From the NCBI GenBank assembly GCA_958295525.1, contig OY282355.1, positions 2,448,417 through 2,512,416 on the forward strand: 64,000 nt of DNA. The letters are read 5' to 3'. A program made the translations under genes and the position numbers. This DNA comes from an uncultured Dehalococcoidia bacterium. Its GTDB lineage: Bacteria > Chloroflexota > Dehalococcoidia > Lucifugimonadales > Australimonadaceae. Below the pieces are notes generated by a model. It did not search any database, was not told the origin of the DNA, and worked only from the letters and a program-made list of their open reading frames with translations. Below are positions 1-64,000 of this stretch, one piece after another. Position 1 is the first letter of the stretch. Each line of letters starts with the position of its first letter.

Positions 1-52
1 AGCCTCCCGCGCAGGCGAGGGGCGGGGCGCGATGCCTGCCCGCGGCGCGTGA

Positions 53-58
53 TAGGGT
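53..58 (+). promoter_or_regulatory. -10-like box of MFS gene, leaderless spacing
   Basis: TAGGGT lies 9 nt before the ATG at 68. The same 9-nt spacing is seen at gatB, rsfS, the first oligopeptide ATPase and others, so the transcript probably starts at or next to the start codon. No clear -35 was seen. Confidence 0.4.
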
Positions 59-67
59 AGGCTCCTT

Positions 68-1369
68 ATGGAGCGTCGCCCCTCGCGCATACGCCCTCTT
101 CCCCGGCTATGGCCGCCTCGTTTCTATTACGGCTGGGCCATCGTCTGGGCGAGTTTCTTCATATCCGTCGCGCAGGTTCCGATGTACGGGCCGGTGTTCT
201 CCGTATTCGTGAAGCCGATTGCGGACGACTTGGGCTGGTCGCGCTCGACGATCACGATCGCCTTCACCGCCGGCAGCCTCGGCGGGGCGCTGCTCGCGGC
301 GGGCGTCGGGCCGATGCTCGACCGCTACGGAGCGCGCGGCGTGATGGCGGCGACGGGCGTGATCGTCGCGGCGGCGCTGCTCGGCGTGGCGGCGATGAGC
401 GAGCCATGGCACTTCTGGCTCGCCTACGGCGCGGCGCGGACGGCGGCGGTCGCGGGCGTCAGCCTTGGAACCACGGTCGCCATCGCCAACTGGTTCATCC
501 GAATGCGCGGGCGCGCCATTGCAATCCGCGCGGCGGGGCAACGCGGAGGGCAGGCCGTCGTTCCGCTTTTGATCTTGCCTCTGCTGCTGACGTTCGGATG
601 GCGGGAGGCGTTCGCGGCGCTCGCCGTCTCCGCGCTCATTTTCGTGACCATTCCGTCCCTTCTAACGATCCGCCGCAGGCCCGAGGATTACGGGCTGCGC
701 CCGGACGGGGACGGGCGGGCGTCGGCGGGCGAGGCGTCCGGCGGCGTCGGCACGGCGGGCGAGCCTTCTTGGACGCTCGGCGAGGCGCGAAGGACGAGGA
801 CGCTCTGGGCGCTCACGGCGGGGATGTCGTGCGGCATCGCCGCGCAGATCGCGATCAACGTCCACGCGGCGCCTCACTTTCAAGACAAGGGCATTTCAGA
901 GAGCCTCGCGGTCACCATCGTGAGCGTCTTCACGGGAGTGGCCGCCTTGTCTATGGCGGGGTGGGGGGCGCTGCTGGAGCGCGTTCACGTTCGCTGCGCG
1001 AGCATGGCGGCGATGGCGCTGTTCGCCGCGGCAATGGGCGTCTTGCTGATCGCGGACACTTATCCGCTAGCGGTTGTGTTCGCCGTGCTGTTTGGTCTGG
1101 GCACGGGAGGTTGGACGGTCGCGCAAATGATTATGATTCCGAACTACTTCGGGCGGTTCCACGCGGGGGCGATCAAAGGGTTTATCTCGCCCATTGAAGG
1201 GGTTGTGGGGATCAGCGGCCCGCTGATCGCGGCGGCGGTGTTCGACGCGACGGGGCGTTACGACTGGGCGTTCGCGGGCGCCGCGGGACTGTTCGCGGCG
1301 GGCTTCGCGGCGTTCTACGCGGCCAAGCCGTTGGGCGCGCCGCCGGCGAGTTGCGGCATGGCGGCGTAA
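68..1369 (+). CDS. MFS transporter (oxalate/monocarboxylate-like)
   Basis: Predicted 433-residue, 12-helix major facilitator protein of the inner membrane. The N-terminus has a basic Arg-rich stretch before the first helix (FYYGWAIVWASFF). The loop after helix 2 carries the MFS-type motif D-R-Y-G-A-R, and a polar Gly/Ser-rich loop near residues 215-235 separates the two six-helix halves. The FYYGW start and YGPVFSVF motif resemble the oxalate/formate antiporter and monocarboxylate MFS groups, so a small carboxylate substrate is plausible but unproven. It stands alone, convergent with the glycosyltransferase gene. The start at 68 follows a -10-like box by 9 nt. Confidence 0.88.
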   Translation: MERRPSRIRPLPRLWPPRFYYGWAIVWASFFISVAQVPMYGPVFSVFVKPIADDLGWSRSTITIAFTAGSLGGALLAAGVGPMLDRYGARGVMAATGVIVAAALLGVAAMSEPWHFWLAYGAARTAAVAGVSLGTTVAIANWFIRMRGRAIAIRAAGQRGGQAVVPLLILPLLLTFGWREAFAALAVSALIFVTIPSLLTIRRRPEDYGLRPDGDGRASAGEASGGVGTAGEPSWTLGEARRTRTLWALTAGMSCGIAAQIAINVHAAPHFQDKGISESLAVTIVSVFTGVAALSMAGWGALLERVHVRCASMAAMALFAAAMGVLLIADTYPLAVVFAVLFGLGTGGWTVAQMIMIPNYFGRFHAGAIKGFISPIEGVVGISGPLIAAAVFDATGRYDWAFAGAAGLFAAGFAAFYAAKPLGAPPASCGMAA

Positions 1370-1447
1370 GCAGTGTAAGTTGTTACGGTCCGGAGCAATC
1401 GCTCGCGCCATGCACGGACCCCAGACTATGAGGGCTCTTCGGTAGGT

Positions 1448-2644
1448 TCACTTGGCGAATGACGCGGCGATGCGGTCGTAGGCGGCGGAGAGGCGGGCGG
1501 CGGCGGCTTCCCAGGTGAACGTTCGCGCCCAGGGGACGCCCGCCTCGCCCAGGCGCCTCGCGCGGGCGGGGTCGTCCAGGAGCGCGTCGAGCGCGACGGC
1601 GAGGGCGCCGGGGGCGCCGGGCTCGCAGAGGACGCCGGTTTCGTCCTCGCGGACGATCTGGCGGAGGCCGCCCGCGCGCGAGGCGGCGACAGGCGTCCCG
1701 CAGGCCATCGCCTCCAGCGCGACGAGCCCGAACGTTTCGTGGAGCGACGGCACGGCGCAGACATCGGCGGCGGCGTAGTAGCGGGGGAGTTCGTCGTGGG
1801 GAGCGGCGCCGCGCGCGTCTATCTGGGCGCTGACGCCGCCCGCCCACGCCGCGTCGCGCAGCCACTGAACGTCGGAGCCGTCCTGCCCACCCCCGACGAT
1901 CAGGAGGCGGACGCCGCCGGGGTCGCGGAGCAGGGAGAGCGCCTGCACGAGCACGCCCGGTCCCTTGAACGGCTCGGTGCGCCCGACGAAGAGAACGACG
2001 CGCTCATCCGCGCCGATGCCCAGAGCGTTCCGCGCCTGCACGCGGGGCAGCGGTCTGAAGAGCGATGCGTCCACCCCCATCGGAACGGCGTGAACGCGGT
2101 CGGCGGGGAATTCGAACAGGGCGCTGACGGCGGCGGCCTCTTCGTCGGTGGCGGTCACGACGGCGTCGGATTCGTGGATGGCGGCGGCCTCCGCCTGTTT
2201 GCGGACGGCGGACTCAGGGGCGCCGCCCGCGCGCTCCTTCACTTCGGCGATGGTGTGGCCGGTGAAGACATGGGGGGCGCCGAGCCGCCGAGCGAGGCGG
2301 ATTCCGGGCTCCGCCGAGAGCCAGTAGTGGCTGTGCACGAGGTCGTAGCCCTCGCCGTCCGCGTCGGCGTAGGCGAGCAGCCGCCGCGTGAAGCCGCCTG
2401 CGTCGCCTGCGTCCATATGCATAATGCGAAGGGAGGGGGAGCCGGTCTGTCCGCATCCCGCCGCGGCGGACGGCGCCGGACAGGCGCCGTGCAAGCCGGT
2501 GAAGACGTCCACGCGCACGCCTGCGCGCTCCAGGGCGCAGGCGGCGTTGCGGAGGACGACGCTCATCCCTCCCGCCGCGCCGACGCCCGGCGACGCGAGG
2601 GGGCAGCCGTGAGCGGAGACGTATGCGACGCGGGCGACGCTCAT
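1448..2644 (-). CDS. Glycosyltransferase family 4 protein
   Basis: 398-residue GT-B fold retaining glycosyltransferase. The N-terminal half has the Gly-rich acceptor loop (GVGAAGGMSVVLRN) typical of MshA/sucrose-phosphate-synthase-like enzymes. The C-terminal half has the donor-binding signature E-P-F-K-G and the E-x7-E motif (HETFGLVALE). It probably transfers a sugar from a nucleotide-sugar to a lipid, inositol or glycan acceptor in the cytoplasm; the acceptor cannot be read from sequence. It is the last gene of the long minus-strand run that starts at rpsF and begins 4 nt after the acyltransferase stop. Confidence 0.9.
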   Translation of the reverse strand: MSVARVAYVSAHGCPLASPGVGAAGGMSVVLRNAACALERAGVRVDVFTGLHGACPAPSAAAGCGQTGSPSLRIMHMDAGDAGGFTRRLLAYADADGEGYDLVHSHYWLSAEPGIRLARRLGAPHVFTGHTIAEVKERAGGAPESAVRKQAEAAAIHESDAVVTATDEEAAAVSALFEFPADRVHAVPMGVDASLFRPLPRVQARNALGIGADERVVLFVGRTEPFKGPGVLVQALSLLRDPGGVRLLIVGGGQDGSDVQWLRDAAWAGGVSAQIDARGAAPHDELPRYYAAADVCAVPSLHETFGLVALEAMACGTPVAASRAGGLRQIVREDETGVLCEPGAPGALAVALDALLDDPARARRLGEAGVPWARTFTWEAAAARLSAAYDRIAASFAK

Positions 2645-2648
2645 CGGC

Positions 2649-3614
2649 TCAGCGGGTCACGCGGATGCGGAGGATGCGGGCGTCCACGGCGCCGAGCCGA
2701 TGCTTGTAGGGCTCGCCGCCCCGCAGCAAGTCGAAGTAGGCGAGCCCATTGGCGATGGCGTCTTTGACGCAGAGGGCTTTGAGCATTAGCCCGGCGGCGA
2801 GATCGGCATGCTCGTGGCGGTAGCCGCTGTTGTAGAGCAAGCGTTTGCCGTCGTAGTCGAAGGCGAGCACGGCGGCGGCGGGGTCGCCCGCTATCTCCAG
2901 CAGGAAGAGGCGCAGACGCCCGGCGTCTTGCATCTTGTGGACGATGCTTCGGAAGAACGATTCGCGCTCCGGGCTGAGGAACTCGCGCTTCTCCTCGCGG
3001 CTCTCGGCCATCACGTCGTTGAATACGGCGAAGTCGCGCTCGATGCTGCCGGGGCTTGCGAGGCGGACGCGGATTTCTCCCGCGGCCTCGAGCCGCCGGA
3101 GTTTGCGGCGCAACTCGTGGCGGTCTTTCTTGCGGAGCGAGGCGAGGTACTCGTCCCATGAGGGGGGGAGCGCGAGGCCGGGCGCGACGTCCTCGTCCTC
3201 GATTTCGACGGCGCAGCCGCGCTCGCGGGCGGCTTCCGGCAGCAGGCGCAGCGTCGGCGACCACTCCGGCACGGAGTCGAGCGTCATCGTCCGCCAGTCC
3301 TCGCGCTCGAGGCAGTCGAAGAGGGCGGGGTAGAAGGCGGGGTCGGCGGCGATGAAGTCGTGATAGTCGAAAAGGTCGGCGCCGCCGAGAAAGGAGAGGG
3401 CGCCGTCGCGCAGACGGAGAGGGGCGAGCCCGAGCGGAGCGCCGGACGGGCCGACGGCGATGAGGCGGAGTTCGCCGTCGCTTCCGAACTCGTCCCACCA
3501 GGTTTCCTGCCACTCGGGCGTGAGGAACACGCTGCGCCAGGGCATCCGGCGCAGCAGGCTCTCCCAAAGGGGCCGCGCGGGCGCGAAAGACGCCGCTTCA
3601 GCGATGCAGGTCAA
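2649..3614 (-). CDS. GNAT/FemAB-like acyltransferase (CelD-type)
   Basis: 321 residues with the double-GNAT organisation of the CelD/BioF2-like acetyltransferase group (Acetyltransf_6). A central basic segment reads [17 protein letters not shown], and the C-terminal half reads [19 protein letters not shown] followed by [16 protein letters not shown]. Members modify cell-surface or polysaccharide precursors with acyl or aminoacyl groups. Lying between folE and a glycosyltransferase, a role in envelope glycan modification is plausible but only inferred. Its ATG overlaps the folE stop (ATGA), so translation is coupled. Confidence 0.8.
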
Positions 3615-4180
3615 TGCAGCCCTTCCCGCAGGAGGCTGAGCGCCTCGGTGCGCGTGGGGCCGTTGGAGACGAACACGCCCCGGAGGGCGGAGGTTACGAT
3701 GGAGGAGCCGGGCTTGCGGACGCCGCGCATCGCCATGCAGAGGTGCTCGGCGCGGAGCACGACGGCCACGCCCTCGGGCTGGACGGCCTCCATTACGGCG
3801 TCGGCTATCTGGGAAGTGAGGCGCTCCTGCACCTGCGGGCGCTTGGCGAATATGTCCACGGCGCGGGCGAGTTTGCTGATGCCGACGACTTTGCCCCGCG
3901 GAATGTAGGCGACGTGGGCGGTTCCGAAGAAGGGGAGCAGGTGGTGCTCGCAGAGCGAGTAGAAGGGGGCGTCGCGCATCAGCACCATCTCTTGGTGCGC
4001 CTCGTCGAACTGAACGGAGAGCGGTTCCGTCGGGTCGAGGTCGGAGCCGGCGGCGGTCTCGGCGTACATTTGGGCGACGCGATTGGGCGTGCCGCGCAGC
4101 CCCTCGCGGTCGGGGTCTTCTCCGATGGCGATGAGCAGTTCGCGGACGGCGCGCGCGGCTCGCTCCTGATCTACGGCCAA
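3611..4180 (-). CDS. folE: GTP cyclohydrolase I
   Basis: 189 residues, the usual length. It converts GTP to 7,8-dihydroneopterin triphosphate, the first step of folate/pterin synthesis, as a cytoplasmic homodecamer. The zinc and active-site block [10 protein letters not shown] is intact, followed by [11 protein letters not shown] and [13 protein letters not shown], which are family signatures. It starts 2 nt after the thrC stop and overlaps the acyltransferase start by 4 nt. Later folate genes are not in the window. Confidence 0.96.
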
Positions 4181-4182
4181 CG

Positions 4183-5250
4183 CTAGGCTCCTTGCCCGCG
4201 CTCGATCAGCCGCGCGACGGCTTCGACGTCCGGGGGGACGCTTTCGGGCGGGCGGACGGCGAGCCGCTCGGCGGCGGGAGCGTCCTTCAGGCCGGCGCCG
4301 GTGATCACGCAGACCACGCAGGAGCCGGAGAAGTCCTCGCCCGCGCGCGCGCGCTTGATCAGCCCCGCGACTGCGGCGGCGGACGCGGGCTCGCAGAAGA
4401 TACCCTCCGCGGCGGGAAGCAGGCCGTAGGCTTCGAGTATCTCGTCGTCGGAGACGGCGTCTATCGCTCCGCCGGACTCGTCTCTGGCGGCGACGGCGCG
4501 GGCCCAGTTGGCGGGGTTGCCGATGCGAATGGCGGAGGCGACGGTCTCCGGGTTGGGAACGGGGGCGCCGTTGACGATGGGGGCGGCGCCCGCCGCCTGC
4601 ACGCCCATCATACGCGGGAGCCGGGTCGCTTCGCCGTCTTGCGCGTACTCGCGGAAGCCCGCCCAGTACGCCGTGATGTTCCCCGCGTTGCCGACGGGAA
4701 TGAAGAGGCAGTCCGGGGCGTCGCCCAAGTCGTCGACGATCTCGAACGCGGCGGTCTTCTGTCCGGCGATGCGATGGGGATTCACGGAGTTGACGAGCGC
4801 GAAGCGCTCGGCGTAGTCGGCGAGTTCCCGGGCGATGCGGAGCGCGTCGTCGAAGTTGCCCTGAATGGTGACGACGCGGGCGCCGTAGGCGACGGCCTGG
4901 CTCATCTTCCCCGGGGCGATGCTGCCCTCGGGCACGAGGACGACGGTCTCGAGGCCGGCGGCGGCGCCGTAGGCGGCGGCGGACGCGCTGGTGTTGCCGG
5001 TGGAGGCGCAGAGCAGGCGCGACATCCCGTCCTCCATCGCTTTGGCGACGGCGACGACCATGCCGCGGTCTTTGAAAGAGCCTGTGGGGTTGCAGCCCTC
5101 GAGTTTGAAATAGAGCGCGCCGATTCCGAATCCGCCCTCGAGGTTGCGGGAGCGGACGAGCGGCGTTCCGCCCTCGCCGATAGTCAGCGCGGGAGTGGCC
5201 TCCGTGATCGGGAGGCGGTCGGCGTACCGAACGAGCGCTCCTGGGTTCAC
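4183..5250 (-). CDS. thrC: Threonine synthase
   Basis: 355-residue fold-type II PLP enzyme converting O-phosphohomoserine to threonine. The PLP lysine motif is seen in [12 protein letters not shown], the phosphate loop in [13 protein letters not shown], and the N-terminus ([24 protein letters not shown]) is typical of the short thrC class. It lies directly downstream of hom (10-nt gap), so the last steps of threonine synthesis are co-transcribed. No homoserine kinase gene is present in this cluster. Confidence 0.95.
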
Positions 5251-5260
5251 GCTTCCTCCG

Positions 5261-6574
5261 TCAGGCGGGGCTCACGCCGGAGCCGTCCTCGATGCGGATG
5301 AGTTTCGGGGGGCCGCAGACGACGCTGAGCGCCTCCAGTTGGCGCGCGGCCTCCTGCACGTCCCGCTCGCGGGCGCGGTGCGTGACGATGACGACCTCCG
5401 CCGGCCCGCCCGCGTCCTCCGGCGCTTCCTTCTGAATGACGGACGCCAAACTCACGCCCATCGCGCCGAGCGCGCCCGTGATCTGCGCCATAACGCCCGG
5501 CCTGTCGGCGGCCCTCAGCCGGAGATAGTACTTCGTTTCCAAATCCGCCATTGGAAGGATCGGAACGCGGGCGCCGACTTCAGGATACGCGAGCGCGCCG
5601 CCGGACGGGGCAGCCCGGGCGATGGCGAGGAGATCGCCGATGACGGCGGACGCCGTCGCGCCGGGCCCGGCGCCGGGCCCTTGGAACATCGCCCATCCGA
5701 CGAGGCCGCCCTCCAGTTCGACGGCGTTGTAGACGCCGTCCACTTTCGCCAGCGGGTGGCGCTCGGGCAGGAACGCGGGGTGGACGCGCGCGCGCACCGC
5801 GCCGTTCTCCAAACGGCTCGCCGCCAGCAGTTTGATCGCGTAGCCCAACTCGCGGGCGTAGCGGAAGTCCGCCGCGTCCAGGTTGCGGATGCCCTCGCGG
5901 AAGACGTCGGGCTCGCGCACCGCGCCGCGGAACGCCAGCGCGCTGAGGATCGCCAGTTTGTAGGCGGCGTCCTCGCCGTCCACGTCTTCGGAAGGGTCGG
6001 ATTCGGCGTAGCCGTTGCGCTGCGCCTCGGCCAGGGCTTCCTCGTAGGAGGCGCCGTCCCGCGCGATGCGCGTCAGCACGTAGTTCGTCGTGCCGTTGAT
6101 GACGGCGTTGACGGCGGCGATGCGGTTGGCGGCGAGGTCGCGGACGAGCGGGCCGATGATGGGAATGCCGCCGCCGACGCTCGCCTCGAACGCGAGAGCG
6201 GCGTTGTTCGCCGCGGCGAGCGCGAGCAGTTCCGGCCCGCGCCGCGCCATCACTTTCTTGTTGGCGGTCACCACGTGCCGGCCGGAGCGCAGCGCGGCTT
6301 CGATATAGGCGAGCGCGGGCTGCTCTCCGCCCATAACCTCGATGACGACGTCCACGCCTTCGGCCTCGAGGAGGACGGACGGATCGTCGGTCACTGGGAG
6401 GCCGGCGGGGAGGCCGGGGCGCGGCTTGGCGGAGTCGCGGACGAGCGCGCCCGCGAGGCGGATCGGGCGGCCCGCGGCGCGCTCCAGCGCGTCGGCGTCG
6501 TCCGCGAGCGTCCGCGCCACTTGCGCGCCGACCGCCCCCGCGCCGAGGAGCGCGACGCCGACGCCGGCGCTCAT
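5261..6574 (-). CDS. hom: Homoserine dehydrogenase with ACT domain
   Basis: 437 residues in three parts: an N-terminal Rossmann domain (ALLGAGAVGAQVARTL), the catalytic domain with NKKVMA, NGTTNYVLTRI and the SEDVDGEDAAYKLAIL block holding the catalytic Asp/Lys region, and a C-terminal ACT domain (RPGVMAQITGALGAMGVSLASV) that gives threonine feedback in relatives. It reduces aspartate semialdehyde to homoserine. The reading frame stays open upstream, but the ATG at 6574 overlaps the preceding stop (TGATG) and begins the Rossmann motif, so it is the real start. Confidence 0.95.
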   Translation of the reverse strand: MSAGVGVALLGAGAVGAQVARTLADDADALERAAGRPIRLAGALVRDSAKPRPGLPAGLPVTDDPSVLLEAEGVDVVIEVMGGEQPALAYIEAALRSGRHVVTANKKVMARRGPELLALAAANNAALAFEASVGGGIPIIGPLVRDLAANRIAAVNAVINGTTNYVLTRIARDGASYEEALAEAQRNGYAESDPSEDVDGEDAAYKLAILSALAFRGAVREPDVFREGIRNLDAADFRYARELGYAIKLLAASRLENGAVRARVHPAFLPERHPLAKVDGVYNAVELEGGLVGWAMFQGPGAGPGATASAVIGDLLAIARAAPSGGALAYPEVGARVPILPMADLETKYYLRLRAADRPGVMAQITGALGAMGVSLASVIQKEAPEDAGGPAEVVIVTHRARERDVQEAARQLEALSVVCGPPKLIRIEDGSGVSPA

Positions 6575-7584
6575 CAGAGCCCTTCCAACTGGCGCAGCGC
6601 CCACTCCCCGTCGCCTTGCGTGAAATCGTAGGCGACCTCCGCGCTCCGCTCGTCCAGCCATTGCTGGAACGCGCCTTGCCCCAGCAGTTGGCGCATCTCC
6701 TCGCTGACCGGCTGCTCCGACGGGCCGTCGGTTACGCGGAACACGACGTTGCCGATGGTTGTGGTGTGCGGGCCCTGGAGTTCCCCCTGCGGAAGATCGT
6801 CGGCGAAGATCAAACGCTCCAGATCGGCGGGGAACGCGCCCCGGGGCGTCCAGCCCAGCGCGCCGTCCTCGTCGCCCAGCCCTTGATTGAGGTGCAGTTC
6901 GGCGGCGACCTCCGCGAACTCCTCGCCCGACTCGACGCGCTCGATCGCGTCGTCTGCCTGCTGGGACGACGCGGCGACGATCCACTCGACGTAGAGTTGC
7001 TCCGCCGTCTCCGCGCTCTGCGCGACGAAATAATCGCGGGCGGCCTCGGCGCGGAGTTCTCCGGCGATCCAGGCGCGGTGCTCGGCGTCGCTCACGCGAA
7101 ACACGTCTAGGAACTCGCGGAGCGCGTCGCGCCCCTCTTCGCTGAGGGACGCGGGAGGCTCGGCGTCTTCGCCCTCCGGAGGCGGCTCGAACTGGCGGAC
7201 GACCTCCGCGTCGACGTCTTCGTCCGTCACTTCCGCCTGGATTTCTTCGCTGCGGCGTTCGAGGATCGCGTTGCGGACGAGCGCGCTCAGCCCGGCGTTC
7301 GGATTCAGCGAGCCTGTGGCCGGAGCGGTGAGCGCCGAGTAGGGAACGACCTCCCGCAGTTGGATGCCGACGCCCTCGAATTCGGCGACGACTTTGCGGG
7401 GAAGGCGGTAGGAGTTGAGGTACCAGCCCGACGCGAGCAGGCCGGCGAGGGCGATTGCGACCACGGCGATGACGCCGTAGAGGATGCGCTGGGCTCTACG
7501 GTCGCTTACGCGGCGGCGGCTTCCGGTTTCCTGCGAAGCCGAGCGCGCCGCTTGCTGGCGTTCCGCGCGGCGGCGTTGTCGCAT
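6574..7584 (-). CDS. Membrane-anchored SurA/PpiC-like foldase
   Basis: 336 residues: a basic N-terminus (residues 1-32), one transmembrane anchor (about 33-53, ILYGVIAVVAIALAGLLASGW), then an extracytoplasmic region. The distal part resembles a parvulin peptidyl-prolyl isomerase domain (ASSQQADDAIERVESGEEFAEVAAEL, then LGWTPRGAFPADLERLIF). The segment before it resembles the SurA N-terminal chaperone domain. It probably helps fold secreted proteins. Its start directly abuts the rpsR stop with no intergenic base, and its stop overlaps the hom start. Confidence 0.82.
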   Translation of the reverse strand: MRQRRRAERQQAARSASQETGSRRRVSDRRAQRILYGVIAVVAIALAGLLASGWYLNSYRLPRKVVAEFEGVGIQLREVVPYSALTAPATGSLNPNAGLSALVRNAILERRSEEIQAEVTDEDVDAEVVRQFEPPPEGEDAEPPASLSEEGRDALREFLDVFRVSDAEHRAWIAGELRAEAARDYFVAQSAETAEQLYVEWIVAASSQQADDAIERVESGEEFAEVAAELHLNQGLGDEDGALGWTPRGAFPADLERLIFADDLPQGELQGPHTTTIGNVVFRVTDGPSEQPVSEEMRQLLGQGAFQQWLDERSAEVAYDFTQGDGEWALRQLEGL

Positions 7585-8379
7585 CTAGGCGTTCGTCTGC
7601 TCTTGAGGTTCGGGCGCGCCTGCGGCTCCGGCAGGAGCCTCGGCTGCGGGCGCATCGGCGGCGGCGGACTCTTCCGCCGCAGGAGCCTCGGCTGCGGGCG
7701 CATCGGCGGCGGCGGACTCTTCCGCCGCAGGAGCCTCGGCTGCAGGCGCATCGGCGACGGCGGACTCTTCCGCCGCAGGAGCCTCGGCTGCGGGCGCATC
7801 GGCGGCGGCGGACTCTTCCGCCGCAGGAGCCTCGGCTGCGGGCGCATCGGCGGCGGCGGACTCTTCCGCCGCAGGAGCCTCGGCTGCAGGCGCATCGGCG
7901 ACGGCGGACTCTTCCGCCGCAGGAGCCTCGGCTGCGGGCGCATCGGCGGCGGGCGCCTGCGGCGGCGCCTCGCCTGTCCCCGGAGCAGGGGCGGACGCCT
8001 GCGCCTGCGGAGCTCCGGCGCCGGGCGGCGGGCCGGACGGCCTGCCCTCGCGCGGGCGCCCCCCGTCGCGGTCGCGCCGGAAGCCGCCGCGGCCGCCGCC
8101 CCGGTCGGGGCGCGTCATCTCGATGAGGCTGTGGCCGCCGGTGTAGGGCAGCAGGGCGAGGAAGCGGGCGCGCTTGATGGCGACGGCGAGTTTCCGCTGG
8201 TGCCGGGCGCGCGTGCCGGTGCGCCTGCTGGAGTCTATCTTGCCCCATTCGGAGATGAAGCGGCGCAGGACGGGCACGTCCTTGTAACTCGGCGTCTTCT
8301 TCTCGGCGCTGAAGTAGCAGACCTTCCGCCGGGGAAAGAACCGCCGCCCTCCGGGGCGCCGCCGTCTCGTGCTCTGCAT
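7585..8379 (-). CDS. rpsR: 30S ribosomal protein S18 with long repeat tail
   Basis: 264 residues, about three times the normal S18 length. Residues 1-90 are a complete S18: [23 protein letters not shown], then [33 protein letters not shown]. Residues about 90-145 are Gly/Arg/Pro-rich. From about 146 to near the end, a 16-residue unit ([15 protein letters not shown] plus V or A) occurs six times with a partial seventh. The tail should be disordered and acidic and would project from the small-subunit platform. It lies in the usual rpsF-ssb-rpsR order. No stop or frameshift separates core and tail, so the fusion is encoded as one protein. Confidence 0.93.
7628..7950 (-). repeat. 48-bp tandem repeat array coding the S18 tail
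   Basis: Six full 48-bp units plus a partial one, in frame with rpsR. A variant unit (gcgacg in place of gcggcg, with tgcagg in place of tgcggg) occurs at about 7757 and again at about 7901, exactly 144 bp apart. The array is therefore a duplicated block of three units, which points to slippage or unequal crossover. Copy number may vary between strains. Confidence 0.92.
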
Positions 8380-8438
8380 TTAGGCGTTCTCCTCGCTGGT
8401 TGGCGCGGGCCGTTCGCTCCGCCCTGCGCCGCTCGTCG

Positions 8439-8912
8439 TCAGAATGGGAGGTCGTCGGGGGACTGCGCGTCGGACGGCGGGGAGTAGTCGCCCCCGCCGT
8501 AGCCGCCCCCGCTTTGCCGGTAGCCTCCGCCGTAGCCGCCCGCCGCGCCGGCGGCGTACTCGTCGCCGTCGCCGGGCCTGTCTATGAACAGCGCGCGTTC
8601 GGCGATGATCTCGTTGCGGAATCGCGTTTGGCCGTCCTGCCCAGTGTAGGAGTGGCTATGCAAGCGTCCCTCGACGTAGACCTTGCGCCCTTTCGCCAAG
8701 TACTGGTTCACCTGCTCGGCGAGGCCGCCTCCGTCCCGCCGCCCCCAGGCGACGACGGTGAACCACTCGGTTTCCTGCTTGCGCTCGCCGTCCTGTCCGG
8801 TGTAGGAGCGGCTGGTGGCGATGCGGAAGGAGGTGACGGGAGCGCCGGAGGGCGTGTACCGCATCTCCGGGTCCGTTCCCACGTTCCCGATGATCATAAT
8901 CTTGTTCAGCAT
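8439..8912 (-). CDS. ssb: Single-stranded DNA-binding protein
   Basis: 157 residues. The N-terminal OB fold starts MLNKIMIIGNVGTDPEMRYT, with the DNA-binding strands ATSRSYTGQDGERKQETEWF and AKGRKVYVEGRLHSHSY. A Gly/Tyr-rich linker follows (about 118-145), then the acidic protein-interaction tip ending SPDDLPF that recruits replication and repair partners. It lies between rpsF and rpsR, the most common bacterial arrangement. Confidence 0.97.
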   Translation of the reverse strand: MLNKIMIIGNVGTDPEMRYTPSGAPVTSFRIATSRSYTGQDGERKQETEWFTVVAWGRRDGGGLAEQVNQYLAKGRKVYVEGRLHSHSYTGQDGQTRFRNEIIAERALFIDRPGDGDEYAAGAAGGYGGGYRQSGGGYGGGDYSPPSDAQSPDDLPF

Positions 8913-8926
8913 CGGCGGGCTCCTGC

Positions 8927-9217
8927 CTACTCCTCGTCCAACCGGATGAGGAGGTGGCGGATGACGTCGTCCGTCAGTTTGAGGGCGTTGTCGAGGACCG
9001 CGGCGCCCCCGCCCTCCATCTGGAGGTTGGCGAGGTGATAGTTGGCCTCCGTGAAGCGTCCGATCTTGTAGGCGAGTTTGCGCTTGCCCCAGCCGTCCTC
9101 GCCGGTGACGTCCCCGCCGTGGTCGGCCGCGACGCGGCGCACGCGCTCAACGACCGCGCTCAAGCGCTCCTCGTCGGCGTCCGGATGCACGAGCAACACC
9201 AATTCGTACTGACGCAC
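8927..9217 (-). CDS. rpsF: 30S ribosomal protein S6
   Basis: 96 residues, normal length. It starts MRQYELVLLVHPDADEE and contains GWGKRKLAYKIGRFTEANYHLANLQ, the conserved S6 body; it binds S18 on the 30S platform. The start codon is GTG at 9217, preceded by AGGAG about 5 nt upstream. It is the first gene of the long minus-strand operon. Confidence 0.97.
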   Translation of the reverse strand: MRQYELVLLVHPDADEERLSAVVERVRRVAADHGGDVTGEDGWGKRKLAYKIGRFTEANYHLANLQMEGGGAAVLDNALKLTDDVIRHLLIRLDEE

Positions 9218-9290
9218 TGCCTCTCCTGTGTCCCGAATCCTATGCCCTGAAATCGCAACGGAAGGCGGGGGCGCTCCCCCGCGTCCCGCG

Positions 9291-9320
9291 ATTATAGCGC
9301 AACGGAACGGGCGGCGGCAA
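9291..9320 (-). promoter_or_regulatory. Promoter of rpsF-ssb-rpsR operon
   Basis: A perfect TATAAT (minus strand, 9296-9291) lies 18 nt downstream of TTGCCG (9320-9315). The predicted leader to the GTG at 9217 is about 65 nt and holds a 7-bp GC hairpin (9265-9282, loop CGCT). That hairpin is a candidate site for ribosomal-protein feedback, though the S6:S18 consensus could not be confirmed by eye. Confidence 0.65.
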
Positions 9321-9376
9321 CACTATGCGCTCGTTCACTATCTAGCTAAGCGTCAATCGGGTTGAGCGGCGCGCGC

Positions 9377-9577
9377 CTATCCGCCGCCGACGGGACGCAC
9401 GATCTCGATGCGGTCGCCGTCTTGCAGCGTTACGCCGGGGAAAGCGGCGCGGTCGAGCACGTCGCCGTTGCGGGCGACGGCGACGTAGCGCCCCGCGAGC
9501 CCGAGCGTTTCGAGGTACTGCGCGACGGTCACCGGGCCGGACACCTCGCGCGCCTCGCCGTTGATCGTGAGCATCAT
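9377..9577 (-). CDS. thiS: Sulfur carrier protein ThiS
   Basis: 66 residues. A ubiquitin-like fold begins MMLTINGEARE, and the protein ends RPVGGG, so the C-terminal Gly-Gly that is adenylated and thiocarboxylated is present. It donates sulfur to ThiG for the thiazole moiety of thiamine. The open frame extends far upstream antisense to thiE, but the tandem ATGs at 9577/9574 begin the conserved domain. It follows thiE by 41 nt. Confidence 0.92.
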   Translation of the reverse strand: MMLTINGEAREVSGPVTVAQYLETLGLAGRYVAVARNGDVLDRAAFPGVTLQDGDRIEIVRPVGGG

Positions 9578-9618
9578 CGCGGCTCCTACGCTCCTCTGCG
9601 CGAATTCAGGATACGCCT

Positions 9619-10272
9619 CTATGCGGACGTTGCGCCCCGGACGGCGGCGGCGAGTTCCGCCGCCGCCTCTCCGGGGTTGGGCGCGCCGAGAATCGCGCTG
9701 ATTACTGCGACGCCCGCCGCGCCTGCCCGCATCGCGGCGCCCGCGTTGCCGGCGGTGATGCCGCCGATGGCGACGACCGGAACGGCGGCGGCGGCGACGC
9801 ACGCGCCGATGAGTCCGACGCCCGCAGGCGTTTGCCCTGGGTGCGTGGGCGATGGGTTGACGGCGCCGGCGACGACGAGCGACGCCCCTTGCGCCGCCGC
9901 TTCCCGCGCCCCGTCCGCGTCGTGCGCGGAGCGTCCGATCAGAAGAGGGCGCGCCGCCGCCGCCCGAACCGCCGCCACGGTGCGCGAACGCTCGCCGAGG
10001 TGAACGCCGTCGGCGCCGCACGCTTCGGCCACGCTCAGACTGTCGTTGACGAACAGGAGCGCCTTGCCCCCCGCCGCCTCGCGGAGGCGTTGGGCGAGCG
10101 CGAGTTGCGCGGCGTCGGGCAGGTCTTTCTCACGCATCTGCACGAGGTTGACGCCGTTGGCGACGGCCTGCGCGACGGCTTCTACGAGCGCGTCCTCGCC
10201 GCCTGCGAGGGATCTGCTCGTTACGAGCGCGACGATGGGGGACGGGAGAGCGGGGAGGGATGAAGCGTTCAC
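9619..10272 (-). CDS. thiE: Thiamine-phosphate synthase
   Basis: 217-residue TIM barrel that joins HMP-pyrophosphate and thiazole phosphate to make thiamine monophosphate. Family blocks are present: NLVQMREKDLPD (pyrophosphate binding), LLFVNDSLSVAEACGADGVHLGE, LIGRSAHDADGAREAAAQGA, and the C-terminal phosphate loop VVAIGGITAGNAGAAMRAGA. It lies 24 nt after thiG in the order thiG-thiE-thiS. Confidence 0.94.
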   Translation of the reverse strand: MNASSLPALPSPIVALVTSRSLAGGEDALVEAVAQAVANGVNLVQMREKDLPDAAQLALAQRLREAAGGKALLFVNDSLSVAEACGADGVHLGERSRTVAAVRAAAARPLLIGRSAHDADGAREAAAQGASLVVAGAVNPSPTHPGQTPAGVGLIGACVAAAAVPVVAIGGITAGNAGAAMRAGAAGVAVISAILGAPNPGEAAAELAAAVRGATSA

Positions 10273-10296
10273 GGCGGAGTTGCCTCGAATGGTGGA

Positions 10297-11085
10297 TTAG
10301 GTGGAGCGGATGACGCCTTCCAGCGGACTGCTCGCCTGCGCGTAACGCTGCGCGGCGATGCGCCCCGCGAGAAACGCCAAGCGCCCGGCCTCGACGCCCC
10401 GGCGGAACGCCTCGGCCATCAGCGCGGGGTTCCCGGCCCGGGCGATGGCGGTGTTGACGAGCACGGCGTCCGCGCCCATCTCCATTGCCTGCGCCGCGTG
10501 GGAGGGAACGGCGAGGCCAGCGTCCACGATGACGGGAACATTGGCCTGCTCGATGATAATGGATATTTCCTCGGCGGTGTGAATGCCTTGCCCGGAGCCG
10601 ATGGCGGAGCCGAGCGGCATCACGGCGGCGCAGCCAACCTCCTCCAAACGCTTGGCCAGCACGGGGTCGGCGTGAATGTAAGGGAGCACGGCGAAGCCGT
10701 CGGCGACGAGCGCTTTGGCGGCCTCCAATGTGCCGACCGGGTCGGGCAGCAGGTATTTCGGGTCGGGAATGACCTCAAGTTTCACCCAGTTGGGCAGGCC
10801 AAGCGAGCGGGCGAGGCGCGCGGTCATCAGCGCGTCCTCCGCGGTGGCGCAACCGGCGGTGTTCGGGAGAATCGCGCAGCGCCGCGGGTCAACGACGTCG
10901 AGGATGGTCGGCTCGGCGGGGTTATCCAGATTCAGCCGGCGGATGGCGACCGTGACGACCTCCGCGCCGGAGGCTTCGAGCGAGGCCGTGAGTTCGGCGT
11001 CGCTGCGGTGGCGCCCTGTTCCGGCGAAGAGGCGCGAGGCGAACGAGAATTCGCCGATGCGGAGGATGTCGTCGCGCGTCGTCAT
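10297..11085 (-). CDS. thiG: Thiazole synthase ThiG
   Basis: 262-residue TIM barrel condensing DXP, dehydroglycine and ThiS-thiocarboxylate into the thiazole. The N-terminus [30 protein letters not shown], the Schiff-base lysine block [17 protein letters not shown] and the C-terminal [25 protein letters not shown] block are all typical. It is the first gene of the thi cluster. I looked for a TPP riboswitch in the 94 nt upstream and saw none. Confidence 0.95.
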
Positions 11086-11179
11086 AGCCCTGGAGGATAT
11101 GATACGCGCACTAGAGGGGCGACTGCCGCTGCCTCTGGAACTGGCCCTCGTAAACGGCGGGCTCGACGTCGCGCCCGCG

Positions 11180-11950
11180 CTAGCGAAACAGGTCTTTCCC
11201 CCGCTCGCGGATGACGGAGCGGACGCCGGATTCGCTCTTGCGGTAAGGGTAGCCGCGCATAATTGCGGCTGGCGCGCGGTCGAGTTTGCCCATCGCGAGT
11301 TCCGCCGCCGAGGCGATTTCGTCGGCTACTGCGATGACTGTGGAGCGCAACTCGCGTCCGTCGTCGTCGGCTTGGCCCCGGTAGTCGAGGAGCGGCTCGA
11401 CGCCCGCCGCTCCGATGGCGACGTTCACCGCGCCCTCCCGCCACGGGCGCCCAAACGTATCGGAGACGATGACGGCAATGTCCGCTCCGTTGGCCTCGCG
11501 CAAGGCGCCGCGGATGCGCCGCGCCGAAGCGTCCGGGTCGAGCGGAAGGAGCACGACGCAGTCCTCGCCGCCTCTGCCGACGTTGGAAGCGTCCACCCCG
11601 GAGTTGGCGCAAACGAAGCCGTGGCGCGTCTCCGTGATGATCACGCCGTTCTCCATGCGGACGACGCGGACGGCCTCGCGCAGGACGACCTCGACGGCGC
11701 GCGCGTCTTTCTCCCATGCTTCCGCGAAATCGCGCGCCCGCGCCGACGGCTCGACGCCGCTCAGATCGAGGACGCGCCCCTCGGCCTTCGAGACGATCTT
11801 CTGCGTCACGACGAGGACGTCGCCGTCCGCGAGCGGAGTCGCCTGGGCTTCGCAGGCGCGGGCGATGAGCATGCCGAGGTCGTCGCCCTCCGCGATCTCA
11901 GGCAAGCCGTGGACGCCGAGGATTGTTAGGCCGGAATGAACGTTAGGCAC
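11180..11950 (-). CDS. cofE: Coenzyme F420-0:L-glutamate ligase
   Basis: 256 residues, the size of archaeal-type single-domain CofE. It adds glutamates to F420-0 using GTP. Conserved blocks include DVLVVTQKIVSKAEGRV, GVIITETRHGFVCANSGVDASN, VIVSDTFGRPWREG and DRAPAAIMRGYPYR. The start is GTG at 11950 with GGAGG about 9 nt upstream. Its presence implies F420-dependent redox enzymes in this organism; the other cof genes are not in the window. Confidence 0.95.
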   Translation of the reverse strand: MPNVHSGLTILGVHGLPEIAEGDDLGMLIARACEAQATPLADGDVLVVTQKIVSKAEGRVLDLSGVEPSARARDFAEAWEKDARAVEVVLREAVRVVRMENGVIITETRHGFVCANSGVDASNVGRGGEDCVVLLPLDPDASARRIRGALREANGADIAVIVSDTFGRPWREGAVNVAIGAAGVEPLLDYRGQADDDGRELRSTVIAVADEIASAAELAMGKLDRAPAAIMRGYPYRKSESGVRSVIRERGKDLFR

Positions 11951-12021
11951 AGCATCCGCCTCCAGAGCGCGACTCCCGCTTGGTGCAACGCGCTAGGCTT
12001 ATAGTACGCGGGGAGAGGAAT

Positions 12022-12948
12022 TCACGGCCAGGCGCGGCGTTCCGCCTGGGGAGGCTCGATGGTGGCGATGGAACGGAGCGGCCGCGTGGACTGGCGGACG
12101 AGCCAGAAGAGGCACTGGTTGGCGTAGCCCGCGTCGGCGCCGAAGCGGCTCCACGCCCATTCGCGGGCTTCGGCGTATTTGGCGTTGACGGGCAGCCCGT
12201 ACCACTCGCGCAAGACCTTGAGCGCCCAGCGGTCGATGGGGAACGCCTCCGTCTTGTCCAGCGCGAAGAGCATCACGCAGTCGGCGATCTTGTCGCCGAC
12301 GCCGCGCAGCGACGTGAGGGCGGCGAGCGCGTCTGCGTAGGGCGCGCCGCGGAGCGCGTCGAGAGGCAGAGCGCCGGAGGCGACCGCGGCGGCGGCCTCC
12401 GCGAGGTACGGGGCGCGGAACCCGCAGCCGAGTTCGCGGAGCCGCGACTCGCCGGCCTCGGCCAAACGCTCGGGCGAGGGGAACGTTCGGCGCGCCGCGC
12501 CGTTCAGCGTTACGCGCTCGCCAAAAGTTTCGGCGAGCAATTCGACGGTGCGGCTGATGCGCGGCATATTAGAGGTCGAGGAAAGGATGAAGGCGGCGAG
12601 CGTCTCCCACGGCTCTTGCCGGAGCACGCGCATTCCCGGATAGGCCGCGACGCCCTCGCTGACGCGCTCGTCCCAGCAGATGCGCCTCTGCACGGCGGCG
12701 AGGTCGTCGCCGATGCGGAAGTAACCGGCGAGGGCTTTGGCCGTCTCATCCGGCGGCGAGGGCGCGCTCTCGACGGCGATGGCCCCGCCGGACGCGGGCG
12801 AGAGGCGGACGACGTCGCCGCCAAGCGCGCCCGTCCAGCGTCCAGCGTCGTCAACGCGCCACCGGAAGCACTGACCGGACGTGAGCGAACTCGTCAGGTC
12901 GAGCGGCTCGCCGGGAATGAACAAGGCTGTGGGCAAGGCGGTGGTCAT
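12022..12948 (-). CDS. ogg: OGG1-type 8-oxoguanine DNA glycosylase/lyase
   Basis: 308 residues. The N-terminal OGG_N-like domain includes LTSGQCFRWRVDDAGRWTG. The helix-hairpin-helix follows: SLRGVGDKIADCVMLFALDK places the catalytic Lys in the position of human OGG1 Lys249, and AFPIDRW gives the catalytic Asp. It excises oxidised purines by base excision repair. Its ATG overlaps the DinG stop (ATGA), and a repair-linked operon with the helicase is likely. The C-terminal family member could also act on alkylated purines. Confidence 0.88.
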   Translation of the reverse strand: MTTALPTALFIPGEPLDLTSSLTSGQCFRWRVDDAGRWTGALGGDVVRLSPASGGAIAVESAPSPPDETAKALAGYFRIGDDLAAVQRRICWDERVSEGVAAYPGMRVLRQEPWETLAAFILSSTSNMPRISRTVELLAETFGERVTLNGAARRTFPSPERLAEAGESRLRELGCGFRAPYLAEAAAAVASGALPLDALRGAPYADALAALTSLRGVGDKIADCVMLFALDKTEAFPIDRWALKVLREWYGLPVNAKYAEAREWAWSRFGADAGYANQCLFWLVRQSTRPLRSIATIEPPQAERRAWP

Positions 12949-15737
12949 TGCGGCGCGTCGCCGTCGGCGAGCCAGCGGCGGATCGCCGGCGCGAGTTCGC
13001 CGAAAGGCGCGCGCATCGTCGAGGCGGGAGGAATGGATTCGAGGAAGACTCGTCCGTAGGCTTTCGACGCGATGCGGCTGTCGAGGACGACAACGACGCC
13101 GCGGTCGCCTTTGCTGCGGATGAGGCGCCCGAAGCCCTGGCGGAAGCGGAGCACGGCCTGCGGGACGGCGTATTGCATAAACGCCTGCTGCTCGTATTGG
13201 GCGGAGCGCGCCGCGAAGATGGGCTCGGTGGGAACGTTGAAGGGCAGCCGCGCCAGGACGAGCGTTTTGAGCGCGGCGTTGCCGACGTCCACGCCTTCCC
13301 AGAACGAGGCGGTGCCGAGCAGAATGGCGCGCGGTCGGCGGCGGAAGCGCGCCAGCAGTTGCTGAGGCGCGCCGTCCGGGCCTTGCGCGAGCACGCCGAT
13401 TCCGCGAGGCGGGAGCGTCCTGCGGAGGCGCGCCGCGGCTGCGCGAAGGGCGGCGTGGGAGGTGAACAGCGCCATCGTGCGCCCCTCGGACATTCGCGCG
13501 ACCTCGTCCAGCACGCGGGCGACGGCGTCGGCGTAGCGCGGATCGCGCGGCTCCGGCACGTCGGTCGGCAGGCAAAGGAGCGCGGCCTTGCGGTAGTCGA
13601 ACGGCGAGCCGAGCGCGACCTCCTCCGGCTCCTCGACGCCGAGCCGGTCGCGGACGTGCGCGAATCCTCCGCCCACGGCGAGCGTCGCGCTCGTGAGAAC
13701 GACGGCCTGCTTCGCGTCGAAGAGTTCCTCGCGCAAGCGCGGCGCGACGTCGAGCGGCGCGCCGTTCAGCGAGAGGTTCGCGCCGCGTCCGATCCAGTAG
13801 ACGGTCTGATCGTCCGGCTCGGATACGAAAGACCGCGCCGACGCCCGCGCTTCGGCCTGATCGGCGAGCCATTCCGTCAAGTCGCCTTTCAATTGATCGA
13901 GGCCGGGCACGGCGCCGGAGGGCAGACTTTCCATTTCGCGGAACAGCGCGGCGGCGCGTTCGGCGGCTTCCGCGATGCTCCGCTCAAAAGCGTCCCAATC
14001 GACGTCGAGGGCGGACCAGGCGGGCTGCGCGCGCTCGGCTCGCGTGATGCGGAGTTCGCCGTCGTCCGATTCCCCGGCGCGTTGCGCGGCGGCGAACTCC
14101 GCGAGCCCCGCCGTGAGGCGCGCCCACTCGTCGCGGACGCGGTAAAGGGGCGTCTGCGCCTCGTCGCGGCGGAGGTCGGCGCTTTCCTTGCGCGCTTGCT
14201 CCATCGCGCTCGCCCGCGCGGCTATGCCGAAACTATGAATGACGCCGCCTAGCCGCTCGACGAGATCCTCGACCGTTGACTGCGAGATGCGGAACCCGAA
14301 TTGCCGGGTGGCCTCCGTCTCCAGATTGTGCGCCTCGTCCACGATGAGGAAGTCGTAGTCCGGCAGAAGCGAGCCGCCGACCTGCAGATCGGAGAGCAGC
14401 AGCGAGTGATTGACGACGAGCAAGTGCGCGGCGGCGGCCTCCTCGCGTGCGTGGCGGTAGAAGCAGGCGCCCTCCCGCGCTCCGGCGCATGCGGAGAAGC
14501 CGCTCGCGCTCATCCGCCCCCAAGCCCCGACTTCCGCCGCGTCGAGCCGCAGTTCGGCGCGGTCGCCGGTGCGGGTCTCGTCGAGCCATGCGAGCGTTTT
14601 GGCCAGCATTCGCGCCTCGTCGGGAGACGCGGCGTCGGCGTTGGCGTGCGCTTCCCAGCGGCGGAGGCAAAGGTAGTTCGCCTTGCCCTTGAGTTGCGCG
14701 CAGCGGAATCTCGACAAGTCCAACTCCGGCTCGTCCCGCAGCGCGTCCAGCAGATCGGGGATGTCTTTCGCGATCAGTTGCTCTTGCAGGTTGATCGTGT
14801 TGGTGGAAATGACTACGCGGACGTTGTTGCGGAGCGCGAACAAGGCGGCGGGCAGCAGATAGGCGACGGACTTGCCGATGCCGGTGCCGCCCTCGACGAG
14901 CAGATGGCGCGGGCCGCCGCCGTTCGCGGAGCCGCCGCCGTCCGGGGAGCCCAGGGCGCGGGCGACCGCTTCGGCCATCGCCGCCTGCTCAGCGCGAGGC
15001 TCGTACCGGGGAAAGCGCCGGGCGAACGGGCCGCCGTCCGCGAGCAGCGCGCCGACCTCGCCCGGGGCGAACGGCTTGGGGGCGTTCGGCGTTCCCAGCG
15101 AGCGCGGACGCTCCAGCCTGCTTGCGATTGCGGCCTCGTCGACCGCGCCGACGCGCCCGGTTCCGGGCCCGGCCGGGGCGTCGGCGAGCGCGGCGATCAG
15201 TTCGGCCAGCGGGCTTTGGGCACGCCGCAACAGGTCGGCCAGACGAAGGAGCGCGCCGACCGGGAGCGCCCGCGCCCGCTCCACGAGCGCGAGATGAACG
15301 GCGCGGGTCGCGTGCGCGTCGCCGATCACCTCGGAGGCGGCGGCGTCTTCGGATGACGGCCATTCCAAGCCGAGCCGCGCCGTCAACTGCGGCAGCGCGT
15401 CGTCGGCGCTCGCGGGCAGCAGCAATTCGGCCAACTCGCGCGTGTCCCATACGCTCGCGCCGAGCGCGGCGTCCAGCCCCGCCTGCGCCAATGCGCCCCT
15501 CAGCCCGTGCGCCGCGAGCGGCGCGTCGCCGACGAAATCGGCCAGCGCCGCGATGCCCGCCGCGTCGTCCGCATGGAACGCGCCGAGGACGCGCTCGCCG
15601 TGAAATTTCACCGCGCCGACGGCGGTGAGAACGGCGCGGTCGGGGCCGCGCTCCTCAATCTGCGCCGCCAGCGCGACGACCGGCGCGTCGAGCGGATGCG
15701 CGCGCAGCAGAGACGTTCGGAAAGGAAATTGCGTCAT
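12945..15737 (-). CDS. dinG: DinG-type superfamily 2 helicase with degenerate exonuclease domain
   Basis: 930 residues. Residues about 1-200 resemble the DnaQ-like exonuclease domain of DinG fusions (VWDTRELAELLLP), but the first catalytic D-x-E motif is absent (VALAAQIEERG), so this part is probably inactive. The helicase has Walker A EGGTGIGKSVAYLLP, four Fe-S cysteines (near CAQLKGKANYLC and CAGAREGAC), the DEAH box IVDEAHNLE, and the C-terminal motif QGFGRLIRSKGDRGVVVVLDSR. It likely unwinds forked or R-loop DNA in repair. The open frame runs further upstream, but ATG 15737, 8 nt after the preceding stop, begins the conserved domain. Confidence 0.92.
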   Translation of the reverse strand: MTQFPFRTSLLRAHPLDAPVVALAAQIEERGPDRAVLTAVGAVKFHGERVLGAFHADDAAGIAALADFVGDAPLAAHGLRGALAQAGLDAALGASVWDTRELAELLLPASADDALPQLTARLGLEWPSSEDAAASEVIGDAHATRAVHLALVERARALPVGALLRLADLLRRAQSPLAELIAALADAPAGPGTGRVGAVDEAAIASRLERPRSLGTPNAPKPFAPGEVGALLADGGPFARRFPRYEPRAEQAAMAEAVARALGSPDGGGSANGGGPRHLLVEGGTGIGKSVAYLLPAALFALRNNVRVVISTNTINLQEQLIAKDIPDLLDALRDEPELDLSRFRCAQLKGKANYLCLRRWEAHANADAASPDEARMLAKTLAWLDETRTGDRAELRLDAAEVGAWGRMSASGFSACAGAREGACFYRHAREEAAAAHLLVVNHSLLLSDLQVGGSLLPDYDFLIVDEAHNLETEATRQFGFRISQSTVEDLVERLGGVIHSFGIAARASAMEQARKESADLRRDEAQTPLYRVRDEWARLTAGLAEFAAAQRAGESDDGELRITRAERAQPAWSALDVDWDAFERSIAEAAERAAALFREMESLPSGAVPGLDQLKGDLTEWLADQAEARASARSFVSEPDDQTVYWIGRGANLSLNGAPLDVAPRLREELFDAKQAVVLTSATLAVGGGFAHVRDRLGVEEPEEVALGSPFDYRKAALLCLPTDVPEPRDPRYADAVARVLDEVARMSEGRTMALFTSHAALRAAAARLRRTLPPRGIGVLAQGPDGAPQQLLARFRRRPRAILLGTASFWEGVDVGNAALKTLVLARLPFNVPTEPIFAARSAQYEQQAFMQYAVPQAVLRFRQGFGRLIRSKGDRGVVVVLDSRIASKAYGRVFLESIPPASTMRAPFGELAPAIRRWLADGDAPQ

Positions 15738-15745
15738 CGCTCGAG

Positions 15746-16990
15746 TTACGGCGAGCGGCCCAGCCGCCTCGCCGCCAGCGTCCGGGCGACGAAATCCTCG
15801 GCTTCGGCGACGCTCTCCACGCCGCCGTCCAGAACGGCGAGGCGCAGCGCCTCCGCGATTTCGCCGACCGCCGGGCCGGGGGGCGCTCCGAGCGCCATCA
15901 AGTCGTCTCCGTCCAGCAAGACATCGTGCTCGGACTCGAAGAAGTAGGTGATGAGGTTCCGCCGAGCGGCGGGGCTGGTCGCGGCGGCGCACGCCCCTTC
16001 GATGGCGTCGTCGGGAGCGCGCCCCACGACGGCGTCGGTTTCGCTGGGGCGCAGCGCGCGATGGAGGCGCGGCTCCGCCTCGCGCAAGCGAACCGCCCAT
16101 TGGACGACTTCCCGTTGCGGCTTGGTCGCGCTGATGCGCTCGCAGAAGGCTTCGGCGCGGTCGTCCGGCAAAGCGTAGGCGAAGGCGGCGAGCGCCGCGA
16201 GACGCCCCAAGCCGAGTCGCCAGGCCCGGTCGAGGGTCTGCCGGACGGCGGGGGCGCCGCTCGCGGGCTCCACTGCGGGAAGCGCGCCGAGGCTGATCGC
16301 GGCGGCGAGCGCTTTCGGCGAGTTCCGTTCCGCGAGGATGCGCTCGATTTCGCGGCGGATCCGCGCGCCGGAGACGTCCTGAAGATGGGGCAGCCCGTTC
16401 CGCAGCCAACGGCGCGTGGCGGGTTCGACCTCGAAGCCCAAGCGCGCGGCGTAGCGCGCGGCGCGGAAGCAGCGAGTGGGGTCGTCAACGAACGACTGGG
16501 CGTGCAGCGCGCGGATGACGCCCCCCCGAACGTCGGCCTCGCCTCCGCGCGTGTCCAGCAATTCCGCGAACCTGTCAGGGCGGAGCGACGCGGCCATCGC
16601 GTTGATGCTGAAGTCGCGCCGCGCGAGGTCGGCCTCGAGGCCGGCCCAGGTCACGGAGGGCAGCGCGCCGGGCTTGGCGTAGCGCTCCGCGCGCGTCGTG
16701 GCGAGGTCAATCGCCTTCCCGCCGGCGCGAATCTTGACGGTTCCGAACGCTGAACTCCCGCCGCAGGAGCCGCCCAATTCCGCCGCGAGCAGCGGCCCCA
16801 GTTCGTCGGCCGGCGTTTCGGACGCGAGGTCCAAGTCGCGTATGGGGCGTCCCAGGAAAGCGTCGCGCACGGGCCCGCCGACGAGCCACAGGCTTGCGCC
16901 CGCGTTCGCCGCCGCCTCGCCGGCGCGCCGCAGCAATCCGAGAGCGGGCTCCGGGGGATACAACCCATTTGCAATCGGAACGACAGTCAT
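15746..16990 (-). CDS. cca: tRNA nucleotidyltransferase / poly(A) polymerase family protein
   Basis: 414-residue class II nucleotidyltransferase. The catalytic head has LWLVGGPVRDAFLGRPIRDLDLASE (G-G-x-V-R-D and D-x-D carboxylates) and RRDFSINAMA; the RNA-binding neck has DDPTRCFRAARYAARLGFEVE. It adds CCA, or CC/A only, to tRNA 3' ends. Class II CCA, CC- and A-adding enzymes cannot be told apart here. The tRNA-Val at 54.8 kb encodes its own CCA, so a repair role is likely. First gene of the dinG-ogg unit. Confidence 0.9.
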   Translation of the reverse strand: MTVVPIANGLYPPEPALGLLRRAGEAAANAGASLWLVGGPVRDAFLGRPIRDLDLASETPADELGPLLAAELGGSCGGSSAFGTVKIRAGGKAIDLATTRAERYAKPGALPSVTWAGLEADLARRDFSINAMAASLRPDRFAELLDTRGGEADVRGGVIRALHAQSFVDDPTRCFRAARYAARLGFEVEPATRRWLRNGLPHLQDVSGARIRREIERILAERNSPKALAAAISLGALPAVEPASGAPAVRQTLDRAWRLGLGRLAALAAFAYALPDDRAEAFCERISATKPQREVVQWAVRLREAEPRLHRALRPSETDAVVGRAPDDAIEGACAAATSPAARRNLITYFFESEHDVLLDGDDLMALGAPPGPAVGEIAEALRLAVLDGGVESVAEAEDFVARTLAARRLGRSP

Positions 16991-17075
16991 AGCGTTGAGG
17001 GTATCACGCCCCTCCGCCTCGCGGTTCCGCGCAGGCGGGCAGGGCGAAACAGAGAGAGACAGGGACAGGGGGCGA

Positions 17076-17190
17076 GATTCCCGCTTTCGCGGGAATGACG
17101 TGGCAAGGGGGGCGCTGCGCGCCGCCTGGATTCCCGCCTGCGCGGGCAGGGCGATGCTCCCAGTAGGTTCCCGCTTTCGCGGGAATGACG
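17076..17190. repeat. Three copies of the GC palindromic repeat
   Basis: Plus-orientation units at 17076-17100, 17128-17151 (degenerate right arm) and 17166-17190, core TTCCCGCtttCGCGGGAA followed by TGACG. They fill most of the 221-bp space between the cca-like gene and gpsA, which otherwise shows nothing recognisable. Confidence 0.9.
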
Positions 17191-17211
17191 TGGCGCGTGG
17201 GGTGCTGCGCG

Positions 17212-18270
17212 CTACTCCCGCCTCGGCGCTCGCGTCATCAAGTCGTACAGGACGTCGCGGGGCGCCTCGCCTTGGAACAGCGCGCGCGCCGTCGCTTCCG
17301 TTATGGGCATTTCGACGCTAAGCGCGGCGGCCATCTCCAGCGCCGCCTGCGTCGCGGCGACGCCTTCCGCGACTTGCCCGCCGAGCGAGGCTAGCGCGTC
17401 ATCGAGCGAGCGCCCTTCTCCCAGCGCGACCCCCAAGCGGCGGTTGCGGCTCAAGGCGCTGGAGCAGGTGGCCATCAGGTCGCCGAATCCCGCGTTGCCC
17501 GCGAAGGTCGCCGCTTCTCCGCCGGCGGCGACGCCCAGCCGCGTGATCTCCGCGAGTCCCCGCGTCAGGAAGGCCGCCTTCGCGTTGTCGCCGAGTCCGA
17601 GCGCGTCGCACGTCCCCGCGCCGATGGCGATGATGTTCTTCAGCGCGCCCGCGAGTTCCGTTCCGATCACGTCGCGGTTCGTGTAGACGCGGAAGGTTGG
17701 CGAGTTGAGGAGCGCCTGCGCCTGCGCCGCCGCGTCCGCGTCCGCCGAGGCGACGACCGCCGAGGCCGGAAGCCCGCGCGCCACCTCGTGGGCGAGGTTC
17801 GGGCCGGAGAGGACGCAAAGCCTCGGGGCGGCGTCCGCCAGTCCCTCCTCCAGCACGGCGCTCATCCGCCGGAACGTTCCGCGCTCCAAGCCTTTGCACG
17901 CGGAGATGACGATTACGCCTTGCGGGAGGGAGGGCGCGGCGCGGCGGGCGTTCTCCCGCAGCGTCTGGCTAGGGACGGCGAACAGCGCGAACGGCGCGCC
18001 CTGCATTCCGGCGCCCCAGTCCGCCGTGACGCGCAGCGACGGAGGGAAGCGATGGCCGGGCAGCCGCGCCGCGTGCTCCCCGTCAGCCGCGAGCCGCTGA
18101 GCCTCAGCGGACGTTCGCGCCAGCAGGCGGACGTCCGCGCCGCGGCGGGCTAGCGTCAGCGCGAGCGTCGTTCCCCAGGACGTCGCGCCCACGACGGCGG
18201 CGGGGCCGGGGCGCTGCTGCGTCGGTTCGGCAGGCATAGCGTTCGCAACGGCGGGGCGTCGTTCCCTCAT
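17212..18270 (-). CDS. gpsA: Glycerol-3-phosphate dehydrogenase [NAD(P)+]
   Basis: 352 residues. It makes sn-glycerol 3-phosphate from DHAP for phospholipids. The NAD loop reads AVVGATSWGTTLAL (the second Gly of GxGxWG is Thr). Catalytic and substrate blocks are present: VISACKGLERGTFRRMS, LSGPNLAHEVARGLP, ELAGALKNIIAIGAGTCDALGLGDNAKAA (catalytic Lys), and AGFGDLMATCSSALSRNRRLG. The start overlaps the upstream epimerase stop by 4 nt. An internal ATG 11 codons on is an alternative start. Confidence 0.94.
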   Translation of the reverse strand: MRERRPAVANAMPAEPTQQRPGPAAVVGATSWGTTLALTLARRGADVRLLARTSAEAQRLAADGEHAARLPGHRFPPSLRVTADWGAGMQGAPFALFAVPSQTLRENARRAAPSLPQGVIVISACKGLERGTFRRMSAVLEEGLADAAPRLCVLSGPNLAHEVARGLPASAVVASADADAAAQAQALLNSPTFRVYTNRDVIGTELAGALKNIIAIGAGTCDALGLGDNAKAAFLTRGLAEITRLGVAAGGEAATFAGNAGFGDLMATCSSALSRNRRLGVALGEGRSLDDALASLGGQVAEGVAATQAALEMAAALSVEMPITEATARALFQGEAPRDVLYDLMTRAPRRE

Positions 18271-19214
18271 CCCTGCGCGGCGCGCATTTCCTCAACGTAG
18301 TCGGCGAAGGCTTCCGCGATGGAGTATTCCGGCGCCCAGTCCAAGAGCGCGCGCGCGCGGGATATGTCCAGCGGCGTCGTGGGTCCCGGCAGCGGCCCTT
18401 CGGCGGGCGCGATCGTCACGTCGAGGTTCGGCAGCGCCGAGCGCACGGCGTCCGCGAGTTCCTCGAACGACGTGATGTAGCCGTTGCCGCCGTTGAACGC
18501 CGCCGCGCCGGAGACGGGAACGGTCGCGGCGCGCCGCACGAGCCTGCCCAAGTCTTTCGCGTAGACGTACTCGAAGGCGCGGGCGCGAATCGCCGGAACG
18601 ACGAGCGGCTCGCCGGAGAATCCGGCCTCGACGAGGCTGTGGACGGTCATTCCGCCCCCGGAGCCGCCACGGAAGTGCCCGTAGCCGAACACGTTGGACG
18701 GACGGACAAAGACGAGTTCGAAGCCGTAGTAGGCCGCGTAGGCTTCCGCGATGTGCTCGTTGGCGACTTTGGACGCGGAGTAGGGCACGCCCTCGCCCGC
18801 TCGCGGGTAATCCTCCGTGATGGCGGACGCGGCCTCGCCTCGCCGGTCGTACACGCCGTAGGTGCTGACGTGAACGAAACGCTTGACGCCCGTCAGCCGC
18901 GCGGCCTCGAGCGTGTTGATCGTCCCTTGCACGTTGATCTGCATGCCCGTGTAGACGGGGCTTTGGACGCTGTTGCCGATGAGTCCGGCGGTGTGGACGA
19001 CGACCTCCGGGGTATGCCGCTGCATCGCGGCCACGAGCGCGGGCAAGTCGCGCAAGTCGCCCTGAACGGCGTCGTAGGGCGCCCCGCCGAGTTTGACGCT
19101 CAGGAAGTCCGCGTCGGGCCGCGCGTCGAAAAAGACGGCGCGGTCTCCCTCCGCGATGGCCTCCCTGGCGTAAGCCGCGCCGACGAGTCCCGCTCCGGTG
19201 ATGAGGCTGGTCAT
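18267..19214 (-). CDS. NAD-dependent epimerase/dehydratase, copy A
   Basis: 315-residue extended SDR. NAD loop ITGAGLVGAAYAREA (GxGxxG), catalytic Ser in VHVSTYGVYD, and YSASK for Tyr/Lys, so the active site is complete. It probably epimerises or dehydrates a nucleotide-sugar. It is about 90% identical to the gene immediately upstream (19374-20321) with the same length, so it is a tandem duplicate. AAGGAG lies before the ATG. It is translationally coupled to gpsA. Confidence 0.9.
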   Translation of the reverse strand: MTSLITGAGLVGAAYAREAIAEGDRAVFFDARPDADFLSVKLGGAPYDAVQGDLRDLPALVAAMQRHTPEVVVHTAGLIGNSVQSPVYTGMQINVQGTINTLEAARLTGVKRFVHVSTYGVYDRRGEAASAITEDYPRAGEGVPYSASKVANEHIAEAYAAYYGFELVFVRPSNVFGYGHFRGGSGGGMTVHSLVEAGFSGEPLVVPAIRARAFEYVYAKDLGRLVRRAATVPVSGAAAFNGGNGYITSFEELADAVRSALPNLDVTIAPAEGPLPGPTTPLDISRARALLDWAPEYSIAEAFADYVEEMRAAQG

Positions 19215-19373
19215 TTCGTGCTCCTTCCTAGTCGCTGTAATCTATCGTCCTGACCTCGCATAACCTAACCGCCTCGCCCCCGCAGGCGGAATCCATCCCC
19301 CGCGCCCCGGCGTTCCGCGAAGGCGGGAACCTCGCCCTACTGTCCGCCGCCTGACCGCGCAAGCGCTCGCTTC

Positions 19374-20321
19374 TCATCCCTGCGCGGCGCGCATTTCCTC
19401 GGCGTAGTCGGCGAAGGCTTCCGCGATGGAGCGCTCCGGCGCCCAGCCCAACAGCGCTTTCGCGCGAGTGATGTCCAGCGGCGCCTCGGGCTCCGGCGGC
19501 GGCCCTTCGGCGGGGGCGATCGTCACGTTGAGGTTCGGCAGCGCCGAGCGCGCGGCGTCCGCGAGTTCCTCGAACGGCGTGACGTAGCCGTTGCCGCCGT
19601 TGAACGCCGCCGCGCCGGAGACGGGAACGGCCGCGGCGCGCCGCACGAGCCTGCCCAGGTCTTTCGCGTAGAGGTGCTCGAAGGCGCGGGCGCGAATCGC
19701 CGGAACGACGAGCGGCTCGCCGGAGAGTCCGGCCTCGACAAGGCTGTGGACGGTCATGCCGCCCCTTGAGCCGCCCCGGAAATGCCCGTAGCCGAACACG
19801 TTGGACGGGCGGACAAGGACGAGTTCGAAGCCGTAGTAGGCCGCGTAGGCTTCCGCGATGTGCTCGTTGGCGACTTTGGACGCCAGGTAGGGCGAGCCCC
19901 CGCCCGCCCGCGGACAGTCCTCCGTGATGGCGGACGCGGCATCGCCTCGCCGGTCGTACACGCCGTCAGTGCTGATATGGACGAAGCGCTTGACGCCCGT
20001 AAGCCGCGCGGCCTCGAGCGCGTTGATCGTCCCCTGCACATTGACCTGCATGCCCGTGTAGACGGGGCTTTGGACGCTGTTGCCGATGAGGCCGGCGGTG
20101 TGGATGACGACCTCCGGGGTATGCCGCTGCATCGCGTCCACGAGCGCGGGCAAGTCGCGCAAGTCGCCCTGAACGGCGTCGTAGGGCGCCCCGCCGAGTT
20201 TGGCGCGCAGGAAGTCCGCGTCGGGCCGCGCGTCGAAGAAGACGGCGCGGTCTCCCTCCGCGATGGCCTCCCTGGCGTAGGCCGCGCCGACGAGTCCCGC
20301 TCCGGTGATGAGGCTGGTCAT
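19374..20321 (-). CDS. NAD-dependent epimerase/dehydratase, copy B
   Basis: 315-residue paralogue of the adjacent copy A, with about 33 differences by eye, most in the last 60 residues. The active site is also complete (GAGLVG; HISTDGVYD; YLASK). Near the catalytic Ser, Tyr is replaced by Asp and the YxxxK environment changes from YSASK to YLASK, so substrate preference may have shifted. The ATG at 20321 matches copy A; eight more codons are open upstream but not conserved. Confidence 0.9.
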   Translation of the reverse strand: MTSLITGAGLVGAAYAREAIAEGDRAVFFDARPDADFLRAKLGGAPYDAVQGDLRDLPALVDAMQRHTPEVVIHTAGLIGNSVQSPVYTGMQVNVQGTINALEAARLTGVKRFVHISTDGVYDRRGDAASAITEDCPRAGGGSPYLASKVANEHIAEAYAAYYGFELVLVRPSNVFGYGHFRGGSRGGMTVHSLVEAGLSGEPLVVPAIRARAFEHLYAKDLGRLVRRAAAVPVSGAAAFNGGNGYVTPFEELADAARSALPNLNVTIAPAEGPPPEPEAPLDITRAKALLGWAPERSIAEAFADYAEEMRAAQG

Positions 20322-20362
20322 CTCGTGCTCTTTATGTCGCTGCAACCTGTCGGCTGCGCCCC

Positions 20363-20534
20363 GTCGTTCCCGCGAAGGCGGGAACCTCGCCCCCTATGAC
20401 GCGGCGCGCAGCGCATCGTCATTCCCGCGCAGGCGGAATCCATCCCTTGCGCCCCGTCGTTCCCGCGAAGGCGGGAATCTCGCCCCCCTTTAACGCGGCG
20501 CGCAGCGCATCGTCATTCCCGCGCAGGCGGAATC
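20363..20534. repeat. Four-unit palindromic repeat array, reverse orientation
   Basis: Units at about 20363-20388, 20417-20440, 20456-20480 and 20511-20534, reading GTCGTTCCCGCGAAGGCGGG or GTCATTCCCGCGCAGGCGG. The two unit types alternate with a 94-bp period, so a pair was duplicated. They occupy the 364-bp gap 20322-20685; the rest of the gap is the probable promoter of the downstream molybdenum hydroxylase gene (TATCCT near 20643). Confidence 0.88.
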
Positions 20535-20685
20535 TTACCTGAATTCCGCGCCGCCCATCGTTGCGAATCCGGCGAACCCGCGGCAGCCGCGCGCCACGCG
20601 AAGCAAGCGCCGCCCCCCCTCTGCCCCGCCCCGCCTCCGCCGTGCTATCCTCTGCATCCCAATCCCGCCCGCTTGGAGTCGCTGA

Positions 20686-22935
20686 ATGACCGCCCAACCC
20701 TCCGGACGCGCAATCGGCGCGCCCACCCCCCGCGTTGACGGCGTGGACAAGACCACCGGACGCGCCGCCTACACCGCCGACGTCCAACTCGACGGCGCCC
20801 TCTTCGGCAAGACGCTCCGCTCGCCGTACCCCCACGCCCGCATACGCTCCATTGACGCGACGGAAGCCGAGCGGCTGCCCGGCGTCCGCGCCGTCGTCAC
20901 CGGCGCCGACATCCGCCCCGGCGCGCGGCACGGACGCGCCGTCCTCGACGTCCCCGTCCTCGCGCAGGGCGTCGCCCGCTTCATCGGCGAGCAGGTCGCC
21001 GCCGTCGCCGCGGACGACGAGGAGACCGCCCAGCGCGCCCTCGACCTCATCGAGGTGGACTACGAGGAAATCCCCGCCGTCCTCTCGATGGACGAGGCGA
21101 AGGCGGAAGGCGCGCCCCTCGTCCACGAGGATATGCTGGAGATCAAAGGCTACCCGAAAGAGGTGGCGGAGCCGAGCAACGTCTACACCGTCTGGGAGTG
21201 GGCGAAGGGCGACGTGGACGCGGGAATGGCGGAGGCCGACGTCATCGTCGAGAACGTCTTCAGCACGCCGCGCCAGCATCAGGCGTATCTCGAGCCTCAC
21301 ACCTGCCTCGTGCTCGCGCATCCGTCGGGCAAAGTGGACGTGTGGGCGGGCAACAAGTCTCCGCATCCGGGCAAGCGCATGGTCGCGGCGGCCATCGGCG
21401 CGGACGCCGCCGACGTCGTGTTCAACCCGGTCACCATCGGCGGCGACTTCGGCGGCAAGGGCTCCGCGATGGCCATCCCCGCCGCATGGATGCTCTCGCG
21501 GCGCGCGGGCAGGCCCGTCAAAATCGTCTTCGACTACGCGGAAGACCTCGCGTCCGCCAACCCGCGCCACGCATCCCGCGTCACGATGCGGACGGGCGCG
21601 AAGCGCGACGGAACCATCGTCGCCCACGAGGCGCTCGTCGAGTACGACAGCGGCGCCTACGCCGGATTCAAGCCCGGCGGGCACCTCGGCGGCGCGAGCG
21701 CGGCGGCCGGCCCCTACCGCGCCCCCAACACGCGCATCGTCGAGCATCAGGTCTACACCAACAACGTCCCCTGCGGCTATATGCGCGGCCCCGGCGAGCC
21801 GCAGGCGATGTTCGCCGTCGAGTCCCAAATGGACTGCCTCGCCGCCGAACTGGGAATGAGCCCCGTGGAACTGCGCCGCAAAAACCTCGTCGTCGAGGGG
21901 CAGGAAGACTCGCTCGGCACGCTGTTCCAGCAAGTCCGCTCCATCGAGACGCTCGACGCCGCGCTCGACGCCGCCCGCTACGCCGAACCCCTGCCCTCCG
22001 GCGGGCGCGTCGCCTACGGCAGAGGCGTCGCCATCGGCGAGCGCGTGCAGGCCGGCGGCGAAACTCACGCCGGCGTGACGCTCCATCCCGACGGCTCCGT
22101 CGTCGTCAATACGTCCGTCTTCGAGCAGGGCACCGGCTCCTACACCGTGATGCAGCAGATCGTCGCCGACGAACTCCGCTTGCCCGTGGAGCAGGTCAGC
22201 GTCGCCGTTTGGGACACCGCGAGCGCGTCGTTCGACTCAGGCATCGGCGGCGCGCGCGTGACCCGGATGGCGAGCGCGGCGGTATGGGACGCGGCGCAGG
22301 CCGCGAAAGCCGAACTCTTCAAACTCGCCGCCGACTTGCTCGGCTGGCCCGAGGACGGGCTGGAAGTGAACGGCGAGGCGCTCCGCCGGACGGACACCGG
22401 CGAGTCCGTCGCCTGGGCCTCTCTCGCCGAGCGCGTCGGCGCGCCCATCGCCGGATTCGGCGACGTGCAGGACACCGCCCGCAACCCCTACACGGCCTTC
22501 ACCGCGCAAGTCGCCGAAGTCGCCGTCGACCGCGAGACCGGCCAGGTGAAACTCCTCACGATGACCACCGCCCACGACACCGGCAAGATACTCAACCCCA
22601 TCGGCCATCAGGGGCAGATCAACGGCGGCCTCGTGCAAGGCATCGGCTTCGGCCTGCAGGAGGAACTCGCCGTCGAGGACGGGCGCGTCACCACCGCGTC
22701 GTTCGCCGACTACAAAATCCCGACGATGGCCGACCTGCCGGAGTTGCGGACGGCGATTCTGGACGAGGAGGAGGGCGGCGGATGGGGCCCCTACCGGATC
22801 AAGGGCATCGGCGAGCAGTCCAACTCGCAGACCGCCCCCGCCATAGCGAACGCCGTCGCCGACGCCGTGGGCGTCCGCGTCCGCGACCTCCCCGTAACCG
22901 CGGAGAAGGTCCACCGCGCCCTCCGCGAATCGTAG
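20686..22935 (+). CDS. Molybdopterin-binding subunit, xanthine dehydrogenase/aldehyde oxidase family
   Basis: 749 residues, the large subunit of a molybdenum hydroxylase. The N-terminal hammerhead domain (VDGVDKTTGRAAYTADVQL, SPYPHARI) is followed by Mo-pterin domains with NPVTIGGDFGGKGSA, MRGPGEPQAMFAVE and IGGARVTRMASAAV, and the active-site Glu in IKGIGEQSNSQTAPAIANA. It hydroxylates an aldehyde, N-heterocycle or CO-like substrate, unknown here. No FAD or 2Fe-2S subunit genes lie beside it: upstream are repeats and downstream is trpA on the other strand. TTGGAG sits before the ATG. Confidence 0.92.
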   Translation: MTAQPSGRAIGAPTPRVDGVDKTTGRAAYTADVQLDGALFGKTLRSPYPHARIRSIDATEAERLPGVRAVVTGADIRPGARHGRAVLDVPVLAQGVARFIGEQVAAVAADDEETAQRALDLIEVDYEEIPAVLSMDEAKAEGAPLVHEDMLEIKGYPKEVAEPSNVYTVWEWAKGDVDAGMAEADVIVENVFSTPRQHQAYLEPHTCLVLAHPSGKVDVWAGNKSPHPGKRMVAAAIGADAADVVFNPVTIGGDFGGKGSAMAIPAAWMLSRRAGRPVKIVFDYAEDLASANPRHASRVTMRTGAKRDGTIVAHEALVEYDSGAYAGFKPGGHLGGASAAAGPYRAPNTRIVEHQVYTNNVPCGYMRGPGEPQAMFAVESQMDCLAAELGMSPVELRRKNLVVEGQEDSLGTLFQQVRSIETLDAALDAARYAEPLPSGGRVAYGRGVAIGERVQAGGETHAGVTLHPDGSVVVNTSVFEQGTGSYTVMQQIVADELRLPVEQVSVAVWDTASASFDSGIGGARVTRMASAAVWDAAQAAKAELFKLAADLLGWPEDGLEVNGEALRRTDTGESVAWASLAERVGAPIAGFGDVQDTARNPYTAFTAQVAEVAVDRETGQVKLLTMTTAHDTGKILNPIGHQGQINGGLVQGIGFGLQEELAVEDGRVTTASFADYKIPTMADLPELRTAILDEEEGGGWGPYRIKGIGEQSNSQTAPAIANAVADAVGVRVRDLPVTAEKVHRALRES

Positions 22936-22966
22936 GCCCGGGGCGCGGCGCCTTGCCAATTCGCGC

Positions 22967-23764
22967 CTATCTGAACGGGCGCGCCAACCCGCCGATGAAC
23001 GCCGCCGCGCGCGATGCGGCCTCTCCGGGCGGCGCTGATCCGATCGCCTCGATGAGCGCGCTGCCGACCGCGGCCGCGTCGGCGACCGCTCCCACGCGCT
23101 CGACGTGCAACCGCTCCGAGACGCCGAATCCGACCGCCACGGGCAAACTCGTATGCCGCCGCACGCGCTCGACGAAGCCGGGCAAGTCGTCCGGCAGGTT
23201 GTTCCGCGAGCCAGTCACCCCCGTGACGCTGACGCAGTAGACGAATCCGCTGGACGCGGCGCAGCCGAGCGCGACGCGCTCGTCCGTGCTCGTCGGCGCG
23301 AGCATGCTCACGAGGCCCAGTCCGCGCTGTTGGAGCGCGTCCCGCAATTCTCCCGCCTCGTCGGGCGGAAGGTCGGGGACGAGGAGCGCGTCCACGCCCG
23401 CGTCGGCGCAATCGGCGGCGTAAGCGGCGGGGCCGTACTGCAGAATCGGGTTGTAGTAGCCCATAAAGATGAGCGGAACGCCAACGCCGGCCTGCCTGAG
23501 GGAGCGCGCCGCGTCGAGGCAGCCCCGTATGCTCATTCCGCCTTGCAACGCGCGATGGCTGGCCGCCTGTATCGTCGGGCCGTCCGCGAGCGGGTCGCTG
23601 TAAGGAACGCCAAGTTCGATGACGTCCGCCCCCGCGCGCTCAATGGCGGGAACGATGGCGAGTGTGTCCTCGAGCGTCGGAAAGCCGACGGTCACGTAAG
23701 GAATGACGGCGGTGCGCCGTTCCCGCCGGGCGGCGTCCAAAGCATTTTCGAGCCGGTCGAGCAT
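22967..23764 (-). CDS. trpA: Tryptophan synthase alpha chain
   Basis: 265-residue TIM barrel that cleaves indole-3-glycerol phosphate and channels indole to TrpB. Catalytic Glu and Asp lie in ADVIELGVPYSDPLADGP; VPLIFMGYYNPILQYG, GLVSMLAPTSTDERV and GFVYCVSVTGVTGSRNNLPD are typical loops. trpB is not adjacent, which is unusual for trpA. TATACT lies 8 nt before the ATG, so the mRNA is probably leaderless. Confidence 0.96.
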   Translation of the reverse strand: MLDRLENALDAARRERRTAVIPYVTVGFPTLEDTLAIVPAIERAGADVIELGVPYSDPLADGPTIQAASHRALQGGMSIRGCLDAARSLRQAGVGVPLIFMGYYNPILQYGPAAYAADCADAGVDALLVPDLPPDEAGELRDALQQRGLGLVSMLAPTSTDERVALGCAASSGFVYCVSVTGVTGSRNNLPDDLPGFVERVRRHTSLPVAVGFGVSERLHVERVGAVADAAAVGSALIEAIGSAPPGEAASRAAAFIGGLARPFR

Positions 23765-23772
23765 AGCAATCC

Positions 23773-23778
23773 AGTATA
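23773..23778 (-). promoter_or_regulatory. -10 box of trpA
   Basis: TATACT on the minus strand, 8 nt before the trpA ATG. This spacing leaves essentially no 5' UTR. Confidence 0.5.
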
Positions 23779-23897
23779 CCTATTGTTGCCCGCCTCCAGC
23801 GGAACCCGCGACGCCGATCAGTACGACCCCCCAGCCCTCACCCCAGCCGCTCCTTGCGCCGACTGGGGCGGGGGAGGAATGACTGGGGCGCCGACTG

Positions 23898-23921
23898 GAT
23901 TCCCGCCTTCGCGGGCAGGGC
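23898..23921 (+). repeat. Single degenerate palindromic repeat
   Basis: A unit with left arm ATTCCCGCC and right arm GCGGG, followed by CAGGG rather than the usual AATGACG. It lies in the 216-bp space between trpA and the Pro/Thr lipoprotein; nothing else was recognised there. Confidence 0.7.
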
Positions 23922-23980
23922 GTGGCGCGTGGGACGCTTTGGAGACGTGGCGCGTTGCGGGGGGCGTTCCTTCCGTTCGT

Positions 23981-24697
23981 CTACTGGAGGAGGCCGTTGT
24001 GCGGCTCGTTGAGGCAGAGGCGCGCCCGGTAGCGCTCCCGCCACAGGGGGAAGTCCCTCATCACCGATGCGAATCTGTCGTTTGTCGCCCACGCGAAGCC
24101 AACATCGCGGCCGTCGGAGCACTCTACGAAGATGTGCCACTGCAGATTGGTCCGTCCGCCTGTGCTGGTCTGTCCATCGAATCTGGGCTGTCCGTCCAGG
24201 CCGATCAGTCCGTCGCTGATATAGGCGTACAGACGGCTGCCGGACTGCTCCAGCCTGTAGCGGCGCTGCCCTGTGAACCTGAAGTCGAAGGGCCCGCCGT
24301 CGGCGGTGGTGGTCTCCCATACGGGGGTCGGCGTAAGCGTCGGCGTGGGGCTAGGCGTAGAGGTAGGAGTCGCCGTCGCCGTAGGGGTAGGGGTGTTCGT
24401 AGGCGTGGGAGTCGGCGTAGGCTCCGGCGTCCACGTGGGGGCGGGAGTAGGCGTAGGCGTCCAGGTAGGCATCGGCGTCCACGTGGGGACGGGCGTCCAG
24501 GTCGGCGGCGGGGTGGGCGTCGGCGCAGGAGTGGACGTCGGGACGGGTGTCGGCGACGGCGCAATGGTGGGAGTCGGCGCAGGCGTCGGCGCAACGTCGG
24601 GCGTAGGCGTAGGCGTACTGGTGGGCGTCGGCGTGGGGTTGGCCGAGCACGCCGCGAGCAGGACGGCCAGCGCCGCTGCGATGGCGATCACCTTCAT
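23981..24697 (-). CDS. Lipoprotein with Pro/Thr-rich linker and unknown C-terminal domain
   Basis: 238 residues. Signal peptide [17 protein letters not shown] with lipobox LAAC, then about 130 residues of [12 protein letters not shown] and WTPxPTWTP repeats (an extended, possibly glycosylated stalk), then a globular domain of about 105 residues ([26 protein letters not shown]...[17 protein letters not shown]) that I do not recognise. The ATG at 24697 has GGGAGGA upstream; the open frame extends 26 codons further but without signal-peptide character. Probably displayed on the outer face of the cytoplasmic membrane. Confidence 0.82.
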
Positions 24698-24785
24698 CTC
24701 GTTCCTCCCCTTGTCCTGCGTCTCATTTGGAGCGGCGACGGGGCAGAACGGAGTTAGGATACCGCATCCGAACAATCGGCGCGGG

Positions 24786-25144
24786 GGTCCCGCCTAACGC
24801 GGGAACGACGGCAGAGGGGGCGAGATTCCCGCCTACGCGGGAATGACGGCAAGGGGGCGCGATTCCCGCCTACGCGGGAACGACGGCAAGGGGGCGAGGT
24901 TCCCGCCTTCGCGGGAACGACGGCAAGGGGGCGAGGTTCCCGCCTTCGCGGGAACGACGAGACAGGGGCGCGAGGCTCCCGCCTACGCGGGAATGACGGG
25001 CAAGGGGGCGAGATTCCCGCCTACGCGGGAAGGGGCAATGGGGCGAGGTTCTCGCCTACGCGGGAACGACGGGATAGGGGCGCGATTCCCGCCTACGCGG
25101 GAATGACGAGACAGGGCGCGATTCCCGCCTACGCGGGAATGACG
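24786..25144 (+). repeat. Ten-unit array of palindromic repeats
   Basis: Ten plus-orientation units of about 25 bp, core TTCCCGCCTACGCGGGAA, mostly followed by TGACG or CGACG, separated by short purine-rich spacers (e.g. GGCAAGGGGGCGA) at a period of about 35-40 bp. Units vary in loop (CTA or CTT) and one has lost its right flank. It fills the 522-bp space between the Pro/Thr lipoprotein and the alcohol dehydrogenase. An open frame across it (24843-25106) is only the translated repeat, not a gene. Confidence 0.93.
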
Positions 25145-25219
25145 AGACAGGGACGCGCTACTCGAAGGCGGCCATACGGTAGGCCAGGCTGCGGGCGCGA
25201 CGCAGTGAGCATCCGCCGG

Positions 25220-26320
25220 CTACTCCATCTCGATGACGGCGCGGCCTACGATTTCCCCGGCGGCGAGCGCGGCGTAGGCGTCGTTCACTTCGTCGAGCGC
25301 GTAGCGGCGCGTGATCGGCGCGCTCACGTCCACCGCGCCCCGCCGCGCGAGTTCGATGACCTCCGGCATATCGCTCCGCGCCTTCGCGCCGTAGGAGCCG
25401 ACGACCGTGACGCCGCGCCGCACGAACCGCGTAATCTCCAGCGGAACCTCGACGCCCGCCGCCGCGATGCCGATCAGCACGACCTTCCCGCCGTCGCGGA
25501 CGGACTCGAACGCCTGCCGCGCGGTGACGGGCGAGCCCAGCGCCTCCACCGCGACGTCGACGCCGCGCCCGCCGGTCAGTTCGCGCACGCGGGCGGGAGC
25601 GTCCTCCTCCGCGCCGTTCACGACGGCCGTCGCCCCCATCTCCAGCGCTTTCTCCAATTTGTCGCCGCGTATGTCCACGGCGATGACGGGAGACGCGCCG
25701 AACGCCCGCGCCATTTGCAGAACTTGCGTGCCAACGCCGCCGACCGCGAACACCGCGACGCTCTGCCCTGGGCGGACGTCCGCCTGATTCCGCACTGCGC
25801 CGTAGGCCGTGAAGATCGAGCAGCCGATGATCGCCGCGTCGTTGAGCGGAACGCTTTCGGGGAGCGGGAACACGGACGTCGCGGGCGTGACGGCGTACTC
25901 GGCCAGCCCGCCCATGCTGTACATCGCAACCGGCTCGCCGTTCGGCCTGTAGAGGCGCGTGGATCCGTCGTAGAGTTGCCCCTTGAGGCGGTTGTACGCG
26001 AAGAACGTCTCGCAGAGGTCTTCGCGCCCGCGAACGCAGTAGCCGCACGCGCCGCAGGGCATAATGAACGAGCAGGCCACGCGGTCGCCGGGCGCGGCGC
26101 CGTCAACGTTCGGGCCGACCGCGTCCACGACGCCGGAGACCTCGTGCCCGAGCACGGCGGGCGTGGGGAAGGCCACCTCGCCCTTCAGCACGTGCAGATC
26201 GGTATGGCACACGCCGCACGCCGCGACTTTCAGGCGAATCTCGCCCCTGCCGGGCTCCGGCAGCGCCAGTTCGTCCACGGACATCGGCTGCCCGGGCTGG
26301 GAGAAGACCGCCGCGCGCAT
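25220..26320 (-). CDS. Zinc-dependent alcohol dehydrogenase (MDR family)
   Basis: 366 residues. Catalytic zinc ligands lie in CGVCHTDLHV and GHEVSG; the structural zinc loop CGACGYCVRGREDLC has its cysteines; the NAD loop is VFAVGGVGTQVLQMA. It oxidises an alcohol or reduces an aldehyde, substrate unknown. It lies 2 nt behind the methylmalonate-semialdehyde dehydrogenase gene, so the two likely act in one pathway (alcohol to aldehyde to acyl-CoA). I chose ATG 26320, with CAGGTGG upstream, over an upstream GTG at 26332 that would overlap the preceding gene. Confidence 0.9.
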   Translation of the reverse strand: MRAAVFSQPGQPMSVDELALPEPGRGEIRLKVAACGVCHTDLHVLKGEVAFPTPAVLGHEVSGVVDAVGPNVDGAAPGDRVACSFIMPCGACGYCVRGREDLCETFFAYNRLKGQLYDGSTRLYRPNGEPVAMYSMGGLAEYAVTPATSVFPLPESVPLNDAAIIGCSIFTAYGAVRNQADVRPGQSVAVFAVGGVGTQVLQMARAFGASPVIAVDIRGDKLEKALEMGATAVVNGAEEDAPARVRELTGGRGVDVAVEALGSPVTARQAFESVRDGGKVVLIGIAAAGVEVPLEITRFVRRGVTVVGSYGAKARSDMPEVIELARRGAVDVSAPITRRYALDEVNDAYAALAAGEIVGRAVIEME

Positions 26321-26322
26321 CG

Positions 26323-27795
26323 TTACGACCACCTGCTGATCACGACCTTGCGGTCGGTGAAGAAGTCAACCACCTCGCGCCCCTGCGCGTGCACGGCGCC
26401 GAAGAATGAGTCTTTCATTCCGCCGAAGGGGAAGAACGCCATCGGCGCGGCGACTCCGACGTTGACGCCGATGTTGCCCGCAGTGACGCGCCGCTTGAAC
26501 TCCCGCGCCGCGCCTCCGCCGGACGTAAAGATGCTCGCCGCGTTGCCGAACGGCAGATCTTCGATGAGGTCAATCGCCTCGTCCAGCGAGTCCGCCCGCA
26601 TAATCGCGGCCACCGGCCCGAAAATCTCCTTCCGCGCTATCGCCATATCCGGCTCCGCGCCGTCGAACACGCACGGCCCCGCGAAGTAGCCCGCCAGTTC
26701 CTCCTCCCGCCGCGCCGAGCGCCGGTCGACGATCAGCCGCGCGCCTTCCTCGACGCCCTTGTCCACGTAGCCCAGCACGCGGTCGAGCGACGCCTGCGAA
26801 ATGACCGGCCCCATGCCGACGCTCTCGTCCAGCCCGTAGCCGAGTTTCAGGTTGCGCGCTCCTTCCGTGAGCCGGTCGCGCACGCCCTCGTAGGCGCTCC
26901 CCACCGCCACGACGACCGACCCCGCGAGGCAGCGCTGCCCCGCCGCTCCGAAGATGGAGCCCATCATATTGTCCACCGCCGCGTCCATCTGCGCGTCCGG
27001 CATCGCCACAAGGAAGTTCTTCGCGCCGCCTCCGCACTGGACGCGCTTCCCCTCCGCCGACGCTTTCGCGTAGACGTGGCGCGCGACGGGCGACGACCCG
27101 ACGAACGAGACGCCCCGCACGTCCGGGTGCTCCAGCAGCGCGTTCACCGCGTCTTTCGCGCCGTGCGCGACGTTCAGCACGCCCGGGGGAATGCCCGCCT
27201 CCAACGCCAGTTCCGCCATCCGCGTCAGGGACAGCGGCGTCTGCTCGGACGGCTTCACGACCACCGTGTTGCCGGTCGCAATCGCGTAGGGAATGAACCA
27301 GTTGGGCACCATCAGCGGGAAGTTGAACGGGCCGATGACGGCGAAGACGCCCAGCGGCTGGCGGACGGCCTCCGCGTCTATTCCGCTTGCGATGTTCTCG
27401 AGGCCGTAGCCCTGCATCAGCGTGGGGATGCCCGCCGCGACCTCCACGTTTTCGATGGCGCGCCGCGTCTCGCCCCGCGCGTCCTCTATGGTTTTGCCGT
27501 GCTCCTGCACGATGACGCGGGCGAATTCTTCGAAACGCTCCTCCATCAACGCCTTCAGCGTGAAGAGGCGTCGGGCGCGGAGCACGGGCGGCGTGTCGCG
27601 CCAAGCGGGGAACGCCGCTTTCGCCGCCGCGACCGCCGCGCCGACGTCGTCCGCCCCGGAGAGCGGAACCCGCGCGATGACGCCCGCCGTCGCCGGATTC
27701 TCGACATCGAGCCGGCCGCCGCCGGACGGCTCGACCCACTCGCCGTTGACCAAATTCCTCAGTTCGCCGTAGTTCGCCTTGACCTCGGGCAGCAC
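26323..27795 (-). CDS. mmsA: Methylmalonate-semialdehyde dehydrogenase (CoA-acylating) family
   Basis: 490-residue aldehyde dehydrogenase. FAVIGPFNFPLMVPNWFIPYAIATGN and VVKPSEQTPLS bind NAD; GQRCLAGSVVV carries the catalytic Cys; FAGPCVFDGAEPDMAIARKEIFGPV is typical of MmsA. MmsA enzymes convert methylmalonate or malonate semialdehyde to propionyl- or acetyl-CoA in valine, inositol or beta-alanine breakdown. A general acyl-CoA-forming role is inferred. Upstream gene of a two-gene unit with the alcohol dehydrogenase. Confidence 0.9.
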   Translation of the reverse strand: MLPEVKANYGELRNLVNGEWVEPSGGGRLDVENPATAGVIARVPLSGADDVGAAVAAAKAAFPAWRDTPPVLRARRLFTLKALMEERFEEFARVIVQEHGKTIEDARGETRRAIENVEVAAGIPTLMQGYGLENIASGIDAEAVRQPLGVFAVIGPFNFPLMVPNWFIPYAIATGNTVVVKPSEQTPLSLTRMAELALEAGIPPGVLNVAHGAKDAVNALLEHPDVRGVSFVGSSPVARHVYAKASAEGKRVQCGGGAKNFLVAMPDAQMDAAVDNMMGSIFGAAGQRCLAGSVVVAVGSAYEGVRDRLTEGARNLKLGYGLDESVGMGPVISQASLDRVLGYVDKGVEEGARLIVDRRSARREEELAGYFAGPCVFDGAEPDMAIARKEIFGPVAAIMRADSLDEAIDLIEDLPFGNAASIFTSGGGAAREFKRRVTAGNIGVNVGVAAPMAFFPFGGMKDSFFGAVHAQGREVVDFFTDRKVVISRWS

Positions 27796-27879
27796 GCGCG
27801 CGTCCTCCTGAATGGGGATAGGGAACGCCGCTATTCTACGCGAGCGGAGGGGCTGCGCGCAGTCCCGACGCTTATCGCC

Positions 27880-27930
27880 TTGCCAGCGCGGGAATGACGG
27901 AGATGGGCGCGAGGTTCCCGCCTACGCGAA
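27880..27930. repeat. Two partial palindromic repeats
   Basis: A right half-unit (CGCGGGAATGACGG, about 27886-27899) followed by a left half-unit (GGTTCCCGCCTACGCG, 27912-27928). They lie in the 251-bp space between mmsA and eutA, which are divergent. Confidence 0.6.
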
Positions 27931-28046
27931 GTTACACTAGGTCCACTCTGGCGCGGGAAGGGCTAGGCCAGCACGATGCGCGCAGTACGCAAGCCGATGC
28001 GCGATGCGCTAATATAAGCCCCTACTCCACCCTGCAAGGACGGCCA

Positions 28047-29570
28047 ATGCACGACGACGAAGACCACGACCATTTTCACGCGCTCGACCTGATCGACAGC
28101 GACGAGGCGGAGGACATCGAGGGGATCGAGAAGTTCACGCTGCACAGCGTGGGCATAGACATCGGCTCGTCCACGACGCACACGATCTTCTCCCGCCTCA
28201 TCCTCCGGCGCGAGGGCGCAGGGCTCTCGGCGAAGTTCGTGGTGACCAACCGCGACGTCCTGCACCGCTCCCCGATTATGCTCACGCCGTATTCGTCGGG
28301 CTCGGCGATCGACACCGACAGCGTCGGGCGTTTCATCGAGCGCTCCTACGAGGAGGCCGGCTTCACGCCGGACGACATTGACACGGGAGCGGTCGTCATC
28401 ACCGGCGAGGCGCTCAAGAAGGAGAACGCGCAGCCCATTCTGGAGCGTTTTTCGGAGGAGTCCGGGCGTTTCATTTGCGCCTCAGCGGGCCCGATGCACG
28501 AGGCGCTTCTCGCCGCCTACGGCTCCGGCGCGGTCGCCATCTCCAAGAGCCACTCCAACTCCGTGCTGGACGTGGATATGGGCGGGGGCACCACGAAAAT
28601 CTCGCTCATTCAAGGCGGCGAGATCGCCCAGATGGTCGCCGTCGAGATTGGCGCCCGCCTCATCGCCTACGACGCCGACGGGACGATAACGCGCGTCGAG
28701 CAGCCCGCGCGCACGATCATGGGGTCGCTCGGTCAGGAAGTCGAGGTCGGGGGCAAACTCACCGACGCCCAGCGCGACCAATTCGTCGAAGCGATGACCA
28801 ACATTCTCTTCGACGTCATCAGCGGCGGCGAGGTTTCGCCTCTCGCGCAGTCGCTCTTGCTGACCGACGGCCTCCGCATCGAGTCGCTGGCCGACGTTGA
28901 CCACGTCGTCTACTCCGGCGGCGTCTCCGAGTACGTGTACGAGCGGACCGCCGAATCCTACGGCGACGCCGGCCCCTGGTTCGGGCGCGCCGTCCGCGAG
29001 CGCTCGGAGGCCGAATTCCGCCCCGGGATGCTCGTCACGCCGGCCGAGGGGATTCGCGCGACCGTGATCGGGGCGGGCGAGTACACCCTTCAGGCGAGCG
29101 GCAGCACCTCCTACATCTCCACGCCCGACGCGCTGCCCGTGCGGGGCATACAGGTCGCCCGCGCCTTCATCAGCAAAGAGCAGTCCGCCGAGGAGATGGA
29201 CGCCGCGCTCGCGGCGGCCGTCGGGAAGTACGACCTCGCCAAACTCCCTTCCGATATGGCGCTTGCGATGTCCATAGACGGCCAGCCGGATTACGGCTAC
29301 ATACGCCGTCTCGCCGAAGCCGTGGTCCGCGCCGTCGCCGACGAGCCCCCGGAAGCGCCCGTCTTTCTCGTCGTGGACGTCGACGTGGCGAAGTCGCTCG
29401 GCGGCATCCTGCGCGAGGAACTGGCGCTCCCCCGCGCCGTCATCGCCGTGGACGGCATCGAGGTCGGCGACCTCGACTACGTGGACATCGGCAAGCCGAT
29501 GGGCGCCAGCGAAGTCATCCCCGTCACCGTCAAGTCGCTCGTCTTCTCCATCCGCTCCCAATCCGGCTGA
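28047..29570 (+). CDS. eutA: EutA-type ethanolamine ammonia-lyase reactivating factor family protein
   Basis: 507 residues with an ASKHA/Hsp70-like ATPase fold: phosphate-1 loop SVGIDIGSSTTHTIFSRL, LDVDMGGGTTKISLIQGG, and adenosine loop HVVYSGGVSEYVYERTA. EutA exchanges damaged B12 in ethanolamine ammonia-lyase. The N-terminal 25 residues are unusually His/Asp/Glu-rich (MHDDEDHDHFHALD), perhaps metal-binding. ATG 28047 has AAGGA 8 nt upstream; the frame is open further upstream through repeat DNA. No eutB/eutC lies nearby, so the partner enzyme is elsewhere or different. Confidence 0.85.
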   Translation: MHDDEDHDHFHALDLIDSDEAEDIEGIEKFTLHSVGIDIGSSTTHTIFSRLILRREGAGLSAKFVVTNRDVLHRSPIMLTPYSSGSAIDTDSVGRFIERSYEEAGFTPDDIDTGAVVITGEALKKENAQPILERFSEESGRFICASAGPMHEALLAAYGSGAVAISKSHSNSVLDVDMGGGTTKISLIQGGEIAQMVAVEIGARLIAYDADGTITRVEQPARTIMGSLGQEVEVGGKLTDAQRDQFVEAMTNILFDVISGGEVSPLAQSLLLTDGLRIESLADVDHVVYSGGVSEYVYERTAESYGDAGPWFGRAVRERSEAEFRPGMLVTPAEGIRATVIGAGEYTLQASGSTSYISTPDALPVRGIQVARAFISKEQSAEEMDAALAAAVGKYDLAKLPSDMALAMSIDGQPDYGYIRRLAEAVVRAVADEPPEAPVFLVVDVDVAKSLGGILREELALPRAVIAVDGIEVGDLDYVDIGKPMGASEVIPVTVKSLVFSIRSQSG

Positions 29571-29581
29571 CCTGCGCGAGC

Positions 29582-29776
29582 ATGGGGAGAAGCGTTAGAG
29601 AAGCCATTGAGATCGTAACGGCGGACGGCTGGAGGTTGATCAGAGTGCGCGGAAGCCACCGGATATTCGCGCATCCCGTGAAGACGGGACTCGTCGTCGT
29701 CGCCGGCCATCCGAGCAAAGACCTGGACCGCGGGACGTGGATGAGCGTCCTCAGGCAAGCGGGACTCAGGCGGTAG
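29582..29776 (+). CDS. hicA: HicA-type toxin (mRNA interferase)
   Basis: 64 residues, usual size. A double-stranded-RNA-binding fold toxin with the catalytic His in RVRGSHRIFAHP and the C-terminal block VVVAGHPSKDLDRGTWMSVLRQAG. It cleaves mRNA when free of its antitoxin. It follows eutA by 11 nt and precedes the hicB-like gene by 8 nt, the classic toxin-first hicAB order. Confidence 0.9.
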   Translation: MGRSVREAIEIVTADGWRLIRVRGSHRIFAHPVKTGLVVVAGHPSKDLDRGTWMSVLRQAGLRR

Positions 29777-29784
29777 GAGCGGTT

Positions 29785-30243
29785 ATGCAGTACACCGTCG
29801 TCATCGAACAAGCGCCGAACAACTACTGCGCCTACCTCCCCGAGTGGCCGTGGGCGGTTGGCGTGGGCGGCACGCGCGAAGAGGCCGTCGAGAGCGTCCG
29901 CGAGTCCATCATCATCCATTTGGAATACGTTCGGGAGAACGGCGAGCCCCCGCACGAGGACAGCATTTGGACAGACGACGCGCTAGGCTATCTCGCCGTC
30001 GTGGAAGAAAACGAAAGCGCGGGCGGCGTCCCATACAACGCCTTCGTCCCCGACGTCCCCGGCTGCGAAGCGGGCGGCGCAACCCGTGAGCAAGCCGTTG
30101 AGCGCGCTCGCGAGGCCGTCCGCCTGCGGCTCGCGGAGGCCGAACGCAGCGGCGCCCCACGCCCGCAGCGCGGCGAATGGACGGCGACCTTTGAGGCCGC
30201 GCTGCCCGCCGAGCGGCAAGCCGCCGAGAGCCTCTCCGCGTAG
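29785..30243 (+). CDS. hicB: HicB-type antitoxin with two tandem HicB-like domains
   Basis: 152 residues. Domain 1 (about 1-58): YCAYLPEWPWAVGVGGTREEAVESVRESI. Domain 2 (about 67-127): YNAFVPDVPGCEAGGATREQAVERAREAV. Each has the HicB pattern of Pro-rich strand, G-x-T-R-E-x-A turn and amphipathic helix, so this is an internal duplication. No DNA-binding helix-turn-helix or ribbon-helix-helix is obvious in the C-terminal 25 residues. It probably neutralises HicA. The frame opens 16 codons earlier inside hicA, but MQYTVVIEQAP is the conserved start. Confidence 0.87.
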   Translation: MQYTVVIEQAPNNYCAYLPEWPWAVGVGGTREEAVESVRESIIIHLEYVRENGEPPHEDSIWTDDALGYLAVVEENESAGGVPYNAFVPDVPGCEAGGATREQAVERAREAVRLRLAEAERSGAPRPQRGEWTATFEAALPAERQAAESLSA

Positions 30244-30255
30244 CGCGGTCCGCCT

Positions 30256-30582
30256 ATGCGAACCGGAGCGTTCATCCTCGGGCTCATCGGCGGGCTGTTC
30301 GGGTTGCTCATCGGCGCGCTCGCCTTCATCTTCGGGCTGGCCGCGTTCGCCTTTGGCGCGTCGGACTCCGCCGCGGGACGCTCCTTCCTCGCCATCCTCT
30401 TCGCGCTCGCCGCGTTCACGGGCGCGTTCCTCAGCATCCCCAGGCCGCTCCTCGGGGCGGCGACGCTCGCCGCGGCCGCGGTCGGCAGCGTCTACGCGCT
30501 AGGGCTCTTCGGCGCGCCGATGCTCTTCTTTATGGGGATGGGCGCGTGGTTCGCCTTCAAGGGGAGGCGGGACGCCGGCTGA
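30256..30582 (+). CDS. Small multi-pass membrane protein
   Basis: 108 residues with four probable transmembrane helices (about 5-30, 38-60, 62-80, 82-100) rich in Gly, Ala, Leu and Phe, and a basic C-terminus GRRDAG. It is similar in style to small DUF4064-like proteins; function unknown. It follows hicB by 12 nt and ends before a strong terminator. Confidence 0.72.
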   Translation: MRTGAFILGLIGGLFGLLIGALAFIFGLAAFAFGASDSAAGRSFLAILFALAAFTGAFLSIPRPLLGAATLAAAAVGSVYALGLFGAPMLFFMGMGAWFAFKGRRDAG

Positions 30583-30610
30583 TCGTTCTGCCCTGAACGG
30601 ACGAGGACGC

Positions 30611-30669
30611 TGAGGCGCGGGCGCGCCTCAGCATCCCGGCCGCGCCGCCTGCCGGAGGCGGCGCCTTTT
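30611..30669 (+). terminator. Intrinsic terminator after the hicAB/membrane protein unit
   Basis: Two hairpins: TGAGGCGCG/CGCGCCTCA with a GG loop (30611-30630), then GCGCCGCCT/AGGCGGCGC (30642-30664) followed directly by CTTTT. The second is a good intrinsic terminator for the plus strand and lies between convergent genes. Confidence 0.75.
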
Positions 30670-30676
30670 ACCCGGC

Positions 30677-31411
30677 CTAGCCCAGATGCGACCCGAAGAA
30701 CGCGAGTGTCTTGGGCCAGGCGTCGTTGGACGCGGCCTCGTTGTAACTGCCGCGCTCCGCGCAGAAGAAGCCGTGCCCGGCGCCCTCGTACACGTGATTC
30801 TCGATGGACTTGCCCTTCGCCTTCAGCGTCTCCTCGATCTCCTCGACGTTGGCGACGGGAATGCCGCCGTCCTGATCGCCCCAGAAGCCGATGATCGGCG
30901 CCTGCACGGAGTCCGCCGTCGCGTCCAGCAGACGCGGGGCGTCGGCGGGCGCGTCCGGGCGCGGGAGAATGCCGCCGCCGTAGTAGACCGCCGCCGCCTT
31001 CACGCCGTCCATCGTCGCGCCGAGATACGACACCATTCCGCCGAAGCAGAACCCGACGATGCCGATGCGGTCGCCGTCCACGTCCGGGTTGCTCCGCAGG
31101 TACTCGATCGTCGCCTGCACGTCGGCGCGGATGTCGGCCTCGCTGAGTTTGCCGCGCTCGCTGACCGCCTGCTGCATCTCGGAGAACGGGATGTCCAGCC
31201 CCTTGCCGGAGCGGTGGAACATTTCCGGCGCGGCGGCGAAGTAACCCTCGCCGGCGAACCGCTCCGCGATGCTTCGGACGTCGTTGTTCACGCCGAAGAT
31301 CTCCTGAATCACGATGACCGCCGCGCGCTTGCCCTCGCCGTCCGGGCGCGCCGTGTGGATCGCCATCGGGCTTCCGTCTACGCTCACTTCCGCAATGTCC
31401 GTAACCGCCAT
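30677..31411 (-). CDS. Dienelactone hydrolase family protein
   Basis: 244-residue alpha/beta hydrolase. Catalytic triad: Cys in IGIVGFCFGGMVSYLG, Asp in FWGDQDGGIP, His in YEGAGHGFFC. VIVIQEIFGVNNDVRSIAERFAGEGYFAAAPEMF is the family signature. It hydrolyses a lactone or ester; the classic substrate is a chloroaromatic-derived dienelactone, but most genomic members have unknown substrates. Monocistronic; GGAGGG lies upstream of the ATG. Confidence 0.93.
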   Translation of the reverse strand: MAVTDIAEVSVDGSPMAIHTARPDGEGKRAAVIVIQEIFGVNNDVRSIAERFAGEGYFAAAPEMFHRSGKGLDIPFSEMQQAVSERGKLSEADIRADVQATIEYLRSNPDVDGDRIGIVGFCFGGMVSYLGATMDGVKAAAVYYGGGILPRPDAPADAPRLLDATADSVQAPIIGFWGDQDGGIPVANVEEIEETLKAKGKSIENHVYEGAGHGFFCAERGSYNEAASNDAWPKTLAFFGSHLG

Positions 31412-31568
31412 ACGCTTCCCTCCAGTCCTAATGTGGGGCCGGCGGGCGCTTCCCCGCCGGGCGCCGCTATCCTACCACGAAACCCTGTATGCTCGGCATG
31501 CCTGCCAATAGAGTTGCCCAAAGCGCCCCGTCGGGAGACTGGCAAGCCGCTTGTGATAGCCTAGCCCT

Positions 31569-31916
31569 ATGGCCGACGCGAACTGCATCTTCTGCAAAAT
31601 CGGGAGCGGCGAAATCCCCGCCGACAAACTCTTCGACGACGGGCGCGTCTTCGCCATCCGCGACATCAACCCCAAGGCGCCAGTCCATATTCTCGTCATC
31701 CCACGCGCCCATACCGAAGCGCTCGCTGATGCGCCTTCCGACGGCGCCGCCGACGCCGCCCGCTGCGTGGAGGCCGCCCCCGGCGTCGCCCGCGAGGCCG
31801 GGCTGGATGCGTCCGGCTACCGCCTCGTCGCCAATCAGGGCGCGGACTCCGGCCAGGAAGTTCCCCACTTTCACTTGCATATCCTCGGCGGGCGCGCCCT
31901 CGGCCCGATGGGCTGA
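31569..31916 (+). CDS. HIT family nucleotide hydrolase
   Basis: 115 residues. CIFCKIGSGEIPADKLFDD with a zinc-type CxxC at the start, DINPKAPVHILVIPR, and the triad HFHLHILGGRALGPMG. HINT-type proteins hydrolyse adenosine phosphoramidates. The -10-like TGTGATAGC lies 8 nt before the ATG. It is followed 9 nt later by the HD-domain gene. Confidence 0.93.
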   Translation: MADANCIFCKIGSGEIPADKLFDDGRVFAIRDINPKAPVHILVIPRAHTEALADAPSDGAADAARCVEAAPGVAREAGLDASGYRLVANQGADSGQEVPHFHLHILGGRALGPMG

Positions 31917-31925
31917 CCTCCGGCC

Positions 31926-32507
31926 GTGGACGCCGACCTGCCGCCTTCCCTCGCCGCCCGCGTTGACGCGCTCCCCGATGGCCTGCGCGCCCACGTCGAG
32001 CGCGTCCGCGTCATCGCCCGGGGCCTCGCCGCCCGCCACGCGCTCGACCCCGCGACCGCCGACCTCGCCGCCGCCGCCCACGACGTCGCGCGCCACCTCC
32101 CCGGACGCCGCCTCATCGAGGAGGCGGAGCGGCTCGGCGTCAAGGTCTCCGACGTCGAGCGCGCCGCGCCCATTCTCTTGCACGGGCCAGTCGGCGCGGC
32201 CTGGCTTCGCGGCGACAGCGCGGCGCTCGATCCGGAAGTCATTGAGGCCGTCCACTGGCACACGACCGGGAGCCCCGGCCTCGCTCCGGCGGGCCACGTC
32301 GTCCTCATCGCCGACAAACTCGACCCCGCTAAAGCCAGCGCCTATCCCTTTCAGCAAACGGTCCGCGATGCCGCGGAGCGCAACCTTCACGACGGGACGC
32401 TCGCCTTCTTGGAGGGCGCGCTCCGTTTGCATTTGGAGCGCCGGGAACTCATTCATCCTGTCAGCGCCGAAACGCGCAACCGGCTCCTCATCGCCCGCGC
32501 CTGCTGA
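31926..32507 (+). CDS. HD-domain hydrolase (YqeK-like)
   Basis: 193 residues with metal ligands in HVERV, AAAAHDVARHLPG, LHGPVGAAWL and HWHTTGSPGL, then ADKLDPAKASAYP. The spacing matches YqeK, the symmetric Ap4A hydrolase often found near nadD and rsfS; here it follows a HIT gene, another dinucleotide hydrolase family. Start is GTG at 31926. Function by family only. Confidence 0.82.
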   Translation: MDADLPPSLAARVDALPDGLRAHVERVRVIARGLAARHALDPATADLAAAAHDVARHLPGRRLIEEAERLGVKVSDVERAAPILLHGPVGAAWLRGDSAALDPEVIEAVHWHTTGSPGLAPAGHVVLIADKLDPAKASAYPFQQTVRDAAERNLHDGTLAFLEGALRLHLERRELIHPVSAETRNRLLIARAC

Positions 32508-32587
32508 ACACGCGGGCGGAGTTCGCGGCGCGGCGGCCTGTCTCTCTAGCCGTCCAACGGCCTCGCGCAGGAGAGGACGGGCGGCGC

Positions 32588-32593
32588 TATAAT
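32588..32593 (+). promoter_or_regulatory. -10 box of gatB, leaderless spacing
   Basis: A perfect TATAAT ends 9 nt before the gatB ATG at 32603. There is no room for a Shine-Dalgarno leader, so the transcript probably starts at or one to two bases from the ATG. Confidence 0.65.
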
Positions 32594-32602
32594 GGCGGTT
32601 CT

Positions 32603-34087
32603 ATGGACGACTACGAACTTGTCATCGGCTTGGAGGCGCACGCCCAACTGCGGACGCGCAGCAAGATGTATTGCGCCTGCCCCGCCGACTATCAGGACGC
32701 CGCGCCCAACACGCGCGTCTGCCCCGTTTGCCTCGGGCTGCCCGGCTCCCTGCCCGTCATCAACCGCGAGGCGATCAAGTCCATCGTCAAGATCGGCCTC
32801 GCGCTCCACTGCTCCATCGCCGAGCGCAGCAAGTTCGACCGCAAGAACTACCCCTACCCCGATCTGATGAAGGGCTACCAGATCTCGCAATACGACCTTC
32901 CCGTCTGCGCGGACGGACGCCTCGACGTCGAGGTGGACGGCGCGGCGCGCCGCGTCGGCATCGAGCGCGTGCATATGGAGGAGGACGTCGCCAAACTGAG
33001 CCACCTCTCCGATCCGGCGTCGGGCGAGGGCTACTCGCTGATCGACGTGAACCGCTCCGGCGTTCCGCTCGTCGAGATGGTGACCCGGCCGGACATCCGC
33101 TCCGCCGAGGAAGCGCGCCAGTGCCTTATGGCCTATCAGACCATCCTGCGCTACTTGGGCGTCTCGACCGCCAATATGGACGAGGGGTCGTTCCGCTGCG
33201 ACGCCAACGTGAGCATCCGCCCGAAGGGGAGCGAGGCGTTCGGGACGAAAGTGGAAGTGAAGAATATGAACTCGTTCCGCTCCGTGTTCCGCGCCATCGA
33301 GCACGAGGCGGAGCGGCAGGCGGAAACGCTGCGCTCAGGCGGGCGCGTCGTTCAGGAGACGCGCGGCTGGCTGGAGGACAAAGGCGTCACCGTTTCGCTC
33401 CGCAGCAAGGAGGAGGCGAACGACTACCGCTACTTCCCGGAGCCCGACCTGCCGCCGCTGAGCATCGCCCCCGCGTGGGTGGCGGAGATCGCGGAACTGC
33501 TGCCCGAACTGCCGGAGGAGCGCAAGCGGCGATTCATCGCCGAGCACGGCCTGCCCGCCTACGACGCCTCGCTGCTGACGGCGTCGCCCGGGCTGGCGGA
33601 CTATTACGAGGCGGCGGTCGCGGCGGCGCGCGCGCAAGGCGGAACGGAGCGGACGGCGAAAGCCGCGGCCAATTGGACGATCACGGAATTGGGGCGCCTC
33701 GCCAACGAGGCGCATATCGAGATTCACGAGTCGCCCGTCACGCCGGAGCGGCTTGCGGAACTGTTGGGGCTGCTGGAGAGCGGCGAATTGGGAACCGCGC
33801 AGGCGAAGCGCGCCGTAGAAGCGATGTTCCAAACGGACAAGTCCGCCCGGGACGTGATGACCGATCTGGGGCTGCAACAGATCACGGACTCCGGCGAACT
33901 CGCGGGCGCGGCGGCGCAGGCGGTCGCCGACAACCCGCAGGCCGTCGCGGACTACCTCGCGGGGAAGGAAACGGCGGCCAAGTTCCTCGTTGGGCAAGTG
34001 ATGAAGGCGACGCGCGGGAAGGCCAACCCGTCGGTCGCCGCCGAATTGGTCGCGGAGCGGCTGAACGCGATGAAAGCGCAGGAGTAG
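32603..34087 (+). CDS. gatB: Asp-tRNA(Asn)/Glu-tRNA(Gln) amidotransferase subunit B
   Basis: 494 residues, full length. The kinase-like N-terminal domain starts YELVIGLEAHAQLRTRSKMYCAC with zinc cysteines (also CPVCLGLPG), and DRKNYPYPDLMKGYQISQYD, EEDVAKLSH and NMDEGSFRCDANVSIRP are signatures. The helical and YqeY-like tail (about 335-494) binds tRNA. It works with GatA and GatC, not in this window, to amidate mischarged tRNA. It starts leaderless and is followed 4 nt later by secG. Confidence 0.97.
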   Translation: MDDYELVIGLEAHAQLRTRSKMYCACPADYQDAAPNTRVCPVCLGLPGSLPVINREAIKSIVKIGLALHCSIAERSKFDRKNYPYPDLMKGYQISQYDLPVCADGRLDVEVDGAARRVGIERVHMEEDVAKLSHLSDPASGEGYSLIDVNRSGVPLVEMVTRPDIRSAEEARQCLMAYQTILRYLGVSTANMDEGSFRCDANVSIRPKGSEAFGTKVEVKNMNSFRSVFRAIEHEAERQAETLRSGGRVVQETRGWLEDKGVTVSLRSKEEANDYRYFPEPDLPPLSIAPAWVAEIAELLPELPEERKRRFIAEHGLPAYDASLLTASPGLADYYEAAVAAARAQGGTERTAKAAANWTITELGRLANEAHIEIHESPVTPERLAELLGLLESGELGTAQAKRAVEAMFQTDKSARDVMTDLGLQQITDSGELAGAAAQAVADNPQAVADYLAGKETAAKFLVGQVMKATRGKANPSVAAELVAERLNAMKAQE

Positions 34088-34091
34088 GGCG

Positions 34092-34310
34092 TTGGGAACG
34101 TACATTAGCATCGCAGTCATCATCGTCGTCGCGCTGCTCGTCGCGAGCGTGCTGATGCAGGTTCGGGGCGCGGGAGGCGGGCTGTTCGGCGCGGGCTCGA
34201 TTCAGTCGTACCGGACGCGGCGCGGGCTGGAGCGCACGCTGTTCCAGTTCACCATCGCGCTCGGCGTCATATTCGTCGTGCTGGCCGTCCTCAACCTGAC
34301 GATTACGTAA
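34092..34310 (+). CDS. secG: Preprotein translocase subunit SecG
   Basis: 72 residues. Two transmembrane helices (about 4-24 and 51-71) flank the cytoplasmic loop VRGAGGGLFGAGSIQSYRTRRGLER, the SecG signature. Start is TTG at 34092, 4 nt after the gatB stop, so probably coupled. Its 3' end overlaps the convergent 34303-34824 gene by 8 nt. Confidence 0.92.
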   Translation: MGTYISIAVIIVVALLVASVLMQVRGAGGGLFGAGSIQSYRTRRGLERTLFQFTIALGVIFVVLAVLNLTIT

Positions 34311-34824
34311 GCGCGCCCTCCAACTCCAGGCTGTCGATCGCGGCGGCGGCCAGGTCGGAAGCCGCGCCCGCCAAGGCGACGGCGGCGTTCGAGATGCCCG
34401 CGACGTCCGCAAAGGAACTCTGGGCGTTTTCGTAGGCGTGGTTCACGAGGCTCTCGAGGCTTTCCCTTTGGTCTTCGCCGTCGCCGCGCATAATGGGGAT
34501 GGCGATGAACTCTTCGGAGCCGCGGGCCGCGGCGACGGCGGCGGCCTTAGCCATCAGGCGGGCGGCGGGCCACACGTACCCCCGGGAGAGCAACTCGTAC
34601 CAAGACGAGGCGCTGCCGGCGTACCCCTTTTTGAGCGGAGGGCGAAACGAGCCGTGCTCGCACTCCGTGTCCACGATTCGGACGGCGTTCAAGACGTAGG
34701 GCGTGGCCTCCCGCACGGCGGAAGACTGCCCAAAGCCGTTGAGGATGCGCTCATCGATGTCGTTGCGGGCTTCCGCCCACGCCTCCCAAGCCCTGTCGAC
34801 GATATAGGCGATTCTGTCCGTCAT
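34303..34824 (-). CDS. Hypothetical protein, mostly helical
   Basis: 173 residues I do not recognise. It is rich in Ala and acidic residues, with several amphipathic helices, no signal peptide and no membrane segment. The C-terminal third (AALAGAASDLAAAAIDSLELEGALT) is Ala-rich. A clear AAGGAG lies 9 nt before the ATG and codon use is like its neighbours, so it is likely a real gene. It sits at the edge of the accessory patch (DUF3800, vapC remnant, methyltransferase). Confidence 0.65.
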   Translation of the reverse strand: MTDRIAYIVDRAWEAWAEARNDIDERILNGFGQSSAVREATPYVLNAVRIVDTECEHGSFRPPLKKGYAGSASSWYELLSRGYVWPAARLMAKAAAVAAARGSEEFIAIPIMRGDGEDQRESLESLVNHAYENAQSSFADVAGISNAAVALAGAASDLAAAAIDSLELEGALT

Positions 34825-34926
34825 ACGCTGCTTCTCCTTCTTGCGCGGGAAATCTCGCGCCGCGCGTCACGGGCACATTACGCGCACCGCGCAGGCGTCC
34901 GCAAGGCGCATGTGTCGCATTGCCGC

Positions 34927-35049
34927 CTAGCGCTGCGGCACGGACTTGGGAGCAGGCTGGGGCGTGGGCGGAGGCGTCACCGTGGGCGGCTTGCCCTTCC
35001 GTCCTCCACGCTCCGAATATGTGAGACGTGTCTCGGAACGGCGCCGCAT
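34927..35049 (-). CDS. 40-residue basic Pro/Thr-rich protein coupled to DUF3800 gene
   Basis: A very short gene: MRRRSETRLTYSERGGRKGK followed by a Pro-rich tail ending KSVPQR. Its ATG overlaps the DUF3800 stop (TGATG), so it would be translated by re-initiation. The N-terminal half is strongly basic and could bind nucleic acid; the tail is extended. Not recognised as a known family. The support is the coupling, the composition and an open frame of exactly this length. Confidence 0.6.
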   Translation of the reverse strand: MRRRSETRLTYSERGGRKGKPPTVTPPPTPQPAPKSVPQR

Positions 35050-35786
35050 CAGAAGCGCAAGACGCACGCGGAGCAGTCGCAAGGCGAGCCCTGTCGCTTG
35101 AAATGATGCAGGCCATGGACAACGCCGCCTTCTTGATCAAAGGCCCCTGCGATCACGTTGAAGAACTCGCTATCGCTCTTTTCGAATTTTCTCCACAGCG
35201 CGTAGGAGACGAGGTCTGCGTACTGAATCAGACGAGTCGCCCTGGAATCTACGAACAGAGGAACATCGGCCAAGTTCCGGGTGACGCCCCAGCGATGCCC
35301 TTCTCGCCTAAACTCCGCAGCGAGGGACTGCAAGCGCGTCTCCTGAGTGGACTTGTCAAGGATGATCAGCCCTCGCTGCGTGTCGTTTTGCCGGTGGAGA
35401 CGGAGCAAGAACTGGTCGAATCTGCTGCAAACTTGCTCGAAGGCGTAGGCGACAGGGTCTTCCGGCGAGCGCGCCTGCTTGTCCACCACTGCCCCAAACA
35501 AACGCCACTGCCCGTGCAAAGCCCAAGCCGTTCGCAGCCCGCGCCGTATGAGCGCGCGACGTTGTTCGGGGCGCATACTGCGCCAGCGCCCCCTCCCTGC
35601 CAGCATAGAATTTCCGTGGAACTCAATGCTTGACGGGTCGCCGTGCACTAACTCTCCCGCTAGGCTGTCCAACTCCGTCTGCAGCCAATGCGCTTGGCGC
35701 TCGAACACGGCAATCCCAGCAAGAATAAAGTGCTTCTCGCTGGAGTTGCCGATGGAGCCTGCATCGTCCAAGTAGAGCAAGTGCAT
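35049..35786 (-). CDS. DUF3800 domain protein
   Basis: 245 residues. The N-terminus MHLLYLDDAGS matches the family start with the acidic pair, and RGLIILDKSTQETRLQSL, VDSRATRLIQYADLVSYALWRKFE is the conserved C-terminal block; together these suggest an RNase H-like fold with acidic active-site residues. DUF3800 genes are common in mobile and defence regions; function unknown. The frame is open 26 codons further up, but that segment overlaps the promoter -10 box, so I chose ATG 35786. Lower GC than the surroundings. Confidence 0.82.
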   Translation of the reverse strand: MHLLYLDDAGSIGNSSEKHFILAGIAVFERQAHWLQTELDSLAGELVHGDPSSIEFHGNSMLAGRGRWRSMRPEQRRALIRRGLRTAWALHGQWRLFGAVVDKQARSPEDPVAYAFEQVCSRFDQFLLRLHRQNDTQRGLIILDKSTQETRLQSLAAEFRREGHRWGVTRNLADVPLFVDSRATRLIQYADLVSYALWRKFEKSDSEFFNVIAGAFDQEGGVVHGLHHFKRQGSPCDCSACVLRF

Positions 35787-35859
35787 GGCAAGCAAAAGGC
35801 GGCCGAGTGAGAACCACGTCTCAGCGAACCGCAAGGGCGACTCTCCCAACCGCAAGGCA

Positions 35860-35888
35860 AGCATACTTGCGCGGGCGCTCTATGTCAA
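35860..35888 (-). promoter_or_regulatory. Strong promoter of the DUF3800 operon
   Basis: Minus strand TTGACA (35888-35883), 17-bp spacer, TATGCT (35865-35860). This is the best sigma-70-type -35/-10 pair in the window and gives a leader of about 65 nt before ATG 35786. It sits right at the broken 5' edge of the vapC remnant. Confidence 0.7.
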
Positions 35889-35891
35889 TAG

Positions 35892-36221
35892 AGGTCCAAC
35901 GCCATCCTCCGCGCGGACGGAGGCGCGGCGTTGACATCGGCGCACAGCGCAGCGTCGGCATGGGAAATAACCACCAAGCACCGACTTGGCAAACTCCCCG
36001 AAGCAGGCGTTGTCGCTCTTGACATACCCGGAGCCATCGCAAGCCAGGGCTTTGAGGAACTGCCGGTATCGGTGCAAGATGCGGCTCGCGCCGGGGCGTT
36101 GCAGGGAACCCACCGCGACCCGTTCGACCGGATGCTCGTCGCACAGGCTCTGACGCACGACCTCGTTCTCGTCTCGAGCGAGGCGCACTTCAAGCAGTAC
36201 GGCGTCCACATTCTCTGGTAA
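35892..36221 (+). pseudogene. 5'-truncated vapC (PIN-domain toxin) remnant
   Basis: The frame reads HSAASAWEITTKHRLGKLPEA, then GFEELPVSVQDAARAGALQG, HRDPFDRMLVAQAL and VLVSSEAHFKQYGVHILW, the middle and C-terminal part of a VapC-family PIN toxin. The first 25-35 residues with the catalytic Asp (usually L-L-D-T-H-x-L-L-W) are missing; an in-frame stop lies at 35889. No antitoxin gene is next to it. A TTG at 35931 could start translation but would lack the active site. Confidence 0.8.
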
Positions 36222-36263
36222 TCGCCCCTTGCCGACCCAGGCCGCCATGCGCGCGCGCGCCGA

Positions 36264-36293
36264 TTGGCGCAATCTCTCCCGTTGCGCTATAGT
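36264..36293 (+). promoter_or_regulatory. Promoter of the methyltransferase-nuclease gene
   Basis: TTGGCG (36264-36269), 18-bp spacer, TATAGT (36288-36293). Transcription should begin near 36300, exactly where the structured leader begins, giving an unusually long 5' UTR of about 140 nt for a genome where many mRNAs look leaderless. Confidence 0.6.
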
Positions 36294-36300
36294 CTCCCTC

Positions 36301-36434
36301 GCTACGACCCTGCGCGGCCTCTGCCAATTGCGCTGGACAAGTTCCTCAGTACGGGCGCGGACGTCCCGCGCCCCCTTGTCGTCCAGCGCAGATCAGGGTC
36401 GTAGCAAGTCCTGTGCCTTGTGCTGACAAGGGGG
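36301..36434 (+). promoter_or_regulatory. Structured leader with alternative pairing of the ribosome site
   Basis: Nested stems: outer 12 bp GCTACGACCCTG (36301-36312) with 36394-36405; middle 10 bp TGCGCTGGAC (36329-36338) with 36381-36390; inner 8 bp GGGCGCGG (36353-36360) with 36366-36373. The segment CCCCCTTGTC (36371-36380), inside this fold, is also perfectly complementary to GACAAGGGGG (36425-36434), which holds the Shine-Dalgarno 7 nt before the ATG. Two mutually exclusive folds are therefore possible, one of which hides the ribosome site. Confidence 0.72.
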
Positions 36435-36441
36435 TTCTTGC

Positions 36442-37980
36442 ATGGCCGACCACCGCTACCTCTCCGGCAACGCGCTCGTCTGCGGCGACAATTACGCCGT
36501 GCTCACCAACCTCCCGGACGAGTGCGTTGACCTCATCTACCTCGATCCGCCGTTCAACTCCAACCAGTTCTATGTGGCCGCGTTCGGCGACAAGGGCGTC
36601 GTGAGCCAGCAGTTGCGCGACATCTGGCGCTGGACGGTGGAGTCGCAGAACGCCTTCGACCGCCTGCCCCGCGGCCAACTGCGCGACAGCCTGCGCGGAG
36701 TGCGTCTGCAGGCGGGCGAGAAGTCGCCGATGGCGGCCTACGCCGTGTTTATGGGGCGCCGCCTCGCCGAAATGCGCCGCGTCCTGAAGCCGTCCGGCAG
36801 CATCTACCTCCACTGCGACCCGCACGCCAACGCCTACCTGCGCCTGCTGATGGACGCGGTTTTCGGAGATGCGAACTTTCGGCGAGAACTGGTGTGGAGC
36901 AACGAAGACCAGTCCGGCTTCAAATCGCGAGCGAATAACTGGATTCGCGGGCACGACACCATCTTCTACTACGTGAAGTCCGCCGGTCTTCAGACATTCA
37001 CGAAGCAATACAACGCTCTGGACGCCCTAACTATTCGGCGTTACGACAAAGTGGACTCGGATGGCAGACGCTACAAAATCTACAACAACCGCGACGGCAC
37101 ACAACGGATCGTGTACTTGAAGGAGAACCGCGGCGCGGCAATGAGCAGCGTTTGGAGCGACTTGCCAAGTTTTCAGAAAGTCAATAATACTGGGGAGTAC
37201 CTTGGCTACCCGACGCAGAAGCCGGTTGCGCTGCTGGAGCGCGTCATCGAAGCGTCGTCGAACCCGGGCGACCTCGTGCTCGATCCGTTCTGCGGATGCG
37301 GAACGGCGGCGGACGCCGCAGCCTCGCTTGGCAGAAAATACCTCGGCATAGACATCAGCGGCATCGCCGTGCGCCTGATGCAGCAGCGATTGGAGTCGCG
37401 CGGCGACGTAACCGCGCCTGTCGTCTACGGCCTCACGTGGGACGAATTCGAATGGGAATCGTTCGAGCGCCGCGCCCTCGCGCAACGCGACGACGTCGAG
37501 GACGGCATCCCCGGCTGGGCGTGGGCGGAGGATCGCGTCGCCGCCCTGCTCAACGCCGTGCCCAACACGCGCAAGCAAGGCGACGGCGGCGTGGACGCCC
37601 GCTATTTCGGCGCGATGGATGTCGGGCGGAAGGAAGGCGTAATCATTCCAATTCAGGTGAAGATGCATCGCGCGCCGTCCGTTGGGCGCCCCGATATGGA
37701 CCGGCTGCTCGGCGTGCAAACAACGATGAACAATCGCGGATTGCACGCGCCGATGTCCGTAATGGTGAGCCTCTACCCGCCGCCGGAGCCGCTGCGCGTG
37801 TTCGCCGCCGAGCAAGGGCGCGTCACGATCACCACGCAAGAGGAGGGCGCGGTGGACTATCCGCGCATGCAAGTCTTGAGCGTCGAGGAGATGCTGCGCC
37901 ACGGCGAGCGCCCCAAACTCCCGCCGGTCGACCCGCGCTCCCTCGTCGGCGACACGCAGGACAAGATGCTAATTTTGTAG
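36442..37980 (+). CDS. Site-specific DNA methyltransferase fused to Mrr-like nuclease domain
   Basis: 512 residues. Residues 1-325 are an N6-adenine/N4-cytosine methyltransferase: catalytic DPPF at 35-38 (LIYLDPPFNS), SAM motif VLDPFCGCGTAADAA at about 279-293, and YPTQKPVALLERVI, so the motif order is of the beta type. Residues about 340-465 look like a PD-(D/E)xK nuclease of the Mrr group: KQGDGGVDARYFG then IIPIQVKMHR, placing an acidic residue and Q-x-K at the usual spacing. It may be a single-chain restriction-modification enzyme. No separate specificity or restriction subunit lies nearby. The SD AAGGGGG is 7 nt before the ATG. Confidence 0.86.
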   Translation: MADHRYLSGNALVCGDNYAVLTNLPDECVDLIYLDPPFNSNQFYVAAFGDKGVVSQQLRDIWRWTVESQNAFDRLPRGQLRDSLRGVRLQAGEKSPMAAYAVFMGRRLAEMRRVLKPSGSIYLHCDPHANAYLRLLMDAVFGDANFRRELVWSNEDQSGFKSRANNWIRGHDTIFYYVKSAGLQTFTKQYNALDALTIRRYDKVDSDGRRYKIYNNRDGTQRIVYLKENRGAAMSSVWSDLPSFQKVNNTGEYLGYPTQKPVALLERVIEASSNPGDLVLDPFCGCGTAADAAASLGRKYLGIDISGIAVRLMQQRLESRGDVTAPVVYGLTWDEFEWESFERRALAQRDDVEDGIPGWAWAEDRVAALLNAVPNTRKQGDGGVDARYFGAMDVGRKEGVIIPIQVKMHRAPSVGRPDMDRLLGVQTTMNNRGLHAPMSVMVSLYPPPEPLRVFAAEQGRVTITTQEEGAVDYPRMQVLSVEEMLRHGERPKLPPVDPRSLVGDTQDKMLIL

Positions 37981-38042
37981 GGCGGGGCGCCGCAACTCCG
38001 CCGCAGAGTTTTATGTACCTCCACCCCGAATCCTTGGCCCTC

Positions 38043-38903
38043 CTAACCCGCTAGCGCGGCGAAGTAGTCGCGCAGGCGGCGCTCCCCCGCGGCGGGCGCG
38101 GCGACGTCCACCTCGTTCTCGGCGATGCGGTAGAGCGCGGCGTCGTGGCCATGCCGTCCGGCGAACCGCCGGAGGGACGCGCGGCATTGCGCCCGCCAAA
38201 GGCGCGTGAACCGCAGCGGAACGCCGCCCGCCGCCTCAGCCGCCATCTGCGCGATCTCCTGATGCGTGAGCGTGTCCGGCCCGCCCGCGTCCAACTCGTG
38301 GATATGGCCGTCGAGCGCGTCCACGAGCGCCTTCGCGGCGTCGCGCTCGTGAATAGGGTTCGTCTTGGCCTGCCCCGTTCCCGGGACGGAGAGTTTGCCG
38401 CGCTTGCGGGCGCGCTCGACGAGTTCGGCGAGACGGGCGAACGTGGCCGTGCAGCGGACGACGAGCGGCTCGACGCTCGAGTCGCGCAGCGCCGCCGCGA
38501 ACGATTCGTGGGCGCGGACGCACTCCATCATGCCGAGGAACCTGCCGGCGTAGAGAGAAACGTAGGCGAACCGGCGGACGCCTGCGGACTCGGCCTCGCG
38601 CAGCAGGGCGCGGTTGCCGAGATCGTTCACGGCGTGAAACGTCTCGCTCCGCCCCGCGAACGGCCTCGGCGGGGCGAGCGGCGCGCCCGCGCACGAGACG
38701 ACCGCGTCCGCTCCGGCGCAGACGCCCTCCAGCGCGCGCGGGTTGAGCAGGTTGCCGACGAATATCTCCTCGGGCTCGATGGACAGGCGGGCGGGCTCGC
38801 GAACGAGGGCGCGCACGCGAATTCCCCGCGCCTGCAACTCGCGCGCGACCTCCGCGCCGATGACGCCGGACGCGCCCGCGACCACGACCAGCGCCGCGCT
38901 CAT
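38043..38903 (-). CDS. Atypical SDR / NAD(P)H-binding protein (NDUFA9-like)
   Basis: 286 residues. The Rossmann loop VVVAGASGVIGAEVARELQARG at the start, VVSCAGAPLAPP, and NPIHERDAAKALVDALDG resemble atypical SDR proteins of the complex I 39-kDa subunit group. No YxxxK catalytic pair is clear, so it may be a sensor or a reductase of unknown substrate. ATG 38903 overlaps the FAD oxidase stop by 4 nt; the frame continues upstream antisense-like without conservation. Confidence 0.82.
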   Translation of the reverse strand: MSAALVVVAGASGVIGAEVARELQARGIRVRALVREPARLSIEPEEIFVGNLLNPRALEGVCAGADAVVSCAGAPLAPPRPFAGRSETFHAVNDLGNRALLREAESAGVRRFAYVSLYAGRFLGMMECVRAHESFAAALRDSSVEPLVVRCTATFARLAELVERARKRGKLSVPGTGQAKTNPIHERDAAKALVDALDGHIHELDAGGPDTLTHQEIAQMAAEAAGGVPLRFTRLWRAQCRASLRRFAGRHGHDAALYRIAENEVDVAAPAAGERRLRDYFAALAG

Positions 38904-40336
38904 AAGCCGAGTTTCCCCGGATTCAGAACGCCTTGCGGGTCGGCGGCGCGCTTCAGCAGGCGGGCGAGCGGCAATGCGCCTCCCCAATCGCGCTCCGCCC
39001 ATCCGGCGAGTTTGACGCCGAGCCCGTGGCAATACTCGACGCCGCCGCCGAGCCGCAGCGCCTCCTCCAGCATCGCGTCCATGCCCCGGCGGAGCGCGAG
39101 CGCGGCGTCATCGGCGCCTTTCGCGTCTTCCCCGCCGCCCTGAGGAGCGCGAACGAACACGGAGAAGAGTTCCGGGTGCGTCCATACGGCGGACTCCCGA
39201 ATCTCCAGCCCCTCGCGGGCGGCGGCGCGCTCGCAGAAGCGCTTGTACTCGAGCACGCGGGAGACAGGCATCGCCACGTGCAGGTAATCGGCGTGACGCC
39301 AGCGCCGCTCGCGCCAGCGCTCCGACGGGCGGAGGGGCTGCGTCCGGTCGCGCCAGCGTTCGGCGACGGCGTGGCGCGTCTCCCAGTACTCGCGCGTCGG
39401 GCCGGGGCCCAGATCGCGCCCCCCGGTGGCCAGCGCCTCGTCCATCGCGCGCCGGCGCTGCGCCTCGACCTCCTCCCGATAGCCCTCGAACATCAGGTAG
39501 AGGATGCAAGGGGCGGGAGCGTTCGCCGCGCCGGGCTCCTCCGTGAGGTCGAGCAAGGCGGGAACGAGGCCAATGTCGAACAGCCGGACCGCCGCTGGAT
39601 AGCCCTGCTCGAACGAATCGAACCCGGCCGACGCGAACGCCTGCGCCTCGGGCAGCGCGTGAAGGTTGATCGTCGCCTCCGTAATGACGCCCATCGTTCC
39701 CTCCGCGCCCGCGAAGAGGCCGTTGAGCATCGGGCCCGCGCTCTGCCGCGCGACGGGGCGCGTCCGAATGACCTCGCCGCCGGCCAAGACCGCCTCCAGC
39801 GCGCGCGCTTGCTGCCCCATCGAGCCGTGCTTGGATGCGCGGTAGCCCACGCTGTCCGTCGAAATCGCCCCGCCCACCGTGGCGATGGACAGGCTCCACG
39901 GATCGTGCCCCAGCATCATCCCGCGCTCCCGGGCTGCGGCGTCCAAATCGGCGAGCAGAACACCCGGCTCGACGCGGGCGGTTCTGTCCTCGCGGCTAAT
40001 CTCAATGATGCGGTTCATCCGCCGCATATCCAGCGCAATGCCGCCGCGCGCGGGGACGACCGCGCCCATCACCCCGGTGCCGCCGCCGTAGGGGATCACT
40101 GCGGCGCCCCGCTCCGCCGCAAGCGCCAGAATAGCCGCGACCTCCGCGGCGTTCACCGGACGGGCGACCGCGTCCACCCGCGCCTCCGCGAGCCCCGCGC
40201 GCTCCCCCAGGCCGTCGGGCGTGACAGCGTCGAACGACCACCGCTCGCGGGACTCGTCGTCGGAAAGCGCATGCTCCGCGCCGACGATGGCGGCGAGCGC
40301 GGCATGGAGGGATTCGGAGGAGGTGGAGGAGGTCAT
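38900..40336 (-). CDS. FAD-binding oxidoreductase (GlcD/lactate dehydrogenase type)
   Basis: 478 residues. The PCMH FAD-binding domain has VIPYGGGTGVMGAVVPARGGIALDM, RVEPGVLLADLD and IATVGGAISTDSVGYRASKHGSMG; the C-terminal substrate domain ends with AADPQGVLNPGKLGL, typical of GlcD and alkyl-DHAP synthase relatives. It oxidises a 2-hydroxy acid or similar. I chose ATG 40336, which overlaps the stop of a 16-codon upstream ORF (ATGA). A TTG at 40396 is the alternative. Confidence 0.9.
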   Translation of the reverse strand: MTSSTSSESLHAALAAIVGAEHALSDDESRERWSFDAVTPDGLGERAGLAEARVDAVARPVNAAEVAAILALAAERGAAVIPYGGGTGVMGAVVPARGGIALDMRRMNRIIEISREDRTARVEPGVLLADLDAAARERGMMLGHDPWSLSIATVGGAISTDSVGYRASKHGSMGQQARALEAVLAGGEVIRTRPVARQSAGPMLNGLFAGAEGTMGVITEATINLHALPEAQAFASAGFDSFEQGYPAAVRLFDIGLVPALLDLTEEPGAANAPAPCILYLMFEGYREEVEAQRRRAMDEALATGGRDLGPGPTREYWETRHAVAERWRDRTQPLRPSERWRERRWRHADYLHVAMPVSRVLEYKRFCERAAAREGLEIRESAVWTHPELFSVFVRAPQGGGEDAKGADDAALALRRGMDAMLEEALRLGGGVEYCHGLGVKLAGWAERDWGGALPLARLLKRAADPQGVLNPGKLGL

Positions 40337-40383
40337 GGCAAGTCGGGGTTTCGCGCCTTGTTTCGCATCTTGATGTTGAACAT
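40333..40383 (-). CDS. 16-residue leader ORF before FAD oxidase
   Basis: MFNIKMRNKARNPDLP, ATG at 40383 with GGAAGA about 5 nt upstream and TACACT (40412-40407) as a possible -10. Its TGA overlaps the oxidase ATG (ATGA), so it may couple translation. Such overlaps can arise by chance in GC-rich DNA. Confidence 0.35.
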   Translation of the reverse strand: MFNIKMRNKARNPDLP

Positions 40384-40621
40384 GGGATTCTTCCAAATGC
40401 GCTGGCAGTGTACCGCACCCGCGACTGGCGGCTCGCGCCGCGGCGCCGCGCCGGACAACGCCCTGCGGACGATGCGCCTCCGGCAGGCGTCGCGGTCCGC
40501 CGTCACAGAAGCAGCGACGAAGAAGGCGGGGCGAGGTGGGCAGCGCGCGGCTCGCGGAGCGTTCTCGCGCGCGGGGCGCGCCGGAAAGCGCCTCGTCTCC
40601 AAAGCGCCCCAGGCGCCACGC

Positions 40622-40690
40622 CCTGCCTGCGAAAGCAGGAACCTACTGGGAACGCCCCCTTGCCCCGTCATTCCCGCGCAGGCGGGAATC
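40622..40690. repeat. Two palindromic repeat units, reverse orientation
   Basis: A degenerate unit CCTGCctgcgaaagCAGG (about 40622-40643) and a full unit GTCATTCCCGCGCAGGCGGG (40666-40690). They lie in the 461-bp divergent space between the FAD oxidase and the arylsulfotransferase-like gene. The rest holds the promoters of both genes (TACACT at 40407 minus; TACAAT near 40728 plus). Confidence 0.8.
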
Positions 40691-40797
40691 TCGCCCCCTG
40701 ACTCCCTTCCCGCGCTGAGCGCCGTGCTACAATGCACTGCGCCGCAGGCAGCACGCAGCGTCTGCGGATTACGAAATGCGGCAGGCGTCATCGCATA

Positions 40798-42954
40798 ATG
40801 GCTCTGAGTTCCGTTACCTCTCTTCGTTGCGAATTCCGTATTCCGGCGCCCATTTGGAGAGGAATCGCATTGGCGCTCCTGCTTGCGCTGCTCGCCGCCT
40901 GCTCCGCTGGCGCGCCGACGGCCACTGTTGCGCCGACGCCGACGCTCGCGCCGGAGCCAACCCCTCGGGCAACGGGGCTGCTCGTCAACGAACCGGAGGC
41001 GTTCGAGGGCTACACCCTCTTCACTCCATGGGAATCAGACCTTGCCTACTTGATCGACAACCACGGACGAGTCATTCACGCGTGGACGTTGAGGCATAAC
41101 CCTCGTCTGGTGAAACTGCTCGATGACGGGAACTTGCTAACGATAGGCAACAGGATATTTGACGCTGACGGGAACGCCGTTTGGAATTATCGTTATCCCC
41201 AACATCACGATCTTCTCGAAATGCCGAATGGGAACATACTCAGCCTGTCCACCGTCATCATTCCAGGCGAGGAGGCCATCGGGCTCGGCGCCAACCCCGA
41301 CTCGCTTGCTTGCCCTTCCCTATGGGCGACGCATATCGTCGAAATCCGTCCTACGGGACCGGCGGACGGCGAGATCGTCTGGCAATGGTCGGCGCTCGAC
41401 CACCTCATCCAGGACTTCGACCCGGAGAAACCCAACTACGGAGTGGTCGTCGACCATCCTGAACGCATAGACTTTAACTTCGCGCTCGCCGAAGCGCCGT
41501 GCCAGGATGACCTCCGACTCGACTGGCAGCATGCCAATGCATTGGACTACAACGAGGAGTTGGATCAGATTATGATCACACTCCGGCGCTTCAGCGAGAT
41601 ATGGATCATTGATCACTCCACGAGCGTGGAAGAGGCCGCCGGGAGCGCCGGCGGGAACAGCGGCAAAGGCGGCGATCTGCTCTACCGCTGGGGCAACCCC
41701 CGCGCATACCAAAGGGGAACGTTAGCCGATCAGCGCCTCTTCTGGCCGCATAACGCCCACTGGATTCCGCGCGGATTGCCGGGCGCAGGCAACGTTCTCA
41801 TTTTCAATAACGGATCGGAATATCCGGGAATGCAGCGCGGCTACTCGTCTATGGACGAGATATCCTTGCCCGCCGACGGCTCCAACTACCGCTTGGACGA
41901 AGGCTCCGCCTACGGCCCTAACGAGCATGTATGGACGTACTTCGCGGATCCGCCCGGCTCCTTTTACTCCAATACACAATCGGGCGCGCAGCGGTTGCCG
42001 AACGGCGGCACGCTGATCACAGACGCGGAGGCCGGCCGGATTTTCGAGGTCACGCGGGAAGGCGAGACGGTCTGGGAGTTCGTGAATCCCGCGTTGGGCT
42101 ACCAGGAAGTGTATCGCGCCTACCGTTACGCGCCTGACTATCCGGGGCTCCGAGGGTTGGACTTGACGCCGCAGGACGAGAGCGACCTGTGGCGCGTAAA
42201 CTGGTGGTTGAAATCCGAATCCTATCGCGCCGCCTATCGCGCCGCCGCGGCAGGCGAGCCGGTTGCTCGCTCCGTATTTGATCTGCACCTCACGGATGGA
42301 GAATTCGTGTACGTCAAAGAAGCGTGCGATCAGAAAGATACGGAGAGTTCTTTCTTTTTGCATATCGCCCCTGAGCGGACGGATGATTTGCTTCAGGAGC
42401 GGCGTAAGCACGGCTACGACGAGTTGGACTTTGGTTTCTTTCGCTATGGGGCGCTGTTCGACGGCAAGTGCGTCGCGCTCGTTCCGTTGCCCGACTACCC
42501 CGTCGCCGCCTTCCGAACGGGGCAGCAAAACCAGGACAGGGGCGACTTGTGGAGCGCGATGTTCCGGCTGAACCCCGAACCCTACCGCGCGGCCTACCGC
42601 GCCGCAGCAGCGGGCGAGCCCATTGCCCGCTCCGTGTTCGACCTGTACGTGACGGGAGGACAGTTGACGTACGTCAAAGAAGAGTGCGGTCAGGAAGATA
42701 CGGCGAATCGCTTCTTTTTGCATATTGTCCCTGAGCGGGCGGACGACTTGCCGCAGGAGCGGCGCGAGCACGGCTTCGACAACTTGGACTTTGATTTCTT
42801 TCTCAACGGCGCGTTGTTCGACGGGAAGTGCGTCGCCTCGGTTCCGTTGCCGGACTATCCCATCGTATCCGTCCGAACGGGCCAGTTCGTTCGGGGCGAG
42901 GGCGAGGTTTGGAGCGCGGAGTTCGCGCTCGGCGGCGGCATGCCGCCGCCGTAA
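40798..42954 (+). CDS. Arylsulfotransferase-like lipoprotein with duplicated C-terminal domain
   Basis: 718 residues. Signal peptide with lipobox LAAC (Cys 35) and a short Pro/Thr linker. Residues about 60-470 form a beta-propeller like arylsulfate sulfotransferases: GYTLFTPWESDLAYLIDNHGRVIHAW, YPQHHDLLEMPNGNILSLS, WQHANALDYNEELDQIMITLRRFSEIWIIDHS, FWPHNAHWIPRG, QSGAQRLPNGGTLITDAEAGRIFEV. Two copies of an unrecognised ~115-residue domain follow (475-593 and 595-709; each has YVKE.C, FFLHI.PER, LPDYP). Lower GC and AT-richer codons than its neighbours suggest transfer. Substrate unknown. Confidence 0.83.
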   Translation: MALSSVTSLRCEFRIPAPIWRGIALALLLALLAACSAGAPTATVAPTPTLAPEPTPRATGLLVNEPEAFEGYTLFTPWESDLAYLIDNHGRVIHAWTLRHNPRLVKLLDDGNLLTIGNRIFDADGNAVWNYRYPQHHDLLEMPNGNILSLSTVIIPGEEAIGLGANPDSLACPSLWATHIVEIRPTGPADGEIVWQWSALDHLIQDFDPEKPNYGVVVDHPERIDFNFALAEAPCQDDLRLDWQHANALDYNEELDQIMITLRRFSEIWIIDHSTSVEEAAGSAGGNSGKGGDLLYRWGNPRAYQRGTLADQRLFWPHNAHWIPRGLPGAGNVLIFNNGSEYPGMQRGYSSMDEISLPADGSNYRLDEGSAYGPNEHVWTYFADPPGSFYSNTQSGAQRLPNGGTLITDAEAGRIFEVTREGETVWEFVNPALGYQEVYRAYRYAPDYPGLRGLDLTPQDESDLWRVNWWLKSESYRAAYRAAAAGEPVARSVFDLHLTDGEFVYVKEACDQKDTESSFFLHIAPERTDDLLQERRKHGYDELDFGFFRYGALFDGKCVALVPLPDYPVAAFRTGQQNQDRGDLWSAMFRLNPEPYRAAYRAAAAGEPIARSVFDLYVTGGQLTYVKEECGQEDTANRFFLHIVPERADDLPQERREHGFDNLDFDFFLNGALFDGKCVASVPLPDYPIVSVRTGQFVRGEGEVWSAEFALGGGMPPP

Positions 42955-42956
42955 CC

Positions 42957-43169
42957 CTAGCGTGCCTTGCCGCCGCCGGGCTCCCGCTCTTGAGATCGGC
43001 GCCTCAGACGGCGTCGCGCCCAGAGCAGAAGCGCCGCGTCGAGCGCGGGCAGCAGAATGAGCGCGCTCCACCACGGGAGCGGCGTGAAGGCGACCGCGAG
43101 CAACACGAGCGCCGCCAGCGCTCCCAGCCCGCCGAGGAGAATCGCCGCGACCGCCGTCGTTTCGTTCAT
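42957..43169 (-). CDS. Small two-helix membrane protein
   Basis: 70 residues: helices about 5-27 (AVAAILLGGLGALAALVLLAVAF) and 31-48 (WSALILLPALDAALLLW), then a strongly basic tail RRRLRRRSQEREPGGGKAR. Function unknown. The frame opens further upstream, but ATG 43169 starts the first helix. Convergent with the preceding lipoprotein, 2 nt apart. Confidence 0.6.
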   Translation of the reverse strand: MNETTAVAAILLGGLGALAALVLLAVAFTPLPWWSALILLPALDAALLLWARRRLRRRSQEREPGGGKAR

Positions 43170-43285
43170 CGTCCGCCAAGTATAGCCCTTGCCCGCCCTG
43201 CGGAAGCGTTCGGGTATGCTAGAATACGCAACCCGTATTCGCGCGCCCTTGCCGATTCGGAGCGCGCCCATAGGAGAAGACTGAC

Positions 43286-43741
43286 TTGTCCGAGCGTTCC
43301 CTCGTTTTGCTGAAGCCCGACGCCGTGCAGCGCGGCCTGATCGGGAAATTGGTCTCCCGCCTCGAGGACCGCGGCCTGAAGATCGCCGGCATGAAGTTGA
43401 TGCGGCTCGACCTGCCGCTGGCGCGCCGGCACTACGCCGAGCACGTCGAGAAGCCGTTTTTCGGCGGGCTGGCGGAGTTTATGATGTCCAGCCCCATCGT
43501 CGCGATGGCGGTCGAGGGCAAAGGCGCGGTGGAGGCCGTTCGCAGCGCGATGGGCGTGACCAACCCGCAGAGCGCCGCGCCCGGAACCATCCGGGGCGAC
43601 TTCGCGCTGGACATTGGGCGCAACCTCATCCACGGCTCGGACTCGCCGGAGTCGGCGGAGCGCGAACTAGCCATCTTCTTCGCGGAGGAGGAACTCTTCG
43701 ACTACGCCCGCGACAGCGAGCGCTGGATCACTGAATCCTGA
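43286..43741 (+). CDS. ndk: Nucleoside diphosphate kinase
   Basis: 151 residues, normal length. It balances NTP pools by phosphotransfer. LVLLKPDAVQRGLIGKLVSRLEDRGLKI starts the fold; the phospho-histidine lies in GRNLIHGSDSPESAERELAIFF. Start is TTG at 43286 with AGGAGA 8 nt upstream. TAGAAT near 43217 is a possible -10. The 3' end overlaps the convergent rsfS by 14 nt. Confidence 0.97.
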   Translation: MSERSLVLLKPDAVQRGLIGKLVSRLEDRGLKIAGMKLMRLDLPLARRHYAEHVEKPFFGGLAEFMMSSPIVAMAVEGKGAVEAVRSAMGVTNPQSAAPGTIRGDFALDIGRNLIHGSDSPESAERELAIFFAEEELFDYARDSERWITES

Positions 43742-44096
43742 CCAGTTCCTTCCCCTCGCGCCACACCTGCTCCAGCCGGTAAAACGCCCGCTGCTCCTCG
43801 CTGAACAGGTGAATCACGACGGCTCCGAAGTCCAGCAGAACCCAGCCGGATTCGGGGGCCCCCTCGCGGTGGTTGACGCGAAGCCCCGCCGCCGCGACCG
43901 TTTCCGTCAAGTCGTCCGCGAGCGCGTTCAACTGCCGGACGCTGCCCGCCGTGAGCACGACCATATAGTCGGTGAAGGCGGAGACGCCCCGAACGTCCAG
44001 CAGCACGACGGCGGACGCCTGCTTGTCGGATGCGGCGTCAATCGCCTTGCGGGCCGCCGCGCCCGCGTCCGCCGAAATGCCCTCGTCGTTGGCCAT
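43728..44096 (-). CDS. rsfS: Ribosome silencing factor RsfS
   Basis: 122 residues. AIDAASDKQASAVVLLDVRGVSAFTDYMVVLTAGSVRQLNALADDL and GWVLLDFGAVVIHLFSEEQRAFYRLEQVW are full family signatures. It binds L14 and blocks subunit joining in starvation. The frame stays open for 133 codons upstream, but ATG 44096 sits 9 nt behind a perfect TATAAT and begins the fold. Confidence 0.96.
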   Translation of the reverse strand: MANDEGISADAGAAARKAIDAASDKQASAVVLLDVRGVSAFTDYMVVLTAGSVRQLNALADDLTETVAAAGLRVNHREGAPESGWVLLDFGAVVIHLFSEEQRAFYRLEQVWREGKELVRIQ

Positions 44097-44105
44097 ACGA
44101 ATCGG

Positions 44106-44111
44106 ATTATA
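44106..44111 (-). promoter_or_regulatory. -10 box of rsfS, leaderless spacing
   Basis: Perfect TATAAT on the minus strand, 9 nt before the rsfS ATG. Confidence 0.65.
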
Positions 44112-44389
44112 CTCCCAAGGTGGGCGCGTCCGTCTCCCGCGCCGGCGCGGGGACAGCGCTTCCTCCAAAAGCGGAGGCTGCTCAACGGGGAGAGGAACGC
44201 TCGGAGCGGGGCGCAACCTGTGAAAGTCAACTGCATAGCATTGTCGACGTGAAATTAGCGGACATTCTTCGGCGGCGGGAACCTGATGGCGGCGCCTTCT
44301 CAGCATAGAATGCGAAGATTCGCAAGAGGCCATTGAAAGCAGCGTCTCCGGAACGGCCCAACCTGCGCCAATAGAGAAAACCTTGCATA
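44112..44389. other. Divergent intergenic region between rsfS and the methyltransferase
   Basis: No gene was recognised. It holds short hairpins (CCTCC/GGAGG near 44162-44177) and is less GC-rich than its neighbours. CATAAT at 44386-44391 may be the -10 of the downstream methyltransferase. Confidence 0.5.
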
Positions 44390-44397
44390 ATGCGGAC

Positions 44398-45627
44398 ATG
44401 CCCCGCCCCCGCCTATCCCCAATGACGGGATTGCTTCCCCCAACGGGAGCGGAGGCGGAGGCGCGGCGCCGCATCGCCAAGCGCGGGCCCATCACTTTCG
44501 CCGAATATATGGAACTCGCGCTCTACTGGCCGGACGGCGGCTACTACGCCTCGCGGCGCGCGTTCGGCCCGGCGGGCGATTTCTACACGGCGCCGCTGGC
44601 GCATCCGGCGTTCGGAGCGCTCGCCGCCCGCCAATTGCTCACGGCGTGGCGCATCCTCGGGGAGCCGGAGCGTTTCTCCGTCGTCGAGGCGGGCGCGGGC
44701 AACGGCAGGCTCGCGTTGGACATTCTCGCGCACGCTCCCGCGCTGAACGGCCGCTTCGCGGACGCGATGGAGTACGCCGCGTCGGACTTGCGCGAGCCGC
44801 CGCCGGACTTCCCCGCCGCGTGGATGCGTCAGCCCGCCGTTCCGCGCATCGGCGGGAGCGGCGTCGTTCTCGCCAACGAGTTGCTGGACGCGATGCCCGT
44901 GCGCCGCGTGACGGTGGAGGGCGGGCGTTTGCGCGAGTTGTACGTGGACGCCCCGCCTGAGAGCGGCTTCGCGGAGGTCGCAGGCGAGCCGTCCACGCCC
45001 GCGCTCGCGGAGCGCCTCTCGCGGGTGGGGGCGCGCCTCTCCGATGGGCATCGGGCGGAGGTGAATCTGGGGCTGGACGCCTGGTTCGCCGAGGCGTTCG
45101 CGGCCATCGAGCGCGGCTACCTGATCGTTGTGGACTATGGACATGAGGCCGCCGCGTACTACGACGAGTCGCGGCGGGCGGGAACGCTCCGCTGCTACTC
45201 CGGCCATACGCTGGGGATGAATCCCTACGTCAATATGGGGCGTCAGGACATTGGCGCGCACGTGGAGTTCACGTCGGTTCGGGCGGCGGCGCGAGCGGCT
45301 GGGTTCGCGGAGGCGGGCGAAATGACGCAGGCGGAGTGGCTGGCGGCGCTGGGGCTGGCGGCTCTTCGGGCGGACGTCGCGGGGCGGGACGGGCTGAGCA
45401 GGGCGGAGCGGGCCGCGAATCTGCGGGGGATGGACGCGCTGACGGACGCCGAGGGAATGGGGGCGTTCCGCGCGCTGGCGTTCGCCAAGAACGCGCCGAC
45501 CGACGGAATGCTGGGCGCCTCGCCGCAGGAGTCGGCGCCCGCGCCGCTCGCGGGGCCGGGGCATATTTCGCTCGGCTACGGCTCGCGCCGGGATGAGGCG
45601 GCGGAGTCCGCAGCGGTAGGGCGGTGA
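44398..45627 (+). CDS. SAM-dependent methyltransferase, NDUFAF7/MidA family
   Basis: 409 residues. GPITFAEYMELALYWPDGGYYASRRAFGPAGDFYTAPL is the family N-terminus; the SAM loop is VVEAGAGNGRLALDIL; then LANELLDAMPVRRV, LIVVDYGHEA and RCYSGHTLGMNPYVNMGRQDIGAHVEFTSV. Mitochondrial NDUFAF7 dimethylates an Arg of a complex I subunit; the bacterial role is unclear. Starts at 44383 (TTG), 44398 and 44422 are possible. 44422 overlaps an 11-codon upstream ORF stop (ATGA); 44398 lies 6 nt from CATAAT. Confidence 0.9.
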   Translation: MPRPRLSPMTGLLPPTGAEAEARRRIAKRGPITFAEYMELALYWPDGGYYASRRAFGPAGDFYTAPLAHPAFGALAARQLLTAWRILGEPERFSVVEAGAGNGRLALDILAHAPALNGRFADAMEYAASDLREPPPDFPAAWMRQPAVPRIGGSGVVLANELLDAMPVRRVTVEGGRLRELYVDAPPESGFAEVAGEPSTPALAERLSRVGARLSDGHRAEVNLGLDAWFAEAFAAIERGYLIVVDYGHEAAAYYDESRRAGTLRCYSGHTLGMNPYVNMGRQDIGAHVEFTSVRAAARAAGFAEAGEMTQAEWLAALGLAALRADVAGRDGLSRAERAANLRGMDALTDAEGMGAFRALAFAKNAPTDGMLGASPQESAPAPLAGPGHISLGYGSRRDEAAESAAVGR

Positions 45628-45647
45628 GGCGCGGCCATTAGCGGCGA

Positions 45648-45665
45648 GACGGGCTTGCGCCCGTC
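45648..45665. terminator. Hairpin between convergent genes
   Basis: GACGGGC/GCCCGTC with a TTGC loop, without a T-run. It may stop transcription from both sides between the methyltransferase and sufU. A degenerate palindromic repeat follows at 45681-45707. Confidence 0.4.
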
Positions 45666-45741
45666 GCAGGATGCCGACCGGATTCCCGCTGCCGGGTCAG
45701 AATGACGAGGCAATGGCGAGAGCGTTGCCCGCCCCGGCGCG

Positions 45742-46194
45742 CTACCGCTTGCGGTAGTCGGCGATGGCGTCTTGGAGCGTCGTCCAACCGAGGAGGGCGC
45801 ACTTGACGCGGATGGGGAACTCGCGCACGCCTTGCAAGGCGGCGATCTCGCCCAACGCCTCCTCTTGCTCCGGCGCGAGTTCCTCGCCTTGCATCACGCC
45901 CTTGAACACGCGGACGAGCGCGTCCGCCTCGTCCAGCGTTCGCCCCCCGAGATGAGCGGCGAGCATCGAGGCGGACGCCTGGCTGATGGAGCATCCCTCG
46001 CCCTCGAACCCCACCTCGCCGATGCGCTCCGCGCCGTCGAGCGTCATTGTCAGAACGACCTGATCGCCGCAGAAGGGGTTGAACCCCTCGGACTTCAGGT
46101 CGGGGTTGGGGAGCAGCCCCTGGTTGCGGGGGCGGCGGTAGTGATCAAGGATGACGTCGCGGTAGAGGTCATCGAGGCTTTCGGACATCTGCAT
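45742..46194 (-). CDS. sufU: SufU-type Fe-S scaffold / zinc sulfur-transfer protein
   Basis: 150 residues. Cysteines in NPFCGDQVVL, GEGCSISQASASML and VKCALLGWTTL, plus Asp after the first Cys, match SufU, which accepts sulfur from SufS through zinc. LYRDVILDHYRRPRNQG is the family N-terminus. It overlaps the 3' end of sufS by 26 nt. Last gene of the suf operon. Confidence 0.95.
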   Translation of the reverse strand: MQMSESLDDLYRDVILDHYRRPRNQGLLPNPDLKSEGFNPFCGDQVVLTMTLDGAERIGEVGFEGEGCSISQASASMLAAHLGGRTLDEADALVRVFKGVMQGEELAPEQEEALGEIAALQGVREFPIRVKCALLGWTTLQDAIADYRKR

Positions 46195-47422
46195 CGCCGA
46201 AGTACTCCAACGTCCGTTTGAGGGCGGAGACGAGGGCGTCCACCTCCGCCTCCGTATTGTAGAGGTAGAAACTGGCGCGCGCCGTGGCGGGGACGTTGAG
46301 CCTGCTGCGGACGAGGGGCATCGCGCAGTGGTGTCCGGCGCGGATGGCCACGCCGCAGGAGTCCAGCGCCTGGCTGATGTCGTGCGGATGCACGCCGCCC
46401 AGCGAGAACGAGACGACGCCGCCGCGAATGGACAGGTCGGCCGGCCCGTAGGTCTCCGCCTCCTCGAGTTCGCGGAAGCGCTCCAGCGCGTAGGCGGTGA
46501 GGGCGATTTCGTGCTCGCGGACGTTCGCCATTCCCAGCGCGCCGAGGTAGTCCACCGCCGCGCCGAGCGCGATTGCGTCGGCGACGTTGGGCGTGCCGGC
46601 CTCGAACTTCATCGGCGGGGGCGCCCAACTCGCGTCGGCGTAGGTGACCTCGAGCACCATCTCGCCGCCGCGCAGGAACGGCCCCATCTCCTCCATCGCG
46701 TCCGGCGAAACGTAGAGCGCGCCGACGCCCATCGGCCCCAGCATCTTGTGGCCGGAGAAGGCGAGGAAGTCGCACCCGATGTCCTGCACGTCCACCGGCA
46801 GGTGGGGAACGCTCTGCGCGCCGTCCACCAGCACGCGGGCGCCGGCGCGGCGCGCCGCATCCGTAATCGCTTTCACGGGCGTGATCGTCCCCAGCACGTT
46901 GGACGAGTGCGTGAGCGCGACGAGCCGCGCGTTCGCGCTCAGGAGGGCGTCCAGATCGGACAAGTCCAGCGTGTAGTCGTCCGCCATCGCCAGCAGGCGC
47001 AACTCCGCCCCGCTCGTCCGCGCCGCGTGCTGCCAGGGGACGAGGTTGGAGTGGTGCTCGATCTCCGTGGAGACGATGCGGTCGCCCGGCCTCAGGCGCT
47101 CCGCCGCCCACGCGCCGGCGACGAGGTTGATCGCCTCCGTCGTGTTGCGGACGAAGATCACGTTTTCGGGCGACGGGGCGTTGATGAAAGCCGCGACTTT
47201 CGCGCGCGCCTCTTCGTAGGCGGTGGTCGCTTCGACGGCGAGCGCGTGCGCGCCCCGGTGCACGTTCGCGTTATGCCGCTCGTAGTAGTCCACGAGCGCC
47301 GCGATCACCGGCGCGGGCTTCTGCGACGTCGCGGCGTTGTCCAGGTAGACGAGGGGGACGCCGTTGACCTCGCGGCTCAGAATGGGGAAGTCGGCGCGAA
47401 CGCGCTCGACGTCGTACATCAC
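46169..47422 (-). CDS. sufS: Cysteine desulfurase SufS
   Basis: 417 residues, group II. The PLP lysine lies in FLAFSGHKMLGPMGVGALY and the persulfide Cys in AIRAGHHCAMPLV; VYLDNAATSQKPAPVI and RNTTEAINLVA are typical. It removes sulfur from cysteine for cluster assembly on SufBCD via SufU. The ATG overlaps the sufD stop by 4 nt. Confidence 0.97.
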   Translation of the reverse strand: MMYDVERVRADFPILSREVNGVPLVYLDNAATSQKPAPVIAALVDYYERHNANVHRGAHALAVEATTAYEEARAKVAAFINAPSPENVIFVRNTTEAINLVAGAWAAERLRPGDRIVSTEIEHHSNLVPWQHAARTSGAELRLLAMADDYTLDLSDLDALLSANARLVALTHSSNVLGTITPVKAITDAARRAGARVLVDGAQSVPHLPVDVQDIGCDFLAFSGHKMLGPMGVGALYVSPDAMEEMGPFLRGGEMVLEVTYADASWAPPPMKFEAGTPNVADAIALGAAVDYLGALGMANVREHEIALTAYALERFRELEEAETYGPADLSIRGGVVSFSLGGVHPHDISQALDSCGVAIRAGHHCAMPLVRSRLNVPATARASFYLYNTEAEVDALVSALKRTLEYFGDADVRKPR

Positions 47423-48777
47423 GCGCCTCCTCCCAGCCGCGCCGCGACCGCGTCCTCGACGCGCTGGCGCACCGCGCCGTCCTCTATCGCGGCGATGACC
47501 TCGCTCATAAATCCGCGCGCGAGCAGGGCGAGCGCCGCGTCCGCGCCGATGCCCCGGCTCTTGAGATAGAAGAGCGCGTCCGCGTCGGGCTGGCCGACCG
47601 CCGACCCATGCGTGCAGGAGACGTCGTCGGCGAATATCTCCAGTTTCGGCTGCGAGTCGGCCTCCGCGCCGGGGGAGAGCAGCAGGGTTTTGTTGGTTTG
47701 GCGAGCGACGGTCTTTTGCGCGCCGGGGCGCGCGAGCGCGCCGCCGCAGAACACGCCCCGCGACGCGCCGTCCAGCACGCCTTTGTAGATTTCGCTGGAC
47801 GTCGCTTCCGGCGCCGCGTGGTCAACGAACGCGCGGTTGTCCATATGCCGCTCCCCGTCGCCGTAGTACAGCCCGCACAGGCTAACCTCCGCGCCGGGCT
47901 CCTCCAGCGCGGCGGATATTTCACGGCGCGAGAGCCGCCCGCCCAAGTCAACGACGACGGACGAGACGCGGCTGCCGCGCGCCTGCCGGATGCGGGTCGA
48001 GGCGATATGAAACGCGCCCGCGCTCTCCCGCTGGAGCGCGCAGAGGCGCAGATTCGCGCCGGGGCCGACGATCGCCTCTGTTACGGCGTTGGTGAAGTAC
48101 GCGCCGCCGTCGAGGCTCTCGAAACTCATCAGCACCGTGGCGCTGCTGTCCGCGTCCGCCGAAATCAGCGCGCGAGGGTGCGTCGCGGCCGCCGACCGCC
48201 CGGTTGCGATGAAGAGCAGGTGAATCGGCTCGGGGACGACCGCGCCCGCGGGCACGTGCACGAACGCGCCGTCGCGCAGAAACGCGGTGTTGAGCGCCGT
48301 GAAGGCGTCGTCCTCGGCGGACGCGAGGCTACCCAGACGCTCTTGCGCGAGCGGGACGCGGTATTCGACGGCGTCGGCGAGACGCCCGACGACGGGGCCG
48401 TCGCCGCCGCGCCACAACGCGCCGCTGCGGAGTTCCGCCTCGCTCGCGGGCTCGGTCGAGAGATGCGCGGCGTAGCGCCCGTCCACGAACGTCAGCCGGT
48501 GAACACGGGGGCAGGGCAACTCGTAGGGCGCGAGGTCAACGGACGCTTCAGCGTTCGGCTCCGCGATCGTAAAGACGGATTCGGCGATGGGGCGGACGTT
48601 CGTGTACTTCCACGGTTCGTTGCCTCTGCGGGCGGTGGGGAATCCGGCGCGCTCGAACGCGCCGAACGCGCTGCGGCGCAGGTTGGCGAGCCACTGCGGG
48701 GCGCCCGCCGCGCCGTTCCGCTCGAAGGCGTGGAACTGCTCCGCCCACGCGGTCGCCGAGTTCGCGCTCGCGGACAT
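47419..48777 (-). CDS. sufD: Fe-S cluster assembly protein SufD
   Basis: 452 residues. The N-terminal helical part has GNEPWKYTNVRPI, then the right-handed beta-helix core: AFVHVPAGAVVPEPIHLLF, YYGDGERHMDNRAFVDHAAPEATSSEIYKGVLDGASRGVFCG, and KLEIFADDVSCTHGSAVGQPDADALFYLKSRGI. It pairs with SufB on the SufC ATPase. It starts 8 nt after sufC ends. Confidence 0.96.
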   Translation of the reverse strand: MSASANSATAWAEQFHAFERNGAAGAPQWLANLRRSAFGAFERAGFPTARRGNEPWKYTNVRPIAESVFTIAEPNAEASVDLAPYELPCPRVHRLTFVDGRYAAHLSTEPASEAELRSGALWRGGDGPVVGRLADAVEYRVPLAQERLGSLASAEDDAFTALNTAFLRDGAFVHVPAGAVVPEPIHLLFIATGRSAAATHPRALISADADSSATVLMSFESLDGGAYFTNAVTEAIVGPGANLRLCALQRESAGAFHIASTRIRQARGSRVSSVVVDLGGRLSRREISAALEEPGAEVSLCGLYYGDGERHMDNRAFVDHAAPEATSSEIYKGVLDGASRGVFCGGALARPGAQKTVARQTNKTLLLSPGAEADSQPKLEIFADDVSCTHGSAVGQPDADALFYLKSRGIGADAALALLARGFMSEVIAAIEDGAVRQRVEDAVAARLGGGA

Positions 48778-48785
48778 CGGAACGC

Positions 48786-49537
48786 TCAGACGCCCGCTCC
48801 GGCGGTGAGCCGGTCGTAGCCGCGCTCCTCGACCTCCCGAGCCAGTTCCCGCCCGCCGGAGCGCGCGACCCGCCCGTCCATCAGCACGTGAACGTGGGTC
48901 GGCTCAAGGTAGGCGAGAATGCGCTCGTAGTGCGTCACCAGAATCGTCGCGGTGTCCGGCCCGCTCATTTCGGCGACGCCCTCCGCGATTTCACGCAGCG
49001 CGTCCACGTCGAGGCCGGAGTCTATTTCGTCCAAAATCCGCAGGCGCGGCTCCAGCGCCGCCATTTGCAGCGCCTCGTTCCGCTTCTTCTCGCCGCCGGA
49101 AAAGCCTTCGTTCACCGACCGCTTGATGAGCGCCGGGTCCATCCGAAACGACTTCGCCTTGCCGCGAATGAGGCGGTCGAACTGGAGGGGGTCGAGTTCG
49201 GCCTCGCCCTTGCTCTTCCGCGTCTCGTTGTAGCCTGCGCGCAGGAAGCGGTCCATCCGCACGCCCGGAATCTCCACCGGGTGCTGAAACGAGAGGAACA
49301 GCCCTTTGCGGGCGCGCTCCTCCGGCGGCAGCGCGAGCAAGTCCTCCCCGTCGAATAGGGCCTCGCCGCCGGTGACCTCGTATCCGGGCCGCCCCGCGAG
49401 CGCGAACGCCAGCGTGCTTTTGCCGGAGCCGTTCGGCCCCATAATTGCGTGCGTCTCGCCCGCGCCGACGCTCAGGTCGACGCCTTTCAGTATCTCGACG
49501 CCGTTCACTTCGGCGCGCAGCCCGCGAACCTCCAGCA

Positions 49538-49538
<1 letters not shown>
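48786..49538 (-). CDS. sufC: Fe-S cluster assembly ATPase SufC
   Basis: 250-residue ABC ATPase: Walker A AIMGPNGSGKSTLA, signature GFSGGEKKRNE, Walker B RLRILDEIDSGLDVDAL, and His-loop TILVTHYERIL. It drives conformational change of SufBD. ATG 49538 shares its A with the sufB stop (TGATG). A long open frame continues upstream antisense to sufB but is not coding. Confidence 0.97.
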
Positions 49539-50994
<1,456 letters not shown>

Positions 50995-50998
<4 letters not shown>

Positions 50999-51039
50999 AA
51001 TCCTTGGCTTGGGCTTGGCTTGCGGCGCGCGGCCTGCAT
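50995..51039 (-). CDS. 14-residue leader ORF before sufB
   Basis: [17 protein letters not shown] 51039, with TGA overlapping the sufB ATG (ATGA). It lies between the inverted repeat at 51050-51082 and sufB. It may couple translation; chance overlap is possible. Confidence 0.35.
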
Positions 51040-51049
51040 TGGCCGGAAC

Positions 51050-51082
51050 GCCTAGTGTTGACTGCGGAGGTTAACACTAGGC
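51050..51082. promoter_or_regulatory. 10-bp perfect inverted repeat upstream of sufB (candidate operator)
   Basis: GCCTAGTGTT (51050-51059) and AACACTAGGC (51073-51082) are perfect inverted arms around a 13-nt spacer, 52-84 nt upstream of sufB and also upstream of the divergent gene at 51194. The symmetry and position fit a dimeric repressor site such as SufR or an Rrf2-type Fe-S regulator; the regulator itself is not in the window. Confidence 0.6.
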
Positions 51083-51193
51083 TATGGCCGCAGCGCGTTT
51101 CTGTCAAGGAGACGAAGCGCGGCGGCGGTTGAGCGAGGACTACGATGATAAACGAGTACACTCCGCTGACAACCCGCGTGCAGGGAGGCGCAA

Positions 51194-51625
51194 ATGGGCA
51201 TAGAGGAGAACAAGGCCGTCGTTCTGCGGTATATGCAAGAGGTCATCAACGAGCAGCGGCTCGACGCGCTGGACGAGTTGATGGCGGAGAATTGGGTCGC
51301 CCACAACCCGGGCGAGCCCAACGGACGCGAGAACCTGAAGGCGTTCCTCGGCGGGATGATGCAACAGATGCCGGACGTCCACGCCGACGTCAAGCGCGTC
51401 ATCGCCGAGGGCGACCTCGTGGTGACGCATACCCACTACACCACGAGCAAGGAGCATCGCGGCGACGACTGGGCGCCGGGCTCCGGCGCGGTCGCGGATA
51501 TCTTCCGCCTCGAGGACGGCAAGATCGTGGAGCACTGGGACATCACCCAGTTCGGCGTTCCCGACAAGTCCGTGAGCGGCAACACGATGTTCGGGGGCGG
51601 CGCGCTCTACAACTACCGCGACTGA
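51194..51625 (+). CDS. SnoaL-like ester cyclase family protein
   Basis: 143 residues with the NTF2-like fold of SnoaL/polyketide-cyclase-like proteins: NKAVVLRYMQEVINEQRLDALDELMAENWVAHNP, then VVTHTHYTTSKEH and GAVADIFRLEDGKIVEHWDITQ. Members are small hydrolases, cyclases or isomerases, or have no known activity. GGGAGG lies before the ATG. It is divergent from sufB and alone. Confidence 0.88.
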   Translation: MGIEENKAVVLRYMQEVINEQRLDALDELMAENWVAHNPGEPNGRENLKAFLGGMMQQMPDVHADVKRVIAEGDLVVTHTHYTTSKEHRGDDWAPGSGAVADIFRLEDGKIVEHWDITQFGVPDKSVSGNTMFGGGALYNYRD

Positions 51626-51765
51626 GCGGCGCAACGCAATTGACGCTTGCCGCGCAAGGCCCGCGTCGCCTTCCCTGATCGGCATCGCCGTCAGCGCGTC
51701 GGCGATTTCGCCGTCCGCCCCTCTCGTTTGCTCATGGGCAGCCCCAGCGGCGCGCCGCCGCCTGT

Positions 51766-51771
51766 TATGAT
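51766..51771 (+). promoter_or_regulatory. -10 box of the uppP leader
   Basis: TATGAT, 6 nt before the ATG at 51778 of a short leader ORF; it leaves practically no 5' UTR. Confidence 0.45.
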
Positions 51772-51777
51772 TGAACG

Positions 51778-51876
51778 ATGACGAGTTCGACGCAACGGCG
51801 CGCGCTCTTGGAGCGAGGCTCCTCGCGTAATCCGCCAACTGCGCTCCGCCCGCGCGGGGACGAGCGCCGGATATGA
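51778..51876 (+). CDS. 32-residue leader ORF before uppP
   Basis: Starts MTSSTQRRALLERG and ends RGDERRI; Arg-rich. It begins leaderless 6 nt after TATGAT, and its TGA overlaps the uppP ATG (ATGA). uppP has no Shine-Dalgarno of its own, so re-initiation from this ORF would explain its translation. Confidence 0.45.
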   Translation: MTSSTQRRALLERGSSRNPPTALRPRGDERRI

Positions 51877-52661
51877 CGGAAGCCCTCTTCCTCGGCGCGT
51901 TGCAAGGCGTGAGCGAGTGGCTGCCCGTCAGTTCGGAGGGCGTGGTGACGGCGGCGGGCGCGTGGCTGTTCAGCCTCTCGCCCGGCGAGGCGCTCGCGTT
52001 CGCGCTCTGGCTGCACTTGGGCACGGCGCTCGCCGCGCTGGCGTATCTGCGGAAGGACGCCGCCGCTCTGTTGCGCGAGGCCGCCGCGCTCCCGCGCAAG
52101 CCCAGCCCGCTCCTGCTGTTCGCGCTCACCTCCACCGCCGTGTCGGGCGTCATCGGGGCGCCGCTCCTCTTGCTGCTGGACGGCCTGCCCGCGTCCGGCG
52201 GCGGGCTTGCGATGGCGGGCATCGGCGCGCTGATGCTGGCGACCGGCGCGCTGCAGTTGCGGCGTCCGCCCCTTGCGACGCGCGACCGGAGCGCGCTGAC
52301 GCTGGCCGACGGACTCGCGGCGGGCGTGGCGCAAGGATTCGCCGCGCTGCCCGGGCTGAGCCGGTCGGGGCTCACGGTGGCGTTCCTCCTCGCGCGGCGG
52401 GTTGACCGGCGCGACGCGCTCGCGCTGAGTTTCCTGATCGCTATTCCCGCGAGCGCGGGCGCGGCGGCTTTCGCCGCGCTGCGGCACGGGTCGCTCGGCG
52501 CGCCCGAGGGCGCCGTTGGCCTTGCGGCGGCGCTCGCGCTGGGTCTGCTCACGATCCGCGCGCTGATGGCCGCCGCCGAGCGCGTGCAATTCGGAGCGTT
52601 CGTCATCATCGCGGGGCTCGCGCTGCTGCTTGGCGGCGCATGGCAGGCGGCTGCGGGATGA
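51873..52661 (+). CDS. uppP: Undecaprenyl-diphosphate phosphatase
   Basis: 262-residue multi-pass membrane enzyme (BacA/UppP) that recycles the lipid carrier for wall and glycan synthesis. Catalytic blocks LQGVSEWLPVSSEGVVT and LPGLSRSGLTVAFLLARR are intact. The usual H of SSSGH is replaced here (SSEGV). The start overlaps a leader ORF and the stop overlaps the next gene (ATGA). Confidence 0.93.
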   Translation: MTEALFLGALQGVSEWLPVSSEGVVTAAGAWLFSLSPGEALAFALWLHLGTALAALAYLRKDAAALLREAAALPRKPSPLLLFALTSTAVSGVIGAPLLLLLDGLPASGGGLAMAGIGALMLATGALQLRRPPLATRDRSALTLADGLAAGVAQGFAALPGLSRSGLTVAFLLARRVDRRDALALSFLIAIPASAGAAAFAALRHGSLGAPEGAVGLAAALALGLLTIRALMAAAERVQFGAFVIIAGLALLLGGAWQAAAG

Positions 52662-53296
52662 GCGGCGCGGAGAACGACAAGACGCTGCGAAGGCGGCTTG
52701 CGCTGCTCGCCGCGCTCGCCCCGCCCTACTATACGGCCGTGGCGACGCTCGCCACGCTGTTCGGCCCGCGCGGCTACAGTTCGACGGAGCAGACGATGAG
52801 CCAACTCGCCGCGCCCGGGACGCCGCGCCCGTGGCTCATCAACGCAGGCTTCGCCGGATACGGCCTGCTCGTGCAAGGGATGGGGCCGCTGCTGCACCGC
52901 GAGGCGGGCGGCGGACGGCGCGGACGCCTGCTCTGGGCGCTCGCCGCGCTCTACGGAATGGGCGGCCTCGTCGCGGCCAAGTACCCGACGCGCGGAAGCA
53001 AGCGCGTGCTGCCGGGCGTGTCGGAGGACGCCGCGCACGACCTCGCGGGCACGACGAGTTTCGCTTGCATTCTCGCGCTCTCCGCGCTGACGCCCCGATG
53101 CCTCGCCGAACGGCGGGGCTGGCCTCGGCGGTGGCGCTGCTTCTCCTACGCGATGTTCGCGGCCACCTCCGCGCTCGCGCTTCCCTTCCACCTGCGGATG
53201 TGGCCGGGCAAGCGCGGGCTGCTGCAGCGCGGCTTCTTCGCCACGACGATGGCGTGGGTGCTCGCCACTGCGCTGCGCCTGCGGCGCGTCGCCTGA
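52658..53296 (+). CDS. DUF998-like membrane protein
   Basis: 212 residues with about six transmembrane helices. The first loop FGPRGYSSTEQTMSQLAAPGTPRPWLIN resembles DUF998 proteins, in which S-x-x-x-Q-x-L-S follows helix 1; GVSEDAAHDLAGTTSF is a second conserved patch. Function unknown; coupling to uppP (ATGA overlap) suggests an envelope role. The frame begins 6 codons earlier inside uppP. Confidence 0.75.
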   Translation: MSGAENDKTLRRRLALLAALAPPYYTAVATLATLFGPRGYSSTEQTMSQLAAPGTPRPWLINAGFAGYGLLVQGMGPLLHREAGGGRRGRLLWALAALYGMGGLVAAKYPTRGSKRVLPGVSEDAAHDLAGTTSFACILALSALTPRCLAERRGWPRRWRCFSYAMFAATSALALPFHLRMWPGKRGLLQRGFFATTMAWVLATALRLRRVA

Positions 53297-53376
53297 CGGG
53301 AATTCGCAAGACGGGAGCCCGGGTAGCGCGGAGCGCTTGACGCGGCGCGCTTGCCTCTCTACGATAGATTCGCCCT

Positions 53377-53421
53377 ATGATGAACCCACAGACAGCCGAC
53401 ATGGAGCACGCGACGCTATGA
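53377..53421 (+). CDS. 14-residue leader ORF before the A-type Fe-S carrier
   Basis: MMNPQTADMEHATL; the ATG lies 6-8 nt after a TAGATT/GATAGA box, and TGA overlaps the downstream ATG (ATGA). Same layout as before uppP. Confidence 0.4.
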   Translation: MMNPQTADMEHATL

Positions 53422-53765
53422 CCACCGCAACGCAGCCTCTCACGATCACGATCACCGAGAACGGCGCCAGACACGTCCGCCAGTTTATGACCGCCGAGGG
53501 CGTTGAGCGCGGCGTCCTCCGCGTCGCCGTCAAGGGCGGCGGATGCTCCGGCCTCACCTACGTCCTCGACCTCACGGAAGACGCGCATGACGGCGACAAG
53601 GTGATCGAGCAGAACGGCGTCACGCTCGCGGTCGACAAGAAATCCTACGTCTTCCTCGCCGGAACGGAACTCGACTACTCGGGCGGGCTGAACGGCAAGG
53701 GTTTCGTCTTCAACAACCCGAACGCCAAGAAAGCGTGCGGCTGCGGGACGTCGTTCTCGGTGTAG
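53418..53765 (+). CDS. A-type Fe-S cluster carrier (ErpA/IscA/SufA family)
   Basis: 115 residues. Three conserved cysteines: VKGGGCSGLTYVLD and KACGCGTSF near the C-terminus; ITITENGARHVRQFM is the usual start. It delivers Fe-S clusters from the Suf machinery, whose operon lies 2.4 kb away. It is followed 8 nt later by ygfZ, another Fe-S maturation factor. ATG 53418 was chosen; the frame is open 27 codons upstream without conservation. Confidence 0.95.
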   Translation: MTTATQPLTITITENGARHVRQFMTAEGVERGVLRVAVKGGGCSGLTYVLDLTEDAHDGDKVIEQNGVTLAVDKKSYVFLAGTELDYSGGLNGKGFVFNNPNAKKACGCGTSFSV

Positions 53766-53773
53766 CCCCCGCA

Positions 53774-54844
53774 ATGCGCCCTGTCGCCCCCGACCCCGCG
53801 CAATACGCCGTCCTCGCCGAGCGTGCGGGGTTCGCGGACCGTTCCGTATGCGGGCGGCTCCGCATCGCCGGGTCGGACGCTCTCGACCTGCTCAACCGCC
53901 TCACAACGAACGACCTCTCCGCGCTGCCGGAGGGGACGGCGCGCTCCACCGTTCTCACGAACGGCGACGCGCGCGTCCTGGACCACCTGCGCCTCGCGGC
54001 CGCCGACGGCGCGATTTGGTGCATCGCAAGCCCCGGGCGCGCGGAAGCCGTCGCGGAATGGATTGACCTCTACACATTCGGCGAGGACATTGCGGTGACG
54101 GACGTTTCGTCGGCCACCGCCCAATTCGCCGTCGCGGGGCCCCTCGCCGGCGAGGCGCTGGCCGCCGCGGGGTTTCCTGTTCCCGCTCTGGACGGCGTTG
54201 CGCTCCTCGGCCCTCTCCCAAAGGGAGAGGGAGACGGGCGAGATTCCCGCCTACGTGGGAATGACGAAGGAGGGCGCGGAGAGGGAGACGCGCGCGGGGA
54301 GGACGAGAGAGGCGGCGCCGTCGTGATTGCGTCGCCGTTCGGGGCGCATGCCGCTTACGATGTTCTGCTGCCGCTTGCGGACGCCGAATCCGCGAGAGCC
54401 GCCCTTCGCGCCGTCGCCGAGGAGGCGGACGCCGCAGCGTTCGACGCCTACCGCGTCGCGCAGGGCGTTCCGGCCTACGGCGCGGAGTTCGGCGCGTTCA
54501 ACAACCCGCTGGAGGCGCGGCTTCTCGGCTCCATCAACGACGAGAAGGGCTGCTACACGGGGCAAGAGGTCATTGCGCGCCTGCAAACCTACCGAAAGGT
54601 GCAGCGCTTGCTAATGTCGTTCGCGGGGACTGCGCCCGCCGCCCCGGGCGACGCGCTGGTTGACGCGGAGGGCTCGCCCGCCGGGGCGGTGACGTCGGCG
54701 TGCGAAGTGGGGGGGCGCGTATTCGGCCTCGCGCTTATCGCCGCCAAGCGCGCCACGGCGGGCGCGACGCTGCGCCTCCCAGACGGAGGCGAGGTGACGC
54801 TGTCGGAGCCTGCGTGGTGGGCGGTAGAGGACTCGAACCTCTGA
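53774..54844 (+). CDS. ygfZ: YgfZ/GcvT-like folate-binding Fe-S maturation protein
   Basis: 356 residues. LLNRLTTNDLSALPEGTARSTVLTNGDARVLDHLRL and the diagnostic NDEKGCYTGQEVIARLQTY are present. Residues about 146-180 (GPLPKGEGDGRDSRLRGND, then a Gly/Glu/Arg-rich stretch) are foreign to the family: they are a palindromic repeat read in frame at 54242-54266, with a CCCTCTCCC/GGGAGAGGG hairpin just before. The last residues (AWWAVEDSNL) are encoded by the antisense of tRNA-Val, so the gene ends inside the tRNA. Probably functional; the insert lies between domains. Confidence 0.9.
   Translation: MRPVAPDPAQYAVLAERAGFADRSVCGRLRIAGSDALDLLNRLTTNDLSALPEGTARSTVLTNGDARVLDHLRLAAADGAIWCIASPGRAEAVAEWIDLYTFGEDIAVTDVSSATAQFAVAGPLAGEALAAAGFPVPALDGVALLGPLPKGEGDGRDSRLRGNDEGGRGEGDARGEDERGGAVVIASPFGAHAAYDVLLPLADAESARAALRAVAEEADAAAFDAYRVAQGVPAYGAEFGAFNNPLEARLLGSINDEKGCYTGQEVIARLQTYRKVQRLLMSFAGTAPAAPGDALVDAEGSPAGAVTSACEVGGRVFGLALIAAKRATAGATLRLPDGGEVTLSEPAWWAVEDSNL
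54242..54266 (+). repeat. Palindromic repeat unit inside ygfZ, in frame
   Basis: GATTCCCGCCTACGTGGGAA plus TGACG, the same element as the intergenic arrays, translated as DSRLRGND. The CCCTCTCCC AAA GGGAGAGGG hairpin is at 54211-54231. Confidence 0.92.
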
Positions 54845-54891
54845 CCTCCGCGATGTCAACGCGACGCTCTAACCAACTGAGCTAACCGCCC
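54815..54891 (-). tRNA. tRNA-Val (GAC)
   Basis: Read on the minus strand: acceptor GGGCGGT/ACCGCCC, D arm GCTC/GAGC, anticodon stem TCGCG/CGCGG around the loop TTGACAT (anticodon GAC), and T arm AGAGG-TTCGAGT-CCTCT. The discriminator A is followed by an encoded CCA (54817-54815). Its 3' end overlaps the 3' end of ygfZ on the other strand by 30 nt. Confidence 0.96.
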
Positions 54892-54908
54892 ACGGCCCAC
54901 CGCGCCCT

Positions 54909-54947
54909 AGTATAGCGCTATCCCCGTCCGCGCAAATGCGCTATACT
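54909..54947. promoter_or_regulatory. Symmetric divergent promoters for tRNA-Val and zinc-ribbon gene
   Basis: AGTATAGCGC (54909-54918) and GCGCTATACT (54938-54947) form a perfect 10-bp inverted repeat. Each arm supplies a TATACT -10 box, one pointing to tRNA-Val (minus) and one to the gene at 54988 (plus). Confidence 0.6.
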
Positions 54948-54987
54948 GCCCCGCAGGTCATCCAACGGCCATAACCGGAGGAGGTGG

Positions 54988-55206
54988 ATGATGGCGGACA
55001 CCGCGACGGCCCTGCCGGCGTGCCAGGCGTGCAACGAAGGCGACCTCGTGCCCCTCTCGGATTTCGGGAGCCAGGGGGCTCCCATCCATTACAAGGCGTG
55101 GGTGTGCACCAACCCCGACTGCGGATTCAACATCAAAATCCGCAACGGCGACGTGTACCTCAACGAGCCCATCAACAGCGGCGAGGCTTACGTGGCCAGG
55201 CGTTAG
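54988..55206 (+). CDS. Small zinc-ribbon protein
   Basis: 72 residues. CQAC near residue 12 and CTNPDC near residue 41 form a four-cysteine zinc ribbon; KAWVCTNPDCGFNIKIRNGDVYLNEPI follows. Probably nucleic-acid or protein binding; no specific function known. GGAGGAGG lies upstream, with tandem ATGs at 54988/54991. Confidence 0.8.
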   Translation: MMADTATALPACQACNEGDLVPLSDFGSQGAPIHYKAWVCTNPDCGFNIKIRNGDVYLNEPINSGEAYVARR

Positions 55207-55294
55207 CCGTCCGGCAGGCGAGCCCGTCTCCCGCGCCGAAGCCGCGCGGCGCCGCAAACGCCCGCCGCCGAACCGCGCAGCGCCTGCGCGTTCT

Positions 55295-55323
55295 CGTCAT
55301 CCCCACGCAGGCGGGAATGACGT
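55295..55323. repeat. Single palindromic repeat
   Basis: GTCATCCCCACGCAGGCGGG followed by AATGACG, between the zinc-ribbon and sortase genes. Confidence 0.8.
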
Positions 55324-55353
55324 TCCCTTTCCCAATGGCGGAAGAGGGACGGG

Positions 55354-56247
55354 ATGAAGGCGGACGAGCAGGGAGCGCCGAGGGTTATGCGCAAGTCTGC
55401 GATGGCGGGAGACGGCGGGATGCAAGAGCGAAGGCGCGGGCGCGCGCCGTTCCTCGTCGGCGGCGCGCTGCTCGCGTGCGGCGCGCTTCTGCTGGCCGCC
55501 GCCGCCGCCTACTACGGCTACGGCTTCTTCGCCGCGCGCAACCTCGACCGCCTCGCCGTATCCGCCGGAGAGCGCGTAACCGAAACGCTCGCCGTCGCCC
55601 CCGCGCCTCCCGCCGCCGCGGAGCGCCCTTCGCCCGCCGCGCAAATCCTCTACCCCGGCGCGCTTCTCCCCGCCCGCCAGTGGGCCGACCCGCGCGGCGC
55701 GATCACGCTCGGCCAGCCCGACCTCGACGGATTCATCCCCATCGGCGGCGAGGCCCGCCCCCTCATCGCGGGCGCAGTCGGAAGAGCGGACCGCATCGTC
55801 ATCCCCCAACTTGGCGTCGACGCCGCCGTCGAGGAACTCAACCTCATCAACCTGGCGTCCAGCCCCGCCTACGAGACGCCCAAGTTCACCGTCGGCCACA
55901 TCCCCACCACCCCCAACCCCGGCTCGGCCGGCAACGGCTGGTACTTCGGCCACCTCGAGAACCCCGTTCAGGGCGAAGGCAACGTCTTTCTCCGGTTGCC
56001 GGAGATAGCCGCCCTCCTGCGCGACGGCGAGGAGACGCACGTCGTCCTCACGTCCGGCGAGCGCGACTACCTCTACCTCGTCAGCGCCACCGACCTCGTG
56101 CATGCCGACGACCTTGCGCTCTACCCGTCCGGCGACGCCCGCGTTTCGCTCGTAACCTGCTACCCGCGCCTCCGCTACGACCACCGTCTCATCGTCACCG
56201 CGAATCTCATCGCCTTCCGCGATGCGTCCGCCGTCCAAATTGGGTAG
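55354..56247 (+). CDS. Sortase, class D/E-like
   Basis: 297 residues. A basic N-terminus, one transmembrane anchor (about 32-54), a Pro-rich linker, and a sortase domain with the catalytic His in WYFGHLENPVQGEGNVFLRL, Cys in SLVTCYPRL and Arg in YDHRLIVTA. It cleaves a sorting signal and links proteins to an amine acceptor on the surface. No LPxTG-type substrate was seen in the window. It lies 12 nt before the first Sec-redoxin gene. Confidence 0.85.
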   Translation: MKADEQGAPRVMRKSAMAGDGGMQERRRGRAPFLVGGALLACGALLLAAAAAYYGYGFFAARNLDRLAVSAGERVTETLAVAPAPPAAAERPSPAAQILYPGALLPARQWADPRGAITLGQPDLDGFIPIGGEARPLIAGAVGRADRIVIPQLGVDAAVEELNLINLASSPAYETPKFTVGHIPTTPNPGSAGNGWYFGHLENPVQGEGNVFLRLPEIAALLRDGEETHVVLTSGERDYLYLVSATDLVHADDLALYPSGDARVSLVTCYPRLRYDHRLIVTANLIAFRDASAVQIG

Positions 56248-56250
56248 CAT
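56245..56250 (+). promoter_or_regulatory. -10-like box of Sec-redoxin 1, leaderless spacing
   Basis: TAGCAT ends 9 nt before the ATG at 56260, the spacing seen at other leaderless genes. It overlaps the sortase stop codon. Confidence 0.4.
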
Positions 56251-56259
56251 TGCCACGTG

Positions 56260-56880
56260 ATGACCTACGGAGCGCAATACGGCCTGATCTTGCGAACGCT
56301 CGCCGCGGCGAGCGCCGCCTTCGCTTTGGCCGCGTGCGGCGCGGAGCCGCCAGCCCCAACGGCGACCCCCGAGGCGCAGCCGACGCCGACCGCCTCATCG
56401 CAGCCGGATTCCGCAGCGCCGTCCGGCGGCGGATGGCGCGCCGACGTCGCCCCCGGCCCGCGCCCCGGCGACCGCGCGACCGACGCGGAGATCGCGCTCG
56501 TCGACGGATCATTCACGACGATAGAGGCCGCCGCCGCCGGCAGGTCCGTCCTCCTCTATTTCTTCGCCACGTGGTGACCGAGTTGCCGCGCCGAGTTTCG
56601 GACGCTCAGCGGCCTCTACGACGACTACAAGGACGACGTCGAAATCGTCGCCGTCGCGTGGTCGGACAGCGCGAAGTCGCTTGGCGATTACGCGCGGGTG
56701 AACGGGCTCCGCTGGGTGTTCGCCGAGGCCCCGCCGGACCTCGCGGCGCAGTACGGTATTCGTTCGCAATCGTCGTGGGCGGCCATCGGCGCCGACGGCG
56801 TCATCGTCGGCAACCGGGGCCCCGGCGCGCAGGACGAGGACTACTGGCGCGGCGTCCTCGACCAACTCCGCGGCGCTTGA
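56260..56880 (+). CDS. Predicted selenoprotein: TlpA-like redoxin lipoprotein 1 (UGA = Sec 106)
   Basis: 206 residues if the in-frame TGA at 56575-56577 is read as selenocysteine. Signal peptide with lipobox LAAC (Cys 26), a short Pro-rich linker, then a thioredoxin fold: SVLLYFFATW-U-P-S-C-RAEF, where TlpA/ResA proteins have W-C-x-x-C. The frame stays open to 56878 and continues the fold (YDDYKDDVEIVAVAWSD, LRWVFAEAP, SSWAAIGADGVIVGN). The usual cis-Pro position is Ser (QSSW). It probably reduces disulfides or peroxides outside the membrane. The TGA would otherwise truncate the protein at the active site. An alternative is a nonsense mutation, unlikely given the paralogue. ATG 56260 is preferred over GTG 56257. 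Confidence 0.85.
56585..56613 (+). promoter_or_regulatory. SECIS-like hairpin after UGA in Sec-redoxin 1
   Basis: CCGA (56591-56594), loop GTT, TCGG (56598-56601), on a lower stem GCCGC (56585-56589)/GCGGC (56609-56613). The loop starts with G and lies 17 nt after the UGA, in the range known for bacterial SECIS elements, which sit inside the coding region just downstream of UGA. Confidence 0.6.
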
Positions 56881-56894
56881 GGGAGCAGACTGTT

Positions 56895-57839
56895 ATGCAT
56901 CCCGCCGTCGCGAGAATACGAGCACGGCTGGCCGCCGGAGCGCTGCTGCTGACCGCGCTCGCCGCCGCGTGCAGCACGGAAGAAGCCGCGCCGACCGCCA
57001 CGCCAACTGCGACTCCTCCTCCCGCGCCTGCGGCGACCGCGACCCTCGCGCCAACGGCGACTCCCCGTCCCGCGCCTGCGGCGACCGCAACCCTCGCGCC
57101 GACGGCGACTCCCATCCCACAGACCGCCGCAACGCCTACCCGCGCCCCAACTCCCGCGCCGCAGTCCGCCCGACGCGACGCCGCGCCCGCGCCAACGCCC
57201 ACCGCGACCCCCGCGCCGACAGACGGACGGCGCGCGGACATTCCCGCGCAGCCCGCGCCAACGCCGCCAACGCCCACCGCGACCCCCGCGCCGACGGTAA
57301 CCCCTGCCCCGCCGCCGACCGCGACGCCTACGCTCGCTCCGACGGCCACTCCAATCCCGCCGCCCACCCCGACGCCGGCCCCGGCCGCCGGATGGCGCGG
57401 CGACCTCCCCGTCGGCGCTGGCGAGGGCGACCGCGCGGCCGACGCGGCCCTCACGCTCGCCGACGGCTCGTCCACGACGATAGAGGCCGCCGCCGCCGGC
57501 AGGTCCGTCCTCCTCTATTTCTTCGCCACGTGGTGACCGAATTGCCGCTCCGAGTTTCGGACGCTCAGCAGTCTCTACGACGACTACAAAGACGACGTCG
57601 AAATCGTCGCCGTCGCGTGGTCGGACAACGCGCAATCGCTTGGCCGTTACGCGAGCGGGAACAACCTCCGATGGGTGTTCGCCGAGGCTCCGACGACGCT
57701 CGCCCGCGCCTACGACGTCCGCCAGCAATCGTCGTGGACGGCCATCGGCGCCGACGGCGTCATCGTCAGGAGCCGGGGCTACGGCGCGCAGGGCGCGGGC
57801 TACTGGCGCGGCGTCCTCGACCAACTCCGCGCCGGTTAG
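56895..57839 (+). CDS. Predicted selenoprotein: TlpA-like redoxin lipoprotein 2 (UGA = Sec 214)
   Basis: 314 residues if TGA at 57534-57536 is Sec. Lipobox LAAAC (Cys 26), then about 140 residues of Pro/Thr/Ala repeats (APTPTP, LAPTATP) as a long stalk, then a redoxin domain with FFATW-U-P-N-C-RSEF. It is a tandem paralogue of the preceding gene: about 40 base differences after the UGA, no stop or frameshift, and protein motifs kept. GGGAG lies 6 nt before the ATG, 14 nt after the first gene. The longer stalk would place the domain further from the membrane. Confidence 0.85.
57549..57561 (+). promoter_or_regulatory. SECIS-like hairpin after UGA in Sec-redoxin 2
   Basis: TCCGA (57549-57553), loop GTT, TCGGA (57557-57561): 5 bp, with the loop again exactly 17 nt after the UGA. 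The lower stem of copy 1 is not kept. Confidence 0.55.
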
Positions 57840-57925
57840 TTGGCGTCTAGCAGGCGCGGCGGCGCGCTTACCCGGTTAGGCGGATGCGCGCGGCGACCGC
57901 CCTCCCCATCCGCGCTGCGTTCGGG

Positions 57926-57931
57926 TAGACT
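57926..57931 (+). promoter_or_regulatory. -10 box of oligopeptide ATPase gene, leaderless spacing
   Basis: TAGACT ends 9 nt before the GTG start at 57941. Confidence 0.5.
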
Positions 57932-57940
57932 CTTGCCGCC

Positions 57941-58942
57941 GTGAGCATCCTCCTCGAAGTCAACGATCTCAGCACGCACTTCTTCACCCCCGCAGGCGTC
58001 GTCAAGGCGGTGAACGGAGTGTCGTTCGATCTGCGCGAAGGCGAGTCGCTCGCGCTCGTCGGGGAGAGCGGATGCGGCAAGAGCATCACCGCCCTCTCCA
58101 TTATGCGCCTCATCCCCAGCCCGCCCGGACGCATCGTCAGCGGCTCCGTCCGCTTTATGGGCCAAGACCTCCTCGCGCACGACGAAGAGACGATGCGGAG
58201 CATCCGCGGCAACCAAATCGGCATGGTCTTCCAGGAGCCGATGACCTCCCTCAACCCCGTGCTCACCATTGGCCGCCAGCTGAGCGAGTCCGTCCGCGTT
58301 CATCTCGGCTGGGACGCCGCCGCCGCGTCCGCCCGCGCCGTCGAACTCCTCTCGCTCGTCGGCATACCGGACGCCAAGCGCAGGCTGGGCGCCTACCCCC
58401 ACGAATTCTCCGGCGGAATGCGCCAGCGCGTGATGATCGCAATGGCGCTCGGCTGCAATCCCAAACTCCTCATCGCCGACGAGCCAACCACCGCGCTCGA
58501 CGTAACCATTCAAGCGCAGATCCTCGAACTCATCAGGCAGGTGCAGCGCGACCTCGGCATCGCCGTCATCCTCATCACCCACAACCTCGGCGTCGTCGCC
58601 CGCTACGTCGACCGCATCAACGTGATGTACGCCGGCGGCATCGTCGAGCGCGGTGAACTGGCCGAGATATTCCGCGCCCCCAGGCATCCCTACACCGAAG
58701 GGCTCCTCGCATCCGTCCCCCGCCTCGACAAGCCGAAAGGCGCGCGCCTCGTCCCTATCGAGGGAATGCCCCCCGACCTCGGCGCCCTGCCCGCCGGTTG
58801 CGCCTTCCACGATCGCTGCGGCTATGTCCGCGAACGCTGTCTCGCCGACGTTCCGCGTTTGCTCCCTCTGCCCGGCGCGCCCGCGCCCCACAGCGTCGCG
58901 TGCTGGGCCGTCAACGGCGAAGAGCGGGAGGAGGCGCGATGA
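57941..58942 (+). CDS. Oligopeptide/dipeptide ABC transporter ATPase (OppD/DppD type)
   Basis: 333 residues. Walker [16 protein letters not shown]-loop [17 protein letters not shown], signature [13 protein letters not shown], Walker [21 protein letters not shown], then the OppD C-terminal extension with the Cys-rich [14 protein letters not shown] that binds a 4Fe-4S cluster in relatives. It powers uptake of peptides or nickel-like solutes; permeases and binding protein are not in the window. GTG start, leaderless. Coupled to the next ATPase gene. Confidence 0.94.
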
Positions 58943-59958
58943 CGACGGCGCCGGCGCTCCTGGATCAGGACGCCCCCCTCCTGCAGATTGACGGCTTGCG
59001 GAAGCACTTCCCCGTCACCGAGGGGCTGGTGTTCAAGCGGCGCGTCGGCGACGTCAAGGCCGTTGACGGCGTTTCCTTCTCCATCCGGCGCGGCGAGACG
59101 TTCGGCCTTGTCGGGGAGAGCGGCTCCGGCAAGAGCACGCTCGGCAAGTGCATTCTCCAACTGATGCGCCCAACGGCCGGCGAGGTGCGTTTCGACGGCG
59201 TTGACCTCGCCTCGCTCTCCGCCTCCGAACTCCGCGCGACGCGCCGCCGCGTCAACGCCATCTTCCAAGATCCCTACTCCTCCCTCAGCCCGCGTATGAC
59301 CGCAGGCGGCATCATCGCCGAGCCCGTCAGCGCGCACGGCCTCGCTCCCAACAAAGCCGCCCTCCGCGAGCGCGTGCAGGAACTGCTCGGCTCCGTCGGC
59401 CTGAACCCCTCGATGGCCGACCGCTTCCCCCACGAATTCTCCGGCGGCCAGCGCCAGCGCATCGGCATCGCCCGCGCCATCGCCGCCGACCCCGACTTCA
59501 TCGTCGCCGACGAGCCCGTCTCCGCGCTCGACGTCTCCATCCAAGCGCAGATCATCAACCTGATGCGGGAACTGCAGGAGCGGCTTGGCCTCACCTACCT
59601 CATCATCGCCCACGACCTCTCCGTCGTCCGCCACATATCCGACCACGTCGCCGTGATGTATCTCGGCAAGATTATGGAAATCGCGTCCTGCGACGACCTC
59701 TACGCGAATCCGCAGCATCCCTACACCGGCGCGCTCCTCTCCGCCGTTCCCGTCCCCGATCCCGCGGTCGAGAGCAAGCGCGAGCGCATCGTCCTCGAGG
59801 GCGACATCCCCAGCCCGCAGAACCCGCCTTCCGGGTGCGTCTTCCATACGCGCTGCCCCATCGCCGTGGACGAATGCCGCGTAACCGCCCCGCCCCTCCA
59901 ACGCACCGCCGACGACCACTGGACGGCCTGCCTCCGCGTCGGCCCCGGCGCCATCTAG
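58939..59958 (+). CDS. Oligopeptide/dipeptide ABC transporter ATPase (OppF/DppF type)
   Basis: 339 residues. [28 protein letters not shown] is the OppF N-terminus; Walker [15 protein letters not shown]-loop [14 protein letters not shown], signature [15 protein letters not shown], Walker [20 protein letters not shown], and a C-terminal [14 protein letters not shown] cluster. It forms a heterodimer with the preceding ATPase. ATG 58939 overlaps the OppD-type stop (ATGA); the frame is open further upstream. Confidence 0.95.
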
Positions 59959-60001
59959 CGCGGCGTGCCCGCCTCCGCGTTGTGATAATCTGCGCGCCGC
60001 T

Positions 60002-63000
60002 ATGACCACCACGACTCCACGACCCAACCGCGACGCCCTCAACGAGGCCATCAACGTCTACCGCGACGCGATGCGCCCCTTCGTCGTCCGCGCGCTCAAG
60101 GCCAACGCGAAGGGCGCGACCGTCGAGGATGCGATACGCCAGTCGCTGAACGAGCGCCAGCGCGACCAATTCGACGCGAACCTCAAGCGAAGCCCCGGCA
60201 ATCCTGCGGCGGCGATAGACGTCAACGATTTCCCTCGCCTCGTGGAGCGCAACCGCGGCGCCTTCTCCGCTTACGGCAACGTCTTGTCCAGCGAAATGTG
60301 GATGGTGGTGGAGGCGCGGAACCCCGCCGCCCATCCGTCCGACCGGGACATGGACGCCGAGGGCGTCCGCACGAGCCTTTCCATCATCGCCGGAGCGCTT
60401 GGCCGAGTCAACGCGCCGACGCAGAAGGCGGAAGTCGAGGCCATCCGCGACGCGCTGATCGCTCCGCCCGCCGCGCCGCCCGCGCCCGCCGAATCCGCGC
60501 CGCCCGCCAACGGCAAGCCCGCTCCCAAGACGCGCGGCGCGTCCTCCAACCTGAAGGCGTGGCGCGAGGTCATTCCGCCCCGCTCCGACGTCTTGTCGGG
60601 GCAATTGGGCTTGGAGAAGTTCGCCGCCGACTTGCAGCAAGTTCACGACGGGCGCGCCGTCAACGACTACGCGAACCCCGTCACCTTCTTCGCGCAGACC
60701 TACATCACCCCCGGACTTCGCGCGCTGCTGCTCAACGCCGCAAGGCGGCTCGGCGGCGCCGGCGGCGACCCCGTCATCCAGACGAAAACCGGCTTCGGGG
60801 GCGGCAAGACCCATAGCCTCATCGCCCTGTACCACCTCGCCAAGAGCGCCGCCGCCCTCGTCAATCCCGCCGACTCCAAAGACGGCGAGCGCGTCGGCAG
60901 AGAAGTGCGGAGCATCCTCTCCGACGCCGGCCTCGACCCCGACGACCCGCCCGACGCGAGCGTCGCCGTGCTCGACGGCATGCACCTCAACCCTGCGAGC
61001 GGGACGCTGTGGGGCGAGATGGCGCGGCAACTCGGCGGCGACGAAGCCTACGCCTTCGTCGAGCCTGCGATAGCGGAGGGCGTCGCCCCGACTGGCGAGC
61101 AGTTGGATCCGCTCTTCGAGCGCGTCGGCCCGTGCGTCATTCTCATTGACGAACTCGTCGCCTACGCCCGCAACACGACCGACGAAATGCGCGCGCGGAT
61201 CTACACCTTCACACAGGCGCTCACGCAATCCGTCAGGCGCAGCCCCAACGCCGCCCTCGTCGTGACGCTCCTCGACAGCGAAGCGCAAGTCGGCGGGCAG
61301 GTCGGCGTGGATGCTCTTCACTCATTGGAAGGCATCCTCGGCCGGATCGAGGCTGTCTGGGAGCCGCTGCAGGTCGGCGAGGCGTTCGAGGTCGTTCGCC
61401 GCAGGCTCTTCGGCAACGACCCCGACATAGCCGAGCGCGACCGGACGTGCGGGGCGTTCGCTCAGATGTACAGCCGCTTCCGCAAGGAATTCCCGCAGCA
61501 GATGTCCGAGGCGCGCTACGCCGACCGCCTCAAGCAGTGCTATCCCATTCACCCGGAGGTGTTCGACCGCCTCTACGAGGACTGGTCGCCGACGCACAAC
61601 TTTCAGCGCACGCGCGGCGTTCTCCGCCTGATGGCCATCGCCGTCAGCAGGCTCTACCGCGACAACGACGCTTCCCCGCTCATTATGCCCGCCAACCTTC
61701 CCTTGCAGGGCCAGGCCGACAACTCCCTCGCCGCCGAATTCAAACGCTTCCTCGGCGGCGGCAACTGGTCCCCCGTTCTCACCGAAGTCGACGACAACAA
61801 TTCCCTCGCCGAAGACATCGACAAGGAGTCCAGCCGGTTCGCCGAAATCGGCGGCGCGGCGCGCAGGCTCGCCCGCGCCATCTTCCTCGGCAGCGCGCCC
61901 ACCGGGGCCGCCAAGGGCATTGACGAAAGCCGGGTTCACGCCGCCGTGATGCAGCCCGGGCACGGCGTCGCCGACTACAACGACGCCCTCCGCCGGATGG
62001 TGGACAACCTCCACTTCCTCTATTACGCCAGCGGCCGCTACTACTTCCACGTCGAAGAGAACCTCAACAAGGCCGCCAACGACCGCGCCCGCGCCATCGA
62101 GCAGCGCGACCTCGACGCGCACGTGACCGAAACGCTGCTTCCGCAGGCCGCCGGACGCGCGCGCGGCGTGATCGTCGCCCCCGCTGACTCCGCCCACGTC
62201 CCGGAGGCCGACGAGGTTCGCCTGATCATCCTCCCGCCCGACAAGCATCTCCCGTCCCGCACCGCCGAGGCGGAAACCGCCGCCGCCTGGCTCTACGCGC
62301 TGGACATCCTGCAGCATCGCGGCGACGCAGGCCGGGTCGCCCGCAACACGCTGATCTTCCTCGCCGCCAAATCCGACGAAATCCGCGCCTTGCGCGACGC
62401 CGTCCGCAAATATCTCGCGTGGCGCTCCATCGTCAACGGCAGCCCGCACGGCTACAAGATCGAAATGACCGGCGAACGCGCTCACCAAGCCGCCGCCAGC
62501 CTCCGCTCCGCCGAGTCCGAGATGAGCGACGCGCTCTTCAACGCCTACCGCTGGACGCTCGTCCCCACGCAGCCCGACCCGCGCAAGGCCGAATACGACT
62601 TCCACATCGCCCAAGCCCCGCGCTCCGGCGAGATCGTTTCCGCCGCGTTCGAGAAAACGATCAAAGACGAGCAACTCGTCGCCAAGATCGCGCCTTCTCA
62701 ACTCGCCAACCTCCTCGACGAGTGGGTTTGGTCCAAGGAGCCCACCGCCGAGCGCGTCACCATCGAAACGCTCTGGAATATGCTCGCCAACAACGTCTAT
62801 ATGCCCCGCCGCCTCCGCGACAAGACTGTCCTGCAGTTGTGCGTCTTCGAGGGAACGGAGCAAGGCGTATTCGGCTACGCCGACGCCTACCGCGACGGCG
62901 TGTACGCGAATCTGCGCTACGGGCAGGCGCCCCAATCGCCGGGCGTCATCGGCGAAAACGGCGAAAACGTGCTCGTCCGCCCCGATAAGGCGCGGGAAAT

Positions 63001-63364
63001 CGCGGCGAGAGCGGCGCCGCCCGACGACGGAACGCAACCCCCGGACCCCACGTCGGGGGGCGCCGGCGGCGTGACGCCCTGGCCGGACGGCGCGACCCCG
63101 TGGCCGTCCGATCCGCCCGCAAACCAACCGCCGCCCGGCCCTGTCCGCCTGACCGTCCGCAAGCGCGTCTCCGGCGAAATCTCCCTCGACGACCTCGGCC
63201 AACTGCGCGACGAAATCATCGCCAACCTCCTCCGCGACGGCGGCGAGGTGATCATCGAGATCACCGGACGCAAGCCCGGCGGCTTCTCCGAAAGCGCCCG
63301 CCGCGCCGTCCGCGAAAACAGCGCCCAATTGAGCCTGGACTTCGATGGGGGCGCCGACGGCTAG
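60002..63364 (+). CDS. DUF499 family ATPase with N-terminal HEPN (Swt1-like) domain
   Basis: 1120 residues. Residues about 10-135 look like a Swt1-type HEPN domain with R-x4-H (R106-N-P-A-A-H111) before PSDRD, an RNase-like motif. The ATPase follows: Walker A GFGGGKTHS (264-272), Walker B CVILIDELVAY (378-388), DUF499 blocks YPIHPEVFDRLYEDW and QRTRGVLRLMAIAV. A Pro/Gly-rich linker near 1005-1045 leads to a small C-terminal domain. DUF499 genes are known beside DUF1156 methyltransferase and helicase genes in anti-phage islands; here none of these partners follows. GATAAT lies 12 nt before the ATG. Confidence 0.88.
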   Translation: MTTTTPRPNRDALNEAINVYRDAMRPFVVRALKANAKGATVEDAIRQSLNERQRDQFDANLKRSPGNPAAAIDVNDFPRLVERNRGAFSAYGNVLSSEMWMVVEARNPAAHPSDRDMDAEGVRTSLSIIAGALGRVNAPTQKAEVEAIRDALIAPPAAPPAPAESAPPANGKPAPKTRGASSNLKAWREVIPPRSDVLSGQLGLEKFAADLQQVHDGRAVNDYANPVTFFAQTYITPGLRALLLNAARRLGGAGGDPVIQTKTGFGGGKTHSLIALYHLAKSAAALVNPADSKDGERVGREVRSILSDAGLDPDDPPDASVAVLDGMHLNPASGTLWGEMARQLGGDEAYAFVEPAIAEGVAPTGEQLDPLFERVGPCVILIDELVAYARNTTDEMRARIYTFTQALTQSVRRSPNAALVVTLLDSEAQVGGQVGVDALHSLEGILGRIEAVWEPLQVGEAFEVVRRRLFGNDPDIAERDRTCGAFAQMYSRFRKEFPQQMSEARYADRLKQCYPIHPEVFDRLYEDWSPTHNFQRTRGVLRLMAIAVSRLYRDNDASPLIMPANLPLQGQADNSLAAEFKRFLGGGNWSPVLTEVDDNNSLAEDIDKESSRFAEIGGAARRLARAIFLGSAPTGAAKGIDESRVHAAVMQPGHGVADYNDALRRMVDNLHFLYYASGRYYFHVEENLNKAANDRARAIEQRDLDAHVTETLLPQAAGRARGVIVAPADSAHVPEADEVRLIILPPDKHLPSRTAEAETAAAWLYALDILQHRGDAGRVARNTLIFLAAKSDEIRALRDAVRKYLAWRSIVNGSPHGYKIEMTGERAHQAAASLRSAESEMSDALFNAYRWTLVPTQPDPRKAEYDFHIAQAPRSGEIVSAAFEKTIKDEQLVAKIAPSQLANLLDEWVWSKEPTAERVTIETLWNMLANNVYMPRRLRDKTVLQLCVFEGTEQGVFGYADAYRDGVYANLRYGQAPQSPGVIGENGENVLVRPDKAREIAARAAPPDDGTQPPDPTSGGAGGVTPWPDGATPWPSDPPANQPPPGPVRLTVRKRVSGEISLDDLGQLRDEIIANLLRDGGEVIIEITGRKPGGFSESARRAVRENSAQLSLDFDGGADG

Positions 63365-63400
63365 CGGGCAGGGGAGCGGGCGGGGGCGGGGCGCTTTCCG

Positions 63401-63566
63401 GTAGGTTCCCGCTTTCGCGGGAATGACGCGGCCCCGGGGGGTCATTGGAGCGCATCCGCGCTTGCGCGGACGCGCGGTGCTTTTCAGTAGGTTCCCGCTT
63501 TCGCGGGAATGACGTGGCCCCGGGGGTAATTGGAGCGCAGCCGCGCTTGCGCGGATGCGCTATAGT
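63401..63566 (+). repeat. 86-bp tandem duplication with palindromic repeats
   Basis: Two direct copies (from 63401 and from 63487) of a block with GTAGGTTCCCGCTTTCGCGG, a GGCCCCGGGGG tract and an inverted CGCGCTTGCGCG hairpin. They fill the 211-bp space between the DUF499 gene and the GIY-YIG gene. The second copy runs into the GIY-YIG promoter. Confidence 0.85.
63561..63566 (+). promoter_or_regulatory. -10 box of GIY-YIG gene, leaderless spacing
   Basis: TATAGT ends exactly 9 nt before the ATG at 63576, supporting that start. Confidence 0.55.
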
Positions 63567-63575
63567 AGGCGCCCT

Positions 63576-63819
63576 ATGCATCGCTTTTCCACTCACGGGC
63601 TAATAGAGCCTTGCGTGTACATTCTCGCCAGCAAGCGCAACGGCGCGCTCTATGTCGGCGTGACCTCCGACCTTGCTCATCGCGTTTGGCTGCATAAGAA
63701 CGGCGCGCACGACGGCTTCACCAAGAAGTACGGCGTGCGCGACCTCGTTTGGCGCGAGTTTCACGCCACGATGGACGATGCTATCCGAAGAGAGAAAGCT
63801 CTCAAGAAGTGGCCCGCGA
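63576..63819 (+). pseudogene. GIY-YIG endonuclease family gene, 3'-truncated
   Basis: The frame reads VYILASKRNGALYVGVTSDL (GIY-YIG variant V-Y-I...Y-V-G), then HKNGAHDGFTKKYGVRDLVW and REKALKKW, as in UPF0213-like proteins. After KKW the family should continue with R-A-W-K and an acidic NP-W-R-D-L block; instead an unrelated frame without stop runs to the window end. The domain is thus cut off at about 63819. The active-site Tyr, Arg and Glu are still present. Confidence 0.75.
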
Positions 63820-63854
63820 ATGGGGGAACCTACCCCGTCCCCTGCGGCCATGCG

Positions 63855-64000
63855 CTACCTGCTGTAGGCGGTCCAATCGGCGACGGCGTCGTAATCTTGG
63901 CGCGTAAGCCAGTGACGCCAGACCCTGGCGTTGCTCGTGAATATCTGCCAGCTTCCCTGCCAACCTGCGACGGCGGCGTGGCGAACCCCTCGGTAGCGGC
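63855..64000 (-). CDS. C-terminal end of an unknown protein (partial)
   Basis: On the minus strand a frame entering from the window edge ends at TAG 63857-63855. It reads RYRGVRHAAVAGWQGSWQIF, then SNARVWRHWLTRQDYDAVADW. It is Trp-rich and plausible as coding, but I do not recognise it. It overlaps the foreign tail of the GIY-YIG frame, which supports that the tail is not coding. Confidence 0.35.
   Translation of the reverse strand, partial: RYRGVRHAAVAGWQGSWQIFTSNARVWRHWLTRQDYDAVADWTAYSR

What the first reader, a model, noticed from the sequence alone, without database searches (positions are those of the whole stretch)
56260..57839. Two tandem selenoproteins: TlpA-like redoxins with UGA in place of the first redox cysteine
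Seen: both genes have TGA exactly where W-C-x-x-C proteins have the first Cys, giving W-U-P-S-C and W-U-P-N-C. The frame continues for about 100 codons after each TGA with full thioredoxin-fold motifs, and the two copies differ by about 40 bases there without a stop or frameshift. Known: Sec at a CxxC position is a recognised form of redox selenoproteins. Inferred: both are membrane-anchored Sec thiol-disulfide or peroxide enzymes, one on a long Pro/Thr stalk. Ordinary gene callers split each into a truncated lipoprotein and a fragment.
Basis: partly seen in the sequence, partly recalled or inferred. Interest (0 to 1): 0.93.

Follow-up and report, generated by a model that had tools for sequence, protein, structure and literature searches.

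The report
Twin membrane selenoproteins lacking cis-proline
Two neighbouring bacterial genes each carry a UGA 'stop' codon, followed by a conserved RNA hairpin, where related redox proteins have their first active-site cysteine; the UGA is predicted to be read as selenocysteine, so gene callers cut short what are likely membrane-anchored redox enzymes of a family that is common, and often doubled, in this group of bacteria.

Summary
Gene 1 (56260-56880) and gene 2 (56895-57839) read W-U-P-S-C and W-U-P-N-C, each frame open for 100 codons after the UGA. The single-contig genome has selA, selB, selD and tRNA-Sec(UCA). Of 88 homologous domains collected, 64 have TGA at this codon, from 16 families of the order and 2 others of the class. 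A SECIS-type hairpin follows at a fixed place: core pairs form in 63 of these 64, against 0 of 6 Cys members of the subfamily, with compensatory changes. Gene 1 also ends in UGA, so UGA is not simply reassigned.

These are not ordinary TlpA/ResA proteins: the cis-proline is replaced in 62 of 64 Sec domains and preceded by Gln in 60, whereas 17 of 17 ordinary TlpA proteins keep Pro. Tandem pairs occur in 25 of 87 genomes counted; in two genomes the pair is fused into one frame with two UGAs. UxxC thioredoxin-fold selenoproteins were catalogued by 2005, so this is a new variant of a known kind. Substrate and reductant are unknown; DsbD_TM, DsbD_2 and VKOR models find nothing in the genome.

The parts
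56260..56880 (+). Gene 1: predicted selenolipoprotein (ATG 56260; GTG 56257 also possible), short stalk, TlpA/ResA-fold domain; ends with UGA 56878-56880
   Evidence: model with mean pLDDT 96 for the domain
56335..56337 (+). Predicted lipobox cysteine of gene 1 (LAA-C)
   Evidence: sequence; consensus recalled
56575..56577 (+). In-frame UGA of gene 1, predicted Sec (W-U-P-S-C)
   Evidence: same codon is TGA in 64 of 88 homologous domains collected, TGT/TGC in 23, TGG in 1
56588..56605 (+). Predicted SECIS hairpin 1: GCG-CCGA(GUU)UCGG-(A)-CGC, loop starts 17 nt after the UGA
56895..57839 (+). Gene 2: predicted selenolipoprotein with long Pro/Thr/Ala stalk and the same domain; ends with UAG
56970..56972 (+). 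Predicted lipobox cysteine of gene 2 (AAA-C, less canonical)
   Evidence: sequence; consensus recalled
56988..57390 (+). Low-complexity Pro/Thr/Ala stalk of gene 2
   Evidence: sequence
57534..57536 (+). In-frame UGA of gene 2, predicted Sec (W-U-P-N-C)
57547..57563 (+). Predicted SECIS hairpin 2: UCCGA(GUU)UCGGA core, loop starts 17 nt after the UGA
55354..56247 (+). Sortase-domain gene directly upstream; kept in the same taxonomic family, no shown role
   Evidence: Pfam Sortase 58.6 bits; in 5 of 21 loci compared

Best explanation
Two adjacent genes carry a conserved in-frame UGA, followed by a conserved hairpin, at the place of the first active-site cysteine of TlpA/ResA-like redox proteins; they are predicted to be selenolipoproteins in which the UGA is likely read as selenocysteine and would act as the attacking residue of a U-x-x-C active site outside the cell membrane. 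Shown by sequence: the UGA at the homologous codon, the covarying hairpin that begins 10-13 nt after it with a loop that is mostly G-U-U, the complete Sec machinery in the genome, and the missing cis-proline with Gln-Ser/Ala in its place. Predicted: the ResA-type fold. Inferred: SelB with Sec-tRNA recodes the UGA because of the hairpin; the protein is exported and lipid-anchored; the selenolate attacks an oxidised substrate (peroxide, disulfide or similar), and the Cys three residues on resolves it as a Se-S bond that an unknown donor reduces. Because the cis-proline is gone, I think a small oxidant is more likely the substrate than an apocytochrome or a folding protein. The tandem second copy, on a stalk of another length, would place a second active site at another distance from the membrane. 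The confidence given is for the selenoprotein reading; for the small-oxidant function see the first rival (0.45).
Against: No protein or selenium measurement exists. pN/pS in the genus is weaker downstream of the UGA (median 0.82) than upstream (0.48), and below 1 downstream in 47 of 55 pairs. Codon-position differences over the mixed genus set are nearly flat downstream (0.311, 0.269, 0.318); the separate first-copy and second-copy sets show a third-position excess, but the window's own pair does not (0.15, 0.17, 0.15). Folded alone, the window's hairpins are not exceptional against shuffles (z -1.23 and -1.72 on 40 nt; -0.42 and -0.75 on 53 nt, where gene 1's best fold is a different one). 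No reductant is known: no DsbD_TM, VKOR or DsbD_2 match in the genome. 117 of 250 genomes of the order gave no match at 1e-8, including four of the same family, so the gene is dispensable. No partner gene sits at a steady place beyond the taxonomic family, so the substrate is a guess.
Confidence: 0.93

Rival explanations
1. Peroxidase reading (a function for the best explanation): the likely role is reduction of hydroperoxides or similar small oxidants at the outer membrane face, in the manner of peroxiredoxins and glutathione peroxidases, with the resolving Cys inside the UxxC motif.
Against: The position holds Ser/Ala, not the peroxiredoxin Arg; the motif is UxxC, not TxxU. A profile comparison with E. 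coli BtuE gave no usable alignment (probability 2.9).
Confidence: 0.45
2. ResA/CcmG reading: a disulfide reductase that keeps apocytochrome or other exported cysteines reduced, fed by CcdA/DsbD.
For: ResA is the nearest solved fold and sequence; the Glu three residues after the second Cys, aligned with the Glu of ResA's CxxC-K-K-E, is kept in 90% or more of the 37 rows.
Against: No match to DsbD_TM, DsbD_2 or VKOR in the own genome, while the controls ring in 10, 10 and 3 of 14; no cis-proline; NCBIfam ResA scores 43.5 and 47.3 against a cut-off of 170.
Confidence: 0.25
3. The UGAs are ordinary stops and the downstream parts are decayed remains, or the UGA is an assembly error.
For: Standard gene calling stops there; gene 1 also ends in a genuine UGA; pN/pS downstream is only moderately below 1.
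Against: 64 domains from 18 taxonomic families have TGA at this codon with conserved fold residues and the hairpin, and 37 examined have no in-frame stop in the next 95 codons.
Confidence: 0.02
4. UGA is reassigned throughout the genome (for example to Trp or Cys), with no Sec.
For: One tandem partner in G249 has TGG (Trp) at this codon.
Against: Gene 1 itself ends with UGA. tRNA-Sec, SelA, SelB and SelD are present. The 6 subfamily Cys genes with DNA use TGT or TGC. The TGG copy still has a perfect seven-pair hairpin, as expected of a recent change from UGA.
Confidence: 0.01
5. Origin of the pairs: one old tandem pair homogenised within each lineage by gene conversion, rather than repeated duplication.
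For: In the window the 60 bases before the UGA and the UGA itself are identical in both copies, falling to 18-30 matches of 30 further on, as after conversion; the copies of the pairs in the tree fall within their own lineages.
Against: No shared flanking gene at a steady place was seen between families, and many genomes show a single copy.
Confidence: 0.45

Closest known systems
UxxC thioredoxin-like selenoproteins of marine metagenomes ('thiol-disulfide isomerase-like protein', cd02966/Thioredoxin_8; 'Trx-like 1')
   Same: UxxC motif in a TlpA/thioredoxin-like fold, Sec at the first Cys position (PMC1088965, PMC2398784, PMC9312934: passages seen; PMC13188914 Table 1 in part).
   Different: The passages seen do not mention cis-proline loss, tandem pairs, fusion or this lineage. 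Their representative sequences could not be fetched, so some may belong to this subfamily.
'Redoxin family protein' selenoprotein, PF08534, UxxC (PMC13188914 Table 1)
   Same: Same Pfam family and motif as the window's proteins.
   Different: Identity with the listed representative could not be tested.
ResA / CcmG / TlpA thiol-disulfide oxidoreductases
   Different: Sec for Cys, cis-Pro replaced by Ser/Ala, Gln before it; no CcdA/DsbD-type partner found in the genome with two Pfam models.
NCBIfam NF053656 redoxin_TUGYCR and NF041054 WAxxUGC_long
   Same: Selenoprotein models of redoxin/ResA-like fold.
   Different: Best scores 21.5 against a cut-off of 100 and 13.2 against 300: below both.
Cys members of the same subfamily (15 database proteins among P0008-P0024; L049, L051, L053, L054, L056, L058)
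   Same: Same branch; none of the 21 has the cis-Pro.
   Different: Cys in place of Sec; no SECIS core pairs in the 6 with DNA; Gln in 7 of 21 against 60 of 64 in Sec forms (shared ancestry not corrected).

Membership tests
Bacterial selenoprotein | In-frame UGA recurring in homologues and aligned with Cys in others | tested here: met
   64 of 88 collected domains TGA, 23 TGT/TGC, 1 TGG at the same codon
Bacterial selenoprotein | bSECIS: loop 3-9 nt with G in the first two places, stem 4-16 bp, 16-37 nt from the UGA, MFE <= -7.5 (model in PMC13188914) | tested here: met
   Window genes: loop GUU, 17 nt, 4-5 bp plus bulged extension, -14.1 and -11.7 kcal/mol on 40 nt (not exceptional against shuffles); covariation
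Bacterial selenoprotein | selA, selB, selD and tRNA-Sec in the genome | tested here: met
Bacterial selenoprotein | Selenocysteine detected in the protein | not testable with these tools
   needs mass spectrometry or 75Se
TlpA/ResA thiol-disulfide oxidoreductase | Redoxin/AhpC-TSA domain and ResA-like fold | tested here: met
TlpA/ResA thiol-disulfide oxidoreductase | cis-proline before the third core strand | tested here: not met
   Ser in both window genes; Pro in 2 of 64 Sec domains against 17 of 17 ordinary TlpA
TlpA/ResA thiol-disulfide oxidoreductase | NCBIfam ResA model above its cut-off | tested here: not met
   43.5 and 47.3 bits against 170
TlpA/ResA thiol-disulfide oxidoreductase | CcdA/DsbD-type membrane partner in the genome | tested here: not met
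   no DsbD_TM or DsbD_2 match at 0.001; two models only, genome 96.5% complete
Peroxiredoxin | TxxC(U)-type motif and Arg at the cis-Pro position (PMC2757866) | tested here: not met
   motif UxxC; Ser/Ala/Met/Pro at that position in 64 of 64
Glutathione peroxidase | Catalytic tetrad with Gln/Trp/Asn around Sec (recalled) | tested here: inconclusive
   profile comparison with E. coli BtuE aligned only 52 columns at probability 2.9
Previously catalogued UxxC redoxin/TlpA-like selenoproteins | UxxC motif in PF08534/cd02966 | tested here: met
   PF08534 and UxxC; cd02966 itself was not searched
Previously catalogued UxxC redoxin/TlpA-like selenoproteins | Sequence identity with their representatives | not testable with these tools
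   no tool here fetches those accessions

The most novel reading that the evidence does not exclude
The order carries its own class of cell-surface selenoenzyme: a TlpA-fold domain that gave up the near-universal cis-proline for Gln-Ser/Ala beside Sec, is repeatedly doubled in tandem on stalks of unequal length and, in one lineage, fused into a single enzyme with two Sec sites. It would work as a small-oxidant reductase fed by a membrane electron donor not yet known.
Probability: 0.35. Interest if true: 0.78.

Novelty: new variant of a known kind. Interest (0 to 1): 0.62.

Why it matters
Members are likely annotated as short fragments (shown here for one, P0109; other 94-100-aa pieces turned up in the database search), so a redox enzyme common in its order is largely hidden from protein databases, and no NCBIfam model reaches its cut-off on the window's two proteins. 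Loss of the cis-proline together with Sec gives a natural test of what that proline does in thioredoxin folds. That DsbD and VKOR models find nothing in the genome makes the electron source of exported thiols there an open, testable question.

Tried and rejected
Rejected: pseudogene or assembly error, and genome-wide UGA reassignment (see rivals). Not supported: a conserved partner operon. Over 21 loci (20 fetched plus the window; frames of 90 aa or more; only the 40 commonest clusters were printed) the Sec gene recurs in 21; the sortase gene and a 72-aa Cys-containing protein recur in 5, all of the same taxonomic family; a short-chain-dehydrogenase-like frame (my reading of its sequence) recurs in 5 loci of five families, but at varied distance and on both strands. 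Not supported: a direct match of the Gln to the GPx Asn/Gln, because the alignment failed.

Led nowhere or weak: the protein database search with gene 1 alone found only 7 hits, mostly short pieces. The genome-contig scan used a Cys codon in its pattern and so could not see the Sec codon; I did not use its 80 loci. Single-sequence folding z-scores were weak. pN/pS was weaker downstream.

Rows dropped or chosen: L028 (5' part out of frame, short contig) was left out of the 37-row alignment (38 to 37) and of the later counts (89 to 88 domains). Of the 32 listed rows without TGA, 20 regions were fetched. 15 of the 120 listed database proteins were used in the tree, chosen by eye among the best full-length hits (P0019 and P0022 not used). 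The 14 rows were hand-picked for diversity. The tandem count covers only the 150 rows that one search listed, and one search scored at most 12 candidates a genome, so it is a lower bound. That the TGA lies at the Sec codon was checked in the extracted domains only, not in each of the 118 rows. 'Sec domain' is defined by TGA at the codon, so its own TGA count is no test. The tree is the 'quick' kind (SH-aLRT only). The cis-Pro/Gln counts ignore shared ancestry.

Full report
What is there. Two genes on the + strand, 14 bases apart, each start with a signal-peptide-like stretch and a lipobox-like cysteine (my reading), pass through a stalk (about 30 residues in gene 1, about 140 of mostly Pro/Thr/Ala in gene 2) and end in a domain interrupted by one TGA. 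With TGA read as a residue the domains match Pfam AhpC-TSA, Redoxin, Thioredoxin_8 and Thioredoxin above their cut-offs. The TGAs are at 56575-56577 and 57534-57536. Gene 1 also stops with TGA (56878-56880) and gene 2 with TAG. The two domains differ at 47 of 303 bases from the UGA to the last sense codon, but the 60 bases just before the UGA are identical, a pattern expected of recent gene conversion.

The genome can probably insert selenocysteine. The window is the end of a single 2.51-Mb contig, 96.5% complete. It holds selA (498.6 bits), tRNA-Sec with anticodon TCA (71.8 bits; ARAGORN agrees), selB (341 bits; 36 of 39 genomes in that search exceed the cut-off) and selD (370 bits) with an in-frame TGA of its own in SCAG-U-AGK. 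The controls of these searches ring beyond Sec users at low scores (selB, selD and tRNA-Sec in 14 of 14, over the cut-off in 2, 2 and 5), so only the curated cut-offs count; the four genes exceed them. Three more tRNA-Sec matches over the cut-off are tRNA-Ser by ARAGORN. Of ten AhpC-TSA places in the genome, four carry one TGA: the two genes here and two others, a peroxiredoxin-like one (TGG-U) and a lipoprotein-like one (U-GTC).

The UGA recurs. Searching 250 genomes of the order with gene 1, 133 have a match at 1e-8 and 117 do not; of the 150 rows listed, 118 contain exactly one TGA, from 87 genomes. In 393 genomes of the class, 26 matches in 17 genomes exceed 140 bits, 25 of them with one TGA and one without; the next match has 107 bits (this sample contains genomes from which the model was built). 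In the 30 best loci of the order, a pattern allowing U or C found 38 domains, all with TGA; 37 were aligned, and W48, U49, C52, G26, G123 and W139 are invariant. In the larger set of 88 domains, 64 have TGA at the codon, 23 TGT/TGC and one TGG; by the group codes the 64 come from 16 families of the order and 2 other families of the class. There are no in-frame stops in the 95 codons after the UGA in the 37, against 80 and 87 in the other frames. Weaker evidence: pN/pS within the genus is 0.82 downstream and 0.48 upstream. Codon-position differences are nearly flat downstream for the mixed genus set and for the window's own pair, but show a third-position excess among first copies and among second copies taken separately.

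SECIS. A hairpin lies at a fixed place after the UGA, with its loop starting 16-17 nt downstream, inside the bSECIS model of PMC13188914 (section 5 read). In the 64 Sec domains the loop starts with G in 63 and is GUU in 56, and the three core pairs form in 63. In 6 Cys members of the subfamily the core pairs form in 0, and in 17 ordinary TlpA genes in 4. On 14 hand-picked diverse members, 7 of 7 pairs show changes on both sides; the covariation score is 0.403 against 0.116 in shuffles and at most 0.113 when slid. Synonymous recoding with the genes' own codon usage gives 2.81 +/- 0.16 of six pairs against 4.68 observed over the 37 (this null ignores shared ancestry). The copy with TGG in G249 keeps a perfect seven-pair hairpin, as if its UGA had only just been lost. 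Against: folded alone, the window's two hairpins do not stand out from shuffles.

Tandem and fused pairs. 25 of the 87 genomes with listed TGA matches have two within 3 kb on one contig (a lower bound). In the tree the copies fall within their own lineages (genus of the window, G052, G165/G167/G021, G341/G255/G313, G197, G020/G161, G025, G248/G249, G192/G193, some forks open), which means repeated duplication or concerted evolution; I cannot separate the two. In G165 and G167 both domains lie in one open reading frame with two UGAs and a stalk between them, each with a six- or seven-pair hairpin.

Function. Shown or predicted: ResA-like predicted fold, UxxC, no cis-Pro, a Glu after the motif as in ResA, lipobox-like pattern in 57 of 64. 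Inferred: export and anchoring, selenolate attack, resolution by the Cys. The usual membrane partners were not found: DsbD_TM, DsbD_2 and VKOR models give no match in the own genome, while the control genomes ring in 10, 10 and 3 of 14. No neighbour keeps a steady place outside the taxonomic family; in G020 and G161 a UGSC-type UGA protein lies beside the pair. I therefore favour a small-oxidant reductase (0.45) over a ResA-type disulfide reductase (0.25), with the rest open.

What is known. UxxC thioredoxin-like selenoproteins have been catalogued since 2005 and a UxxC redoxin later (PMC1088965, PMC2398784, PMC9312934: passages seen; PMC13188914: sections 5 and 9, the first of three parts of section 7, and passages). 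A 2006 survey counted 3 selenoprotein families in Chloroflexi (PMC1794560, passage seen); selenocysteine formate dehydrogenases are described in deep-sea Chloroflexi (PMC5736913, passages seen); PMC5029168 had none of my four terms. No NCBIfam model reaches its cut-off on the two proteins. My searches for selenoprotein or selenocysteine with Chloroflexi/Chloroflexota/Dehalococcoidia/SAR202, TlpA, redoxin or tandem (one search listed 10 of 25) and for ResA with selenocysteine and lipoprotein showed no description of this subfamily in the listings and passages seen. Most subscription papers are not held, and one relevant paper was not held. I file it as a new variant of a known kind.

Noticed in passing
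L064 (G249:C282), the Sec codon of one copy: One tandem partner has TGG (Trp) instead of TGA but keeps a perfect seven-pair SECIS-type hairpin with GUU loop: a recent loss of Sec, or a sequencing error.
   Followed up: partly
L191 (G000:C1:1967469-1967846) and L194 (G000:C1:1424495-1424866): Two more UGA-bearing AhpC-TSA proteins in the window's genome: a peroxiredoxin-like one (TGG-U) and a lipoprotein-like one (U-G-T-C). SelD (L016) also carries UGA.
   Followed up: partly
G020:C1:1863084-1863518 (in L078) and L085 near 5950: A UGSC-type protein with UGA lies beside the Sec redoxin pair in two genomes (G020 by model NF041046, G161 by likeness). The model matches 11 of 39 genomes searched (7 over the cut-off), each of the 29 listed places with one TGA, and not the window's genome.
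   Followed up: partly
L029 and L033 (G165, G167): Two Sec domains fused in one reading frame with two UGAs.
   Followed up: partly
L182 and L183 (G255, G313, another family of the class): The two Sec domains of 64 that keep Pro at the cis-Pro site (Gln-Pro-Ser-Lys): possible intermediates.
   Followed up: no
L028 (G161:C83): A copy very like the second copies of the window's genus, in a genome of another family, on a 7.2-kb contig with its 5' part out of frame: mis-binned contig or transfer.
   Followed up: no
L083 near 13010 (+): Another in-frame TGA in a T-U-P-L-C context in a different protein; not examined.
   Followed up: no
window 60303-60391 (-): ARAGORN calls a tRNA-Glu antisense inside a 1120-aa open frame (60002-63364); probably a false call.
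   Followed up: no
window 54988-55206 and 55354-56247: A 72-aa Cys-containing protein and a sortase gene upstream are kept in 5 of 21 loci compared, all of the same taxonomic family.
   Followed up: partly
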